A stretch of DNA of 64,000 bases, taken from contig OX375880.1 in the NCBI GenBank assembly GCA_947359465.1, forward strand, positions 12,904,120 to 12,968,119. The letters run 5' to 3'. Each line of letters begins with the position of its first letter. Position 1 is the first letter of the stretch. The notes under the pieces were generated by a model. It did not search any database, was not told the origin of the DNA, and worked only from the letters and a program-made list of their open reading frames with translations. Below are positions 1-64,000 of this stretch, piece by piece. Made by a program: the position numbers and the translations under genes. The stretch comes from Metellina segmentata. Lineage: Eukaryota > Arthropoda > Arachnida > Araneae > Tetragnathidae.

Positions 1-430
1 GATCGAGGAAGAGGGATCAGAGTTCGACGCATCTGTATTACTCATTCTACTCAGACATAGCTTCACGGCGTTTTGATTCCTGCGTTTCCGATTTGTACTG
101 TCCCTTTCCACGTCGAGAAGTGGCCGGTATTCGAATTCGAAGACGTCTGAGGGGTGGAGATGGAAACAGAAAGAGTCCTTCAGACGATCGACAAGAACTG
201 TGAGAAACCCGGGGGAGAATGGCTACAACCGTCCCTGTCTCCTTCGAGATTTCCTGTACTCGAAACTCGCTGTTGAGGAGGACCTGTTGCAAGTTAGATT
301 CGTCAGTGCGGGGTTTTGCAAATCGCAGGGGCGTTCGGTCCTAGGAACTCCCTTGGATCGAAGATGTAGCTGGAGGGGGGGGGGGGGCTGAGTCAACGGC
401 CCCGGGTGTTGTGGCCAAAGGGGTGACTTT
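1..430. other. Unassigned sequence with a poly-G run
   Basis: Mixed-composition sequence with short open frames on both strands (for example 47-292 minus and 200-391 plus). None shows a recognisable domain. A run of about 14 G lies near 376-389. I see no gene here. Confidence 0.4.
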
Positions 431-799
431 AAGAAATAATTATTAATTTGGTGGTTTTTGTGTGTGATGGTAATATTGAGATATTAAATATAGAAATATA
501 TGAAATATCGAATCAAAAATATAGAAGTATAAAACCAAAATATCGAACAAAAAATATAAAATATACAAGTATAAGGTATAAGAAATATATAAGACAAGTA
601 TAATATATAAGAAATGCAGAAACATACAAAGTACAGAAATAAAGTTAATATATAAATATGAAATGTGCAGAAACATAAAATGTAGAAATGCAAAACAAAA
701 ATATAAAATACAGAAACATAAAGATAGGAATATAAAATATAGAATAAAAAATATAAAAATATAAAATATACAAACAAAAGTATAAAAATATAAAAAATA

Positions 800-893
<94 letters not shown>

Positions 894-960
894 AAATATA
901 GAAATACATATAAAAAATATAAAGTTAATATTGAGAAATAAAGTAATATGGAGAAATAAA
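430..960. repeat. AT-rich low-complexity tract with a (TA)n microsatellite
   Basis: Variants of a short motif of the type ATAAAATATAGAAA are reiterated across the tract, with an almost pure (TA)n run at about 803-897. The long minus-strand open frames here read as Tyr/Ile/Phe low complexity and are not genes. Confidence 0.85.
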
Positions 961-984
961 AATTTCCTTATTCTTAAATTCCCC

Positions 985-1105
985 GATCTTGTGACTGACC
1001 AAGATTCAAAATTAAGTATTGTCCTCGTATCTTTCCCTTGGAGAATGGATCCGGACCGTCGTCAATAGCCCGTTGTGTTGCTTCAGTACGACGTAAATTA
1101 AAAAA
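985..1105 (+). repeat. SINE 3' body fragment
   Basis: It matches the 3' half of the common SINE of this window: the segments TGACC..GATTCAAAATTA, TTGTCCTCG, GGACCGTCGTCAATAGCCCG and the tail GTACGACGTAAATTAAAAAA. The tRNA-like head is absent. Confidence 0.7.
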
Positions 1106-1144
1106 TACCAAACATGCCGACCATTTAGAGGTCGTTGAATTTAT

Positions 1145-1345
1145 AGCGCATTGAAGCAACACACTGGACTATTGGCAACGGTCCGGGACCAATCCCGAAT
1201 GAAAAAAAAAACGAAGACAACATCTCGTAATTTTGAAGCATGGTTTTATGACAAGATCAGCACCTGAGCTGGTACCTTCAAACTTGCACACCGCGTCAAC
1301 TTGAGGGCATATGATGCCACGACAGATTTAACGTGAAACAACCCA
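1145..1345 (-). repeat. SINE body fragment, inverse orientation
   Basis: Minus-strand copy of the same SINE body, read from the tail side: GCAACACACTGGACTATTGG, CGGTCCGGGACCAATCCC, AGGACAAC-like, CCTGAGCTGG and ACAGATTTAACGTG. With the plus copy at 985-1105 it forms a tail-to-tail pair. The head is missing. Confidence 0.65.
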
Positions 1346-1359
1346 CCACATCGATCATC

Positions 1360-1800
1360 ACACTTTGTTTCAGTTAGATGCAGCAAAAATTGAATGTGCA
1401 TGGTGGTGGAATAAGTTCATAATTCCTACAATATGTCTGATGTTTAAAATAAAAGTAGTAGTGAAGTATTTACCATTAAATTAAGTAACATAGAATGAAT
1501 TAACATGCCAACGATTATCATGCAAGACGAAACAGACGCATAAGAAAATGCAAAATAAAGTGAAGATTGCATGGAGTTGAATGTAATTGTAAGAGAGGTG
1601 TAGAATTTTTATAGACCTGAAGCTAGGCCTCCACTTGCGATTTCTAGTCGCCGTGGCGACCAAAGGTGTACACGCTGCGATAGATATATCATTGAATTGG
1701 AACAATTTCCCAATGGATGTCATTGAATCTATTTGTGCAATCGTTATTTTGCTTCGAGAGAGGAGTAAATGAAGGAAGCATCCCTATTGGGTACATCTAA
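1360..1800. other. Unassigned AT-rich stretch
   Basis: No coding signal. A short GC-rich, partly palindromic patch at about 1623-1670 (TAGTCGCCGTGGCGACCAAA) resembles the kind of end PIF/Harbinger elements carry. It may mark the left end of the relic that follows, but no clear partner end was found. Confidence 0.3.
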
Positions 1801-1935
1801 TAACAAACCAAAGATTATAGAGGGCAGTTTTGCAAGTTATTTGAAGATTTATGTGAGCACACTGCAAAGTTTTGCCAGTATTAACGAATGACAAAAAGTA
1901 GCATTGATGAATTGTTGGGAATAAATGGTTCATCA
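1740..1935 (+). pseudogene. PIF/Harbinger transposase N-terminal relic
   Basis: In one plus frame, 1819-1929 reads as a stretch containing GQFCKLFEDL, then AKFCQY, a stop, and RMTKSSIDELL. The order G-x-F-x-x-L-x-x-[D/E]-L ... F-x-x-[Y/F]-x-R-M-[S/T]-x-x-x-[I/F]-D-E-L-L is the N-terminal pattern seen in PIF/Harbinger-type transposases and their domesticated relatives. There is one in-frame stop and no catalytic domain downstream, so it is a short dead fragment. The family call rests on this motif alone. Confidence 0.5.
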
Positions 1936-2265
1936 ATGCAAATCTTCAATTTCTCTTTAAATTCTTCTTTTCAATATCTTTAAAAATAACTCATTATCAA
2001 TTACTATTTGTAATCGTTCATCATCACCTCCGATAGATTCGTCATCAGACATTTTAAACAAATATTTGCAGTGTTTTAAACAGAGACCAGAACAATACTG
2101 CTTCAGTACTGCGACTAGACTATCGCAAGTGGGTGCATGTCCATGCATGTCTGTGTGATTCATTAGGGTAGACATACTCGCGTCGCAGCGAAATTAGGAC
2201 AGGTTATAATTTTTTTACCGCTGCGATTGCTTAGTCGTAAATGCGTGCAAATGTATTTAAAGCAA

Positions 2266-3107
2266 CTAGCCGGGCTGCGCCGGCTAGCGCTCGGCGGTGT
2301 GTCATAGTACTTTTTTTAAACTTTTTTGAGCACCGTAATTAAACATGTTTTGATTTCTATAAATTTTTTTATTTTTATGAAACAATTCTTTAAATCATTG
2401 CATATTGAATCAAATAGTTAAGGAAAGTTGGTCGAAATATACATATACCGCTACAAAATTACCCATGTCTAGTGATATTTTGCAGGAAATAAACATATCA
2501 TTAAAATCTAACTCCTAAATAATATTTCTGCAATAGGCAATATACCGAAACACACAATGCAAACAAAAATAAAATTCCAATCCTTGAAAAAATGTAAAAT
2601 TCTGAAAAAAGACACGTACGTATCTATTCAAACGTGCTGAATTTCGACTTCCTGAATACATTGTGAAATAGAATAATGCAACAAAAGACTTTTCAACGAT
2701 ATTGACAAAGACAATAATGATTTATTAACAAAAAGAACACATATTTATAATGCTTGGGAATCCTCAAATAGGTCCGCAACATCTCGCAGTCAACTCAAAT
2801 ACCCAAACACGGAATTCTAAATCAAATTAAAAAAGTAAACATTAATTCTGACGTGGCCAGATACCCGGTAGTAAATTACGTTTAAATTACTTTTACATCA
2901 AAGGAAGAAATAAAAAGTAAGTTCAAGCATAAATATCCCAATTTAATTCCTTATTTTGCATAGAAATTGACCTCGGCTATTTGGAAACAGCAAGAATTCA
3001 AAATATCTGGGTTATTTTATTTACGTTGATTGTTGCCATTCGACGATACACAAATAACGTCGATTTCGGGTCAACGTACGTTAGTGTTATATATATATAT
3101 ATATAGA
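2266..3107 (-). mobile_element. Small Helitron-like element, non-autonomous
   Basis: Read on the minus strand it begins A|TCTATATATATAT at 3107. It ends with a GC hairpin (8-bp arms CTAGCCGG/CCGGCTAG, 6-nt loop, plus coordinates 2266-2287) whose outer edge is CTAG followed by T. An A|TC start, a terminal CTAG|T and a 3' hairpin are Helitron hallmarks. The 5' region resembles that of the element at 15197-15885 (both contain GACGTT..TTGT..TATCG and TGGCAACA in the same order). No Rep/helicase coding sequence is present. Inference from ends only. Confidence 0.5.
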
Positions 3108-3126
3108 TGAGTATTATTTTTGCGAT

Positions 3127-3185
3127 GCTACCCTACAATAATGGACCGGACGCCAGCGGATTTGCATAAAATCCGACTACTTGTC
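3127..3185 (+). mobile_element. Solo end of a Tc1-like element
   Basis: About 58 bp nearly identical to the left end of the Tc1-like element at 42845: CTACCCTACAATAATGGACC, then CCAGCGGATTTG and ATAAAATCC.ACTACT. No matching right end lies nearby, so it is a truncated remnant. Confidence 0.7.
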
Positions 3186-3357
3186 TACTAAAAGCTCTTT
3201 TTCTGAGAAACATGCAGTGTCCAAATACGTTTGACCATATACTCTATTTTGACTATGATATATGCACGGTAGAGTCCCGACTATCCGAGTTAATGTGGAC
3301 CAAGAAAAAGCAGTTTTCGGCTAACTTACAATTAATCAACAACATTGAGATTAGTAG
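3186..3357. other. Short spacer with a pogo-like motif
   Basis: It contains AGAGTCCCGACTATCCGAG near 3271, which resembles ends of pogo/Tigger-type elements. No partner end was found, so no element is called. Confidence 0.25.
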
Positions 3358-4163
3358 GTGTATTTTAGTGAAAGATGCGACGTGATCGAGCTACACGGTT
3401 TCAGCGACGCTTCTGAAGCAGGCTACGGAGCAGCAATTTACTGTAAATCAATATCAAAATCTGGTCAAGTGTCTGGAAAATTAGTGACCAGTAAATCAAG
3501 AGTGTGCCCTTTTAAACAGATGACGATTCCTAGATTAGAGTTGTGCGGAGCAGTTCTTTTTGCAAAACTATTTAAGCATGAGTGATATCGTCATTAAAAA
3601 TTACTGTGAATAATATCATCTTGTGGTGTGATTCCATGATCGTCTTGGCTTGGGTTCAAAAGGAACCATTTCAACTGAAAACGTTTGTTGCGAATAGAAA
3701 CTCAACTATACAAGAATTAACTGAGGGAATGGAATGGCGACATGTTGCATCCCAGGAGAACCCTGCCGATCTTCTGTCTACAGAAGTTGGCCCCGACAAG
3801 CTAAGAGAAAGTGAGCTGTGGTGGAATGGTCCATTGTTCCTAAATGAACAGGTCTATCCTAACAGAGATATTCCTGCATCAGTTATTACAGAAGGTTTTT
3901 CAAAAGAACTAAAAAACTGTGAATTTAATGATTCTATTTCTGTTTATACTGTTTCTATTATTTCATTTGTTCCTGTTATAATCAATCTTAGTAATAACTA
4001 TGGTAAGATAATTCGTATTCTAGCATTTATATTCATATTTATAGATAATTGTAAGAAAAAGAAATTAGAGGACCCTTGGATACTAATGAGCTTAGCAAAT
4101 CAGACACCTTTCTTTTTAAAAGAGATTGTGGGAAGATTTCAGAGAAGAGATAAAATCTCTTAA
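3358..4163 (+). pseudogene. BEL/Pao RNase H and linker region (frameshifted)
   Basis: The first open frame (3358-3585) carries the RNase H start typical of BEL/Pao pol: ELHGFSDASEAGYGAAIYCK, with the catalytic Asp of the FSDAS motif, and later TIPRLELCGAVL with the catalytic Glu. A frame change at about 3582 leads into 3582-4163, with LWCDSMIVLAWVQ (the next catalytic Asp), RNSTIQEL and the HVASQENPADLLST block that closes BEL/Pao RNase H domains. In the intact family these lie in one polyprotein that degrades RNA in the RNA-DNA hybrid. The break separates two catalytic acids, so no active enzyme is expected. Confidence 0.85.
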
Positions 4164-5211
4164 AGAAACAGGTAAAGTAAAATATAATTGTCAAATAAAA
4201 TATCTTCATCCATTTCTAGATGAAGAAGGGCTGTTTAGAGTTAGAGGTAGGTTAATGAACAGTGAGTTAAATGTTAATCACAAATTTCCAATTTTGTTGC
4301 ATGGTAAAAGTAAGCTTACACATTTGATAGTGAATTATGTATATCAACGATATTTACATTTGGGACCTCAGGCTCTACTTTTTCAATTAAGGTTAAAATT
4401 CTGGCTACTAAATGTTCGAACCATTTGTAGAAACATAGTTCACTGTTGTGTAACTTGCTGTAAGGTAAAACCTATCTCATGTCAACAATTGGGTAATTTT
4501 CCAAAAGAAAGAGTGACTGAAAACTATCCCTTCAATTGTTCAGGTATAGATTTTTCAGGTCCATTTTTTATAAAATATAAGTACCAAAGAAAAGGAAATT
4601 ATCATAAAGTATTTGTTGCTATATTCATTTGTTTTGCTACACGTGCTATTCATTTAGAGATAGTTACTGATTTAACTTCACAAGCATTTATAGAAACCTT
4701 AAAGATATTTTTTGCATGGAGAGGGAAAAGTGCTTGTATTTTTTCAGATAATGCAAAAAATTTCATAGGTACTAATAAGGAACTTAAAAGATTAGATGAT
4801 TTAGTTAGAACTCCTGACAATGATTTGTCTGGATACTTGAGTAGTGAAGGTATAAATTGGAAGTTTATTCCATCCAGAGCTCCAAATTTTGGAAGCCTCT
4901 GGGAAGCAGGGGTCAAATCCTTCAAATACCACTTTAAGAGAGTTGTGGGAAATGCCAAATTAACATACGAGGGCTTTTTGACTGTAATAACTCAAATTGA
5001 AGGCATTCTAAATTCCCGTCCTCTTGTGCATTTTTCATCCGATGCAGATGATTTGAATGCTTTGACTTCTGGACACTTTCTAATTGGTAGAATAATTAAC
5101 TGTACTGTTGAACTTGTTGTATCTAATATTCATGATGCTAAGTTAAAACTATGGCAGAGAACTACAAAGTTAGTTCAGCTAATTTGGAGAAAATGGTCAC
5201 ATAATTATTGA
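4126..5211 (+). pseudogene. BEL/Pao integrase
   Basis: 361 open codons. The start MWEDFREEIKSL continues the linker after a frame change. Then come FLDEEGLFRVRGRL, a zinc-binding H..H..C..C region (about residues 60-110) and the integrase core. The three catalytic acids are visible: Asp in CSGIDFSGPFF, Asp in CIFSDNAKNF and Glu in SLWEAGVKSFK. The order and motifs match BEL/Pao retroelements. Integrase joins element cDNA to chromosomal DNA in the nucleus. The frame closes at 5211, and the C-terminal domain continues in another frame (5205-5449). The longest intact reading frame of the element. Confidence 0.9.
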
Positions 5212-5449
5212 ATTCCTTACAACAAAGAACAAAATGGGTATATGAGAAAGACAATGTTAAGATAAATGATTTAGTAGTTATTAAAAAGGATAATACTGCA
5301 ATTTGAAATTTGCCTTTAGGTTGAATAATAGAGTTATACCCAGGTAATGGTGGGAAAGTAAGAGTAGTTAGTGTTAAAACACAAAGAGGAATATTCAAAA
5401 GGCCAATATCAAAATTTTGTCTTTTACCCATAGAGAAATGGTTGTATTA
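5205..5449 (+). pseudogene. BEL/Pao pol C-terminal tail, frameshifted
   Basis: In a frame shifted from the integrase the sequence reads LNSLQQRTKW, KINDLVVIKKDN, then stops, then PGNGGKVRVVSVKT and RPISKFCLLP. This is the conserved post-integrase domain of BEL/Pao elements. In-frame stops break it. Confidence 0.75.
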
Positions 5450-5990
5450 ATACATATTTCTAATTGTATTTTATATGTGTTCTATTATTTGTTATACTAT
5501 ATACGACCTCGTGCAAGACGGAAAAGAATAATCCTGATGAATCCGGGAACCACTCTCTTCCATGGGTTGTGCCGAACAGACTAAATGTGCGTCAATAAAA
5601 GGTGAAAACTCCTTCCTCTGGATCCAACTGGATCCTATGCCTGACACCTGACGTGCAGAAATCTCAGAGTATTTTCCCGAGACCTTTAGACGATGGTAAG
5701 TCTATCTGTTCTCCGGGTTTTGCCATCGGCCCCCATCTCCTTTTTCTCCTGGACTTTTATCTTATGCTCACTGATCAACGTTGATTTTTCTGAGTTTTGT
5801 CGTGAGCCCCTTTTATTTAACTGTTAATTTGCATACTAGTTCATATTTTAACTGTCTTTTATTAAATTATCCTTTAAGATTTTAAAGGAACTGTGTACTG
5901 TACTTTATTGTTCATATGGAGGTAAAATAATTATTTAAAGTGAAATTTTTCCAATATACGAGCTAAAATCTTATTTTTTAACCTAACAAC
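5450..5990 (+). repeat. Probable 3' UTR/LTR of the BEL/Pao element, then unassigned DNA
   Basis: Position directly after pol, plus an AATAAAAGG polyadenylation-like signal near 5594, suggests the 3' LTR. The upstream LTR is missing, so neither boundary can be confirmed. No gene is seen to 5990. Confidence 0.35.
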
Positions 5991-5994
5991 CTGT

Positions 5995-6090
5995 CAAAAG
6001 TCGAACCTGGCCACCAACAACTCAACTCGAATGTTGTTGGCTCAGTGGGTAAGCCCATTGAGCCACGACGCACCCCCCCCCCCCCCGATA
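5995..6090 (-). repeat. tRNA-like sequence with a C run
   Basis: On the minus strand, TGGCTCAATGGGCTTACCCA (A-box-like) is followed by ATTCGAGTTGAG (weak B-box-like), with a run of 14 C on the plus strand beside it. Likely a worn SINE head. It does not fold as an intact tRNA. Confidence 0.3.
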
Positions 6091-6299
6091 TATCTATGGA
6101 TCTACACCATTTAGAATAAATGAAACATAATTTATATATTCGCAAAACTCCAGGGAAAAAAAGTTTGGTTAGGAAAAAATAAAATTTCAATTAGAATCTG
6201 AAAGACCTGAATGATATCAGTTTTTCTCGTATTTATGAAATAAATTACATGTCTTCAGTGTAGGATACTTGCTTTCAGAGTTTATCAAAAGATAGTAAT

Positions 6300-6800
6300 T
6301 GAACCAAAAGCAATTAACAAACTCCTCCTCAGCGCTCAAAAAGCGTCCCGTCGATCTGCAAGTGTCAGAACTTCATTCCCTGGTATGTACTTAGGTAATC
6401 TAAAACCGTCGCAACTTATAAATAAATCGACATAATTATTCGCTAATAAAGTTTCAGACGAGGTTCTAAAAATGCTTTGGCTCCAGCGTTTACCACTAAA
6501 TATTCAACAAATTCTGTCCGTCAGTTCCGATTATGTTGAAAGTTTGGCTACAATAGCAGAGAAAATCTCCGAGATTACTAATATGACCCCTAATATATGT
6601 ATAGGAGATGACTGATAGAATTAGTAAATTAGAAGCAACTATTACCGAGCTCATTAGAAACATACAGAGACTTTCACTTAGATCTAAACCTTCAAAACGT
6701 AGACTTCTAAGCAAATCTCCCTCTAAACAATATTCTACAGGCTGATACCACTTTAAGTTTGGAGATGAAACTCTGAAATATAAATAACCGTGTAGTTACC
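6300..6800 (+). pseudogene. Ty3/Gypsy gag relic
   Basis: One plus frame from about 6390 reads LGNLKPSQLINK, then VSDEVLKMLWLQRLPLNIQQ, ILSVSSDY, LATIAEKISEITN, and after a frame break KLEATITELIRNIQ, an Arg/Ser-rich patch and YHFKFGDETLK. This order (leucine-rich capsid segment, basic linker, partial zinc-knuckle start YH..FG..) is typical of Gag from arthropod Ty3/Gypsy elements. Stops at several points and the missing CCHC completion show it is dead. No pol or LTR was found next to it. Confidence 0.75.
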
Positions 6801-7061
6801 AGGAAAACTAGCTTCTATGTAATTCAAACGTCAGCTAAACAATGTGGAGTTCAGATATCACATGCCTCACTCTGAATTTTCATGCTGAAAATTCCTAAAA
6901 ACCAACTATGTGAAAACAAAATCGCTGGGCCATAACGGGTTTATACAGGAGGAAGGTTTACTTGTGCCACTGCCACCAGAACTTTCCGATGATTGAAACA
7001 ATTGCTAGATTAGCTCTGTTGAAGCGACTGTCGCGACAGCTTTGCGCCGGAGAATTTAGAT

Positions 7062-7396
7062 AATTGGTAATTGGTAATTTTTAGTTAACGTCGTACTAGA
7101 GCAACACAACGGGCTATTGACGACGGTCCGGGATCAGTCCCTTAAGGGAAAGATCCGAGGACAACACCTCGTAATTTTGAACCACGGTCAGATGACGAAG
7201 CAACACCTGAGCTGGCACCCCACTCTCCAAACTTCCACGCCAACCCAACGTGAGGACTTTCGGCCACGACAGATTTAAGGTGCACCAGCCGCCTCTACAC
7301 CATACGCTTACAAACATCCATGCCCGGACCCGGATTCGAACCAGGAACCTTCTGATCTAGAAGCTAACACCTTAACCACTATACCGGTTGGTCGGC
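7062..7396 (-). mobile_element. SINE, full length, type-1 head, with target duplication
   Basis: The best-defined single copy. Read on the minus strand: a tRNA-like head with A box TATAGTGGTTAAGG and B box GGTTCGAATCCGG, then ATGGATGTTTGTAAGCG, the body (TGGAAGTTTGGAGAGTGGGG, TCGTCATCTGACCGTGGTTC, GGACCGTCGTCAATAGCCCG) and the tail GTACGACGTTAACTAAAAAT plus TTACCAAT repeats. It is flanked by a perfect 15-bp duplication, CCGGAGAATTTAGAT, at 7047-7061 and 7397-7411. Short open frames inside such copies (MFVSVWCRGGW...) are not genes. Confidence 0.92.
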
Positions 7397-7411
7397 CCGG
7401 AGAATTTAGAT

Positions 7412-7590
7412 GTTTAAATAGTTTTATTTACTATCTACTACTAACCTATATAAACATACCCAAATAATAAAGTAGTTTATACTACATTAATGCCCTTATA
7501 ATACGGTTTTTTTTTAATGTGCGCACCTGCCTAGGGGGCAGTTTTGTCTCCATAATGTATCTCGTCCTTAACTAAATTTTCACATTGGAA
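7412..7590. other. Unassigned spacer
   Basis: AT-rich, with no recognisable feature. The sequence flanking the SINE continues from before 7047. Confidence 0.3.
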
Positions 7591-7705
7591 TGGCGTGGGA
7601 GTTTGGAGGGTGGGGTGCCAGCTCAGATGTGACATCGTCATCTGACCATCGATCCCGGACCGTCGCCAATAGCCCGTTTTGTTGTACCATTAAAACGGTA
7701 ATTCA
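7590..7705 (+). repeat. SINE body fragment
   Basis: GGCGTGGGAGTTTGGAG, GGGGTGCCAGCTCAG, CGTCATCTGACCAT and CCCGGACCGTCGCCAATAGC match the SINE body. Head and part of the tail are lost. Confidence 0.7.
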
Positions 7706-7864
7706 ACTACCAATCAACGAATGTTAAAGGTTTTTTTTTTAATGAAAAAATTATAAGCACAACTGCACTTTGAATTTATTATTGGTTCACACAATTTTGA
7801 GCCGAAAAATATTTCCTTTTGAAAAGGGAGTGCTTTGAGTGAAAGAAGTTTGGGGGTTGTGGCC

Positions 7865-8165
7865 AGTGGTTGTCCGAGTAAAATTAATGTCGCACCGGAG
7901 CAACGGAAAGGGCTATTGGAAATCACTCCGAAGAGAAAGATCCAACGACAACACCGTGTTATTTTTAAACACGGTCAGATTACGAGGTCAACTCCCTACG
8001 ACTCTCCGAACTTCCATACCACGCCAACCGGAAGTAAAATTTATGGTACGTTTAACGTGCACCAGCCCCCTTTGGACTCATCGGTCTTTGGTTGGATCGA
8101 GTTTCGAACTCATCACCATCCGATTACGAATCCGTTACTCTACCAAACGGCTTACCGCGGTCCCC
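7865..8165 (-). repeat. SINE with type-2 tRNA-like head
   Basis: The minus strand reads ACCGCGGTAAGCCGTTTGGT, AGAGTAACGGATTCG and GAGTTCGAAACTCGATCCAA (A and B boxes of a different tRNA ancestor from type 1), followed by the shared body and the tail near 7880. The overlapping open frames here (7835-8267) are by-products of the repeat. Confidence 0.75.
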
Positions 8166-8264
8166 CTAGAGCAGGGGTCAGCGAACTTTGTGTATCAACC
8201 CCTTCAAGAGTTTCTTGACTTTTTGTGGACCCCATCTATTTTACTATTTCGTAATTGTAATAGG

Positions 8265-8803
8265 TAAAAAATTTGTAATTTTAGTTAACGTCGTACTAGA
8301 GCAACACAACGGGCTATTGACGACGGTTCGGGATCAGTCCCTTAAGTAAAAGATCCGAGGACAACACTTCGTAATTTTGAACCACAGTCAGATGACGAAG
8401 CAACACCTGAGCTAGCACCCCACTCTCCAAACTTCCACGCCAACCCAACGTGAGGACTTTCGGCCACGACAGATTTAAGGTGCAGCAACCGCCTCTACAC
8501 CATACGCTTACAAACATCCATGCCCGTACCCGGATTCGAACCAGGAACCTTCCGATCTAGAGGCTAACACCTTAACCACTATACCGGTTGGTCTGCCCAT
8601 GATTAAGGGGACACTTGAGCTGGTACCCCACTCTCCAAACTTCCACGCCAACCCAACGTGAGGACTTTCGGCCACGACAGATTTAAGTTGCACCAGCCGC
8701 CTCTACACCATACGTTTACAAACATCCATGCCCGGACCCGGATTCGAACCGGGAACCTTCCGATCTAGAGGCTAACACCTTAACCACTATACCGGTTGGT
8801 CGG
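8265..8803 (-). mobile_element. Dimeric SINE inserted as one unit
   Basis: On the minus strand a type-1 head and half body (8803-8612) runs into a full type-1 SINE (about 8600-8270) through the junction CTTAATCATGGGCAGACCAA. One perfect 15-bp duplication, CGTAATTGTAATAGG (8250-8264 and 8804-8818), flanks the whole dimer and none lies between the halves. The two monomers therefore arrived together. The same junction recurs at 21396-21915. Confidence 0.85.
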
Positions 8804-8894
8804 CGTAATTGTAATAGGAAAAACGAAAAAGACGATGTTTTATTTTGTAGTCAGCTTTTGTAGTGTGTTTTATTGTATGTATAATATAGTATAC

Positions 8895-9330
8895 TAGATG
8901 AATAACCCGGTGTTGCTCGAGTTTCAAATATGACCGTTCCTTGTGTTAACTGAAATACACAAAGTTTGTAGAACGCGTTTAATACCGCTGCAGCTAAAAT
9001 ATGATCTCGACATTTCTCTGTATCAACTCATATAACCCTGTAAAGCGTGTTTCCTTTTCCATGTCCATTTATTGCAGAAAAACAAATTTGGTATTTTAAA
9101 ATTGGGGCTTCGAGTGCCACTTTTAGATCGGGTGCCAATTTTAATGGCTACAGATTGGTCTGGAGACAAGAATGACATAGCCTATGTGTTCAACACTGTT
9201 CTAAAGTATAAGTGTACCAAATTGGGTGTTAATTGGTCAAACGGTGTAGATGTGTATAGAGAATATACACATACACACACCACACATATCCTTTTATATG
9301 TAGGTATATGTATATGGATCATTTTATAGG
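8895..9330. repeat. Possible decayed dispersed repeat
   Basis: Features such as AACCCGGTGTTGCTCGAG, CAAATTGGGTGTTAATTGG, a CA-rich run near 9267-9290 and CCTTTTATATGTAGGTATA recall the ends of arthropod non-autonomous repeats. No second copy is in the window, so the call is weak. The 85-codon frame at 9072-9329 is not a convincing gene. Confidence 0.3.
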
Positions 9331-9485
9331 TATTTTGATTTAAATAACATCACATATTGGATAAAAAGGATAAATAATTTATAAAATATATGATTTAATT
9401 TATAGATAATATTACCGCACAGTGATGTCATATTTTTCTATCGATCTCCAACAATGTAAAATAGAACCCTGAGCAGACCTCGATG

Positions 9486-9501
9486 GACGAGATATCTCGT
9501 C
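9486..9501. other. 16-bp perfect palindrome GACGAGATATCTCGTC
   Basis: Self-complementary, and identical to the core of the 43-bp minisatellite at 51517-51725, here as a single copy followed by CATAAAGA as in the array. Function unknown. Confidence 0.8.
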
Positions 9502-9639
9502 ATAAAGAAAACCGGACCAGATCTTGGTCTCATTGCAACAAAAATATCCTACAGTATCTTGACAAGTACTTTCTTGTATTTTCTTTTCAATTAGCGTTAC
9601 ACTGGCGCAACATTGGTGAACGTCAGGGTAATTTGGTAA

Positions 9640-10020
9640 TTGTAATTTTAGTTAACGTCGTAATAGAGCAACACAACGGACTATTGACGACGGTCCGGGA
9701 TCAGTCCCTTAAGGGAAAGATCCGAGGACACCACCTCGTAATTTCCAACCACGGTCCAATGGCGAAGCGGTGAACGCCAGGGATCAACCCCCTTGAAGTG
9801 ATAGATTCGAGGACAACACCTCTTAATTTTGAACCAGGGTCAGATGACGAGGACAGTGCCTGAGATGGCGCCTCACCTCTCCAAACTTCCACACCACACC
9901 AACGTGAGGACTTTTGAGGTCACGACTTATTTAATCCCCTTTGGAACGCGACCGTCTTTCGTTGGTCTCGAACTCGCAACCCCCCGGTAGTTCGTCCGTT
10001 GCTCTTCCAACAAGACTACC
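9640..10020 (-). repeat. Nested or rearranged SINE fragments ending in a type-2 head
   Basis: A tail and body start at 9640-9765 (GTTAACGTCGTAATAGAGC, CGGTCCGGGATCAGTCCC). A second, diverged body segment follows from about 9775, then a type-2 head at about 9950-10020 (minus: CGCGGTAGTCTTGTTGGAAG, GGTTGCGAGTTCGAG). The repeated CACGGTC / GGTCAGATGACGA blocks show that two copies are joined. Confidence 0.7.
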
Positions 10021-10033
10021 GCGGAACTCTTGA

Positions 10034-10051
10034 TGACGATATATATCGTCA
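10034..10051. other. 18-bp perfect palindrome TGACGATATATATCGTCA
   Basis: Self-complementary, and similar in plan to the GACGAGATATCTCGTC palindrome (GACGA..TCGTC arms around an AT core). It sits just beyond a SINE head. Confidence 0.7.
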
Positions 10052-10059
10052 CAACCACT

Positions 10060-10650
10060 TAAAGGGATGAACCTCCCGAACTGGCCTCTTGAAGAAGTTT
10101 CACGTTCCCACGCCATCGAAAGTCCAAATAAGCCATCGAAAGGAACACACACAATTCAGCCCACCGCCCTCTCTCTTCACTTCACCTCACCTCGCCGCCG
10201 GTCGGAAATATTTCGTGGAACTTCTCCCGTTTTTCCACAAAGCAAGAAACTCTCCAAGAAACAGTGTCTTCTTCCTCCGAGAACCGACTCCGGCCAACCG
10301 GAATCGAGAGCCCTCCTGCTCGGAGACAGCGGGGGAGTGGAGCTTTTCCGATACACTTCGGAAAAACTTGAAAGGAGCGTAGGAGATGAACACGCGGTGG
10401 TGCCGAAGGGAAGAGAAAGGGCGGATTTCACGCCTTTTTGACTCCCAGAAACTTTCCAAGATGTTGGGGGGTGGGGGGTGAATCGCGACTCGAGAAGTCC
10501 GGGAAATAGGGAGAGTGGAAACTTCCGCTTTTTCGAAATGTCTAGCAATGACTCCGAAATCCAGCGAACATTTGCTGTGGATGTTGACGACAGGGATTTT
10601 TGAATCGAAGGCAGCAAATTCTATCGATGTTCGGGTTTGCTGTGTTTTAA
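10060..10650. other. GC-richer open region, unassigned
   Basis: Overlapping open frames occur on both strands (124 codons plus at 10067-10441, 146 codons minus at 10177-10617). None gives a recognisable domain, and the Ser/Pro/Arg-rich composition follows from GC content. It could be a 5' UTR/promoter region or old exon DNA; no TATA or splice evidence decides it. Confidence 0.3.
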
Positions 10651-10659
10651 CAAGGTCGT

Positions 10660-11150
10660 TTTCTCATACATGGGACTACTCAGAGACGGGAAGAGCAGTC
10701 CACACAGAATACAAGGAAGTATCACAGACGAGACTTCTAGGATCTTTTGAGATCAATCAATTTATCACTGGTCACAGCGTATTTGGACAGCTTCAGAAAC
10801 GTTTATTCAAGAAGGAAGACAAATGCGAATGTGGAGAAGGAATTCAAACTGTTGACCACGTAATTTACGACTGCAAACTGTGTGAAAACATAAGAAAAGA
10901 CCTATTTCCCCGTGACCACAAAAAAGTAGACAGAAAACTACTTTGGACAAGTAAAAAGTCAAGACAAGGCCTTAAGATCATAGCCAATCGACTTCTTGAA
11001 ATAAGACTAGAAGATCTATCATAGTCCATTCCATGATAGTAAGTGTAATTGTATTGTAATATTGAGAAAACGCATGTCCTGTGCGGGGTTGCTCACAACC
11101 CAAAACTACATCGTATGCCTTAGGGCGGGACGGTTTTGATAAATTAAATT
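10660..11150 (+). pseudogene. Non-LTR retrotransposon 3' end (RNase H end, C-terminal zinc motif, 3' UTR)
   Basis: The frame ending at 11024 reads ETGRAVHTEYKEVS, LGSFEINQFITGHSVFGQ, KKEDKCECGEGIQTVDHVIY and DCKLCENIRKDLF. The T-G-H-x-x-F-G...C-x-C-G-E...Q-T-V-D-H-[V/L]-[I/L]-x-D-C pattern is the conserved C-terminal zinc-type motif after RNase H in I/Jockey-like LINEs. The stop at 11022-11024 is followed by about 120 bp of likely 3' UTR. The upstream part of the frame (10515-10650) is unrelated. The copy is 5'-truncated, as most LINE copies are. Confidence 0.75.
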
Positions 11151-11166
11151 ATCATACATGAAGACC

Positions 11167-11480
11167 TGCCGATCAACCGATCTGGTGGTTAAGGCGTTAG
11201 CCTCTAGATCGGAAGGTTCCCGGTTCGAATAAGGGTCAGTGCATGCAGGTCTGTAAGCGTATGGTGCACTTTAAATCTGTCGTGGTCGAAAGTCCTCACG
11301 CTGGGTCGGAGTGGAAGTTTGGAGAGTGGGGTGCCAGCTCGGGCGTTGCCTCGTCATCTGACCATGGTTCAAGATTACGTGGTGTTGTCCTCCGGTCATT
11401 CCCTTAAATTATTGACCCCGGAGTCGTCGATAACCCGCTGTGTTGCTCTAGTACGACGTTAACTAAAAATTACCAATTAC
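11167..11480 (+). mobile_element. SINE, full length, type-1 head, inserted in LINE 3' UTR
   Basis: Head TGCCGATCAACCGATCTGGT with GGTTAAGGCGTTAGCCTCTA and the B box GGTTCGAATAAGGG, shared body, tail GTACGACGTTAACTAAAAAT. A perfect 14-bp duplication, CATACATGAAGACC, lies at 11153-11166 and 11481-11494. Confidence 0.92.
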
Positions 11481-11499
11481 CATACATGAAGACCTTGAT

Positions 11500-11700
11500 G
11501 ACGTTAACAGGTATGGTTGGTATGATATGTTTATTACCGTCGCATTGGAGGAAAACAGCGGGCTATTTGCGACGGTCCGGGATACAGCCTGGTGGGGAAG
11601 ATCCGAGGACAACACCGCGTAATTTTGATCCACAGTCAAATGACGCGGTCACGCTTGAGCTGGTTGCCCACAATCCAAACTCCCACATCACGCCTATGGA
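11500..11700 (-). repeat. Diverged SINE body fragment
   Basis: TTACCGTCGCATTGGAGGAA, CGGGCTATTTGCGACGGTCC, GGACAACACCGCGTAATTTT and AATCCAAACTCCCACATCAC match the SINE body on the minus strand. The head is absent. Confidence 0.65.
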
Positions 11701-11835
11701 TGTTTACAGAAAGTTGCATTGCGTTTTATGTTTAAGGGCCATCTTTGGCCAAGCTCCGCCATACACGAGATAGACAACGTAAGGCAATAGACAAGCATAT
11801 AATAAAAGTTTTACTGACGCCCCACTATATTAGTA
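11700..11835 (+). repeat. Dispersed repeat D, copy 1
   Basis: Carries GCGTTTTATG, AAGGGCCATCTTTGGCCAAG and AGTTTTACTGACGCCCCACT. Related to 27235-27350 and 46145-46240, which share the self-complementary GGCGCAAGGGCCA...TGGCCA..GCGCC plan. Confidence 0.55.
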
Positions 11836-11837
11836 GG

Positions 11838-12115
11838 TAGTTAATTAACGTCACATGGGAGCAACGCAGCGGTCTTTTGCAGACAATTCGAGATCAATTC
11901 CCAAGGGAAAGATACGAAGACAGAACCTCGTAGTTTTAAACCACAGTCCATCCCAGAACAAAGTGAGGGTATTTGAGGACACGACGTATTGACATAGCAT
12001 CAGCTCCCCCACGTACATGACGGTGTTTGGTTGGATCGAGTTTCGACCTCGTAAACATCCTATTGCTAATATGAGACTCTTCCCAACTGGGCATACCACG
12101 GTCTTAATAACCACC
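11838..12115 (-). repeat. SINE with type-2 head
   Basis: Tail and body from 11838 (AATTAACGTCACATGGGAGC, AGGACACGACG) to a type-2 head at about 12030-12110 (minus: CCGTGGTATGCCCAGTTGGG, then GAGGTCGAAACTCGATCC). The middle of the body is partly lost. Confidence 0.65.
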
Positions 12116-12202
12116 CGGAGAGCCTGAACTCCCTAAAGTCACAGGTTGCTACCGAAGTGGACAAACTGAGGCACGATGGTCCGAGTTTTACAGGGAGGAA
12201 TA

Positions 12203-12637
12203 AGGCCCGGTGCACACATCCGGTTTTTCAACGTGCGGCGCCTCTGCCGCAACGCAAGTGCTGCCTGAGATACATTAGATCCAATGCAGGCAGTGCACAC
12301 ATGCCTTCAGCGCCGGTGGGGCGACGCATGTCCAACCTGCGTGCAATTTGTACCGTAATTCCCGCACATGAGTATCCGTTCTGAAGTACCTTGTTTTAAT
12401 AAACAAATGGAATATAAGTAATAAGTTATAAATGGTTGTATCCAGTAATGTCTATTTTGTATCAAAATATACCTTTTTTACGCCAAGTAAGCAAAATAAC
12501 ACGTTTTCTTCGATAGAATATTTATCGCAAATGGCGCGAAATGAGTTCGTGCATCATTTCACGGTTATGTGTGCACAGTTGGGCTTCGGTGCCACAGCGG
12601 CGCCGCACGTTGAAAAACGGATGTGTGCACCGGGCCT
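12203..12637. mobile_element. GC-rich MITE with about 40-bp terminal inverted repeats
   Basis: The left end AGGCCCGGTGCACACATCC followed by TTTTTCAACGTGCGGCGCC is mirrored at the right end. TA flanks both sides (12201-12202 and 12638-12639). 435 bp and no transposase. The two open frames inside (12157-12384 and 12541-12756) are by-products. A TA target fits Tc1/mariner or a worn PIF-type TWA site; the superfamily is undecided. Confidence 0.8.
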
Positions 12638-12749
12638 TACTGTCACTCTCGGCGAGATCAGGTGACTATTCGATAAGGAACGCGACGAAAAATATTTTTT
12701 GTTGTAGTTCTCCTGATGGCATGGCTTCGGGGAGTCACTTTACATGTGT

Positions 12750-13110
12750 AAGGTAGGTAATGTAATTTTAATTAACGTCGTACTAGAGCAATACAATGGG
12801 CAGTTAATGAGCAATCCCCTGAGAAATATGCTATGGGCTATTTGCGACGATCCGGTATCCATCCAGAAGGTTAAGATCCTGCCACAACGCTTTGTCATTT
12901 TGAATCACGGTCAGATGACAAGGTGAATACTTGAGTTGGCACCCCCACTACAAACTTCCACACCATACCAACCAGAGTAGATTTCAGGCTCCGACGGATT
13001 GAACGTGCACCATCCCCCTTTGTACACGACGGTCTTTGCTTAATTTGAATTCGAAACCTTCCACTTGTTATTCTTTTATTTCATCGGCTACCTACCGCGG
13101 CTCTCACCCC
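12750..13110 (-). repeat. SINE, type-2 head, with internal duplication
   Basis: The tail AATTTTAATTAACGTCGTAC starts near 12761. The body contains a repeated CGGGCTATTG-like block (12795 and 12834), and the head ends at about 13100 beside a run of 9-10 C. Confidence 0.65.
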
Positions 13111-13111
13111 C

Positions 13112-15135
13112 CCCCCCAGGTGGCAGTAAAAGAGTACCAAGACTTCTAATAAAAGGAACAAAATTATATTAAATGTTAAATAACAGCACTTGCATTAACC
13201 TTTAACTGCTGTCATGAGTCTCACAGCCCCGAGTCATTTTTGGCAGGTCGTTTCCACACCTCAAAGGGAATATTAATCCCTGTCCTATTCAGTACCTTCC
13301 TACTACGTCCGACAGAAGCCAGAAATATCAAGACTGGTTTGGCTGCCTCAACTATTTAGTGTTTCACACTATTTGCATTTCCCGCGTGGTTTCTTAGACC
13401 CCCTCACACACGGCATTTGCGTTACCGTTCTTGTTGAATGAAATCGTCTAAGTTGGAGTAAGGAATTTCGGCAAAGATCCTAAAATGGCAACAAACTTTA
13501 CTAAAAAACGATCTGAGTATCTTACACATAAAGAAATTCAGGATATTGTTGATAGCTGGTCGGAAATAGAGTACTGGATTTCGAAAATTTAGGCACGGAT
13601 TCGGAAATTTAGGCAGATGAAGATGAAGATATTTGAAGTGCGTCTTCACAAGAATATTTCTAAGGAAAAAATAACTTCAAATGGGATGCCGGGGGGAATC
13701 TAATCGTGCCGTTAGAACACCAAAACACTACATAGTTTTACAGTTTGCACGGCTGAAACGTCCTGCAAAATTTGGTCCGAAAGCTGAGCTTGAAGAGACA
13801 TGGAATCTACTTAACTTATATAATAATATAAAATGTATTTCATGTTAAGAAATTAAATTATCTAAATTTAAAATGTATAAACAATAATTACCTAAAGAAT
13901 CTTTCATTAATGTATTATATTAATCAACTTTATACGCACTTTAGTGAGCGAGGTCTGAGAGATCCCTCCACACTAGTTACGAGACGGTTTGTGACACAGC
14001 CAGTAAAGGGTTAAAAACGCTTAAAATACCTGTTTCAAAGTACTACAGTTGTTTGTTCTATCTGGGATTGGCCACATTGTGTTGCTACAGTGAGACGTCA
14101 GTTATAAATACAAATCTAACATACTTACTAGAGAAAACTAAAAATTTCACCCGTTGTGTTGTTCTATTACAATGATGGCGAAGAACCATTGTACTAGAAA
14201 ACCAGAAAAACATAGCTTAACTCGGGTACCTTGTCACATCTAGAAATATCCATAATTTTGTGATATTTGCAGCCCTAGTACAAAAAAAAACGTATACATT
14301 TTATATATTTATTTATTAAAAAGCAAAAACAAATAATTCTTTACATTAGTGACTTTTTTGTTGCTAAATTGCATTTGCTATATCTTCAATTGAAGAATGG
14401 TATTTTGTGCACTTCAAGCCCAAGCAAGCGCTACTCACTTCATATATCGCAGTCGTTTTTTTTTTATTGGTTCTCAATATTATTTTGCTCTAGTACAACT
14501 TTAATTAAAAATTACAATTCAATATTATTTAACTCCGAGAATAAGGTCTCCACGAAGTACGTAAAAGGAAAAATTCTGACTAAAGCCATCACTCAATTCT
14601 TCAGGGTGATAAAAGTGTCCGCTAATCGATTCCAGGTACTTCAAATTTCCTGTTCGTAGTGGCACTCTTCATTCTCTAAACGATTTCTTTCCACATTGTC
14701 AAATTTCGACCTCAAGCCAACAAACACTCGAGACCAGATGCTGTCTTGCAATTCTGCATCTCCAAATCATCAAGTTGCATCCATTGGAAATCATTTGATT
14801 CCAAAGAACTGTAGGGCTACTACGTACGGATACTTAATTATTTTAATTGTCTCTTCCAGGCTCTTAAAATGATTAAATCTTTCGCCAAATTGGTCACATA
14901 ACGAGTTTACAATAGGTTGGTACTTTTATTGCGTGGGCTACATTTCATTTTGTTTACAGTACAGATAGCCTTCTTGAAATTCTTTTTTACTCGAGGATAT
15001 TACTTAAAAGTTTTAGTCTCTAAAATCTCGTTTAAAATTTCAAATGTACAGTCCGTATACGATGCGTGTCATCTAAATAAATTGTCTTGGCGTGTCACCA
15101 TTGACACGCGTGTCACAAGTTCGCCAACACTGCGA
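13112..15135. other. Unassigned AT-rich DNA with two worn SINE tails
   Basis: No gene seen. Short SINE-tail resemblances lie at about 14070-14110 (CACATTGTGTTGCTACAG) and 14488-14520 (GCTCTAGTACAACTTTAATT). The open frames at 14369-14659 and 14917-15159 show no domain. Confidence 0.4.
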
Positions 15136-15140
15136 TACAA

Positions 15141-15175
15141 TAACGTAGTACTAGACTGAGTCTAGTACTACGTTA
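15141..15175. repeat. 35-bp perfect palindrome made of SINE-tail sequence
   Basis: Arms TAACGTAGTACTAGACT and its exact complement are separated by a single G. The right arm continues into GTTAAAATTACC, the SINE 3' terminus. The structure looks like two SINE tails fused head-on. Confidence 0.85.
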
Positions 15176-15196
15176 GTTAAAATTACCAAAATACCA

Positions 15197-15198
15197 TC

Positions 15199-15258
<60 letters not shown>

Positions 15259-15885
15259 ATATATATAATTCTCTTACGTGGCACGCAAAAAAGACGTTTT
15301 TTGTTATCGCGTTTTGGCAACACTGTATGATTGTTTGTTTACCACGAGGTATCGCGCATCAATTGGATTTATAGCGTTATCGGATGAAATGTTATTGAAA
15401 AAAAATTTTTTTTAGTCGAGCTGTTGCAGTTTATAGTAGAAATCAAAGAAAGCAGAGGATCTTTTCTGAGGCATTTAAAAAACGGTCCTTTTCAGGGCTA
15501 ACAATTATAGTTCAACAAGACGCTTGTACTACAACTTTCGGCCACAAACTTAATGAAAAAGTGTGGGCGGCTCGAGTGCTGGGGAATGTATACACAAACA
15601 ACATGCTGGGTATTCAATTTCCAAAGCAGCACTCACATTTCGAGTCAAAATTTGCTGAAAGTTTTCATTTGAATTCTGATTTCAGATGTACTATATAGAT
15701 ATTTTCTGTAATACAGCAAATTTAGATTTGAAAAACATTTTTTTGGAATATCATATTTTGTAAACAATCTTTTCTGCTAGGACACATGTCTTCATTGACG
15801 CGAGCGAAGCGAGCATAGGTTCGCGCAGCGAACCAATACTCCGGGGTTTGGCAAGCGTTAGCGATCAGGTGGATTGGCTCCCTAG
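15197..15885 (+). mobile_element. Small Helitron-like element, non-autonomous
   Basis: Starts A|TCTTCTATATATATAT (15197). Ends with GCGAGCGAAGCGAGC, the perfect hairpin GGTTCGCGCAGCGAACC, CCGGGGTTTGG and a terminal CTAG at 15882-15885 followed by T. Insertion between A and T, a 5' TC, a 3' CTAG and a subterminal hairpin are Helitron traits. No coding capacity. The 5' part resembles the element at 2266-3107. It includes a long (TA)n stretch at 15205-15267. Confidence 0.6.
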
Positions 15886-15984
15886 TACCTCAAAATTTCA
15901 TCATGATTGTCAAGATATTAATAGGTTGCATATGAATATAACTTTATCGTCGGAAGCAATTTTCCGTGTAGGTTGGTAGCTGTG

Positions 15985-16105
15985 TATTTAATTAACGTGA
16001 CACTGAAGTATCACAACAGACTAATGGTGACGGTCCGGGATCAATTTCAAAGAAAATGATTAGAGGACATAAACACGTAATTTTGAACCATGATCAGATG
16101 GCGAC
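15985..16105 (-). repeat. SINE 3' fragment
   Basis: TTTAATTAACGTGACACTGA, GACGGTCCGGGATCAATTTC and GTAATTTTGAACCATGATCA match the SINE tail and body on the minus strand. Truncated before the head. Confidence 0.7.
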
Positions 16106-16109
16106 CTGT

Positions 16110-16680
16110 TTTTTGTGATCTACGGATAAAGAACCAGTGCTATGGGAATGCTTTTCAATGTCCCACACAGATCGACTCGTACTTTTGTGCGTGCATGTTT
16201 TCAGAAGCACCCGACGTCAAAACATCAAAACGGAGCAGAGAACACAGCATTTCGGGGATGGACGCACACAGGGAGCAGCGATATTAAAAACCGATGGAGT
16301 GAAAGAAAGTATGAGGAAGGGGATAGCCGGTGGTTATTTTCTTTCCGCCCTGACAACTCAACCTCCCCGAGTTCCGCCGCGCACAAACACGGGAATCAAG
16401 AAGCTTGTTATTAAAAGCCAATTGAATGGGAGACAGATAATCCTCCCCATTATGTCCTCCTATTTATGCACCTTAATCTCTGGAGGTAGGATTAATCCGG
16501 GGCATTGTCCAGAGGGGAGCGACAACAATGTGTCGCTGGGAAAGGACAGGGTCTTGCGGTTGGTGCTCTAGAACTGCGGTTTTGCCAGATGGGAGGAGGG
16601 TTTTAAACCCCTGAAAGTAGGTTTCTTATTTCCTTGCAGTTCTACAAATATGGTATAAAAAATTAACGTGTACTTTTTAG
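16110..16680. other. GC-richer open region, unassigned
   Basis: Three overlapping plus frames (65, 144 and 90 codons) between 16090 and 16571 lack any recognisable domain and do not agree on a frame. Possibly old exon or conserved non-coding DNA. Confidence 0.3.
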
Positions 16681-16689
16681 TATTGATAC

Positions 16690-17147
16690 ATGTAGTGGTA
16701 TTTTTGATTAACGTCACACTGCAGCAACACAACGGTTAATTAATTATGATTCAGATACACACCGTTCCTAAGGTATAGTGGGGCCACGGTAGACCGATTG
16801 GTAATTTGTAACTAACGTCTTACTACAGCAACACGACGGGCAATAGGTAGACCGGTTGGAAGAATAGCGGATTAGCAACACCAGGGTTGCGTGTTCGAAT
16901 CCAACCAAAGATAATCGTGTACAATGGAGTCTGGTGCACGGTGAAACCGTAATGGCCTCAAATGTCCCCACTTTGACGTGGTGTGGAGGTTTAGAGAGTG
17001 GGGTGCCAATTCAGGTATTCCCTCATCATCTGACCGTGGTTCAAAATTACGTGGTGTTGTCCTCGGGTTTTTCCCTTTTGCGTTTGACCCTGGACCGTCG
17101 TCAGTAGCCCGTGGTGTTGCTCCAGTACGACGTTAATTAAAATACTT
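16690..17147 (+). repeat. SINE cluster: two tail scraps and a type-2 SINE
   Basis: Minus-strand tail scraps at about 16700-16735 and 16805-16845 precede a plus-strand SINE. Its type-2 head (GTAGACCGGTTGGAAGAATA, GGTTGCGTGTTCGAATCCAA) starts near 16842. The body (GTGGGGTGCCAATTCAGG, TCATCTGACCGTGG) and tail (CAGTACGACGTTAATTAAAA) follow, ending about 17147. Confidence 0.8.
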
Positions 17148-17156
17148 ACCTATCTA

Positions 17157-18412
17157 TTGGGTTGGCAAATAACCTCATTCGTTTTTTTTTGTATTTTTTT
17201 TTTGGAGCAGAATATCTTTTATCCACATTCTCTATGACACAGCGCAAATGCGCAACTAACTAGCTCACGTGACAGGTTACGTCAATAGCGTGTAATTTGC
17301 ATATGCACGCCGGGTAACTTTGATTATTGTGCGAGCTGCGTACTTGTAAACATGGAAGAAAAGAACGTCCATTATCGCCACATTTTGCTTATTTAATTCA
17401 AAAAAGGTAGAAAAGCTGCTGAAGCACATAAAAAAGATTTGCAATGTATATGGAAGACGATGCCTTAACAAAACGTATGTGTGTGTGTCAAAAGTTATTC
17501 CCCATGTTCCGTTCAGGTGATTTTAAACTTAGCGACGTGCCCCGTTCTGGTCGCCCAACGGAGATTGACCCAGCCGTAATGAAGGCTACAGTCGGTAAAA
17601 ATTCATCCTAAACTGTAGGGGAGATTACTACGGGGAACTCAATATCAATACTCAACTCCACACAAGTGTCGAGGACCATTTGCACCAGTTGGGACACGTT
17701 TCTCACCTCAATGTTTGTTTGCCACACAAGTTGACCAAACATAACTTAACTGCTCGATTTCCATCTGCGACACGCTCCTTAAACGCCAGGAAAAAGATCC
17801 ATTTTTGAAGCAGCTGGTAACGGGTGATGAAAAGTGGATTGTCTTTGACAACGTCGTTCGTAAAAGATAGGGTGAAAGAGTAGCGAACCACTACAATCAA
17901 CCTCGAAGACGGGAGCACCAGAAAAAATTGCACCAGAGGAAAATTATACTCTTAGGGTGGTGGGATTAAAATGGTATAATTTATTATGAGCTCTTGTCAT
18001 AAGGCAAGGCAATCAACTTAGACGTATCCTGCTCCCAGTTATGAAAATTAGATCAAGCCATACGTTCAAAGCGTCCAGAATTGGCAAATCGTAAAGGAGT
18101 CGTTTTTCACCATGATAATGCCAGACCCCATACTTCATTAAGAACACAGCAGGAATTGTAAAGACTTGGCTGGGACGTTTTGCCTAACTCTGCCTATTCT
18201 CTAACGATGGAACTGTAAAAAAGTATATGAATAAGTTTTTCGCCAGTAAATCTTGTGCGTTTTATGAACTTGGTATTATGCAGTTGGTAAAGAGATGGCA
18301 AGAAGTCATAGAAAAGAATGTAAGTACATAATTGAAAAGTAAATATTTTGTGTTGGAGAAATTGTAGTTTACATAACTCATTCAAACCGAACGGACTTAT
18401 TTATCAACCCAA
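17157..18412 (+). mobile_element. Decayed mariner element
   Basis: 1,256 bp with inverted ends TTGGGTTGGCAAATAA (left) and its counterpart TTATTTATCAACCCAA (right), flanked by TA at 17155-17156 and 18413-18414. Length, ends and TA target are those of mariner elements. The inside holds a broken transposase gene, listed separately. Confidence 0.92.
17340..18170 (+). pseudogene. Mariner transposase pseudogene
   Basis: Recognisable pieces in order: helix-turn-helix end FRSGDFKLSDVPRSGRPTEI (about 17510-17565), then NLTARFPSATRSLNARKK-like, LVTGDEKWIVFDNV with the first catalytic Asp region (about 17815-17855), and HHDNARPHTSL with the second catalytic Asp (about 18110-18145). These are mariner family signatures (DD34D). 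Multiple frame changes and stops separate them, so it is inactive. The intact enzyme cuts and pastes the element at TA sites. Confidence 0.85.
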
Positions 18413-18419
18413 TAAGTTC

Positions 18420-18860
18420 TCTCTCTTCGGGTTTTATTCCCGGACCATCGCCAATAGCCTGCTGTATTGCTCCAGTACGACTTTAATTCAAATACTTACA
18501 TTCCACTTGAGTTAAAGTAGCAGTTTTGTATAATTTCTGAAACCATCCTTAGGAATCTGGGCTCAGGTGTTGATTCGTCATCTGACCATGGTTCAAAATT
18601 ACGAAGTCTTGTCCTCGAATCTTTCCCTTAAAGGACTGATCCCGGACCGTCGTCAATAGCCCGTTGTGTTGCTCTAGCACGACGTTAACTAAAAATTACC
18701 AATTATCTACCTTTGGAATCTGGATCGTCATCCGACCGTGGCTCACAATTACGTGTTGTTGTCCTCAAATCTTTCTCTTTGGGGATTGATCCTGGACCGT
18801 CGACAATAGCCCGTTATGTTGCTCTAGTACGACGTTATTTAAAGTTAACTTTCCTTACCT
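18420..18860 (+). repeat. Three successive SINE 3' fragments
   Basis: Three plus-strand body/tail scraps end near 18500, 18705 and 18850. Each contains GGACC(G/A)TCG.CAATAGCC and TAGTACGACGTTA-type tails. All lack heads. Confidence 0.75.
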
Positions 18861-18864
18861 TTGG

Positions 18865-19205
18865 TAATTGTAATTGTAATTGGTAATTTTTAGTTAACGT
18901 CGTACTAGAGCAACACAACGGGCTATTGACGACGGTCCGGGATCAGTCCCTTGAGGGAAAGATCCGAGGACAACACCTCGTAATTTTGAACCACGGTCAG
19001 ATGACGAAGAAACACCTGAACTGGCACCCCACTCTCCAAACTTCCACGCCAACCCAACGTGAGGACTTTCGGCCACGACAGATTTAAGGGGCACCAGCCG
19101 CCTCTACACCATACGCTTACAAACATCCATGCCCGTACCCGGATTCGAACCAGGAACCTTCCGATCTAGAGGCTAACACCTTAACCACTATACCGGTTGG
19201 TCGGC
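18865..19205 (-). mobile_element. SINE, full length, type-1 head, with target duplication
   Basis: Complete copy on the minus strand with (TAATTG)n tail repeats at 18865-18890. The flanks CCTTACCTTTGG (18853-18864) and CCTTACCCTTGG (19208-19219) form a 12-bp target duplication with one mismatch. Confidence 0.88.
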
Positions 19206-19219
19206 ACCCTTACCCTTGG

Positions 19220-19545
19220 AATCTGGGGCAACGGTGGCGCGATTGGAAGAGTAACGTAATAGCAACCAGAGGGTTGCGAGTTCGAATCCAACGAATACCG
19301 TCGTGTACAAATGCAACTGGCGCACGTTAAATCTGTGGAGGCCTCAAATGTCCTCACGTTTGCTTGATATGGTAGTTTGGAAAGCATAGTGTCAGTGCTA
19401 GTGTTGCCTCGTCATCTGTCCGTGGTACAAAATTACGTGCTGTTGTCGTCGAATCTTTCTCTTGGGGGATTGATCCCGGACCGTCGTCAATAGCCCGTTG
19501 CGTTGCTCAAGTACGACGTTAGTTAAAGTATCTACCTCCCTTGGA
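19220..19545 (+). repeat. SINE with type-2 head
   Basis: Head GCAACGGTGGCGCGATTGGA, AGAGTAACGTAATAGC and GGGTTGCGAGTTCGAATCCA. Then GTCGTGTACAAATGC, a diverged central body and the standard tail CAAGTACGACGTTAGTTAAA. Confidence 0.8.
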
Positions 19546-20120
19546 ATCTGATTATTTTAACAATTCATGACAACATGTGTCGTAGTATGCTCGATTGCAC
19601 ATTACGCGCAATGGCTATTTTGCTTTCGCTATGCTGTGTTATACTATTGTTTTCCCACGTGATCTTCCTTTGCAGAACTTATCGCTCTACAAATCCAAGA
19701 GGTAAGTTGCCTTTCTTTATTAATGACTGAACTGAAAACTAGAATAGTTCATGGAGCTGAAAATCTTTATAAATATCTCTTGGCTGACATATTTTTCATG
19801 TGCTCTGTTGCTTCTTGCTTGAAATTTACTCGAAGGGAAAAAAAACAATGGATGGCCGGATTTAGCCTTTGCAACATAACACAAGCAGCCAAACCGCCCT
19901 TTCCCTAAAACTGGAAGATTGAACCATCTTTTTGTAAGATGTCCATAAATTGCATACGTCGAGTGTAAGCGAAATGAAAGCAAAAAAAATACAGTAGTGC
20001 TATTTTTCACCGTATCTAAATAAAAAAGAAACCTTTTCTTATTTCGATTTTATTTTAGCAATTGCTTCTGAACAACTTCAACAGGGTTTGATTGCAGTAT
20101 TAGTGCATTATACCTTCTGG
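19546..20120. other. Unassigned
   Basis: No gene or repeat recognised. The short opposing frames at 19720-20010 lack domain signals. Confidence 0.35.
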
Positions 20121-20121
20121 A

Positions 20122-20430
20122 GCCGTCACCTGGTGCTGGTGGTTAATGTGTTAGCCTCTAGATAGGAAGGTTCCCAATTCGAATCCGGGTCAGTGCATGG
20201 ATGCTTGTAAGCGTATGGTGCGAAGCGGCTGGTGCACCTTAAAACTGTCGTGTACGAAAGTCCTTACGTTGGGTTGGTATGGAAGTTTGGAGAGTGGGGT
20301 GCCAGTTCAGGTGTTGCTTTGTCATCTGACCGTGGTTCAAAATTGCGAGGGGATGGTCTTGGATCTTTCCCTTAAGGGATTGAGCCCGTTGTGTTGCTCT
20401 AGTAAGACGTTAATTAAAAAAATTACCAAA
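20122..20430 (+). repeat. SINE with type-1 head
   Basis: Head GTGGTTAATGTGTTAGCCTC and CCCAATTCGAATCCGGG, TGCATGGATGCTTGTAAGCG, body TGGAAGTTTGGAGAGTGGGG, tail GTAAGACGTTAATTAAAAAA. A short internal deletion removes part of the CGTCGTCAATAG region. Confidence 0.85.
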
Positions 20431-21044
20431 AAAGTGATCTATTTTTAACAGAATCTTTGTGAATGACAAAATATCTTCGAACTAATCGAAAAAACTAAAC
20501 ATAAAATAAAATAAGAAAATGTTAAATTTCTTTCATCTCATGCCCAAATTGGAAATAACGATTAAAAAGTATTGGTGGATGGCTTTTATGATTTGAAAAA
20601 TAATAAAATATAATTAATATCTTGTGCGGTCTTTCATTTAATGGCTCAATCTTTAAGACATTGATTTCAACCTAATTTCAAAATGTATAGTTTGCCGCCG
20701 CTCAGTGGATTTGGCCCCTAGCTAGCAGGCTCCATTCCTTTTGTGATTCTTGCGGTTGTGTCCATAGTGTGTCAATTGCTTGACGTTGTCAGTCTTCTGT
20801 CAGACGGAAATCAGATCAGACACTAAACCGAATACAAGAAACACAACCTCAACTGAAAGTTTTGTTTCTGTATTAAACTTTGCGAAGCTTAGCTCGATTT
20901 TTTTTGCGGAAATTTCAAGCTCATCAATGTATTTCTTAACCCAATATTCCAAATGTGATCCATACAATTGGGGTTTACACCTAGTGTAAAAGATGATAGC
21001 TTCCATAAGCCTGAGTATAGTCCATGATCTTCATAACTTCGGTA
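20431..21044. other. Unassigned
   Basis: AT-rich. The overlapping opposite frames near 20780-21083 have no recognisable domain. Confidence 0.35.
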
Positions 21045-21365
21045 ACGGTAATTTTTAATTAACGTCATACTAGAGCAACACAACGGGCTATTGACGACGG
21101 TCCGGGATCAATCCCCTAAAGGAACCGAGGACAATACCACATAATTTTCAACCAGGGTCAGATGACGTGGCAACACCTGAACTAGCACCCTACTCTACAA
21201 ACTTCAACACCAACCCAAAGTGAGGACTTTCGACCACGACAGATTTAAGGTGCACCAGCCGCCTATTCAAATACGCTTCCAAATATGCATGCACTGTCCC
21301 GGTTTCGAGCCAGGGTCCTTCCAATCTTGAAGCTAACAGTTTAACCCAAAGACTGTTTGGTCGGC
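21045..21365 (-). repeat. SINE with diverged type-1 head
   Basis: The tail AATTTTTAATTAACGTCATA at 21050 and full body run to a head at about 21300-21365 with B box GGCTCGAAACCGGGAC (minus). More substitutions than neighbouring copies, so older. Confidence 0.8.
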
Positions 21366-21395
21366 CTTTTTAGCTCCGGATAAATTATCCTACTC

Positions 21396-21915
21396 AAGTT
21401 TTGTGTCGCGTTTGCCTGATCAGAAGAGTAATGGACTAGGAACTAAAGGGTTGCGAGTTCGAATTCAACCACCAAGATCGTCGTGTACAAAGGGCGGGTG
21501 TACGTTCAATCTGTCGTGGCCTCAAATGTCCTCACGTTTTCGTGGAAGTTTTGAGAGTGGGGTACCAGCTCAAGTGTCACCTTAATCATGGGCAGACCAA
21601 CCGGTATAGTGGTTAAGGTGTTAGCCTCTAGATCGGAAGGTTCCTGGTTCGAATCCGGGTACGGGCATGGATGTTTGTAAGCGTATGGTGTAGAGGCGGT
21701 TGCTGCACCTTAAATCTGTCGTGGCCGAAAGTCCTCTCGTTGGGTTGGTGTGGAAGTTTGGAGAGTGGGGTGCCAGCTCAGGTGTTGCTTCGTCATCTGA
21801 CCGTGGTTCAAAATTACGAGGTGTTGTCCTCGGATCCTTCTCTTAAGGGATTGATCCCGGACCGTCGTCGATAGCTCAATGTATTGCTCTACTACGACGT
21901 TAATAAAAAAAATTC
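21396..21915 (+). mobile_element. Dimeric SINE: type-2 half fused to a full type-1 SINE
   Basis: A type-2 head (TGATCAGAAGAGTAATGG, GGGTTGCGAGTTCGAATTCA) and half body reach GGGGTACCAGCTCAAGTGTC. The junction CTTAATCATGGGCAGACCAA follows, then a complete type-1 SINE to about 21915. The junction is the same as in the dimer at 8265-8803, although the 5' head differs. Confidence 0.8.
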
Positions 21916-22950
21916 GGATGGTATGTAGTATCCGATACGTTACAACTTTCGAGCGATGTATTGCCAATTGTGGTAACCTTCCCGTATTCGCGTTTTTCTT
22001 AGTTTTAAGGCAACCCTAGATATTTTCTCCTGACGATAATAAACGGGTCTCATGATTGGTTAAGGAAGAAAATACGCTTTTCCACTTTTATTTTTAATGT
22101 AGAACGGAATTAAAATTTAGACAGTCTTTGAAATTGTTGGGTGCATATGAATTTTGCTCTTGATTTATAAAATCGACTTGTTTAATTAATTTTCAAAATT
22201 TTTAGGATAAGTTTGGAAAGCAGATTGTAAGTTACAATTTTTTAAATTTGTCACTTTATTTAAATTTTTAAAATTTCGAAAAAAAATTTGGATTAAATTT
22301 GATTTTTGAAATTGCAGATTGGAATTTAGAATTTTTTTCCCCTTTTGGTTGCTCATTTCCCCTTAGTTGATTTGATATAGCAGTGGATAGTGTTATTGAA
22401 CGTTAGAAAATGTTTTTTTTTTTTTTTTTTTGCAAACATGTAGTAGCTTGATTGGGAAGAAGGTGAAATGTCTTTCATGTGAGAATGATATGATTTTAAC
22501 ATTGAGAAAGGATGCTGGTGATAGGTAGGAGTGGAAATGTAGAAAGATAGGACAAAAATTTGGCAAAAGAAAGTATAACAGGAGTAAGAAATTGGAGGGT
22601 AAATGGGTGTTTGGAGGACTTCAACGAGGGACGGATAAATGTTTTATGGTTGAGGTGAAAAATAGGAACCAGAAAGTTTTGGCTGAGGTAATTCAGAGCT
22701 GAATTTTGCAAGGAACTACAAAAATTTCTGACTATTGGAAGTCATATGCTGGTATCAATACCCGAAGGACAAAGAGTTCAAGGGTTATCGATTCGAGCAT
22801 ATGACTGTTAACCATTGTCAGAATTTCAAGGACCCGGCTATGAGGGTAAGTTTGATTTTTGTTTAGCTTTTGGTTATATTACAAACACTGGACTATGCTT
22901 GGGTGGGCACCCAATACGGTGACTTATACGCATGGAAGCCAACGGTGAAA
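21916..22950. other. Unassigned AT-rich DNA
   Basis: No gene recognised. Contains a T run of about 18 near 22413-22430 and low-complexity A/T blocks at 22190-22340. Confidence 0.35.
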
Positions 22951-22952
22951 GG

Positions 22953-22978
22953 TCCTCGCCGGCCCCGGAGGGGCGGCG
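22953..22978. other. GC-rich hairpin
   Basis: CTCGCCGGCCCC, GGA loop, GGGGCGGCGAG: 11-bp arms with one bulged base, in otherwise AT-rich DNA. The repeated GTGACTTATACGC / TACGCTGTGACTTA words on either side suggest the edge of an element, but none could be defined. Confidence 0.5.
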
Positions 22979-22979
22979 A

Positions 22980-24235
22980 GGTAGCCGGCAGGCGGGGATC
23001 GCGCGTTATACGCTGTGACTTATCTACAAACAAATTTCTCCCGGTATACTGGTTTAAACGCATTGAAACCTTAAGCGCAATACGCTTTGACTTCTCTAAA
23101 AAACAATTTCCTCTTGTAAAGTCGTTACAATAAAAATATTTGTCTTGCTTTTCCATATATGGCTCTATAACCTGGAATATCCCCATTGAGTTGCTCACAT
23201 AATGCTTATTGCTAGAAAAATTGTGAAAAAATATTTTTTCACACTTTAGGATAGCAGAAGAATTTTTAGATTTTTGGTTTCTCATCAAAAACCTTTGTGT
23301 GGATTATGATCACAGAAAAGAACTACCTTATTAAAAAAATATTTCTTGTTTTGAATTTTCTATGCATTGCAAAGTTTCTAATTCAAAATTGATGAAAATC
23401 CGGACGTTTTAAAAAAATCACGTTTTTTTTTAATTATTATTATTATTATTTTTTTAATTTATAATTTTTTTTAATTTAATATTTTTTTTTAAGTGACAAA
23501 ACTAGGATGAAATTGACGCAAAATTGCGTACATGTTCGGAGAAAACCAGACTGAAATATTAGAAAATTTTCAAGTGAAATTTATATTGCTTTTTTCTTAA
23601 TTTTTAAACAAATTATTATTATTATTTATGCACTGTATGCAAAGGTTCACGTTGTATATGGCGGCCATCTTGGAATTGCTTACATCGGCCGCCATCTTGA
23701 TTTGGCGTAAACAATCGCTTTGGCGGCCTAACGTTGCGGATGCTACCACTCCACCCCAAATCCCATGTTGCCCCACTGCGACTTTAATTAAAATACCCAT
23801 ACCATCAAACAAAGCAGTTGAATTGTTTTTAAATACGGCTTTCAGCACATTGGCAGCAAAAATTTCAAACAATGAAATCCGAATGAATATAAATATTCAA
23901 TTTGTCAACCCCAAATAGATTAATCGCCAAACTTCGCCAGTAAACATTTTAAGATAACCTTGTTAGGTCTCAGGATCGGTCGGAAGAAGTCAAACAAGTA
24001 TTTTCTTCTGCCAATAGTCGCAGATTTATTGTTAATCCCTGGATCAGCAAATCCGCCGGTCAGGTTAAGCCAAGATTTTCCAAGAACCGGAGGTTGAGAA
24101 TCGTTCACACGAACTAAGTGATCCGCAGATTAGAGCGGTAAGCTCGGTGTAATTGGCTGTTAACATGAAAGTTTTATCAAGCGTTTCATGTATTCAGGTA
24201 CCAATCTCAGCTACCTAGTATTTGAAAACAAGTGG
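22980..24235. other. Unassigned, with T/ATT-rich microsatellites and YY1-like palindromes
   Basis: ATT-type microsatellites lie at about 23436-23475 and 23610-23625. At 23655-23700 two GGCGGCCATCTTG / GGCCGCCATCTTG motifs occur; these match the YY1/Pho binding core (GCCATCTT). No gene is supported. Confidence 0.4.
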
Positions 24236-24239
24236 GCCC

Positions 24240-24480
24240 ATATGACGTTCCCCGTGACAGTTCGTTTCGTGTTCGTACTGATACTGAAATCATAAAAATC
24301 AAAAAATAATAATTTTAAGAATGTGTTCCACAGATTTCAAATCCCTTGAAATTTTTACTCTAACGATCGCGAAAATAGAAAACTTCTAATAGTTCTTGCC
24401 CGTGCCAAAGTCGCTAGCAAGAAAGTTTTACTAATCAACAATGTAAATCAAACATACTAGAATCGGAAATTCGTTAAGAA
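24240..24480 (-). repeat. Dispersed repeat C, copy 1
   Basis: The reverse complement of 24260-24390 matches 32215-32400: GGTTTTCTAT.TTCGCGATCG, GGATTTGAAATCTG, CATTCTTAAAATTATT and TTTCAGTATCA. Two inverted copies 8 kb apart define a repeat family. Class unknown; it may be internal Helitron sequence, since a Helitron-like end follows at 24815. Confidence 0.55.
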
Positions 24481-24654
24481 GAAAAAATAGGATGAAAAAT
24501 GCGGAATCTGTCCTTTCTTCAATATGACATCAGCTCTAACGTAACTCGTCACAGTTCCGAGATCGCAAAACGACAAATCATTTGATTTCTTCAATCGAGA
24601 AAGTTATGACGTCGCATTCCCGAAAAGAAGGAGGAAGAAACTAATGATTTAATC

Positions 24655-24815
24655 TTAAAATGCTCTAGATTAAATTTTAAAATTCAAGCTGGACGTAAAA
24701 TTCGCAAAAAATAAGACTACCTGTGTACCAAATTTCGTTATTTTAAGTGCCATAGATTCGTCAGGACACAGCACAGAGATATACCCACACAAACATTTCC
24801 TTTTACGATAGTAGA
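24655..24815 (-). repeat. Candidate Helitron 5' end (family H), copy 1
   Basis: Minus strand starts A|TCTACTATCG, then AAAAGGAAATGTTTGTGTGG. It shares ATTAAATTTTAAAATTC, ACTACCTGTGTACCAAAT and TGCCATAGATTCGTCAGGAC with 45063-45190 and 60423-60582. An A|TC boundary and the (A)GGAA.TGTTTGT start are common in arthropod Helitrons. No 3' end was found. Confidence 0.45.
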
Positions 24816-25740
24816 TAGTCAGAATTCTGTAGAAGCGTTAATGTAGAATGAGGCGTGTCTTACATTTTGGTTATCGTTCAATGGTTTATCGTTGATCCGC
24901 GGCTTAACTCCGACATGTCAATACGGCCATTTTTAATCCGTATTGTACATGGAGGGCCAAATAAAAGATATCCAGAGCCTCGGTAGGTACACAGATCGAA
25001 TTAGAATAATGAAATAAAATAGAATTAAGCAACTGGCCTATGAAAAAATAAAATGTAATATTTAAAATTTTACATTTGACGAAAAGATAACATAAATACG
25101 TGACTTAAGATACGGAATCATAGGCACTAAATAGCAGCGCGTTCGAATATTGCAAAATAAAGCCAGAATGAATGTCCTACGCGCAACTGCATTTTATTTT
25201 CTGCAAGAATAGTTTATTTTGAGGTTTCTGAAGAGCATTGAGTGTTCTGCTGGAGTATTTTATGCTGTGGTTTCTGTTGAACAGTTGGAATGTTCTGCGG
25301 AAACAGTTATATATTCATGGAATATTCGCCAAATGTTACAGTCGGCAAAATCCTAGTTCAGTTGCGACAGTCGAGATTTCAATTTTTGTCATCATTTGCA
25401 ATTTTATTTCTGAATAAGGCTGCTATTTTCTCAAACTGTTTCTGCAAATTTTTAATTAGTATTTATCAGAAATATGAATATAAAATCACTTGTTTCTATA
25501 AATTATAAAAACTGCTATAGAATACAGCGCCCTGGAAGCCTATCGGTTGTAGCTCTGGTCCTCGGTCCAGGCTGAGTTGAAGTCCCGGTCCAAGCAAGGA
25601 TGTTTGTACTGGTCCAGAATCCACTTTAAGCAGGAGGTCCAATTCCTCTTGTTACAAAATATGACTTGAGTGCCTAATCAAACGAATCTTTGGAATGAAA
25701 CTTTTTTTTTGACAAGTCTTGTGACGGATATTGAGTGCTT
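24816..25740. other. Unassigned
   Basis: AT-rich with no domain-bearing frame. A weak tRNA-like patch near 25540-25600 (GCCTATCGGTTGTAGCTCTG, then GTCCCGGTCCAAGC) may be an old SINE head. Confidence 0.35.
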
Positions 25741-25744
25741 ATAG

Positions 25745-25875
25745 ATAAGCTTTAGTGGTCTTCTGGGCCCATTCCCATCCTATCTAACGAGGTTTAAGAA
25801 AATCAAGTATGAAAACTGCTTCTGTGGTGAAATAGGCACACCTCTACATTACATCACAGTTTGCCACCTTACAGC
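25745..25875 (+). pseudogene. Non-LTR retrotransposon C-terminal fragment, copy 1
   Basis: Translates with GPIPILSNEV-like frame noise, but the DNA is about 85-90% like 26535-26665 by eye and encodes RFKKIKYENCFCGEIGTPLH. This is the F..RF...C.CGE.GT..H zinc-type motif after LINE RNase H domains. About 130 bp remain. Confidence 0.65.
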
Positions 25876-26440
25876 CTCCTGGCATATTGTATTTTTTCAA
25901 GAATTTAATACAGGATATTAGATGTATGACAGCTTGCTTTATCATGTTGCAGCTCTACTGATTGTTGGTACTGTGGGTAAAGGTGTGGGATTTCCTTTAT
26001 GAATATTGGGGATATAATATGGTCTTGATGGGGGGGGGGGTTGTGGAGCATTTTTGCATTTTTTGGTTTAGGAAGTTTCTTTAGATTCTTTGAACCACGC
26101 GTGTATTGTAATCATTTAAATACACAAACGCCTCGTCTATTGTCACAACATTTCCCCACCTTAATGCCTCATACAGAATTCTGCATCGAGTTCTGCAATA
26201 TGCCGTGGAGATAAAAAAGGCAAAAAATATATAATGTTCATTGTCTGAGTTAAAAGGAACTTAATTTTTTTTATTTACAGTTGAAACTGAACATTTTAAT
26301 GACTTTGCAATAGTTCTTTGACTTGCGGATTCTCTATTAAAATTAAAGATCTTGCCTTACAAATATTTTCAGAAATTATTTCCTGTTTTTGATACGTTGA
26401 AGTGTTTAGCCACTTTGACGCTTTATCCTTTATTACTTAT
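25876..26440. other. Unassigned, with a G10 run
   Basis: No gene. A run of about 10 G lies at 26031-26040. Confidence 0.35.
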
Positions 26441-26800
26441 CAATGAATGGGACGAAGGGTATACAGGCAGGACGGTGCATGACCAAGAGTGTCACTACTA
26501 TCTACAAGTGTCTCTTCCCTGGTCCAACTCTTCTTCACAGACCATGGCCCATTCCCATCCTACATAACGAGGTTTAAGAAAATCACGTCCGAAAACTGCT
26601 CCTGTGGAGAAATTGGCACACCTCTACATAACGTCACAGTTTGCCCCCTTACAGTCTCGTGGCATATGAGAACACCTGCCGACCACCTTAAAATTGCATG
26701 TCTCAGGAACATTGCATGTGACAAGGGCTCGGGGGTTCATCAGGACTTGATTATCTTAAGAGACCAAGAAAAAAAAACGAGAGAGAACTTTTTCTCACCT
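26440..26800 (+). pseudogene. Non-LTR retrotransposon RNase H end and C-terminal motif, copy 2
   Basis: One frame gives NEWDEGYTGRTVHDQE (end of RNase H). After a frame change, the next gives FFTDHGPFPSYITRFKKITS, NCSCGEIGTPLHNVTVCPLT and SWHMRTPADHLK. The TDHGPFP..RF...C.CGE.GTP.H...CPLT order is typical of I/Jockey-type LINE ORF2 C-termini. Frameshift and 5' truncation make it dead. Confidence 0.75.
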
Positions 26801-27230
26801 TGCGTGTTGTTTATACATTATTTATAATGTATAATTACTGTATATATGCTCTAACATTCTGGGTAGACATGTCACCTCCGGTGGCATGCTCTACTCATCC
26901 AACCACACTTATTTAAACTGGTACAGTGTCTCACGACACTAGGCACGGGAGTGTGTGTTGGTGTAAGTTCATCTTGCAAGACTTTGTATGAAAGAAAAAT
27001 CCCCATCCAAATCTATTTCAATTTTTATACGTCATTGGTTTTTTAAACTTCATATAAATATTTTTAATCTGCACTTTCATCGGATGCCAATATTATTATT
27101 GATATAAAGCTCATTTTTACTCTATTTAAATTAATATTTTAAAACTTTGTCGCTATCATTGTATTTTAATCTCAGTTGAAATTTGACTACAAATATTTCA
27201 ACCTCTCATGAAGTGTTTGGCGCAGCTTAT
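26800..27230. other. Unassigned
   Basis: Likely includes the LINE 3' UTR at its start. Nothing else recognised. Confidence 0.3.
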
Positions 27231-27234
27231 CCTT

Positions 27235-27350
27235 TTCTGATTTGTTGGGGTTTTATGGCGCAAGGGCCATATTTGGCCACGCTGCGTCAGACACAAGACA
27301 TGCAATAACAAGTCATACAGACACAATGAAAGTTTTACTAACACAGAAAA
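27235..27350 (+). repeat. Dispersed repeat D, copy 2
   Basis: GGGTTTTATGGCGCAAGGGC, CATATTTGGCCACGCTGCGT and ATGAAAGTTTTACTAACAC. Shares order with 11700-11835 and 46145-46240. Confidence 0.65.
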
Positions 27351-27632
27351 AAGAAATGCGCCGCCATACAATTCGAAGATTGTTAGCACTGTGGGCATAT
27401 CCACTGACTGACGATGGTCTCTATTATTTTCTGGATATTTCGTCATAAAACCAAAATTAACCAATCCGTAGGATTCTAAGGAGTGAATGAACAAAATGTG
27501 ACGTGAATTGCTCAGAGAGGAGGTAAAAATACTCAATGTTATTCCTATGGTGATTTCGAAATGTTCTTAGCCCCCTCTGCACATCCAGGACAAATAGATC
27601 GTGATTTAATCTATAGCCTTCGTTTTCCCGCC

Positions 27633-27895
27633 GACCAACCTGTCTGGGGGTTAAGGTGTTAGCCTCTAGATTGGAAGGCTCCTGGTTCGAATCCGGATGT
27701 TTGTAGAGGCCGGCTGGTGCACCTTAAATCTGTCGTGGCCAAAAGTCCTCACGTTGGGTGGGTGTGGCAGTTTGGGTTGCCTCGTTATCTGATCATGGTG
27801 TTGTCCTCCGATCTTTTTTTCGTAGGGAATTGATCCCGGAACGTCGTCAACAGCCTGTTGTGTTGCTCTAGTACGACGTTAATTTAAAATTACCA
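27633..27895 (+). repeat. SINE with type-1 head, internally shortened
   Basis: Head GCCGACCAACCTGTCTGGGG, GGTTAAGGTGTTAGCCTCTA and GGTTCGAATCCGGATG. Short deletions occur after the head and in the ATCTGACC region. Tail GTACGACGTTAATTTAAAAT. Confidence 0.8.
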
Positions 27896-27929
27896 TTGTT
27901 TCCCGCAGGTTTCTAAAGAATAGAGCGGG

Positions 27930-28015
27930 GTTCCACCGTGGTGTCCTTAAATATTTCCCTTTGACCGTCGGCAATAGCCTGTTGTATTGCTCCAGTGTAA
28001 CGTCAATTATGGGAA
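27930..28015 (+). repeat. SINE 3' fragment
   Basis: GTGGTGTCCTTAAATATTTC, GACCGTCGGCAATAGCCTG and CCAGTGTAACGTCAATTA. Body and tail only. Confidence 0.65.
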
Positions 28016-28973
28016 CCAATGCATAAAAACCATTCAAAATTTCGATTGTTTTTTTATTAATTTAAATGAATGTATATACAATTCTGTTTAAAAGGACATT
28101 ATTAATATAGATACGTTAAATAATGTTTTGAAAGTCTTATTTTTTTGCTTTAAACTTCAATCTCTAAATGTGTATTTTTTTTCAGTCTATTTAAGTAAAT
28201 ATATTGTAAAAAAAAATGCCTTACAAGTGTAACATACCCTATAACATATTTTAACACAAGCATTATATATTTTTTTTCTATCTGCTCAGAAAAGTTCATT
28301 TTGATTGATAAAAAGGATGTAAAAAAAATGGTATTTTTCAAACGAAAAATGTTTTTGTTATCTTACTAAACTAGATAATAAATTCAAATCAATGCACGTA
28401 TAAAAGATTCTAAGAAAATGTTCCTTAAAGTATTGTACCGGTCCCCTACATAAAATCGTAGTTTTTGTGACTCCGTTGGTAATGCCACTGCGCAAACAAC
28501 CCGAGTTGTAGCGGGCGTATCCACTTGATGTCTGTCCCTTGCGCCGTAAGAATGAAATAAATAAAATTCCTATTGCTTTTATCATTCGCAAAAAAAAAAG
28601 GATTTCACTTCTCAAGATAACGGAAGTTTGTACCATACTTTTTACAGGGCATGTGGTGGAAAGACATTTCACCTAAGGAAGTTGTCATCCTGAGACTCTG
28701 AATGGAATTACAACCATGCGTCAAATGCTGGAGAATCCACGATAAGAAGAAAAAAAATTACGTGTTGTCCTGGATCATCGCTAATAGCTCGTTGTGTTGC
28801 TTCAGTGTGACGTTAATTAAAATGCCAACCAGGATAAAAAGTACGGGTTAGTCCGAAATCTAAGAAACTGAACTTCGGTTGTATTCTTCTTGCAGAAGAC
28901 ACGAGTCTATTTTCCTGTGAAATAGAGAAGTTCTAGCCAAAACTGTTCCACCGTCAAATTTTAAGTGATAACC
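28016..28973. other. Unassigned AT-rich DNA with one SINE tail
   Basis: No gene supported; the 104-codon minus frame at 28358-28672 has no domain. A SINE tail scrap lies at about 28765-28825 (CGCTAATAGCTCGTTGTGTT, GTGTGACGTTAATTAAAAT). Confidence 0.4.
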
Positions 28974-29826
28974 CAGGGGTGGCCAACCTATGGCGCATGC
29001 GCCAAGCTTGGCGCATTGCATTATTGTGCTTCCTTATTTTTTTGAAGTAGATAACTGAAAATATCTTCATATTTTCAACAGCATAGTACTCTCAGTTTAA
29101 TTCATAGAGCTTTCAATTTATATTCTGTGTGATACGACATACTTGTGATCTGTTTGTTCTTTTTCAAGATTTTGTGTACTATTTAATGTTTTTTTCTTAC
29201 ATCACTGCGCAAAAAGTATGAGAGAAAAAGTGAATTTAACGAACAGAAAATGAGTTATTTACAGAAAGTCCATCAGAAAAATCGTTTTTTGCATTGTTTG
29301 TGAAACTACTCTTTTACATAATGGAAGACATGATCTTAATAAACACTATAAAACACAGCATCAAGCTAATATAGAATGAAAAATTAAACTTGTTCTAGGT
29401 CGGAGTTACGTAAAGAATATGTGACTAAAAAATGGAAGAAATCAGAAGACAAAATATTTTTTGCTAATGTAAGTTGTGAAGACGAGACGATGACAGAAGC
29501 GTCCTATGAAATTGCTTTAGCAATGGTGGGAAAAAAAACCTATTCTGACGGAGAAGCCTTGTTTCCAAATATTTGCACGCCATCTTGGTTATAAAGGTAT
29601 TGAAAACGAGGTCGCGAATGACTGATTCAAATTTGAAGAATTCTCTGTAATAGACATCATTTAAAAATGTTAATTATGTCGATAAACATACTTTTATTAA
29701 AAAATTTACTAAGGATATGGCAGGACCATGAATGTAAGGTAGAAAAGGTGCTTGAATTGTATGGTGCATCTGAACTCGTACGTGAAAAAATTGGCGCATG
29801 GTATGTAAAAGGTTGGCCACCCCTGT
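28974..29826 (+). mobile_element. Decayed hAT element with BED-finger relic
   Basis: Ends CAGGGGTGGCCAACCTATGG (left) and GGTTGGCCACCCCTG (right), flanked by TGATAACC (28966-28973) and AGATAACC (29827-29834), an 8-bp duplication with one mismatch. CAGGGGTGGCCAACC-type ends and an 8-bp duplication are hAT traits. Inside, a plus-strand stretch reads NGRHDLNKHYKTQHQANI (part of a BED zinc finger, about 29320-29375), then SELRKEYVTKKWKKSEDKIF. Stops and an internal deletion leave it inactive. Confidence 0.8.
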
Positions 29827-29834
29827 AGATAACC

Positions 29835-31194
29835 TCTCTATTGTACTGCAGCAATCGCAATGTGTGTAAAATTGTTTGAAATCAAATACTGTCTTCTCAA
29901 TGTTGCGCTTTATGAATAGCATACCATTAGTACATTATTTTTGAAACAATTGCATTAGTAGTTTATTGGTATGGACAATCAATAACTGTGTTCATTTAGC
30001 ATTTCAACCAGCAGATTACAATTACGTTTTTTGCATTACTCTGCGTACAAATTGAACTAACCGGAAGTCCGCGCGTAACATTCACTTTCGGCTAGTTTGG
30101 ACTTGAACAGCAAGGAAGGTTATTAATAGTTTCAAAATCAATTTATTGAATGCTACGGGAAAAAAAAATTGTACAATGCGAAGACGTCTTTCACCTGTGA
30201 ACCCAATTCTTGGTGGAAACTCAGTTGGATCAATGCTGACTTAACCACAAGTGACCTGAAATAAGAAATTTGCATACTTTTTTTTTCATGAATCATAATG
30301 TTGTTCAGTCAGCTTCAAACGAAAGACCCTTCTAAGGGGTCACCTATTCAGAACTTATGACCAATTTTAAGATATGCAGAATAGTTTCAGGTGGGTGAAA
30401 TACTAAAAAAAAATTAACGCCAGTGCTTTATTTGCCTTCGCCAAGTTAAATTACAATAGAAGTTGATTAAATAACCGTAAAAACAAATTTAAAGATTTTG
30501 TATGCACTGAGGGGGGCTTGAGCATTTAAAGATGAGTCGAGAGTTCTATTATGGAGTACCGATTTTGAAAGTGAATGATCATGTGAGACATTTTCAAAAT
30601 TGTTTCTAGGGCTTTATCAAACAGGTTATTTTCAATATCAAATTGTGTACTGTTTTGACGCAAGGGGCTTCATAAATGTACTCTACACTAAATACGGTGA
30701 TGCTCGCTGCCACATTTCTAAATAGGCCGACTAGAATGCAACCTAAAGTGGAAAATTCCATTTCTGCAGGGAGGGAGGGGGGGGGGTAACGAAAAATAAA
30801 CTTAATGGTTGGTCAGTGAAAAAATAGTCTTAAAATCGACACAAATTAGTTTCGTCTAAAAATCAGGAGACGACCATGGTATTGACCAGTTCAAAAAGAA
30901 TTGTGGAACGTACTATCGAGGGGGTGATGTGGTGCAAGATCTGTATTTGATACAGCTTTGATGTTAAAACGTTTCTGGTGGTAACGCTTTTGGCGTGCGT
31001 TTCATATCGCCAAGAATTTCTTAGAAAAACACCCTTTTAGACTTTTGGGCCACGGTCACCGTTTCAGGCCTTACGGAATAAAATTCACAAAAATTATTCT
31101 AAGAACAGAAAATCCAGCAACTCCTACATTTTCCAAACTTGCCCTATAATCAGAAAATTAAACTTCAGATTCAGCGAAAGAATTCCCGAGACTT
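29835..31194. other. Unassigned
   Basis: No gene and no repeat match within the window. A G-rich run lies at 30771-30787. Confidence 0.4.
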
Positions 31195-31202
31195 ATCTAC
31201 AA

Positions 31203-31874
31203 CAGTGCTCCCCAACCTTTTTATCGCCGCGGACCGCATCAACGTTTGATAATTTTAACGCGGCCCGCTGGTCAGGTGGGGGGGGGTAGATACGTTGATT
31301 GTTTATATTTTAAATTGTTTTGATTTAATAATTTTAATTTAATAATATAATGTGATTTAACATTTTATAACTCACTAGAATGCTAAATCGATAAAATAGT
31401 TTCCCAAACACAAAAAACCCACGAAGGGCTCGAACTCTTTTAAAAGCAAAGACAGGTGATCGTGCACCAACTAGGAAAATGAATGTTTAGGCTCAGTCTC
31501 GCCTAAAATCCCCGCTAATGTCCGAAACATGTTCAAAATGCCTCTGTTCACGCGCCGTCCCCACAACTTCAGTTTGGATTTGAATGCAGCTACATCGTCT
31601 GCCAACTTGAAAACAGTTATCACATTTGTCAAAATTAGAAAATAGAGACATACAGAATTCAGAAATCATAATTGAAGCTCTAGTAACAGAACAAATTTCA
31701 AGTCCTGATTTACCGCCTCCTAATTTGAGTGGACATTTCATAGATAAGAACCGCACAAACCCGAGATAAACCCAAAGTAAATAAAATGGAAATAATTTAA
31801 TATTTCTTGGACGGCCCGGTACCATTTGATCCACGGACCGGTACCGGTCCGCGGACCGGGGGTTGGGACCACTG
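31203..31874. mobile_element. hAT-type MITE with perfect target duplication
   Basis: 672 bp. Left end CAGTGCTCCCCAACCTTTTT with CGCGGACCGC; right end GCGGACCGGGGGTTGGGACC then ACTG. Perfect 8-bp duplication ATCTACAA at 31195-31202 and 31875-31882. No transposase: the 113-codon minus frame inside has no domain. Non-autonomous hAT. Confidence 0.9.
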
Positions 31875-31882
31875 ATCTACAA

Positions 31883-32214
31883 CACTGAATACAGATGGCA
31901 TCTCTACTATTATAACAGGAAGCTTGTGCGGCATCCAGACGAATCTATAGGACCTGCAAAAATGAAATTTGGCACACAAGTCCTAATTTAATCTTGAACA
32001 TTAAAAAAATAATTTATTACTTGTTTTCCTTAGAATGGCAACAGTGTGAAGAGATCAGATTCTACATTAAATTGTTTCCTCATTTCCTAAGCACAAACAA
32101 TTCCAGTGAAGCGAAACAAATGAAAATTTGACTGGCGTTTATACTTTTGCAATACTAATTTGGCCGCCTTTGACGAGAATATTCATTACGATCACAAAAA
32201 TTACAAAAAATTGC
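31883..32214. other. Unassigned
   Basis: Nothing recognised. Confidence 0.3.
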
Positions 32215-32400
32215 CTTTTTAAGGTTTTCTATCTTCGCGATCGTCAGTAAAAGTTTCAACGGATTTGAAATCTGCTGAAGATTTTACACCAGATCCTTAC
32301 CTCAGGTAGTACGAATTTGCGACTTACCCGTGCCACATGTCGGACTCATTCTTAAAATTATTGTTTTATCTTTTTTCAGTATCAATAAAGGATACGGAAA
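32215..32400 (+). repeat. Dispersed repeat C, copy 2
   Basis: GGTTTTCTATCTTCGCGATC, GGATTTGAAATCTG, then an extra segment of about 70 bp, then CATTCTTAAAATTATTG and TTTTCAGTATCAATAAAGG. Inverted relative to 24240-24480. Confidence 0.55.
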
Positions 32401-32707
32401 GAACAGTCACGGGCAACTCCGTGCTGGACTGGTAAAATAAAAAGACAATGATTTACAAAAATCAATAAGGTATTGAAATGAAAGCAAGAAAACGATACAA
32501 TTTTATTCTTAAAATTTACGGAAAATAATTGAGGGAAAAATTACGGAACAATGAAATTTCTTGAATACTTTAGAATGTTCTTAAGAGGGCCGGAAGTGAA
32601 AAATTTATCTTTACGGAGTTTTCATCTAATGAAACTATCTATATAAAATGTTAAGACCTGCTGTGTTCCCGTGGCAACTAAAGTATTTATTGATTGTGTG
32701 AGGGAGT

Positions 32708-32715
32708 ATCTAATT
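32708..32715. repeat. Target-site duplication, left (ATCTAATT)
   Basis: Identical to 41962-41969 and directly adjoins CAGTG at 32716. Eight bp is the hAT duplication length. Confidence 0.9.
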
Positions 32716-32859
32716 CAGTGATTTTCAACCTTTTTTTTTTCTCACGGCACACTTTTAACGATTTCAAAATTTGGCGGCACACAAAGTTAAGTTTAAAAGT
32801 TGTTTACTTACCTATAATACGCTGCGTAAAATAGTTTATGATAATAATTTTGAATGTAA

Positions 32860-33013
32860 TAGTAGTAGGAATTTGAGAGTTCTGGATCAGAGGAAAAGCG
32901 GAAAAGTGAGGAAAAGCGGAAAAAGTGAGGAAAATGCGGAGAGCGATAAGAAGCGCAGATTTACCGATAAGGGCTATGAGAGTTCTGAATCGGAGGATCG
33001 GAGGATCGTTTGA
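32860..33013 (+). CDS. Short Ser/Glu/Lys/Arg-rich open frame, left arm
   Basis: Part of an 80-codon frame (32771-33013). The stretch RVLDQRKSGK to RRFTDKGYESSESEDRR is charged, with no fold or known domain, and ends soon after a short CGGAGGATCGGAGGATCG duplication. The right arm carries the same sequence inverted at 41317-41475 without that duplication, where its frame continues into RLKKTRRVDLS and a stop. The upstream TIR-proximal codons are not shared between arms, so the true start is unknown. It may be a nuclear, highly basic peptide, an exon fragment or not a gene. Confidence 0.35.
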
Positions 33014-33740
33014 GGAAAACGAGTTAACCGATAGAATAAGACATGATTAGGGGGATTTCTGGGTAGCTTATTGATAAGGACTTAGTGCAGAGTCCTAGTA
33101 TTAACATGTATATTTAACATAAGAGGAATTTGCATAAATAAGACAGTATTTAATTATTTAAGTTTTTTTTTTTTTTAGTTTATTCGAATTTGGTTACAAA
33201 TCTTACTTTAATTTTCCTTTTTGTTATTTTTTCCCCATAAAATGTGAGATAAAGCTCCATGAGGGAATATTGAAAATTTGTTTGGCATTCTATACATTCA
33301 CTTAAACACTAATTATACATTAGATGCCGTAGCACATATTTTATTGCAGAATTTATTTTTAAATACTGTACACTTAAATAAAAGTACAAAAATCATTTTT
33401 CTTTTATTTGAAAACTTTGCAAGACCCACACTATGAACATGTATCCTTGTAATTTTTTTAAAATTGAACCAAAGAAAACTCACCCAAATACCACAGAAGT
33501 ACAACACGGGACTTACAGAAGTAAGTTGATTAAACAAAGAAACAGTGGAACAAAGTTAATTAAACTTACAAGATTTGATGACCTTAACAAATGAGTAGAA
33601 ACGCAGATGACTACTTGTACATTTGAAGAAGTTATAATCGTATTGAAATCTAAACCATATGTTATTTTTGTAATTATTATTTACTAGTCGTATAATTTTT
33701 TAAAAATAAATCTGGCTAAAATTTAGTGATTCAATTTTTT

Positions 33741-34159
33741 AGATTTACAAACGTTTTGAAATGAAATTTTCTTTGATTTATTGTAAAATATTAAGATGCT
33801 TTTACACAAAAATTAGATACTATTACACATATTTTAATAATGATTTTGAAAAAATACGATTGAAACACATAAATTAGCTATTATTAAAAAATTTTAAATG
33901 CAGATTACAAAAAAAAAAAAAATTTCAATTTACAGTTAAGACATTTTTTTTTAGATTTACAAACGTTTTGAAATGAAATTTTCTTTGATTTATTGTAAAA
34001 TATTAAGATGCTTTTACACAAAAATTAGATACTATTACACATATTTTAATAATGATTTTGAAAAAATACGATTGAAACACATAAATTAGCTATTATTAAA
34101 AAATTTTAAATGCAGATTACAAAAAAAAAAAAAAATTTCAATTTACAGTTAAGACATTT
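33741..34159. repeat. 212-bp tandem duplication, left arm only
   Basis: AGATTTACAAACGTTTTGAA starts both copies (33741 and 33953), which continue nearly identically through GCAGATTAC, an A run and TTTCAATTTACAGTTAAGAC. The matching stretch in the right arm (about 39325-39530) is present once, so the duplication followed the inversion. Confidence 0.88.
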
Positions 34160-35042
34160 AGCAGTTTAATTTCTTAAAGCATGTTTTTATGTAAGAAAAA
34201 AATTAAGAAGAAACCTGTAAAAGTAATATATTTTTTACCTTTAGTTGAAACTTTGCAAGACCCATACTATGAAGACGTTTACTTGTACATTTGAAGTAGT
34301 GAAAATGAATATTAATAAACTTTTAGTCCTTGAAGTTCTAAATGAAATGTTCTTTTTTCTAATGCTCTTACAAACCATACATTTTACTAAACATATGAAC
34401 TTCTTTTTATTTACTTGAAAACCTTGTGTATATTATGCAGTTTAAATTGCAGAGCCAAATGCCAATTTTTTACAAGTATTTTACAAGATACTTTGTATAG
34501 GTCTTTTAGAATTTTAGATGTACTACATTGCTACGTTAAATGGATAGTAAGTGGGTTTTTGTGATTTTTGAAAATAATGTGTACATTTTAAGGCTGCTAA
34601 ACAAAATAAATTATTGCCCTTTCTTGATAGTTAATGCATAATCTAAAGATTTACTCACACCACTGATAGTTTTACACATGAGTAAAATTAAAAAACAACG
34701 GAAAATTTTAAATACTAATTAATTTTTAAATGAACAAATATCATTGAAATAATGTTTAAGTATGAATTGTATGTATTCTTCAAACAATCTCTGCAAAAAA
34801 AAACAAATTGTTATAAAACATATTGAAAAATAATTCTAAAACATATTGAAAAATAATTCTAGAAAGAAGTCATACTGAAACAAAGTAAACTATATAACAC
34901 TTTTTAATTGAAAAAACACAGGATTCATATATTTTACACAAAGTAATGCATTATAGTAAAAACAAAAGAACGTATTTTTTACATGCCTGCATTTTTTAAG
35001 AGACAAATATTTCCTATGAGCCAGTTATTAAAAGCCGTCACC

Positions 35043-35525
35043 TCAGCTTTTGGGGCAATGTAAATGATTTTTGTGATGACCACATGATAGTTTTTCGATC
35101 TCTTTGTTGGTGCTTCGAGCACATAGTACATCGAATTTTGGACACCCAAAGTGTTCCAAGTTGATGTTTGGAATATTCAAGGCATCTAAGCGTTGTTTCT
35201 CAACACAACCACCTTTGTAAGTAACTAGGTACTGAGAGACACTCTTTGTCTGCTTGTACAATTCCAAAAGTTTAGAGTCTAGACTTTCCAAGGGATACAC
35301 GTTTTGCCATACTATGGGACAGAAAGGAAGTCCACAGACGTAATTTTCAACATATCGCACAGTTTTACGATCTTTGACACTAAGTTTATACTTATAAGGC
35401 GATAGGTTAAAACGAATACTTGCAACTACTTGCGATTTTATAGCGATGTAACCGTATTTACGTACTAAGAAACCTTCGTTAGTTTGAAATCCATCAAAAT
35501 CCACAATTGCGCAAATGTTAAACAT
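35043..35525 (-). CDS. Unknown protein, left-arm copy (160 aa, complete)
   Basis: Starts MFNICAIVDFDGFQTNEGFL and ends with a Cys/His cluster, SCGHHKNHLHC (C148, H150, H151, H154, C157), which looks like a small metal site. The N-terminal hydrophobic-D-x-D-G-F segment, a YG(Y/I) start of a second strand and NLEHFGCPKFDV before the Cys/His cluster recall small uncharacterised proteins often repeated in arthropod genomes. An RNase H-fold or exonuclease-like origin is only a guess. The right arm has the same gene (38035-38454) with 9 differences in the 134 shared residues, and both remain open. It points away from the adjoining IAP-like gene, with the two starts about 620 bp apart, so they could share a promoter region. 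Confidence 0.7.
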   Translation of the reverse strand: MFNICAIVDFDGFQTNEGFLVRKYGYIAIKSQVVASIRFNLSPYKYKLSVKDRKTVRYVENYVCGLPFCPIVWQNVYPLESLDSKLLELYKQTKSVSQYLVTYKGGCVEKQRLDALNIPNINLEHFGCPKFDVLCARSTNKEIEKLSCGHHKNHLHCPKS

Positions 35526-35779
35526 TGCTATTGAAAAGCGTTATATGCTCGTGGAAAAATAATTCTAAACTGGAGACACAAAGAACCTAACTATATATAA
35601 CACCATACACTTACTAATCAGTAAAGTTAATCTTATTTTAGTCTTTTATCTTTTGTGAGTAACAATAAACTCGTAAGTGAAGAATGTACTCAGAAAACAC
35701 GTGCTTGTGATAATGTAACAAGTAAAGCTTTATGTTGTAATACAGGATTTTAACAAAAGGGGGTATGCTTAAGTGTGCA

Positions 35780-35803
35780 TGTAATTTTTTTTTTTTTTTT
35801 TTT
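35780..35803. repeat. Poly-T run in left arm
   Basis: About 18 T. The inverted partner near 37727-37739 is a shorter A run, so the tract has changed length since duplication. Confidence 0.6.
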
Positions 35804-36141
35804 TGCTCTATCACGTAGATGAGCTGAATACAATTCAATTCGGTGACTAAACTTGAGCAAGAAAAAAATATGTAACCAAATATAATTTATACTCGAGGAA
35901 CTTGTTTTTTTACTTTCTTTAAAGTACACTGATTTCTCTTGATTATGCTGTTTTATTTTTCTAAATTTACATCAGTAAATTGAATTACTTATTTATGGGC
36001 ACAAATCTTTGCCTTTTGTTGAACAGAAATTAGTATCAGATTTTTTTAAATTGACGAAGATAACCTTTATGAGGGGATTCAACTCAATAGGCCCTATAAT
36101 TTTACACTTAAGAGCAACAGAGCAGTATAGTTTTTTGGAAA

Positions 36142-36694
36142 ATGAATAACAATTATGTAAATTTGAAGCCAAAATTTCCAATCATGTCTATGCTTAATAA
36201 ACGTCTATCTACGTTTAGAGATTGGCCACGCACAAACTTTGAGATTTGGGACCTGGCCGAAAACGGATTCTTTCATACGGGTGTATCGGACAAGGTCAGG
36301 TGTTATTGGTGTGGCGAAGGACTTGAAAATTGGCAAGAAGAGGATGTAGTGAGACACGAACACATAAAGTTTTATCCAAAATGTTTGGTAGCCCAACAAC
36401 AGCAAATGATTTCTGACCCTAGATCAAAAAGAACGTCAACAGATGAAATTGTACAGGTGGATGAAATCAAGATTAATACCAATGGTTTAATAAAACCCTA
36501 TGTAAAAAAATTACCCCTCAAACAACGACAAGGACGTACGACTTTGTAAAATTTGTTTAGAATCAGAAATGGATGCTACTTTACAGCCTTGCGGTCATCT
36601 GGTGACATGCATGAGATGTACGAAAGGTCTCTTAACGTGTCCTATGTGCCGAACCAATATTTTACATAAAATTAAAACGTACATTTGTTACTAA
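36142..36694 (+). pseudogene. IAP-like gene: BIR domain and frameshifted RING finger
   Basis: The first frame (36142-36549, 135 codons) starts MNNNYVNLKPKFPIMSMLNK and carries a BIR domain at residues about 21-84: RLSTFRDWP, ENGFFHTG, then zinc ligands C54, C57, H74 and C81 in exact C-x2-C-x16-H-x6-C spacing. The frame closes at 36549. In the +1 frame, 36545-36694 encodes a C-terminal IAP-type RING (CKIC ... CGHLVTCMRC ... CPMC) ending ICY and a stop. A 7-A run at 36505-36513 is a likely place for the one-base difference. BIR+RING proteins bind caspases or related partners and act as E3 ubiquitin ligases, blocking apoptosis in the cytoplasm. The first ~60 bp lie in the inverted arm, the rest in the loop. 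Similar genes occur in insects and in some of their viruses; the source is undecided. Confidence 0.85.
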
Positions 36695-37045
36695 ACGTTA
36701 TCTACCATTTATCAATTCAAGTAGCAGATGTAATTTTTAGTGACTAACTGAACATGACGTGAAAGAATTCCATAAGAGTGGTATTTTGAGTTTAATGTTA
36801 TTAAAGTAATACATGTGCGGCAGCAAAAAGACTCGTAAGGAGGTACGATACTTCTAAAATAATTATAAGACTTTCTATCAAGGACTTGTGGTAAAATCGT
36901 GTAGGAAAGACTTATACCTCTTCTAAATATATTAAATATAATAACTATTTTACTTATCTGTTGTTTGTTCATTACATGCTAAACCTATGTTGGATAGAGG
37001 AATTTTAAAGTGCCTTAAAAAGGAGTTACAAATTACTTAAATAGG
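36695..37045. other. Remainder of the single-copy loop of the palindrome
   Basis: AT-rich, no gene. It lies between the RING end and the point where the right arm begins (about 37046, TTTATTAAGCATAGACATGC). Confidence 0.5.
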
Positions 37046-37274
37046 TGTTTATTAAGCATAGACATGCTTGGAAATTTTGGCTTCAAATTTACATAATGGT
37101 TATTCATTTTCCTAAAAACTATACTGCTCTGTTACTCTTAAGTGTAAAATTATAGGGCCTATTGAGTTAAATCCCCTCATAAAGGTTATCTTCGTCAATT
37201 TTAAAAAATCGGATACTAGTTCAAAGATACTAATTTCTGTACAACAAAAGGCAAAGATTTGAGCCCATAAATAA

Positions 37275-37461
37275 TCCATCTGTTGGTGTTCTTTTTGATC
37301 TAGGGTCAGCAATCATTTACTGTTGCTGGGCTACCAAACATTTTGGATAAAACTTTACGTGTTCGTGTCTCACTACATCCTCTTCTTGCCAATTTTCAAG
37401 CCCTTCGCCGCACCAATAACACCTGACTCTGTCCGATACACCCGTATAAAACAATCCGTTT
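37275..37461 (-). pseudogene. BIR-domain fragment inserted in right arm
   Basis: The minus strand encodes GLFYTGVSDRVRCYWCGEGL and WQEEDVVRHEHVKFYPKCLV: the middle and end of the BIR domain with all four zinc ligands, as in the left-arm gene. It stops in the linker (AQQQ..). It is displaced: an approximately 80-bp arm segment (CGTCAATTTTAAAAAATC to GAGCCCATAAATAA) is present on both sides (37193-37274 and 37463-37543). The fusion point GACGAAAACGG resembles both parents, suggesting microhomology-mediated joining. The 68-codon frame at 37317-37523 begins in arm sequence and is not a real gene start. Confidence 0.85.
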
Positions 37462-38034
37462 TCGTCAATTTTAAAAAATCTGATACTAGTCAAAGATACT
37501 AATTTCTGTTCAACAAAAGGCAAAGATTTGAGCCCATAAATAAGTAATTCAATTTACTGATCTAAATTTAGAAAAATAAAACGGCATAATCAAGAGAAAT
37601 CAGTATACTTTAAAGAAAGTAAAAAAAACAAGTTCCTCGAGTATAAATTATACTTGGTTACATATTTTTTTTTCTTGCTCAAGTTTAGTCACCGAATTGA
37701 ATTGTATTCAACTCATCTACGTGCTAGAGCAAAAAAAAAAGAACAAATTACATGCACATTTAAGCATACCCCCTTTTCTGTATTACAACTGTACTGTATT
37801 ACTTTTCTGTATCATCCTGTATTACAACGTAAAGCTTTACTTGTCACGTTATCACAAGCACGTGTTTTCTGAGTACATTCTTCACTTACGAGTTTATTGT
37901 TACTCACAAAAGATAAGACTAAAATAAGATTAACTTTACTGATTAGTAAGTGTATGGTGCTATATATAGTTCAGTTCTTTGTGTCTCCAGTTTACAATTA
38001 TTTTTCCACGAGCATATAACGCTTTTGAATAGCA

Positions 38035-38454
38035 ATGTTTAACATTTGCGCAATTGTGGATTTTGATGGATTTCAAACTAACGAAGGTTTCTTAGTACGT
38101 GAATACGGTTACATTGCTATAAAATCGCAAGTAGCTGCGAGTATTCGTTTTAACCTATCGCCTTATAAGTATAAACTTAGTGTCAAAGATGGTAAAACTG
38201 TGCGATATGTTAAAAATTACGTGTGTGGACTTCCTTTCTGTCCCATAGCATGGGAAAACGTGTATCCCTTAGAAAGTCTAGACTATAAACTTTTGGAATT
38301 GTACAAGCAGACAAAGAGTGTCTCTCAGTACCTAGTTGCTTACAAAGGTGGTTGTGTTGAGAAACAACGCTTAGATGCCTTGGATATTCCAAACATCAAC
38401 TTGGAACACTTTGGGTGTCCAAAATTCGATGTACTTTTAATAACTGGCTCATAG
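38035..38454 (+). CDS. Unknown protein, right-arm copy (139 aa, C-terminus lost)
   Basis: Matches the left-arm gene from MFNICAIVDFDGF to FGCPKFDVL with 9 substitutions in 134 residues, mostly conservative. After that a deletion of about 90 bp (equivalent to left-arm 35035-35125, junction near 38434) removes the Cys/His cluster and fuses the frame to LITGS and a stop. If the cluster binds metal, this copy has lost it. It points outward, towards the AlkB-like gene in the opposite orientation. Confidence 0.65.
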   Translation: MFNICAIVDFDGFQTNEGFLVREYGYIAIKSQVAASIRFNLSPYKYKLSVKDGKTVRYVKNYVCGLPFCPIAWENVYPLESLDYKLLELYKQTKSVSQYLVAYKGGCVEKQRLDALDIPNINLEHFGCPKFDVLLITGS

Positions 38455-39967
38455 GAAATATTTGTCTCTTAAAAAATGCAGGCATGTAAAAAATACGTTC
38501 TTTTGTTTTTACTATAATGCATTACTTTGTGTAAAATATATGAATCCTGTGGTTTTTTTTTTCAATTAAAAAGTGTTATATAGTTTACTTTGTTTCAGTA
38601 TGACTTCTTTCAAAATGTTTTAGAATTATTTTTCAATATGTTTTAGAATTATTTTTCAATATGTTTTAGAACAATTTGTTTTTTGCAGAGATTGTTTGAA
38701 GAATACATTAAATTCATACTTAAACATTATTTCAATGATATTTGTTCGTTTAAAAATTAATTAGTATTTAAAATTTTCCGTTGTTTTTTAAATTTTACTC
38801 ATGTGTAAAACTATCAGTGGTGTGAGTAAATCTTTAGATTATGCATTAACTATCAAGAAAGGGCAATAATTTATTTTGTTTAGCAGCCTTAAAATGTACA
38901 CATTATTTTCAAAAATCACAAAAACCCACTTACTATCCATTTAACGTAGCAATGTAGTACATCTAAAATTATAAAAGACCTATACAAAGTATCTTGTAAA
39001 ATACTTGTACAAAATTGACATTTGGCTCTGCAAATTTAAACTACATAACATACACAAGGTTTTCAAGTAAATAAAAATAAGTTCATATGTTTAGTAAAAT
39101 GTATGGTTTGCAAGAGCATTAGAAAAAATAACATTTTATTTAGAACTTCAAGGACTAAAAGTTTATTAATATTCATTTTGACTACTTCAAATGTACAAGT
39201 AAACATCTTCATAGTATGGGTTTTGCAAAGTTTCAACTAAAGGTAAAAAATATTTTACTTTTACAGGTTTCTTCTTAATTTTTTTTCTTACATAAGAACG
39301 CGCTTCAAGAAATTAAACTGCTAAATGTCTCAATTGTTAATCAAAAATAATTTTTTTGTAATCTGCATTTAAAAATTTGTAATAATAGCTAATTTATATG
39401 TTTCAATCGTATTTTTTCAAAATCATTATTAAAATATGTGTAATAGTATCTAATTTTGGTGTAAAAGCATCTTAACATTTTACAATAAATCAAAGAAAAT
39501 TTCATTTAAAAAAGTTTGTAAATCTAAAAAATTAAATCACTAAATTTCAGACAGATTTATTTAAATAAAAAAATAATATGGCAAAGAAAGAATAATTAAA
39601 AAATAATATATGGTTTGATTTTAATACAATTATACCTTCTTCAAATGAACAAGGAGTCATTTGCGTTTCTACTCATTTGTTAAAGTCATCCAACTTTGTA
39701 AGTTTAATTAACTTTGTTCCACTGTTTCTTTGTTTAATCAACTTACTTCTGTAAGTCCCGTGTTGTACTTCTGTGGTATATGGGTGAGTTTTCTTTGGTT
39801 CAATTAAAAAAATTTACAAGGAAGCATGTTCATAGTATGGGTCTTGCAAAGTTTTCAAATAAAAGAAAAAAGATTTTTGTATTTTTACTTAAGGGTATGT
39901 TATTTAAAAATAAATTCTGCAATAAAATATGTGCTATAGCATCTAATGTATAATTAGTGTTTAAGTG
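38455..39967. repeat. Right arm of the palindrome, AT-rich spacer
   Basis: Inverted counterpart of 33299-35034. Shared landmarks include TACACATTATTTTCAAAAAT, GTAATAGTATCTAATTTT and CTTTGTTCCACTGTTTCTTT. No frame of note. Small indels and substitutions throughout show the arms are not recent identical copies. Confidence 0.8.
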
Positions 39968-39997
39968 AAAGCATCTAAATTAAAAAAACATAAATAT

Positions 39998-40558
39998 TTA
40001 TAGCAAATAAAATTTCATTTCAGATCTTGCATTGTAAAAGACACAATTTTTAAAATTAGAGTTGTAGTTCTTTCTAGAAAACACAAACTGTCTTTTTTGT
40101 CCAAATGAAACAGACGCTATGGGTGCATTATGATCCAAGTCCTTCTCGTTGTCTTTATGTGCAGCTATAGAATCCTTACCATCTTTATAATAGTTCATCA
40201 ACACAAAATTAAATCTTGCATCAATTATTCGTTCCACTTCACCCTTTATTTCCAACAGTAAAGGAGACCAGGGCTTGGCTGCAATACACGATCCACTAAA
40301 GGTATAGCTTATACCTTCGTCCCCGTATGCTACAAGTTGTCGAGGCACAGTATGTTTCTTACCGTAAATTTCTATAGTAGTTTCCTCTTTCTTTAAATAC
40401 GTTAATTCGTTTACCAATCGACGGAAATATGACCAACCAACACAATCCGCAAACAATTTACCATATTCATAGCATAAAGAATCTTTACAGTATTTCTGAA
40501 AACACTGTTCTTTGTCTGTTCGAATTTTCTTTGCAGGTCTAATATCACTAGAATTCAT
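39998..40558 (-). pseudogene. AlkB/ALKBH2-like dioxygenase, C-terminally truncated
   Basis: 186 codons starting MNSSDIRPAKKIRTDKEQCF. Family features: VPRQLVAYGDEGISYTFSG (substrate-loop region, residues 71-89), KPWSPLLLEI, FNFVLMNYYKDGKDSIAAHK with the iron ligands H134 and D136 of the HxD motif, and PIASVSFGQKRQFVF. These match ALKBH2/3-type DNA repair enzymes, which use iron and 2-oxoglutarate to remove alkyl groups from bases. The frame then leaves the family (CVFYNARSEMK..) and stops. The distal iron His and the 2-oxoglutarate-binding Arg, expected about 50-60 residues on, are missing, so activity is unlikely. The stop lies 31 bp from where the inverted arm resumes (39967), so the truncation and the arm breakpoint may be one event. 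The left arm has no copy. Confidence 0.85.
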
Positions 40559-41310
40559 GATATATCTAAAAACAGTAGAAGGACAAAAATCCAGAGAAGC
40601 AGTTATTCAAAGACCCAAGAAACAAGTTCAATTACGCTTTTAAAAGCCTCTTAGTTATCAAATAGTATAATCACTTTATTTTGTTTGGTCCCTAACATTT
40701 TTCAGATACCACAACACGTGTACTTCAGTAGTTTAAGCTAATCTTTAATTTTCTTATGAATCACTTTTATTGATGACTCCTTGTATACGTCCGTTCCTTC
40801 TATTTAACCTACACGTGCAAAAACATACTTCTTAGTCATGTGTAATTCTCTTGTGACGTCATTCACAACGTCACTCCTCGCCTTGTATTCCTCTGCGCTT
40901 ACGTTCGTAGACAAATCGCTGTGATTAGGTACCTACATGTTCTAACAAGTAATCTGACGTCACAGAATGACCATTCCCAATTAAATAAACCAAACCTGTT
41001 GCCACTCACCCGTAAAGAAACTTCTATGTAATTCCTACAAAAATAAAACAACTCAACTCCATTCCTGGAAAATAGAAATTATTTAAAGTAATAATAGTAG
41101 GAATCCTACATCTCAACTTGACTCCACATGACATCACATCAAAATCTCAGAAAAGATCTCAAGTCCCAAACGTAAACACACTGCCGGTTGCCATTCCACA
41201 ATAGATAAACTATAAAAAACCTGAAATCAAAACAAAACAACTCAACTCCACTCGACCCCAATGTTATCACTTAGCAGCAGTTCTCCTTCACCTCAACTCA
41301 AGTCCACACG
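40559..41310 (-). promoter_or_regulatory. Upstream region of the AlkB-like gene with two CRE-type sites
   Basis: Perfect TGACGTCA palindromes (ATF/CREB-type sites) lie at 40854-40861 and 40955-40962, with ACACGTG E-box-like words near 40716 and 40811. They are 300-400 bp upstream of the ATG. No TATA motif is clearly placed. This segment is unique to the right arm. Regulatory function is inference from motif identity. Confidence 0.35.
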
Positions 41311-41316
41311 TCTCGT

Positions 41317-41475
41317 TTTCTTCAAACGATCCTCCGATTCAGAACTCTCATAGCCCTTATCGGTAAATCTGCGCTTCTTATCGCTCTCCGCATTTTCCTC
41401 ACTTTTTCCGCTTTTCCTCACTTTTACGCTTTTCCTCTGATCCAGAACTCTCAAATTCCTACTAGTACTTGTAAT
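41317..41475 (-). pseudogene. Ser/Glu/Lys/Arg-rich peptide segment, right arm
   Basis: Inverted counterpart of 32860-33019. On the minus strand a frame reads RNLRVLDQRKSVKVRK ... RRFTDKGYESSESEDRLKKT and RRVDLS, then stops. No start codon is evident upstream in the same frame. It could be an exon of a gene, since a second frame contains EFESSGSEEKRK, a near-repeat of YESSESEDRLK. Confidence 0.35.
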
Positions 41476-41930
41476 ATAATATGTACTACAAAAACAACAG
41501 TACGTTTATTAAGGGATTAATTACAAGGTAATAATAAGAATACTTTTAATGAGAAATTTGAGCTTGAGGTTTTTTGATAATTTCATTTTTATTGGGTCTT
41601 AAAAATGTCATTTAACAGTCTCGATCTTTTTTTTTTTTTTCGTTTTTATGTTTGTTAATATTGAAAATCCGAATACACACAAATAAGATGTAGAAAATTG
41701 TGATAATACTTTTAAAGCTTTTTTTGACTATCATGGGATAATCGCATCACGTTGGGGCGAATATTTCACTTTATGAAAGGTCACAGTTATCGAATATAAA
41801 ACCAGTTAAAAATATGGTACTTAACTGTAAAAACTACAGTTTTCTTTAATTTAAATAAACTTTACTCGTAATAAAAAAAAAGCATTATAATTTTTACTCC
41901 ATACATTTCTAAAATTTGGGGGCACACAAA
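41476..41930. other. Right-end spacer of the 9.2-kb element
   Basis: AT-rich, no gene. Not shared with the left end apart from the terminal region. Confidence 0.4.
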
Positions 41931-41961
41931 AGTGCCGCGGCACAGTGGTTGAGAATCACTG

Positions 41962-41969
41962 ATCTAATT
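41962..41969. repeat. Target-site duplication, right (ATCTAATT)
   Basis: Identical to 32708-32715 and directly follows CACTG at 41961. Confidence 0.9.
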
Positions 41970-42844
41970 GTTTTGTTTGGTTGTACGATGTCACCAGTGA
42001 AACGAGATACAAAGCATCAAAAATCATCTTTTGATCATTATTTCAAATTTGGATATCACGGCCAATGATCACGCACCGTCAGGTTTTCAAAAATAATTTA
42101 AATGAAGTTTGACAAAAATAAATAAATTTTGTTATTGACCGTTCTAATGACGGGCTTTTGTCCTAGTAATGTTAATAAAGCGTTAGTGCCTTTGCTTTCC
42201 AGTCTTTAATGTCTTTAAGGTACAACTTTGATATAAACTGTGAACTGTTTGTAAACAAATTGGCACCAGCTGGTATTGCTTCGCAATAGTTATCTACTTC
42301 ACGTGTGTAAAGCTTCGATATTGTTAAGGCTCGCAAATGTATGCTAGCCGAACAGTTCGCGAACTTCTAGTACTCATGATTGGGACGGGGGGTTTAGGGC
42401 GCCAAACGAGAGGTTCGTGAACCTCTAGTGACGATCCGCTTCTTGTCGGATTTTCGACGAACACAAAGGCATTTTCGGTTCAGATTCGGACGGCGTCTTG
42501 AGTAGTTCGTAGCTTTTCTTTCTGGTCGCGAGCCTCCAGACTCCCTTGTCATCACCGGTGGCTGAATAATGACTGCCTGGTGGTTCTCGCTTGGTTCCTT
42601 CCTCTACCATGGATCGCTGGAAGCGCACTGTGAAAATAATTTCTATGAACGGTTCACGAGCGGCTCGTGAATGGTTCGGTTCGAAAATGTATACGCACCT
42701 TTAACAGGAAGGAATTTCACAATTCCGGACAAAAAATTGAGTTAAACATTCAAAATGGTAGGTTAAAAATGAGGAGCATTTCTTGCCATGTTTTTTTTGT
42801 ATTTCCTAAAAAGCAAGAATGCTTCGCAGATGCAAATGAAGACA
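41970..42844. other. Unassigned
   Basis: No gene or repeat recognised. The minus frame at 42425-42628 has no domain. Confidence 0.35.
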
Positions 42845-43406
42845 CACTACCCTACAATAATGGACCGGACTCCAGCGGATTTGTCATAAAATCCAACTAC
42901 TGGTTTGGGAGTGTTTTTCGTGGTATGGCCTGGGACTTTCGCATGTCGTTCCTGGTCAATTGAACGCCGACGCCTACATGAACATTAAAGACAATCAGGT
43001 TCTTCCTGCGCTCTGGCAATTTTATGGAATGGACGAATGTTACTTCCAGGACAACAACGCATCGTGTCATGTTGCAGCCTCTGTCAAGCAGTGGTATTGC
43101 GATATTGACTTAAAACGTCTTCCCTGGCCTGCTCAGAGTCCCGACCTAAACCCCATAGAACATTTGTGGGACGCGTTAGAGCGACGCTTACGGACCACGG
43201 AACCACGTCTGAAATCTACAGCTGAGCTGGCGACATTCTTTCAGCAGGAATGGACACAAATACCCATAGCTGTGTATCAAAACCTTGTTGAAAGTGTGCC
43301 CAGAAGGGTTATTTGTGTCATTGCAGCACATGTTAGACCATTCCCTATTAAAGAATGTATTATCTCCCTTATACCATGACATGCGGTCCATTATTGTAGG
43401 GTAGTG
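42845..43406 (+). mobile_element. Internally deleted Tc1-like element
   Basis: Inverted ends CACTACCCTACAATAATGGA (left) and TCCATTATTGTAGGGTAGTG (right). TA follows the right end; the left flank is CA, probably a mutated TA. 562 bp, so roughly two thirds of a full Tc1 element is missing, including the N-terminal DNA-binding domain. Confidence 0.88.
42900..43379 (+). pseudogene. Tc1-like transposase, C-terminal half
   Basis: Begins in one frame with FGSVFRGMAWDFRM (the W-G..(S/F)..G.G region), changes frame, then runs 42960-43379 as MNADAYMNIKDNQVLPALWQ, ECYFQDNNASCHVA with the second catalytic Asp, WPAQSPDLNPIEHLWDALER with the catalytic Glu, and LVESVPRRVICVIAA. Spacing is that of Tc1 (DD34E) transposases. 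The first catalytic Asp and both helix-turn-helix motifs are gone. The remaining 139-codon frame is intact, suggesting a fairly young loss. Confidence 0.88.
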
Positions 43407-43559
43407 TATGTTTAGTGTAGGGTGTCGTAAGTTTTTCCAAAAGTTTGGTCACATGGAGTCGTTTCTATAGCCACAAATCTCGGATCTCCTTTGAGCACGG
43501 GATGATGCAGTTACCAGAGTTGGAGAAAGGTCATCATAGAGAAATGCACATACTATATT

Positions 43560-43645
43560 GATTCAGTGTAATTTTTGGTAAATGAAACAATATTTCAGTT
43601 TCGGTCAAAAGACGGGACGAACTTTCGCATCAACCCAACAAAGTA
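43560..43645 (-). repeat. Possible mariner end fragment
   Basis: The minus strand reads TTGGGTTGATGCGAAAGTTC and GTCCCGTCTTTTGACCGAAA near 43640-43600, like a mariner terminal region. No partner end was found in the window. Confidence 0.35.
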
Positions 43646-44160
43646 TTTTCCAATGTGACTAAAGAGCATACCTACCTTTTCGAATCCAGGCAGCTGTTGA
43701 GAAAAATTGGCTCAACCAAGAAAATATTTCCATGGTTTTATTAATTTATTATGAATGCAAATTGCGACTCTATTTTCTGGGCTAACAAGTCAAACTGCAA
43801 GATTAAAGGTATCCAGGATCAACTGTGATATTCCTTGGCGATGTCGTCATTCTCCAATACGACCCTGAAAGCAGTAATAAATTATGAAATGCAACTTGGT
43901 GAAGATTCAGTATGAATTTGGATTTTATCTCATTTTCTAACATGAAATTCCTACTTTTAGCAACCCAAATGAACATTGAGTAAAAATGACGAAAATAACG
44001 TTATCCAACGTATCATCAAACTATCCATCTATTTTCATGTTTTAAATACGATTCTTAGTCTAACGTATAATTCCCGACAGACTGCAAATTATGTAACTCG
44101 TTCTAAATTTGTTTTCAGAAAAGATGTATATAATAAACGCCATTTAAGCATGAAATAATT
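43646..44160. other. Unassigned
   Basis: Nothing recognised. Confidence 0.3.
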
Positions 44161-44166
44161 TTTCTG

Positions 44167-44625
44167 AGCCGCGGTAGCTCAGTCAGTAGAGCGTCGGGCT
44201 CGCATCAGAAGGGTTGTGAGTTCTGTCCTCGGCGGAACCTCCAATTCTGATGATTGCCAGATCGGCGCTTCGACCTGGCTAAAGACCGTCGTGTTCACTA
44301 ATGGTGACTGGGGCACGTTAAATAGGTCGCAGTCACAAAGTCCCCCGTGTTACCATACCAAATCAATACTTCTGGGGGTACCTGATCAGGGGGTTATCGG
44401 CCTCTGATTGGGATCTAAATTACGATATGTGTGAGTGAATGGATGTATGAAAGGGACCTTCCTGTAAAACAGATGTGTCATGTATGTCTAGCAAAGTCGG
44501 ACTTTCTCCCAATGGGGCTCACTTACATGGAAGGCGCACCTCCCTCGCTTCTAGCCGTCTTCGACGGGCCTGGCACTCCTTTGGTCTGCCAGTGTAGGCA
44601 TGAGAAACAACAACATAATTTTTCC
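44167..44625 (+). repeat. SINE of a third family, tRNA-derived
   Basis: Head GCCGCGGTAGCTCAGTCAGT (A box), AGAGCGTCGGGCTCGCATC, then a worn B box GTTGTGAGTTCTGTCC. A body of about 380 bp is unrelated to the type-1/2 SINEs and ends in an AACAACAACA-type tail near 44608-44618. The head is too altered, and too well joined to the body, to be a working tRNA gene. Confidence 0.65.
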
Positions 44626-45062
44626 ATCCCGATTTCAATTTCATGCACATTCTTGCAATTATCCTGAGTTTATAAACTGTGAAACCACAACTAACCAAAA
44701 TGCCTGTAGTCTTACAAAGGTGCTAGCCCTAATTAGTCTGTTAAATACAAGTATTTGCGAATGCAAAACGTACTGGATACTTTACAAGGGTAAAATCCTA
44801 TAGTGAATGGTGCGATTTCAATTTTTGTCGCCAAGCCATGGTTAGCTTGGTTTACAAGACGCCAATTTGGCGAGCTTCGGTGATCGCACGCCAAATACTA
44901 GGATTTCACCCGTTCACTTCGTCAGCTCAGCTAGTGACGTCAGAGTTCCAAAGGGCGATAAACGTGAAATCCTTTGCTTTCTTCAGGAGCTGTGACGTCA
45001 GAACCGCGGGAAGAATGAATGGAGGTGTACAAACTTATAAATTAATAAATAAATAAATGTTC
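44626..45062. other. Unassigned
   Basis: Nothing recognised beyond GCCAAGCCATGGTTAGCTTGG-like inverted words near 44832-44855. Confidence 0.3.
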
Positions 45063-45190
45063 TACATTAAATTTTAAAATTCGGGCTTGACAAAAAATTT
45101 GTAAAAATTAGGACTGTCTGTGTGCTAAATTTGATTATTGTAAGTGACATAGATTCGTCAGGACACACAAACACTTCTAATTTATCTCTA
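45063..45190 (-). repeat. Candidate Helitron 5' end (family H), copy 2
   Basis: ATTAAATTTTAAAATTCGGG, CTGTCTGTGTGCTAAAT and GACATAGATTCGTCAGGACA match 24655-24815. The outermost bases are diverged, so the exact end is unclear. Confidence 0.4.
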
Positions 45191-45299
45191 TTATTTTAAA
45201 AGAAGTTTCTTCCCAAGATACATTGTGTTATCAAAATAATGGAAACACACTGGATTTATAAGGAATCCTTTACTAATATGGCTGTTTATGAAGGTGCCT

Positions 45300-45610
45300 C
45301 CGAACTGTAATTATTGACACTGGAGAATCCAGATGCTGATTGAGCTCTGCGGTCATTTTGGATGCAGTTTTCTTTTTAGACATTACAATCCGTTTCAATA
45401 CCCGGTCTCTTCATTCAGCTTCTCCTTCCGTCCACTATTTTGCTTTGCCGAGCTTGTCTTGCCGCGCTGTGTGTACGCTGTCATGACTTTAGACACCATA
45501 CCTCTAGAAACGCCAAAAAAAGCTGGGATGTTTCGATCACAGTTGCTCCAACTAGTCGGGCTTCTACAATTTGGCCTCTTTGAAAGTCTGTAAGGTCTGA
45601 TATTTTACGC
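45300..45610 (-). pseudogene. Tc1-like transposase, N-terminal half
   Basis: Minus-strand pieces in shifting frames: RLVGATVIETSQLF, GVSRGMVSKVMTAYTQRGKT, SSAKQNSGRKEKLNE, then RIVMSKKKTASKMTAELNQH and LDSPVSIIT. These are the two helix-turn-helix DNA-binding units of Tc1 transposases with the GRK.KL linker. The catalytic domain is missing and several frame breaks occur. It belongs to a different family from 42845-43406, as the ends differ. Confidence 0.8.
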
Positions 45611-45669
45611 TTTTGACAAAAATCCACGACGTATACAACTTTACTAAAGCTACCTCATATTACCATGAT

Positions 45670-46006
45670 GCCGACCAACCGGTATAGTGGTTAAGGTGTT
45701 AGCCTCTAGATCGGAAGGTTCCCGGTTCGAATCCGGGTCCGGGCATGGATGTTTGTAAACGTATGGTGTAGAGGCGGCTGGTGCACCTTAAATCTGTCGT
45801 GGCCGAAAGTCCTCCCGTTGGGTTGGCGTGGAAGTTTGGAGAGTGGGGTGCCAGCTCAGGTGTTGCTTCGTCATCTGACCGTGGTTCAAAATTACGAGGT
45901 GTTGTCCTCGGATTTTTCCCTTCAGGACTGATCCCGGACCGTCGTCAATAGCCCGTTGTGTTGCTCTAGTACGACGTTAACTAAAAAAATTACCAAATTA
46001 CCATAC
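45670..46006 (+). mobile_element. SINE, full length, type-1 head, young
   Basis: The cleanest type-1 copy: GCCGACCAACCGGTATAGTG, GGTTAAGGTGTTAGCCTCTA, B box GGTTCGAATCCGGGTC, full body, and tail CTAAAAAAATTACCAAATTA. Target duplication TACCATGAT at 45661-45669 and 46007-46015. Confidence 0.93.
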
Positions 46007-46144
46007 TACCATGATATATAGTACTTTTTTATATTTAAAAAAAAAACTGGCAGTTAGGATTATATTTTAATGCTTACGAAGCGCATTCTTAAATGTCACT
46101 TTTATTCACAGGTGTTTCCATTATTGTGATAACCACCTGTACAT

Positions 46145-46240
46145 TGATGTAGAAAGGTTTGTTGGGTTTTATGGCGCAAGGATCATATTTTGGTTAAGCT
46201 ACTCCAAACACAGGACAACATCAAATAATGGACATACACA
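46145..46240 (+). repeat. Dispersed repeat D, copy 3
   Basis: GTTTGTTGGGTTTTATGGCG, CAAGGATCATATTTTGGTTA and CTCCAAACACAGGACAACAT. Matches the order of copies at 27235 and 11700. Confidence 0.6.
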
Positions 46241-46655
46241 CCAGGGAGGAACGGAACCAGCAATGTCTACAACTGTCAGGTTGATGTCGTAAGGATGTTT
46301 GGAAAGTTGAATAGAGCAATAAGTATTGTTCACGTTTGAAAATTCTCAACATTCCGACATAATAGAGCACAGCAAGCCAGCCAACAGTCATAAGCCAGTT
46401 TTTTAGTATAAGCGCTCTATTTACATTTTTATATTCAACTGCATCGATAGAAACTTTTCTGTAATAAATGGGTTCGTTTTGGGGTTTCAAGGGTGCAAGG
46501 ACAATATTTAACCGAAGAACGTTAGCAAACGCAAGGGGAAAGTAAAAAGGACAATGCATAATACATGGTGAAACGAAAGGGCTTACAAATCACTAGATTA
46601 CCATTAGGCAGGGGCTGTTTTTGAATGTATCGAATAAATAAAATATTTCGATAGT
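46241..46655. other. Unassigned
   Basis: The 112-codon minus frame at 46221-46559 has no recognisable domain. Confidence 0.3.
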
Positions 46656-46657
46656 TT

Positions 46658-46945
46658 AATTTTTTAACATCACACTGGAGCAACACAGCGTGCTATCCGG
46701 GATCAAACGACGAAGGGAAAGACCCGAGGACAACACATTGTTTTGAACCACGGTCAGATGACGAGGTCCCACTTGGACTGGCACCCTACTCTCCAAACTT
46801 TCACACCACGCCAACTTGAGGTTATTTTAAGCCATGTAAGATTTAACGTGTACCAGCTCCTTTGTACATGACGGTCTTCGGTTCGATTCAAACTCGCAGC
46901 CTTCCGGTTGCAAGTCCGTTACACTTCCAATCGGGCTACCCCCTC
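46658..46945 (-). repeat. SINE with type-2 head
   Basis: Tail TTTAACATCACACTGGAGC, a shortened body, ACGAGGTCCCACTTGGAC and TCCAAACTTTCACACC, to a type-2 head at about 46880-46945 (minus: GGGTAGCCCGATTGGAAGTG, GGCTGCGAGTTTGAATCG). Confidence 0.75.
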
Positions 46946-48050
46946 GATAATATAAATAAAAGTGTACGTGTAAGCCGAATAGAAGCAAGATATTCGTAAG
47001 AAAGTACTACATAGTGGCACAAAATTGGATACATTAATTGGGGGTTGTGTTGGCTCTTGCGTCATGAAATTCAACCATTATTGGAGACAAGACGCAATTC
47101 CTTCACATATGGTGTGTTCGACACAATTTATCATATACTTACCGTTCCATTATTTTGGGTGTATTTGAAGTTCATCCTTCACATTTGGGGCTTACACCCT
47201 AACTACACAAATATGAAGGGGAAGATATTAAGATTAGGATCCGTAGAATTGAGCAACCTTGGTGTCCTGGTTATTATTATTATTATTATTTTTTTACTTT
47301 GACTACTGAAGAATATACAGTATTAAATTTATTGTGTGAAGTAATAGTATGTATTAAAGAGTTTCTTTTGAATATCATCACTAACTATGAAGCTAATCTG
47401 AATTGAAAAACTCAGTCACATACTGCTTTCCCAACCTTACAACGTGGCATTAAAACACGACAAAATGTGCGTATGTTACTTGTACGATGTCTATACGCAA
47501 TAATTTAATGAATATCTGATGTGATCACAGTGGCTTTTTATACCTCCTTTGATGAATTAAAATCATTTCAATATTACCTAGATAAAATTTGTAAGCCTAG
47601 TACATGTTTCTTATCTTTTTACACCGAATCTATTCACACCACCCTGTGATCACTAACTTCTTTGATGAATTAAAATCGTGGTTATTTAGCTCTGATTGCG
47701 ACTACCATTCTGGTATTCGCATTCATTTCAAAACTATCCAATGCTTCGAGCTAGAACAACTATACTATTCCTCTTCCCAAAGTTTTACTTTAGAACTTAC
47801 TTAAATATAATCCCATCAAAAGATTCACATAAAGTCACAAATGAAAAATACCACTAACCTCTTACGAACCAACACAGGTAGAAAGATAAATAAAAATAGA
47901 ACTTGTACGATTGAATCTCCCAAGACAACAAGCAGTAAGAATGGAGAAAGGCAGCATGTGAAATGAACAAACGCCCACCTTGAGCCGAAAGTGCTTCTGC
48001 ACATGTCGATTATTTCAATAATGGTCAAGTTGTGGGTGCCGAAAATTGCA
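46946..48050. other. Unassigned
   Basis: AT-rich with a (TTA)n microsatellite at about 47270-47292. A short direct repeat, CTTTGATGAATTAAAATC, occurs at 47548 and 47660. No gene supported. Confidence 0.35.
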
Positions 48051-48310
48051 AAACAGCCTTCCTGCCGAACCTGATCACACTTCGTTGGACTGAAGGCAGC
48101 GCCAGGGTGGTGGAAAGAAGTCCCCTGGTTCTGCGTTCAGACCAGAGGTGATTAGGTTCGGTTTCGTACACCCTATACGCGGAAGACCCTAATTTTAAAC
48201 ATTACTATTTATATGTAACAGAATTTTGGAACTTTTTGGTCAGAAAGGGTTGAGCTAGGATCGAACTGGGGACGACTCTACCACTGAGCCATCAGGGCCC
48301 GTTGCATCCT
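48050..48310 (-). repeat. tRNA-derived SINE, fourth head type
   Basis: The minus strand starts GGGCCCTGATGGCTCAGTGG and TAGAGTCGTCCCCAGTTCGATCC (A and B boxes), followed by an AT-rich body to about 48050. No second copy lies in the window, so the 3' limit is uncertain. Confidence 0.5.
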
Positions 48311-48394
48311 CACTCAAATTAGTACAGAATCGTTATAGGCGAAAGGATAGAAGAGCGATATAATATTAAAGCAAAATTAATCCCAACGCGTCTC

Positions 48395-48560
48395 ATTTGA
48401 TTTTTATAAAAAATATTAAAATTATAATTTAATTTTTTCAAACATTAAAATTATAATGTGATTTTTTTTAATATTAAAATTATAATTTGATTTTTTTAAT
48501 ATTAAAATTATAATTTGATTTTTATAAAAAATATTAAAATTCTAATGTTTATTTTATAAT
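48395..48560. repeat. AT-rich tandem repeat, about 30-40 bp unit
   Basis: ATATTAAAATTATAATTTGA followed by a T run recurs at about 48410, 48445, 48470, 48495 and 48530 with small length changes. Confidence 0.7.
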
Positions 48561-48980
48561 AAAGAGAAGCATAATTATGTATATTTTGTATTATTTAATA
48601 TATATTTTTACATAATTTTTTTTCCATTTGATTTTTTTTGTAATTCATATTTATTTTATTTTGAACACGCGTTTTTTTATAAAATGTTAAATTCCTAAAA
48701 TTTTTTCATATTGCATAAATTATTTTACATATTCTACGCAAAAAATAATAAAGCTTTATTCGAAAAAAATTGAAGATTTTTTCAGTGTAAGAAATAGTTT
48801 GTAAAAAATTAAATAGTTTTTAAACAAAATTATTTAACCTTTGTTACTTTGTTATAAAATACTACAATTCCAGATTTTTTGTATGTTGTTACACCTATTC
48901 TTGTTGTTGCAGTTATTTTTAATACCGACCACTAACCTCTTCGGCCTTCTACACTACAAGGAATATTTGTGAGAACGTTA
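48561..48980. other. AT-rich, unassigned
   Basis: Long A/T blocks, no gene. Confidence 0.35.
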
Positions 48981-48984
48981 TTCG

Positions 48985-49430
48985 TAGCCCGGTTGGAAGA
49001 GTAGCGATTTAGCAACCGGGGTGTGAAGACATTCGCCAGGAAATTGAAGAAACACTAGAAAATGTGTTGATAAATGTCGAAAGATCACATAGGATCACCT
49101 AAATATAATCTCGTTACCGTGGTGGAGATATTTGGTGAGTGGGGTACTGACTCATGGTTGACCTCGTCATCTGACCATGGTTCAAAATAGCATGTTGTTA
49201 TCCTTGGTAGGTAGGTATTTTAACTAACGTTACACTGAATAAACACAATGGGCAATAAGCGTCGCTCAGGGATCAATCCTCAAGGTGTTGTCCTCGATCT
49301 TTCCCTTTGGGTTTGATCCCGGACAGTCACTCACGGTAGTGTGGTTTGGAGAGTGGGGTACCAGATCATGTGTTGACCTTGCCATCTGACTGTTGTGAAA
49401 AATGACAAGGTGTTATCCTTGGTAAGTAGG
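48985..49430. repeat. Cluster of SINE fragments in both orientations
   Basis: A type-2 head scrap (TAGCCCGGTTGGAAGAGTAG, 48988), plus body scraps at 49125-49200 and 49285-49430, and a minus tail at 49210-49285 (ACTAACGTTACACTGAATAA). These look like serial insertions and deletions. Confidence 0.7.
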
Positions 49431-49620
49431 TATTTTAACTACCGTCGTACTAAAGCAATACAACGGACTATTGACGACGGTCCTGAATCAATCCCATAAG
49501 GGAAAGATCCGAGGACAACACCACGTCATTTTGAACTACGGTCAGATGACGAAGCAACTCCTGAGCTGGCGCCCCACTCTCCAAACTTCCACACCAACCC
49601 AACGTGAGGACATTTCCCTA
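49430..49620 (-). repeat. SINE 3' part
   Basis: Tail ATTTTAACTACCGTCGTACT and body to CCCAACGTGAGGACATT, where it is cut by the next copy. The two copies are highly similar through GAAGCAACTCCTGAGCTGGC. Confidence 0.8.
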
Positions 49621-49621
49621 A

Positions 49622-49955
49622 GGTAATGGTAATTTTTGTTACCGTCGTACTGGAGCTACACAACGGGCTATTGACGACGGTCCGGGATCAATCCCTTAAG
49701 GGAAAGATCAGAAGACAACACCTCGTAATTTTGAACTACGGTCAGATGACGAAGCAACTCCTGAGCTGGCACCCCACTCTCCAAACTTCCACACCAACCC
49801 AACGCGAGGACTTTCGGCTACGACAGATTTAAGGTGCACCAGCCGCCTCTACACCATACGCTTACAAACATCCATGCCCGGACCCGGATTCGAACCAGGA
49901 ACCTTCCGATCTAGAGGCTAACACCTTAACCACCAGATCGGTTGGTTGGTGACAT
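49622..49955 (-). mobile_element. SINE, full length, type-1 head
   Basis: Tail AATTTTTGTTACCGTCGTAC, complete body, head ending at GATCGGTTGGTTGG near 49950. No clear target duplication, because its left flank is another SINE. Confidence 0.85.
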
Positions 49956-50135
49956 CGCACCGGAAACTCCAACCAATGTGTTTTATAATGTTTTATAAAG
50001 GTTGTAGTTTTTATCATAAGTGATGCTTTCATAGCGGATAATTTGTTAGTTTTTTTTAAACGAATATTGCATGCCAATTATTCAGCGATCACATTACGTT
50101 TTCTTAAAACAAGACTCACTTCACAATCCTTTATG
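49956..50135. other. Unassigned spacer
   Basis: Nothing recognised. Confidence 0.3.
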
Positions 50136-50590
50136 TTGTTGTCGGATCTTTCCATTTGGGATTGATCCCGGACCGTCGTCAATAGCCCGTTGTGTTTTTC
50201 TAGTACGACGTTAATTAATATTACCAATTACCTTCGGGTTGCTGGCTAGCTCAGGTGTTGCTTCGTCATCTGACCGTGGTTCAAAATTACGAGGTGCTGT
50301 CCTCGAATCTTTCCCTTAAGGGACTGATCCTGGACCGCCGTCAATAGCCCGTTGTGTTGCTCTAGTACGACGTTAACTAAAATTACCAAAATTACCAATA
50401 GGGTTGCTGGCTTGTATTAAATTAACCTCGTATTACAACAACACAACGGGCTATTATCGACGATTCGAGATCAATCCAGAAAAGAAAGATCCAAGGACAA
50501 CGCCTCATCACTTCGCCCATCGTTCTGATAATAAGAACACCTGAGTTGGCACCCCACTCTCCAAACTTCCACACCACGCCAATCAAAGTT
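50135..50590. repeat. Three SINE fragments
   Basis: Plus-strand 3' parts at about 50137-50232 and 50245-50400 (CAATAGCCCGTTGTGT, TAGTACGACGTTAA), then a minus-strand 3' part at about 50418-50585 (CAACACAACGGGCTATTATC, CACCCCACTCTCCAAACTTC). Confidence 0.75.
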
Positions 50591-51420
50591 GTGGATAAAA
50601 ATCTCAGTTCTCAGATTCCTATCATCGTGTTATGATAGGTTTCCGTGGCTGACTAGATGTACAGCTGCAGAAATGATTCGGAATACCATCTTCTTATTCG
50701 TGCATCGTTCACGGTACAGCGAATTCAATCTTGACAGCCTGCTTCTGCTTGACTTTAGAGTGATCGATTTTGACCACCTGCACAACCAATCTTGTCTCGA
50801 AACCACCAAACGTGTTCTAGGAACTACTAATTCGTGTTTTGAAGCCGACGAACACCCACAGAACGTTCGATATGGCATCGCACAGCAATCTCAAAAGCGC
50901 AAAAGATCATCCCAACAATGGAATCGTCAACCCTCGGAATTAATTACCCTATTTCCACTCCTCTTGTACCCTTCGAATTCGACAAGGGTTGGTCCATTCC
51001 CACGATTTGTAACAACGGGGTGGCTGGGGATTATGGACACCGTCGGGATTGGCGGAGGAAGGGGTTCGGCCACATAATCGTTTGACAAAGCTGGCACGCC
51101 GTTGGCTGCCAGTATGAGATCATTTTCAATACTGATATTTGCTCTTTTTCTATCTGCCTTTGGCCGCGGCCGCAAGTCTTTGATGTTGACCACAGGTGCA
51201 TGGTTCGCGGGGGTCGAAACGGAATTTTAAAGACGAGTCATTTTTCTGGAATGGGGTCTTCTCAGAGTGGTGGACTGTGGTCGAGTTGAAAGGGGGAGAG
51301 AGAGGGGGGGAATGCCCGCTTATTCTCTGTCGGAAGAGGAATGGCATCGGAAAGATCTTAATCTGGCTTCCCTGCGATCAGGTAGTATGCTGGATCAGTT
51401 GCCCGTGAACCTCACATTCT
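50590..51420. other. Open, GC-richer region; possible host exon on minus strand
   Basis: Long frames on both strands: plus 50589-51077 (162 codons) and minus 51193-50927 (88 codons, VNIKDLRPRPKADRKRANIS ... GNGPTLVEFEGYKRSG). The minus frame has exon-like composition, a Pro-rich linker and a possible splice donor (G|GTAATT) near 50945, but no known domain. Neither frame can be called a gene with confidence. Confidence 0.3.
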
Positions 51421-51509
51421 GAATGTTGCCCTCTTGGGGGTTATCTCGACGTGGTATTTGGCCAGACTGACCAGATCGTCGGCTTGATGTCATCGAAAAA
51501 TCGACAGTA

Positions 51510-51725
51510 GCTTGATGACGAGATATCTCGTCTTTAGCAAAATTTGACTGATCTTTATGGATGAGATATGTTGCCAAAACACAATTTGTCAGAACTTTAG
51601 ACGAGATATTTCGTCAATAAAGATCAGACAAATTGTGCTAATGACGTCATATCTCGTCAAAAGAGATCTGACAAATTGTGCTTGTGACGAGATATCTCGT
51701 CCATAAAGATTAGACAAATTTTGCA
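51510..51725. repeat. 43-bp minisatellite with palindromic core
   Basis: Five units with cores at 51517, 51560 (worn), 51600, 51643 and 51686, spaced 40-43 bp. The core GACGAGATATCTCGTC is perfectly self-complementary in two units and near-perfect in two more. Spacers read (A)TAAAGAT.AGACAAATT.TGC. An isolated core lies at 9486. Confidence 0.88.
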
Positions 51726-52611
51726 ACTACGGTGAAACCCCGATTTAACGTATTTCAAGTGACCGTAAAGAAATAACGTTATATGCGGGAAAAGGTTAAA
51801 TCGCGGACGGTGAAAAACTATTATTTAATTTCTCTATATTAAAAAAAAGTTACACCGCCGCCGCAGGATTGAAAAGTCGCTTTTTTTCTCTCGATTCTTA
51901 GAAAGTTTTCCGAAAAAGTGCGGATAAAAAAAAATTACGAATTAAAAATTAACATTGTTTGTTCAAAATTGTACGGGGAATAAGATGAAAAATATTTTTT
52001 TTCCGATGCGGCTATTAGTTTAGGGTGCATTAAGTGTTATAATCGAAAAAATCGGATTTCGGAAAAATCGGAGCAAAAGACGTAAAAATTTTCAGTCTCC
52101 AGCCTTGAATTTTTTTAGATTACCTTTAAACGTCAATTTTTGAACCACGCCGAGTTTTTTTAGAAATATATATTTGGTTCCCGATAATATTTTTTTGAAA
52201 TTCGGGAAAAATCGGGACATTTTTGTTACTTTTTTGTTAAAACTCTCATATCTATAGTTGATTACTAAAAGTTTTTAAATTTGAAAACATCACGGGAGAC
52301 ATTACGGTATTGAACAGAGGGAGACAGTAAGGTAGGTATTCGACCACATTCAATATTCACCGGGCTATAAGTTCATTTATGTGTATCATGTAATTGTAAA
52401 TTAAAAAATGTACTAAAACACCTAAAATTTTGCATAAAAAGCAAAACATTTTAAAACAAAATTTCAAAATATTGAAGCAGGATGAATTTTTTTAACTGCA
52501 CAAATTGAAAGGATAATCCAAAAAATTTAAAAGAAATCAGATAAAACCAGATGCATGAGGTGAATTTTTAAATTTCTGTTGTTTACTTACTAGACTTCTA
52601 TTTAGAATGAT
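51726..52611. other. Unassigned; begins with a pogo-like word
   Basis: TACGGTGAAACCCCGATTTA near 51728 resembles ends of pogo/Tigger elements, but no mirrored partner was found. The rest is A/T-rich without genes. Confidence 0.35.
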
Positions 52612-52619
52612 AAATGTTG

Positions 52620-53425
52620 GGTACAGCTACACTCTACGTTTATGAGTGATGGCAACGGCTTGGCGATTTTTTTTGGCGCACTTCTAGTAGCGAGTTACGA
52701 TAAATTAAGGCAACCCATCTTTCGTTGCTGTTGTTGTGGTTTTCACGGCAACCTCGGCAAACGGAAACTTTCAATTTTCATTTTGAATATTCTAGAAAGT
52801 TCTTCCAAAATCCGTTAAAATCGTTTGATTTCATTGATTCGTTTGAAATTTTTTCTTTCCTCCCATTGGTTATTTTGTTTTTAAAATATCATTTTATTGC
52901 ATTGGTCCTTTTAAATCGTTTTCTGTGATACCATTGGTCCATTTATTTGTATTTTGACAGTTGTGGAATTTTTATTTTGTAATAATAGTTTTCCCGACAG
53001 GATTAAGAGTTTTGTTTTTTTTGACTATTTTCGTTTTCATTATTTTTTTACGAGAGAATTCTGACGTTATCAGGTATTATTTCTTGCTTTTTTTTTCTTT
53101 TGTAAATCTTTTTCTTTTTCAACATGCTCATTGTATTTAGTGTAATTGAGTTCAGGGTATTCTTACCATTCGTAGCTTAGTTTCTCTGCTGGTTCACAAA
53201 TGTGTTTTGATATGTGATTAAGCTTACTACTTTTTGTGAAATTTTTTTTTAAATATACTTTTTAAAACGTTCTAAAATGTGCTTAAAAAGTGTGTTGTAA
53301 AAAGAAAAAAAAATTGTGACAGGAAAAGAGTTAAGAAATAATTTTTTCCTTGGCGACTTTAGAAAAGCGCCAAAAAAATCGCCAAGCCGTTGCCATCAGT
53401 CATAAATGTAGAGTGTAGCTGTACC
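52620..53425. mobile_element. 806-bp MITE with long terminal inverted repeats
   Basis: About 50-bp inverted ends: GGTACAGCTACACTCTACGT then GATGGCAACGGCTTGGCGAT on the left, mirrored on the right. Perfect 8-bp duplication AAATGTTG at 52612-52619 and 53426-53433. Eight bp fits hAT, P or Merlin, but the ends start GGTACAG rather than CAG, so the superfamily is open. No transposase. Confidence 0.92.
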
Positions 53426-53433
53426 AAATGTTG

Positions 53434-54455
53434 TTATACATGTAACTCCATCAAATATGATCGCAATTGAAAAATTATATTTGTAATTTGGATTGATATC
53501 AATTAATTTTTAACATACACTAAAATTGGAAAATTGATTTTTCCATCTATTTTGGTGATAGTGAAAGTCCACTGTTTCCTTTCAATGATATGTGATGTAT
53601 TTCCTTTCAATGTTCGTGTGATACGCCCTAATAGCACCACTACTTTCATAACCATCAAAATTTCTCATGTGGTGTAATTGGTTTTAACAATGATCGGTAT
53701 TTGTACTTTTCTTTTTCTGAATAAATGAATGAATTCCACTTGCATCATCATCAAAACCATTTGCATAAGTTTCCATTATAGTGTACAGTCGAATTAGATT
53801 TGTCCAGATTTCAATTTATATTATCAATTATAATAGAAATGTCGATCTGTAATCACCTAAATTATTCAAATTTGTGTTTTTTTTTGCATCTTATTATGAA
53901 CTGTTCCTTACATTGCAGAACAGGAGATTTGATATTAGATTGAAATTTTAATTTTAATAAATCGAATTAGAATTCGTTACTTTTTTACTGTTTTTTCGCA
54001 CTTTGTAAGAATTATCTGAAAAGAATTCCGAGCTGTCAGTTCATAGAGTAGAATGGAATATGTTTGGGTTGAATTAAGTCATTTTTGGATTGGTTTTTGC
54101 GTTCTATTTTGATGTTCTTACTCGTACCACCACATTCTTATTACGTTCTGATGTTCGTTATTCGATTTATCCAGTAGAATCAGTTTTGTCCTTTTAATCA
54201 AGATATTCTGTTGAGATAAAATCAGATGTTCTGAAAGAATTTCGCTAAGGGTTTGAGAATGTTTGAACTTATATTTTTAACATGGACACATGCTCGCGCT
54301 TGTATGCATTATGTTATTATGTATGTATATGCATGCTTTTAAAAAGTGTATATGCTTTTATATGTGTATATGCATGCCTTTATGTGTGTTTGCATGTGAT
54401 TATTTCTATTTTTAAAATTATTATGGCGCTGAATATAATGGATGGCTTTTTATTT
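53434..54455. other. Unassigned
   Basis: No gene. The plus frame at 54282-54521 reads through the histone-type stem-loops and is a by-product. Confidence 0.35.
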
Positions 54456-54458
54456 GAT

Positions 54459-54474
54459 GGCCCTGAAAAGAGCC
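54459..54474 (-). terminator. Histone-type 3' stem-loop, distal copy
   Basis: Minus strand GGCTCTTTTCAGGGCC: a 6-bp stem (one G-U pair) with a TTTC loop, preceded by AAAAAAAC and followed by ATCAAATAA. This matches the metazoan histone mRNA stem-loop recognised by SLBP. Confidence 0.8.
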
Positions 54475-54491
54475 GTTTTTTTGTACACGAT

Positions 54492-54507
54492 GGCCCTGAA
54501 AAGGGCC
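54492..54507 (-). terminator. Histone-type 3' stem-loop, proximal copy
   Basis: Minus strand GGCCCTTTTCAGGGCC: a perfect 6-bp stem with a TTTC loop, preceded by AAAAAAAC and followed by ATCGTGTAC. It begins 71 nt beyond the stop of the 339-codon gene, within the usual histone 3' UTR range. The two stem-loops are 33 bp apart. Confidence 0.85.
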
Positions 54508-54577
54508 GTTTTTTTACATAAAGTTTTCAGATGATATTTCCTATACCTATTAATAGTGAAGGTTAGATATGTTACTA

Positions 54578-55597
54578 CTAACGAAAGCAACTGTATTTGT
54601 TTTTAAAAATTGTTTTCTTAATTCTTTTGAACAGTTTGTCTTTTTTCGGTTTGCGGTCTTTTCCATTCCTTGGTGGAGATGTTAAGTTTTCTGCTCTGGA
54701 CAGGAAAATCAAGTCCCAACTAGGGGCTTCAGTGCTGGTAGAATGTGTCCCTTCATCTTCATTTTCTTCTTTTATGCATGTCAAACTAGGAACGTACTGC
54801 ATTTTTTTCTTCCTCTTGCGCCATTTTTTGCGATGTTGAATATAAAATCGCTTATTCATCAAGAAGAAATCCGGGCCAGGTACTACTTTATCGCTTTCAG
54901 CGGTCCCCAAATATTCCAGCTCTATGCGTCTACGCCTGTATAGGCCTTCTAATCCAGGTAAAGATGTGCTCTTTCTTGGCGCAGTATATTTCGCACTTTT
55001 TGTTTTCACAGATGCATTCGAAGAATTTCCACTTGCAAATCCAAATCTTTTTGGCCCTTTGAAATTTTCCAATGTCTCTTGAATTTTGTTTAATTCCACG
55101 TAAGAGTTTGGTGAATCTCCAACGACAAAGATGTTTGCTTTTTTAGGTTCTGTAAGCGGATCCACATTCTTTCCTCTTTCATCAGATTTCATTGGAGTAT
55201 TAAGGGAATCTCCGCAAGCAAAAATATCAGTCTTTGTTTGTTTTTTAAATGCATGCACATTCTCATTTGTCCATTCAAGTACTTTTGAGGTCGATTGCTC
55301 CATTTCGAAGTTTTCGATCTCAACTTGAATCGACCCGTCCACTTTTAGGATATTTTTCACTGAACCAGTTTTGGAGTGTTTAATCTGTTTCTTTTCGGTC
55401 ACCATTGCTTCAATATTCCGATTTTTAGCTATGTCTGTATCAAACTCTTCTATATTTTCCCTGATGAAAGCCATGGTCAACATTAAGTATGCTGCCAGTG
55501 GTAAAATTGCTGTTACATTACCGACGATAATAATCTCGAAAAGTCCAAAAAACCAAGGACATAAGACCAGCCATCCAATAACAGCAGATTTATCCAT
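54578..55597 (-). CDS. Hypothetical membrane-anchored basic protein, intronless, 339 aa
   Basis: The best host-like gene here. Residues 5-45 are strongly hydrophobic (IGWLVLCPWFFGLFEIII, then TAILPLAAYLMLTMAFI) with only E21 and N27 between, giving a two-pass hairpin. The rest is hydrophilic. Three imperfect repeats lie 30-31 residues apart: DIFACGDSLNTPM (124-136), NIFVVGDSPNSYV (155-167) and FGFASGNSSNASV (185-197). Basic clusters follow at RRRRIELEYLG (221-231), HRKKWRKRKKKM (255-266) and the tail KPKKDKLFKRIKKTIFKNK. The start is chosen because it leads the hydrophobic hairpin and lies about 50 nt after the expected transcription start below a TATA motif. It ends 71 nt before tandem histone-type stem-loops. 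I recognise no family, and it is not a histone. Expression linked to DNA replication or the germ line is a guess from the 3' end. Confidence 0.75.
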   Translation of the reverse strand: MDKSAVIGWLVLCPWFFGLFEIIIVGNVTAILPLAAYLMLTMAFIRENIEEFDTDIAKNRNIEAMVTEKKQIKHSKTGSVKNILKVDGSIQVEIENFEMEQSTSKVLEWTNENVHAFKKQTKTDIFACGDSLNTPMKSDERGKNVDPLTEPKKANIFVVGDSPNSYVELNKIQETLENFKGPKRFGFASGNSSNASVKTKSAKYTAPRKSTSLPGLEGLYRRRRIELEYLGTAESDKVVPGPDFFLMNKRFYIQHRKKWRKRKKKMQYVPSLTCIKEENEDEGTHSTSTEAPSWDLIFLSRAENLTSPPRNGKDRKPKKDKLFKRIKKTIFKNKYSCFR

Positions 55598-55673
55598 GTT
55601 TAAATCGTTTTAGAAAGTCAAATAAGAAATCGCAATGTTTGTTATCACAAAAATTATTCGAATGTCTCATCTG

Positions 55674-55680
55674 ATTTATA
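55674..55680 (-). promoter_or_regulatory. TATA-type motif (TATAAAT) upstream of the 339-aa gene
   Basis: The minus strand reads GTTATAAATCAG about 77-83 nt before the ATG at 55597. Start of transcription would be expected near 55645-55650, leaving a short leader. TATA, no intron, short leader and a stem-loop 3' end together resemble a replication-dependent histone gene plan. Confidence 0.5.
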
Positions 55681-55699
55681 ACACTGGTTAAGGGATAAA

Positions 55700-57830
55700 G
55701 CATTGTTATGGGTGGGTAAATTGTTACATCTTTTCATTATTGCAGCAGTTAAATTCGCAACAGTGTAAGGCATTCATTTTTGGAGATATTTAAGAATTAA
55801 TGAAAGACGTAACAATTGATATTTAAATTCAATAGTTAGTTGGTTGTTAAAAATGAAACATAGATTCAATCTCATGAAGTTGAAATCTTTCTAAGTATAG
55901 TGATCTTCACACACACAAATATTATCAGGGCTTTTGTATGGTACGCATACAGATGATATGGGGGCTTTGCTAGTTTTTAATATTTTTAAATGGATATATT
56001 TAAAAAAAGTTCGAAAAATTACAACAATTGACGTTGATCAAATCGATTCTGTATGCAATAAAAATATGCGAAATTTAAGTATTCATCTGATAAAAGACAA
56101 ATAAATAGACAACCTAACATTTCAGTTTCAGTAGCAAGAAATCATCTAGTACTTTCCTCAATTATTCAATACCTTTCTATCAGATTCTTATGTGTGTTTC
56201 CTTCTCAATGTTTGAACAGCAGTCCATTGCTTTTTTAGAACGTGACATTTTTAACACGGTAGTCAATTATCTGACGTGGCACATTCAGTGATCTGTTTTG
56301 AATTTTCATTCTTCTAGACTCATAATCATATTTCAGACCAGATCTGTGTTTTGGAATTGAAGGATGGTATACACCGGGAACAGCAATTGCTTGTTGCACT
56401 GTGGGGACCCTTATCCAGCTTCTTAATTACTCCGACTTCTGCAAATAGGACAACTAATATTTACAGCAAAAGTGAAAATAAATCAAATATATTTATTCCG
56501 TTTGAATCACTGTGCAACAGAAAACTCGTGCATGACTCACTCTAAAGATAATGCTTAACACTTTTTTTTTCAAATCAGTCAATAGTTTCGTTCACGAGTC
56601 GAATTCAAAGTTACAGAAATATCCAAAACAAAAATCCATCGAAATTTTACTGATATTTTCTAAGAAAAATTACAACCTACAATCATCATCCATTAACCTA
56701 TAGCTTTTCATCACTGTAGATTTGCTACAGGAATTAAAAAGGGCTTCCAGTTTTGCTAATTACAATTCAGAAACTTTTAAAAATCAAAATAATAAGTAAG
56801 TGAAATCAATTCTGTAACAACTCGTAGCCTTGAACCACTTCTTCTGTATGAGAAAGTAAACCTGGGTATATTTTTAATTTTGCATGTATTAGCATTTTTT
56901 TACATAGCAGAGTAAACAGGCGCTGGATGAATAGAAGCACAGCAGATCATTGATGTTTTATTGACTTATATACTTACGTTTAGAGATAGAAAATGAGTAC
57001 TAAGCGAATATATTTTCATTTTCTCCTCAAGCATCATGTCTTCAAGTCTAGCGTTTCACATTTATAACAAGGTGTTTGGTTTGTTGAATCCCAATCTTTC
57101 AACATTTTGTTTCTGCTTGTCCACTATGCTAGAATCATAACTATGTGGTTCCCGTCTTCACACAATTTAAGTTGATTTTTGTATCCATTTGTTACTTGAT
57201 TTGAAGTTAAGTAATAGCACATTAAAAGGGAAAAAGTTTTTTTTTTAATTTTTATTTTTTTATTTTTTTAAAAACGGTTTTCGTTATTGAAAAGTAGTCT
57301 TAATTGTCGTGCTTTGAAATGGCTTCAATTTCAATGGATTCTAGAAAAGATTGTATATATTTCCCTAATAATTGCCAAAATACCGAAAGGAGGCAATTCT
57401 GATTTCAGACTTGCATGTGTATTTAGGATGTGTGAAACCCCTAACGGAACTCTGAATGACTTCTGTGCAACTAACTTAATCCGTTTATAAATTTTATATG
57501 AATATTTCAGATAACTCGTGGGCCCTGAATAAAGTTCGTACTATAAAGGTGTACCGGTTTATATCACCAAAATACAACACACTTTATTGTTTTATAGTAA
57601 TGAAACTGCATAGCAAGTATTCATAAATTAATATCTATACAATGAATAAGAATGTCTTTTCGATGACTCTGTAGCGGAGCGTTTCCTGTACGTATTCCAA
57701 ATGTGGTGTCACGGCTGATTTTTCAAGCATGATTTCAGCGCATCACTAATAAAAATTTCAGAGAAAGAATTCCTAATTGATCATGAAAGGTGATTGGTCA
57801 ACGAAAACGATATAAAACAGCGATAAACTT
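55700..57830. other. Unassigned AT-rich DNA
   Basis: No gene or repeat family recognised. The plus frames at 56351-56545 and 57287-57490 carry no domain. A/T homopolymer blocks lie at 57236-57270. Confidence 0.4.
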
Positions 57831-57834
57831 CACT

Positions 57835-58345
57835 TTAACACTTCCCTTCCGACCTCGCGCCAGCGCGTGACGTGACGTTAATGATAAAGATCTAATCACG
57901 CGCCAAACGCGTGGTACGGAGTGCTGTCTTAGTAGCCAGTCACGCTTTCGCGCGGTAAGAGCTGCTCCTCGACATTTTAATCTCCGCTTCAATTGGCATT
58001 ATATGTTAGGTGTTGGCGTGTTATTGGCGTGGAGTAAAGGTTGGAAGCTAGTTGTAAAGGTATTTGGTTTTGAATTGATAACTTTATTAGAGATATATTA
58101 AAAAAAAATCTTGTAATATGAGTTGTAGAGACGATAGTTCTGCAGGGCCTTCACGCTCCCAGAAAAGAAAAATGTAATATAAGCCTCTAACAGATGATGA
58201 AATTGCAAATTTATTGGCTGAGCTTTCGCCAATCTATTCTGATATATTGGCTTCTGGGAAAAACCCATTTCTACCGCGGGGCAATAACTATCAAAGCACC
58301 ATATCACCTTTGGCAGCGAACGTGAGCAGTCTTAATATGTATTAA
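57835..58345 (+). pseudogene. piggyBac-like element relic, left end and N-terminus
   Basis: TTAA (57835-57838) is followed by CACTTCCCTTCCGACCTCGC, the position and style of a piggyBac-type end, then a GC-rich subterminal region with CGCGCCA..ACGCGTGG words. A frame from 58118 reads MSCRDDSSAGPSRSQKRKM, stop, YKPLTDDEIANLLAEL and SPIYSDILASGKNPFLPRG, an acidic/Ser-rich start with an (L)T(D/N)(D/E)EI..LL segment as in piggyBac transposases. It stops at 58346 without a catalytic domain. No right end was found. Confidence 0.45.
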
Positions 58346-58349
58346 AATG

Positions 58350-59200
58350 AAACCATTTGGGCAGCAGAAATAAAATTTTCACATTGCGTCTGAATTTTGC
58401 TCTTTGTTTTCTCTAAAAATTTATCTATTAGTGCGGTAATTTTAGATTTCCGGCAGTAAAATAAACCATGATGCAAATACCTTAGCCGTTTTGTTCATTT
58501 ACATTTCAATTATCCTTGTTTTTAAACTTTATTACATGTAAAACTCTCACCATACGTCATGTTTTCGTCTACTTTCTAGCTTTCATGGTCTTCCTTGTCT
58601 ACTTTTCATGTCTTCTTTTTCTGATCTTGACAACATCGATAAGCGCTGTTTTAATCAAGCTAAAGTTTAGATGAAGCTAAGTATTTTAACAGCAATAGAA
58701 TTTCTGGATACATTAATCTCGACGGAATCTACCAATCTCTTATCGTAATTATGTCACGAAACTCCAATTATCATCAGTTTCGATAGATGGGACAGTTTGG
58801 AAAACTGATATGTACGAAGTGATGTCAGTTCGTCAGCAACGATGTTTGAACTCGGACTAATAAAACGTTCTAGTCATATCATGACTTAAGAAAAGACGAT
58901 ATTTTTACTTGTACTTTCTCGTTTGATTTTTCAAGACGAAACGTCAGTGAACATTATGCAAATATCCTTTAAAAATTAATTGCCCGTTGTGTTGCTCTTT
59001 GCTACATTAACTTCTACAACTTTAAAAATTATTTTCGTGTTGTTAAGCTTAGGACAGTACTAGATCTTTTCTTCTTAACATTTACACATCATCAGGTGAC
59101 AATTAATGAATATTGAAGCTATATTCATCGAATCATGAATTTATATTCCTAAAGATAAATTTAATGTATTAAAACTAATATTGAATTTTCAAAATATTTT
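58350..59200. other. Unassigned
   Basis: A short SINE-like scrap, TTGCCCGTTGTGTTGCTC, lies near 58980. Otherwise nothing recognised. Confidence 0.35.
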
Positions 59201-59205
59201 GATCG

Positions 59206-60150
59206 AATTTTCTTTATATATTTTTCATATGGCCAAAGCTTTGTAAAAATAACCAAAATCAACTGATTAGTCGCGATAAAGTTTAAATTTAATTATTTTT
59301 CCTCCGTCAAAAGTCAAGTTAAAATTTACTACTATAAGTTAATTTAAATATTTTGTAAATTCTCTTTATATTTTTTCATATGGCCAAAGCTTTGTAAAAA
59401 TAACCAAAATCAACTGATTAGTCGCGATAAAGTTTAAATTTAATTATTTTTCCCCCGTCCAAAGTCAAGTTAAAATTTACTACTATAAGTTAATTTAAAT
59501 ATTTTGTAAATTCTGTTTATATTTTTTCATATGGCCAAAGCTTTGTAAAAATAACCAAAATCAACTGATTAGTCGCGATAAAGTTTAAATTTAATTATTT
59601 TTCCCCCGTCCAAAGTCAAGTTAAAATTTACTACTATAAGTTAATTCAAATATTTTGTAAATTCTGTTTATATTTTTTCATATGGTCAAAGCTTTGTAAA
59701 AATAACCAAAATCAACTGATTAGTCGGGAAAAAGTTTAAATTTAATTATTTTTCCTCCGTCAAAAGTCAAGTTAAAATTTACTACTATAAGTTAATTTAA
59801 ATATTTTGTAAATTCTGTTTATATTTTTTCATATGGCCAAAGCTTTGTAAAAATAACCAAAATCAACTGATTAGTCGCGATAAAGTTTAAATTTAATTAT
59901 TTTTCCCCCGTCCAAAGTCAAGTTAAAATTTACTACTATAAGTTAATTCAAATATTTTGTAAATTCTGTTTATATTTTTTCATATGGTCAAAGCTTTGTA
60001 AAAATAACCAAAATCAACTGATTAGTCGAGATAAAGTTTAAATTTAATTATTTTTCCCCCGTCCAAAGTCAAGTTAAAATTTACTACTATAAGTTAATTT
60101 AAATATTTTGTAAATTCTCTTTATATTTTTTTCATATGGCCAAAGAAAAA
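59206..60150. repeat. 151-bp tandem repeat array, six units plus part of a seventh
   Basis: CATATGG(C/T)CAAAGCTTTG starts units at 59226, 59377, 59528, 59679, 59830 and 59981, then a partial unit at 60133 (152 bp on). Variable sites: GGCC/GGTC after CATAT, CCTCCGTCAAAAG/CCCCCGTCCAAAG, and AATTTAAAT/AATTCAAAT. Units 3 and 5 share one haplotype and are each followed by a GGTC unit, hinting at a 302-bp two-unit duplication. Confidence 0.95.
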
Positions 60151-60422
60151 ATTTGAATTTTTTACTCCATCTTTTACGGTCTAAGAGATAAAAAAAAAAG
60201 AACTGTGACTCTAGTTAAGATTTATCGTCTGACTGGATAATCATTCATCGCGCATAAACAAAGCGGAAACTAAAAAATTAATTTTCTTCGCGTTCTGTCG
60301 GATGAAAAAAACTTGGTATGGTTCCAAACTCTGACTGCAAGGTCAAGTGGGTAGAAAAAGTCCTCCGCGTTTGAAGAACCAGGTATAGAATAAAACTATT
60401 AAATTCATTTAAAAATCTTCTA
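60151..60422. other. Unassigned flank of the array
   Basis: Possibly internal to the Helitron-like element whose 5' end follows at 60582. No gene. Confidence 0.3.
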
Positions 60423-60582
60423 GATTAAATTTTAAAAATTCGCCGCGACCCAAAAATTTCAAACATTTGGGACTACCTGTGTGCCAAATCTCATTAATGT
60501 AAGTGCCATAGAATCGTCAGGATTTTGTGGCAGCGAAAAAAAAACCAGACAGACAGACAAACACTTCCTTTTATAATTTTAG
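60423..60582 (-). repeat. Candidate Helitron 5' end (family H), copy 3
   Basis: The minus strand starts A|TCTAAAATTATAAAAGG, then AAGTGTTTGTCTGTCTGTCT. It shares ATTAAATTTTAAAAATTC, ACTACCTGTGTGCCAAAT and GCCATAGAATCGTCAGGA with the copies at 24655 and 45063. If the element extends left it could contain the 151-bp array. The 3' end was not found. Confidence 0.5.
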
Positions 60583-61650
60583 ATATAAAACTGGTTCTTT
60601 ACTCAAATCAGCTGCATTTTAGTCAACATTCAGTCGAGAATCGACAAATTATGAAGATCATTATATGTTATTTATTGTTTTTAAAAATCCATTTTCTGTA
60701 GCTTCTCAGATTTTTCGTATTAATGACAAAATATCTGTCTTGTTGAGGCTTTTTCAAATACTAAATTAGTGACAGGGGTAATAACGTCGTTTTTCTTTCA
60801 ATGGATCGCTTACTAGAGACAGGATCCTTAAAAAACATCATAAATTTTACCAAGCCAATTGGAATAGCCGTGGAGTAATCAACATCTAAGAGCTATGTGC
60901 TCGTTTTGGTTTTATTCGATGTTTGAGGGGACACAGAACCCCATATATATTAAGATGTTTAGTTCTTCTATTAAAAAAAAAAAGTGAACCGTATTAAGTT
61001 ACAAAAATATAAAGTCATGACTGCAGACTAAAACAAACCTTCCAAAGGAAGAGAAATAAACAAATTTTTAGTATTTATTTGCACTTCAGTGTTTCATTAA
61101 TTTTTCATTTTTTTTAAATAAAGAAAAGAAGTTTATTAAATAATCTTAAAAAAGTAAAAATTTATTTTACACTTCGTTTTAGTGCCGAAAACAGTAATTT
61201 TTGTTTACAGATGAATTTTCAACTATATAATTAATATAACATAAATTGTAAACTAAACAAAAAAATGTTGAGAATTGTTTGTTGTTTATAATTCGTTGGT
61301 TTTGCTTCTTCTCAGGCATATAAAACTATTTGCCTTGTCCATTTTGTACATCTGGTCCTGCAATCTGTTGACTCTGTCGTTCTTGTATCAAAATGGTTAA
61401 ACTCTCATTTTACTATATTTTAAAATCTTAAAAAATTAGAGAATCCCCAAAAATAAAATTTTACTATTCACGTATAAGATTTTGCATTGTTGGATTTTTT
61501 AAAGTTTAACAGCATTTTGTTTTAAAAAACCCCTCAATGAATATTTTTAGATGCAATATCCTATTTAAACTTTTTACTGAATTTATGCTGCTGTTAAATA
61601 CAGATAATATTCATATTACTTTTAAATTGAAGTGCAGAAAAAGATAGAGG
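60583..61650. other. Unassigned AT-rich DNA
   Basis: No gene seen. May hold the left part of the hAT element below; no CAG-type end with a duplication was found. Confidence 0.35.
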
Positions 61651-61659
61651 TGTTACTGC

Positions 61660-63024
<1,365 letters not shown>

Positions 63025-63170
63025 TAGCTCAGGAGTTGACCTCGTTATCAGACTATGGTTAAAAATCTCGAGTCGTTGTCCTTGGATCTTTTCCTTCGAA
63101 ACTTACCGCCGACTGTCGCCAATAGCCCGTTTAGTTGCATCTGGATGGAGTTAATTTTAACCACCTATCT
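63025..63170 (+). repeat. SINE body fragment
   Basis: GCTCAGGAGTTGACCTCGTT, GTTGTCCTTGGATCTTTTCC, GACTGTCGCCAATAGCCCG. Head missing and tail diverged. Confidence 0.65.
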
Positions 63171-63560
63171 ACCACGAAAATCGACCAGAATACCGATCTT
63201 TGTGTCGTTGCTTCAAAGTATTCACCAACTCTTTAGCTTTTAAGCAATATATATATACCAAATTCTTGTAAATATTCGAAATATGTTTCTAGTTACATAG
63301 GTTTTTCGCTTTATGTGCGACGTTAAGTAAAAATACGGAATGCCTTGTTTCTGGATAAGTTTGATTTGAATTCCGACTGCAGCAAATCATCCGTATATAC
63401 AGAATCATCATTTGTAATTTCAGGGTGTGGTGAAGATGCAGTTTCTGAGTCATGGTTGTCGCTAAGTAAATTTTCTCGCCAATTGAAGATGGCGGCCATC
63501 TTGGCGATTCGATTTGTTCCATATAGAAGTGAAAATGAGGAATGCACAAATAAATCCAAC
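63171..63560. other. Unassigned, with a YY1-like palindrome
   Basis: AAGATGGCGGCCATCTT (63487-63503) is a perfect 17-bp palindrome holding two overlapping YY1/Pho cores. The small overlapping frames here (63289-63563, both strands) show no domain. Confidence 0.4.
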
Positions 63561-64000
63561 TAACGGAATAATTAATGAAAATTAATTCCGATTAATTTAA
63601 TTTTAATTCAATTAATTAATTATTCCCGTTCATTTCCGTATTTTAACCAATTATAGAACGAAATTTCATTGCCATGGAACGAGCTTTTCCGGCCTGGGTT
63701 GTCTTAAAGCTGGATTCAAATACCGAGTTTTCATATTTGCCAATAAATCTCCATTGCCTCGGATACTACGTCTTACAGGGCACAAAGATCAGAGCAGATA
63801 ATGAGCACTTTCGCAATATGATCTTTTGCAGGAATGGCCTCTGGAGTTGGATCTGTGTGGAAGCCGACACTGAACGGGAAAGGGCATTGGACTGCATAGC
63901 CTGGTAGACCAAGCCAACGGTCTATTTCCGAAGACCAGGCATCCGAGATTCATACGGTCAGGCCAGACTATATTACTATATGGATTGAATAAGAACCAGA
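63561..64000. other. AT-palindromic patch and an unrecognised short frame
   Basis: AATTAATGAAAATTAATTCC and TTAATTCAATTAATTAATTA words repeat at 63565-63625. A 77-codon plus frame follows (63674-63907, MERAFPAWVVLKLDSNTEFS ... NGLWSWICVEADTERE). It has no in-frame stop over 230 bp and exon-like composition but no domain I recognise, so it may be part of a gene or element running past the window edge. Confidence 0.3.

Follow-up and report, generated by a model that had tools for sequence, protein, structure and literature searches.

The gene block within positions 32708-41969 of the window (the whole 64 kb stretch of DNA analysed) is a nested insertion inside a small, pre-existing hAT MITE, which was its target and not its carrier. 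The inserted element is non-autonomous and belongs to a palindromic class with gene X and an apoptosis inhibitor gene (IAP) in each arm; the window copy itself has aged, is a hybrid between subtypes A1 and A2 and carries decayed genes. We consider it likely that the element is a non-autonomous palindromic member of the Maverick/Polinton group (adintovirus-like) that integrated into the MITE. Two structures were absent from the first-pass annotation of this DNA: a second pair of ends inside the hAT ends, formed by an inverted repeat of ~160 bp that bounds 32861-41469, and one long interrupted inverted repeat, which makes up the two arms. The locus is laid out as follows.

32708-32715, no strand: hAT MITE target site duplication, left, 8 bp ATCTAATT
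32716-32854, + strand: hAT MITE, left part, with terminal repeat 32716-32730
32855-32860, no strand: nested element target site duplication, left, 6 bp TGTAAT
32861-33023, + strand: TIR1, left, begins AGTAGT
33024-33291, + strand: uniqL, the subterminal segment on the left, characteristic of subtype A1
33292-36445, + strand: palindrome left arm (AT-rich part, X, promoter region, BIR part of IAP)
35043-35525, - strand: X, left copy, 160 aa
36142-36549, + strand: IAP, BIR part, PF00653 2.1e-18
36506-36694, + strand: IAP, RING part, PF13920 2.3e-13, in another frame than BIR
37035-39974, - strand: palindrome right arm, matching the left arm in BLAST pieces at 88.8-94.6% identity; it has deletions, and its IAP part is rearranged
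37317-37553, - strand: IAP, broken mirror-image BIR part
38035-38454, + strand: X, right copy, 139 aa, with an altered 3' part
39998-40558, - strand: ALKBH2-like gene without its 3' part (Pfam match; closest in PDB, ALKBH2)
40559-41311, - strand: AlkB upstream region, of which 40559-40850 matches the A2 subtype
41312-41469, - strand: TIR1, right, ends AGTACT
41470-41475, no strand: nested element target site duplication, right, 6 bp TGTAAT
41476-41961, + strand: hAT MITE, right part, with terminal repeat 41947-41961
41962-41969, no strand: hAT MITE target site duplication, right, 8 bp ATCTAATT

At the outer borders, the hAT-like ends and the perfect 8 bp duplication described in the first-pass annotation are exact (32708-32715 and 41962-41969) and, as it also stated, no transposase was found among the block ORFs tested. 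The outer 15 bp ends, CAGTGATTTTCAACC and CAGTGATTCTCAACC, pair at 14 of 15 positions, and the end motif at zero mismatches occurs at only two places in the 64 kb window, i.e. the hAT termini. Minus the block, the host MITE measures ~630 bp (631 bp), with hAT-like ends and an 8 bp duplication that agrees at 8/8 bases; no Rfam family reached its gathering score anywhere in the window. When the hAT flanks were joined (296 nt), all 40 scored genomic copies aligned unbroken across the junction at 86-91% identity (the best 40 of 287 candidates; candidate numbers in all genome searches here are loose first-look counts, and ranking by score favours intact copies). Both ends were located in three of six fetched copies of the MITE family (685, 687 and 983 bp), in which the 8 bp duplication matched at 7, 7 and 8 of 8 bases.

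It had been proposed that a non-autonomous hAT element captured IAP, AlkB and X and moved them together. The perfect duplication and the hAT-like ends do surround the block, but the scored MITE copies are continuous over the junction and lack the block, the cargo lies inside hAT ends in none of the 40, and the inner ends are found elsewhere without hAT sequence and with 6 bp duplications in nine of ten copies. Owing to this MITE continuity and the independence of the inner ends, the block is nested; hAT carriage is refuted at this locus and the capture reading as a whole is exceedingly improbable. The alternative suggestion, an integrated DNA-virus segment taken over by hAT ends, was right in substance about the virus segment, which is borne out by same-ended elements encoding a Maverick-type integrase, ATPase, capsid-like set and AlkB; the takeover by hAT ends is not supported.

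The inner ends were matched elsewhere in the genome at up to 100% identity (best 40 of 334 candidates scored). These matches begin at query positions 143-156, where 32861 corresponds to position 154, apart from two partial ones at 208 and 247. Nine of ten fetched two-ended copies with TIR1, all from the same genome, carry exact (AGT)2//(ACT)2 at both ends, and one starts with AATAGT. Perfect 6 bp duplications, each at a different site, flank nine of the ten, and 6 bp duplications are likewise present around the window copy and the C10 and C7 elements; the two-ended copy at C9:64590530-64600556 has no matching duplications. A 5 bp duplication, TAGTA, was considered as the inner target site and rejected, as other copies show 6 bp. 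A scan of IMG/VR with a 24-mer of the TIR returned no relative. The same arrangement, (AGT)2//(ACT)2 ends with 6 bp target site duplications, is given for vertebrate Mavericks in passages of PMC8097293.

Three further elements with TIR1 encode an integrase (rve 1.2e-13 plus Chromo 2.3e-9), a packaging ATPase (a weak match, Adeno_IVa2 2.6e-4), a protease-like gene (also weak, Peptidase_C5 0.055), putative capsid genes and AlkB (2e-27). The putative capsid ORFs of 437 and 245 aa have weak or no profile matches, and their tentative assignment is drawn from position, size and features known from such proteins; the 437-aa protein found no relative in PDB (E up to 0.1) or IMG/VR. The integrase, capsid, protease and packaging ATPase genes are all absent from the window copy, and the core Maverick genes are absent from its class. 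No pPolB ORF was seen in the three capsid-like and integrase elements, the third of which was read without its far end, and no complete element with both TIR1 and pPolB was found. Elsewhere in the genome, PF03175 gave 64 matches among the best 91 of 393 candidates scored. Counted by eye among the scored matches, PolB lies 7.5-9 kb from an integrase at nine places, so a one-piece helper is probably available; nine pairs of PolB halves and seven integrase pairs, six with equal scores, were counted in the same way (best 116 of 5736 integrase candidates scored). One Maverick-ended palindrome that was read has only the N-terminal PolB part in both arms, as would be expected if one end of a larger genome had been mirror-copied. 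The first 52 bp of the A2 and PolB-N palindromes are 90% alike, and the two are of near-equal length (14526 and 14482 bp).

The palindromic layout recurs in other copies. All eight two-ended A1 copies contain an inverted match of 1.2-5.4 kb at 98.0-99.8% identity; in six of them (9.5-12 kb) the match covers 4.2-5.4 kb per arm and palindromy is near-complete, while the two shorter ones are partial palindromes. One A2 copy is likewise near-completely palindromic over those parts of it that were read. The window copy combines the A1 order TIR1-uniqL-arm-X-IAP at its left end with the A2 order AlkB-arm-X on its outer right side, and its arms are 91.1% identical. Homogenisation of the arms is thus not always visible, since sister elements (99.1-99.8% alike) are as similar as the arms within an element and the window arms have diverged by ~9%.

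The two domains of the BIR+RING gene noted in the first-pass annotation are present, but in different frames in the window copy; in an intact copy (L021) a single ORF of 183 aa holds BIR and a C-terminal RING. Among the 150 best-scored matches of 947 candidate places, 106 form 53 convergent pairs. Stops in IAP are common to both arms in six of eight affected pairs, a number reached in 0 of 100000 random placements, and are confined to one arm in the other two; at C9:64590530-64600556 one arm has an open IAP and its counterpart a broken one. The dN/dS values of 0.13-0.26 between sublineages indicate that IAP is under purifying selection; the close pair L019-L021 gives 0.90 on seven changes. A scan of IMG/VR with BIR found no relative.

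The small gene described as present twice corresponds to X, whose two window copies are inverted, 92% identical and differ in a neutral-looking manner. Of the best 150 of 1136 candidate places scored, 147 lack a stop in X and 116 form 58 divergent pairs (median 5.95 kb). X is 181 aa long in L020/L021 and L043, is shortened in most fetched A1 copies and is cut to equal length in both arms of five elements. No match was found in PDB (E up to 1) and no relative in IMG/VR or prokaryote genome contigs; the AlphaFold model was unusable (pLDDT 31). Presumably X resembles the members of an arthropod family of small proteins that carry a DxxGF-like motif at the N-terminus and a Cys/His cluster at the C-terminus. 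ALKBH2-like dioxygenases have a complete 2OG/Fe site of HxD...H and Arg. The ALKBH2-like gene of the earlier annotation is indeed closest to ALKBH2 in PDB (3.8e-34), but its 3' part is missing, as the Pfam match ends at position 141 of 194, and with this distal part the window copy lacks the complete site; AlkB of a partner element covers Pfam 6-194. AlkB was the sole match in PHROGs, and a scan of IMG/VR with it found no relative.

Snap-back mirroring of one end occurs in defective adenovirus genomes. Most likely, the elements are mirror-image defective Maverick genomes, for which complete Mavericks would provide copying and integration in trans. When a linear, protein-primed Maverick genome replicates by strand displacement, replication may snap back and thereby copy one end onto the other. 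A palindrome formed in this way would retain the origin of replication and the integration ends on both sides, so that pPolB and integrase of complete Mavericks could act on it in trans, copying and inserting the palindromes. The likeness of the arms may come from rounds of copying in which one arm is made anew from the other, and IAP may be kept because host cells that stay alive favour the copying of the element or of its helper. For AlkB, the expected role would be repair of alkylated bases in single-stranded intermediates.

A different account takes the palindromes as functional segments of a multipartite Maverick, with the genes spread over elements that share ends and are maintained together; the proposed segments are X+IAP, AlkB+X+IAP+PC4-like, capsid+integrase+AlkB, and PolB. 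Segmented viruses related through pPolB exist: bidnaviruses, linked to the Polinton pPolB, have several segments sharing termini. The same is described for Vesanto virus, also pPolB-related, in passages of PMC8363768. TIR1, which is common to the X/IAP palindromes and the capsid/integrase elements, the likeness of the A2 and PolB-N palindromes in their first 52 bp and length, the capsid elements on which pPolB was not seen and the selection on IAP all agree with such a division. Nevertheless, the PolB palindrome read has the N-terminal part alone, and the PolB-integrase neighbours point to a one-piece helper, so we regard a multipartite genome as unlikely. Unlikely, too, is the reading of a multipartite or helper-satellite Maverick system, in which same-ended palindromes divide the labour (X+IAP; AlkB+X+IAP+PC4-like; capsid+integrase; polymerase) and twin arms proof-copy each other. 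If true, the palindrome would be a stable replicating state, in which IAP and other survival genes escape decay over many rounds of amplification.

Palindromes on chromosomes do undergo conversion, and the layout might accordingly stem from a cluster of host genes that was duplicated in inverted orientation on a chromosome, its arms homogenised by ordinary gene conversion. X and IAP, however, lie at 1136 and 947 first-look candidate places, and nine of ten fetched copies are exact units at separate sites with Maverick end motifs and a 6 bp duplication; these ends and duplications largely refute the idea, which we hold to be very improbable. It is likewise scarcely probable that the palindromes are false products of assembly from fold-back long reads. 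Such reads exist, and three fetched pieces contain 200-N gaps, but one fold-back read cannot give arms that differ by ~9%, as in the window, or at 62 mismatches, as in the copy at C9:64590530. The arm differences, together with the 6 bp duplication at both outer borders in nine of ten copies, led us to reject this explanation. The preferred reading remains that of mirror-image Maverick genomes moved in trans.

In this genome, a Maverick lineage has produced twin-gene palindromes, which lie at many places and were probably moved in trans. In a transposon-like virus they would be the naturally occurring equivalent of defective viral genomes, and their apoptosis inhibitor still experiences purifying selection. 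Two questions become testable: by what process protein-primed elements mirror their ends and keep them alike, and whether IAP and AlkB help a Maverick to spread in the germ line. Among the papers listed by searches on such elements, none describes palindromic Mavericks in its title or abstract opening; the word 'palindrome' has zero occurrences in PMC11071308 and PMC10175614. Judged by title and abstract opening, no on-topic paper combined hAT or Maverick-type elements with IAP, AlkB or spider.

Among known systems, adenoviruses and other linear DNAs with protein priming form palindromic defective genomes, which have a mirrored end, carry the origin at both ends and are copied in trans by a helper. 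The present elements share the mirrored end and, as we infer, the origin at both ends and helper copying in trans; they differ in being integrated at many genomic places and in carrying at least one gene, IAP, that is under purifying selection. In contrast to bidnaviruses and Vesanto virus, they are dsDNA insertions with an integrase. The outer 631 bp of the locus resemble hAT MITEs in their hAT-like ends and 8 bp duplications, except that here the MITE is the insertion target and not a carrier. The closest system is Maverick/Polinton (Adintoviridae, Orthopolintovirales), with which the elements share (AGT)2//(ACT)2 ends and 6 bp duplications (passages of PMC8097293), as well as same-TIR relatives with rve integrase and chromodomain, a putative packaging ATPase, protease-like and capsid-like genes; the window class differs by having twin X and IAP genes and no core gene. 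Passages of PMC8097293 describe each vertebrate Maverick as a single piece of 13-25 kb whose terminal repeats are modest, the TIRs being 46-1447 bp in elements of 12.7-24.6 kb, whereas the inverted repeat reaches 4.2-5.4 kb per arm in six of the eight A1 copies.

The sequence bears out the features described in the first-pass annotation: hAT-like ends, a perfect 8-bp duplication, a cell-death inhibitor with BIR and RING parts (IAP), an ALKBH2-like gene (AlkB) and two copies of an unknown gene (X). That annotation had also proposed a 9.2-kb non-autonomous hAT element (32708..41969) carrying these genes as cargo. However, when the two outer parts were joined as a query, all 40 scored copies (the best 40 of 287 candidates) ran through the junction at 86–91% identity without the block, which refutes hAT carriage for this locus. 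The genome (1.665 Gb, with the window at G000:C8:12904120-12968119) was also searched with the first 353 bases of the element, and the matches (best 40 of 334 candidates scored) split cleanly into an inner and an outer part. The inner part has matches elsewhere of up to 100% identity that lack hAT sequence, and these begin at query positions 143–156 apart from two partial ones at 208 and 247; the outer part (to query 152) recurs at ten other sites with 89–92% identity, and those matches end there. Since the joined flanks are uninterrupted and the inner ends occur elsewhere without hAT sequence, the outer part is a hAT MITE of the ordinary kind, about 630 bp long, into which another element has been inserted. 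Both ends were recognisable in three of six fetched MITE copies (685, 687 and 983 bp), with 7, 7 and 8 of 8 duplication bases matching.

Features of the window
4255-5211: retroelement remnant with an Integrase_H2C2 zinc domain (profile match), presumably of BEL/Pao type
32716-32854 and 41476-41961: hAT MITE flanks
32861-41469: inner element
42978-43379: fragment of a DDE_3 (mariner/Tc1-type) transposase, roughly 1 kb beyond the right end of the MITE
54578-55597, minus strand: 339-aa ORF with no Pfam match above the curated cut-off

The inner element is bounded by ends of its own, a roughly 160-bp inverted repeat (TIR1) that starts with AGTAGT at 32861 and finishes with AGTACT at 41469, flanked on both sides by TGTAAT; a 6-bp match with AG/CT ends and the same slack arose by chance in 0.03% of 20000 random-flank trials. 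At both ends the terminal repeat (32861-33013 and 41293-41469) can be translated without stops into a Lys/Ser/Glu-rich sequence (NLRVLDQRKSG...ESSESED), and it contains short tandem repeats. We retrieved ten copies from the same genome that have both inner ends. Exact (AGT)2//(ACT)2 ends were found in nine, the remaining one beginning AATAGT, and a perfect 6-bp duplication, different every time, in nine (exception C9:64590530-64600556). Vertebrate Mavericks are reported to have the same end motif and 6-bp duplications (Barreat and Katzourakis, PMC8097293).

Two of the ten copies (C5:19637576-19647224 and C5:9956206-9965969) share the terminal repeat and have a different interior, as does a third element (C5:17618824 onward), which is interrupted by an LTR-retroelement-like insert and whose right end was not found. 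The corresponding pieces (L051-L052, G000:C5:17620300-17634300) show a capsid/integrase copy with the insert within it, the ORFs being judged by eye. The three encode an integrase (rve plus chromodomain), a protease-like ORF, a packaging ATPase, a PC4-like protein and AlkB, which is complete (216 aa) in C5:9956206; profile matches for ATPase, protease and PC4 are weak. ORFs of 245, 138 and 437 aa, not full-length in every copy, hold the capsid-gene place, and we take them to be putative capsid genes from gene order, size and characteristic features. No pPolB ORF was seen in these three elements, the third of which was read short of its far end. Elsewhere in the genome there are 64 PolB (PF03175) matches (best 91 of 393 candidates scored), and at nine places counted by eye PolB lies 7.5–9 kb from an integrase; thus, complete Mavericks probably exist in this genome. 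Integrases 55–60% identical to the query also occur in plus/minus pairs 1.8–13.9 kb apart at seven places by eye, six with equal scores, and therefore other Maverick families may be palindromic too.

The remaining eight two-ended copies form the palindromic class A1, the window's kind, which reads TIR1, a 268-bp segment, 1.7 kb of AT-rich DNA, X, a promoter region and IAP, and then, beyond a centre whose length varies, the same order mirrored. The inverted match is 98.0–99.8% identical in all eight; two (C9:559527, 6.4 kb long with 1.2 kb inverted; C5:124499396, 6.2 kb with 2.05 kb) are partial palindromes without IAP on one side. Left arms are 94.4–99.8% identical across A1 copies, sister groups forming the upper end. 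Outside the short copy L019 the flanks (50-619 and 7471-8038) form a further inverted repeat, about 97% identical, so this copy may sit in another repeat. Class A2 is represented by a single copy, of which parts were read (C7:79475167-79489692, 14526 bp, duplication TATATT). Its arms each hold AlkB, X and IAP, and a PC4-like ORF toward the centre weakly matches the partner element's protein (E 2e-5); the inverted stretches compared are 99.7–100% identical. Over the first 52 bp this copy shares 90% identity with a third class, a 14482-bp palindrome (C10:116787325-116801806, duplication GGCATA) with the N-terminal part of PolB alone in both arms and an inverted match of 4176 bp at 99.95%, which continues as far as this palindrome was read. 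Each of L018, L024 and L028 contains a run of 200 N, and palindromes may be under-assembled.

The interior of the window element consists of one long inverted repeat with interruptions (33292-36445 against 37035-39974; BLAST pieces 88.8–94.6% identical), and the element is a hybrid of A1 and A2. The left subterminal segment is up to 100% identical to A1 copies, while on the outer right, where AlkB lies, the match is to the A2 copy; overall the right side is 94.5% identical to A2 versus 88.5–92.1% to ten A1 copies. Further inward, the right arm is nearer to A1 in its AT-rich part, and A1 and A2 are about equally near in X. This hybrid origin explains both why the arms are less alike (91.1%) than those of other copies and why AlkB lies on one side only. 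The outer right part may come from yet another element; a segment beside a PolB gene (L039, 1-545) matches window 40781-41299 at 78%. The window genes look decayed, the left X (160 aa against 181 aa in intact copies) perhaps excepted: the BIR and RING parts of IAP sit in different frames, and AlkB lacks its 3' part, with a Pfam match only to position 141 of 194. The changes between the two X copies, four synonymous and nine non-synonymous, look neutral.

X has 1136 first-look candidate places and IAP 947, the best 150 of each being scored, so that both lists are biased toward intact copies. Among these, 116 X matches form 58 divergent pairs 3.6–9.6 kb apart (median 5.95 kb) and 106 IAP matches form 53 convergent pairs; 147 X matches have no stop, and 22 IAP matches have one. 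X is mostly shortened in the A1 copies fetched by terminal repeat. Among the IAP pairs, stops occur in both arms of six and in a single arm of two, and six shared-stop pairs were reached in none of 100000 trials placing the same number of stops at random. Five fetched copies (L011/12, L015/16, L017/18, L022/23 and L024/25) have X cut to one and the same length in their two arms, although in L020/L021 IAP is broken in one arm only. Mutations therefore mostly end in both arms, through copying or later palindrome formation. Between sublineages, IAP dN/dS is 0.13–0.26 (six intact copies), and one close pair, L019-L021, gives 0.90 on seven changes. What looks like a tandem array, as opposed to palindromes, lies at G000:C13:73153116-73171703, where four IAP copies, each with an internal TAG, face the same way about 6.0 kb apart.

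The established view for the Maverick family is replication by a protein-primed polymerase, and in linear genomes copied this way strand displacement can fold back and produce a mirror image of one end, as in adenovirus defective genomes. We infer analogous replication steps here: snap-back would mirror one Maverick genome end into a palindrome, which, because two working ends are retained, could be copied and integrated by the proteins of complete Mavericks. The arms would then re-copy each other. Selection maintains IAP, presumably since blocked cell death favours copying. The PolB palindrome, in which a core gene is truncated and present in mirror image, resembles a product of this kind.

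The ends, integrase and capsids of Mavericks are already known. No description of a palindrome family with twin copies of IAP and X turned up in the part of the literature covered, under search terms other than palindrome. Terminal inverted repeats of vertebrate Mavericks span 46–1447 bp (PMC8097293), whereas the longest inverted match reaches 4.2–5.4 kb in six A1 copies.
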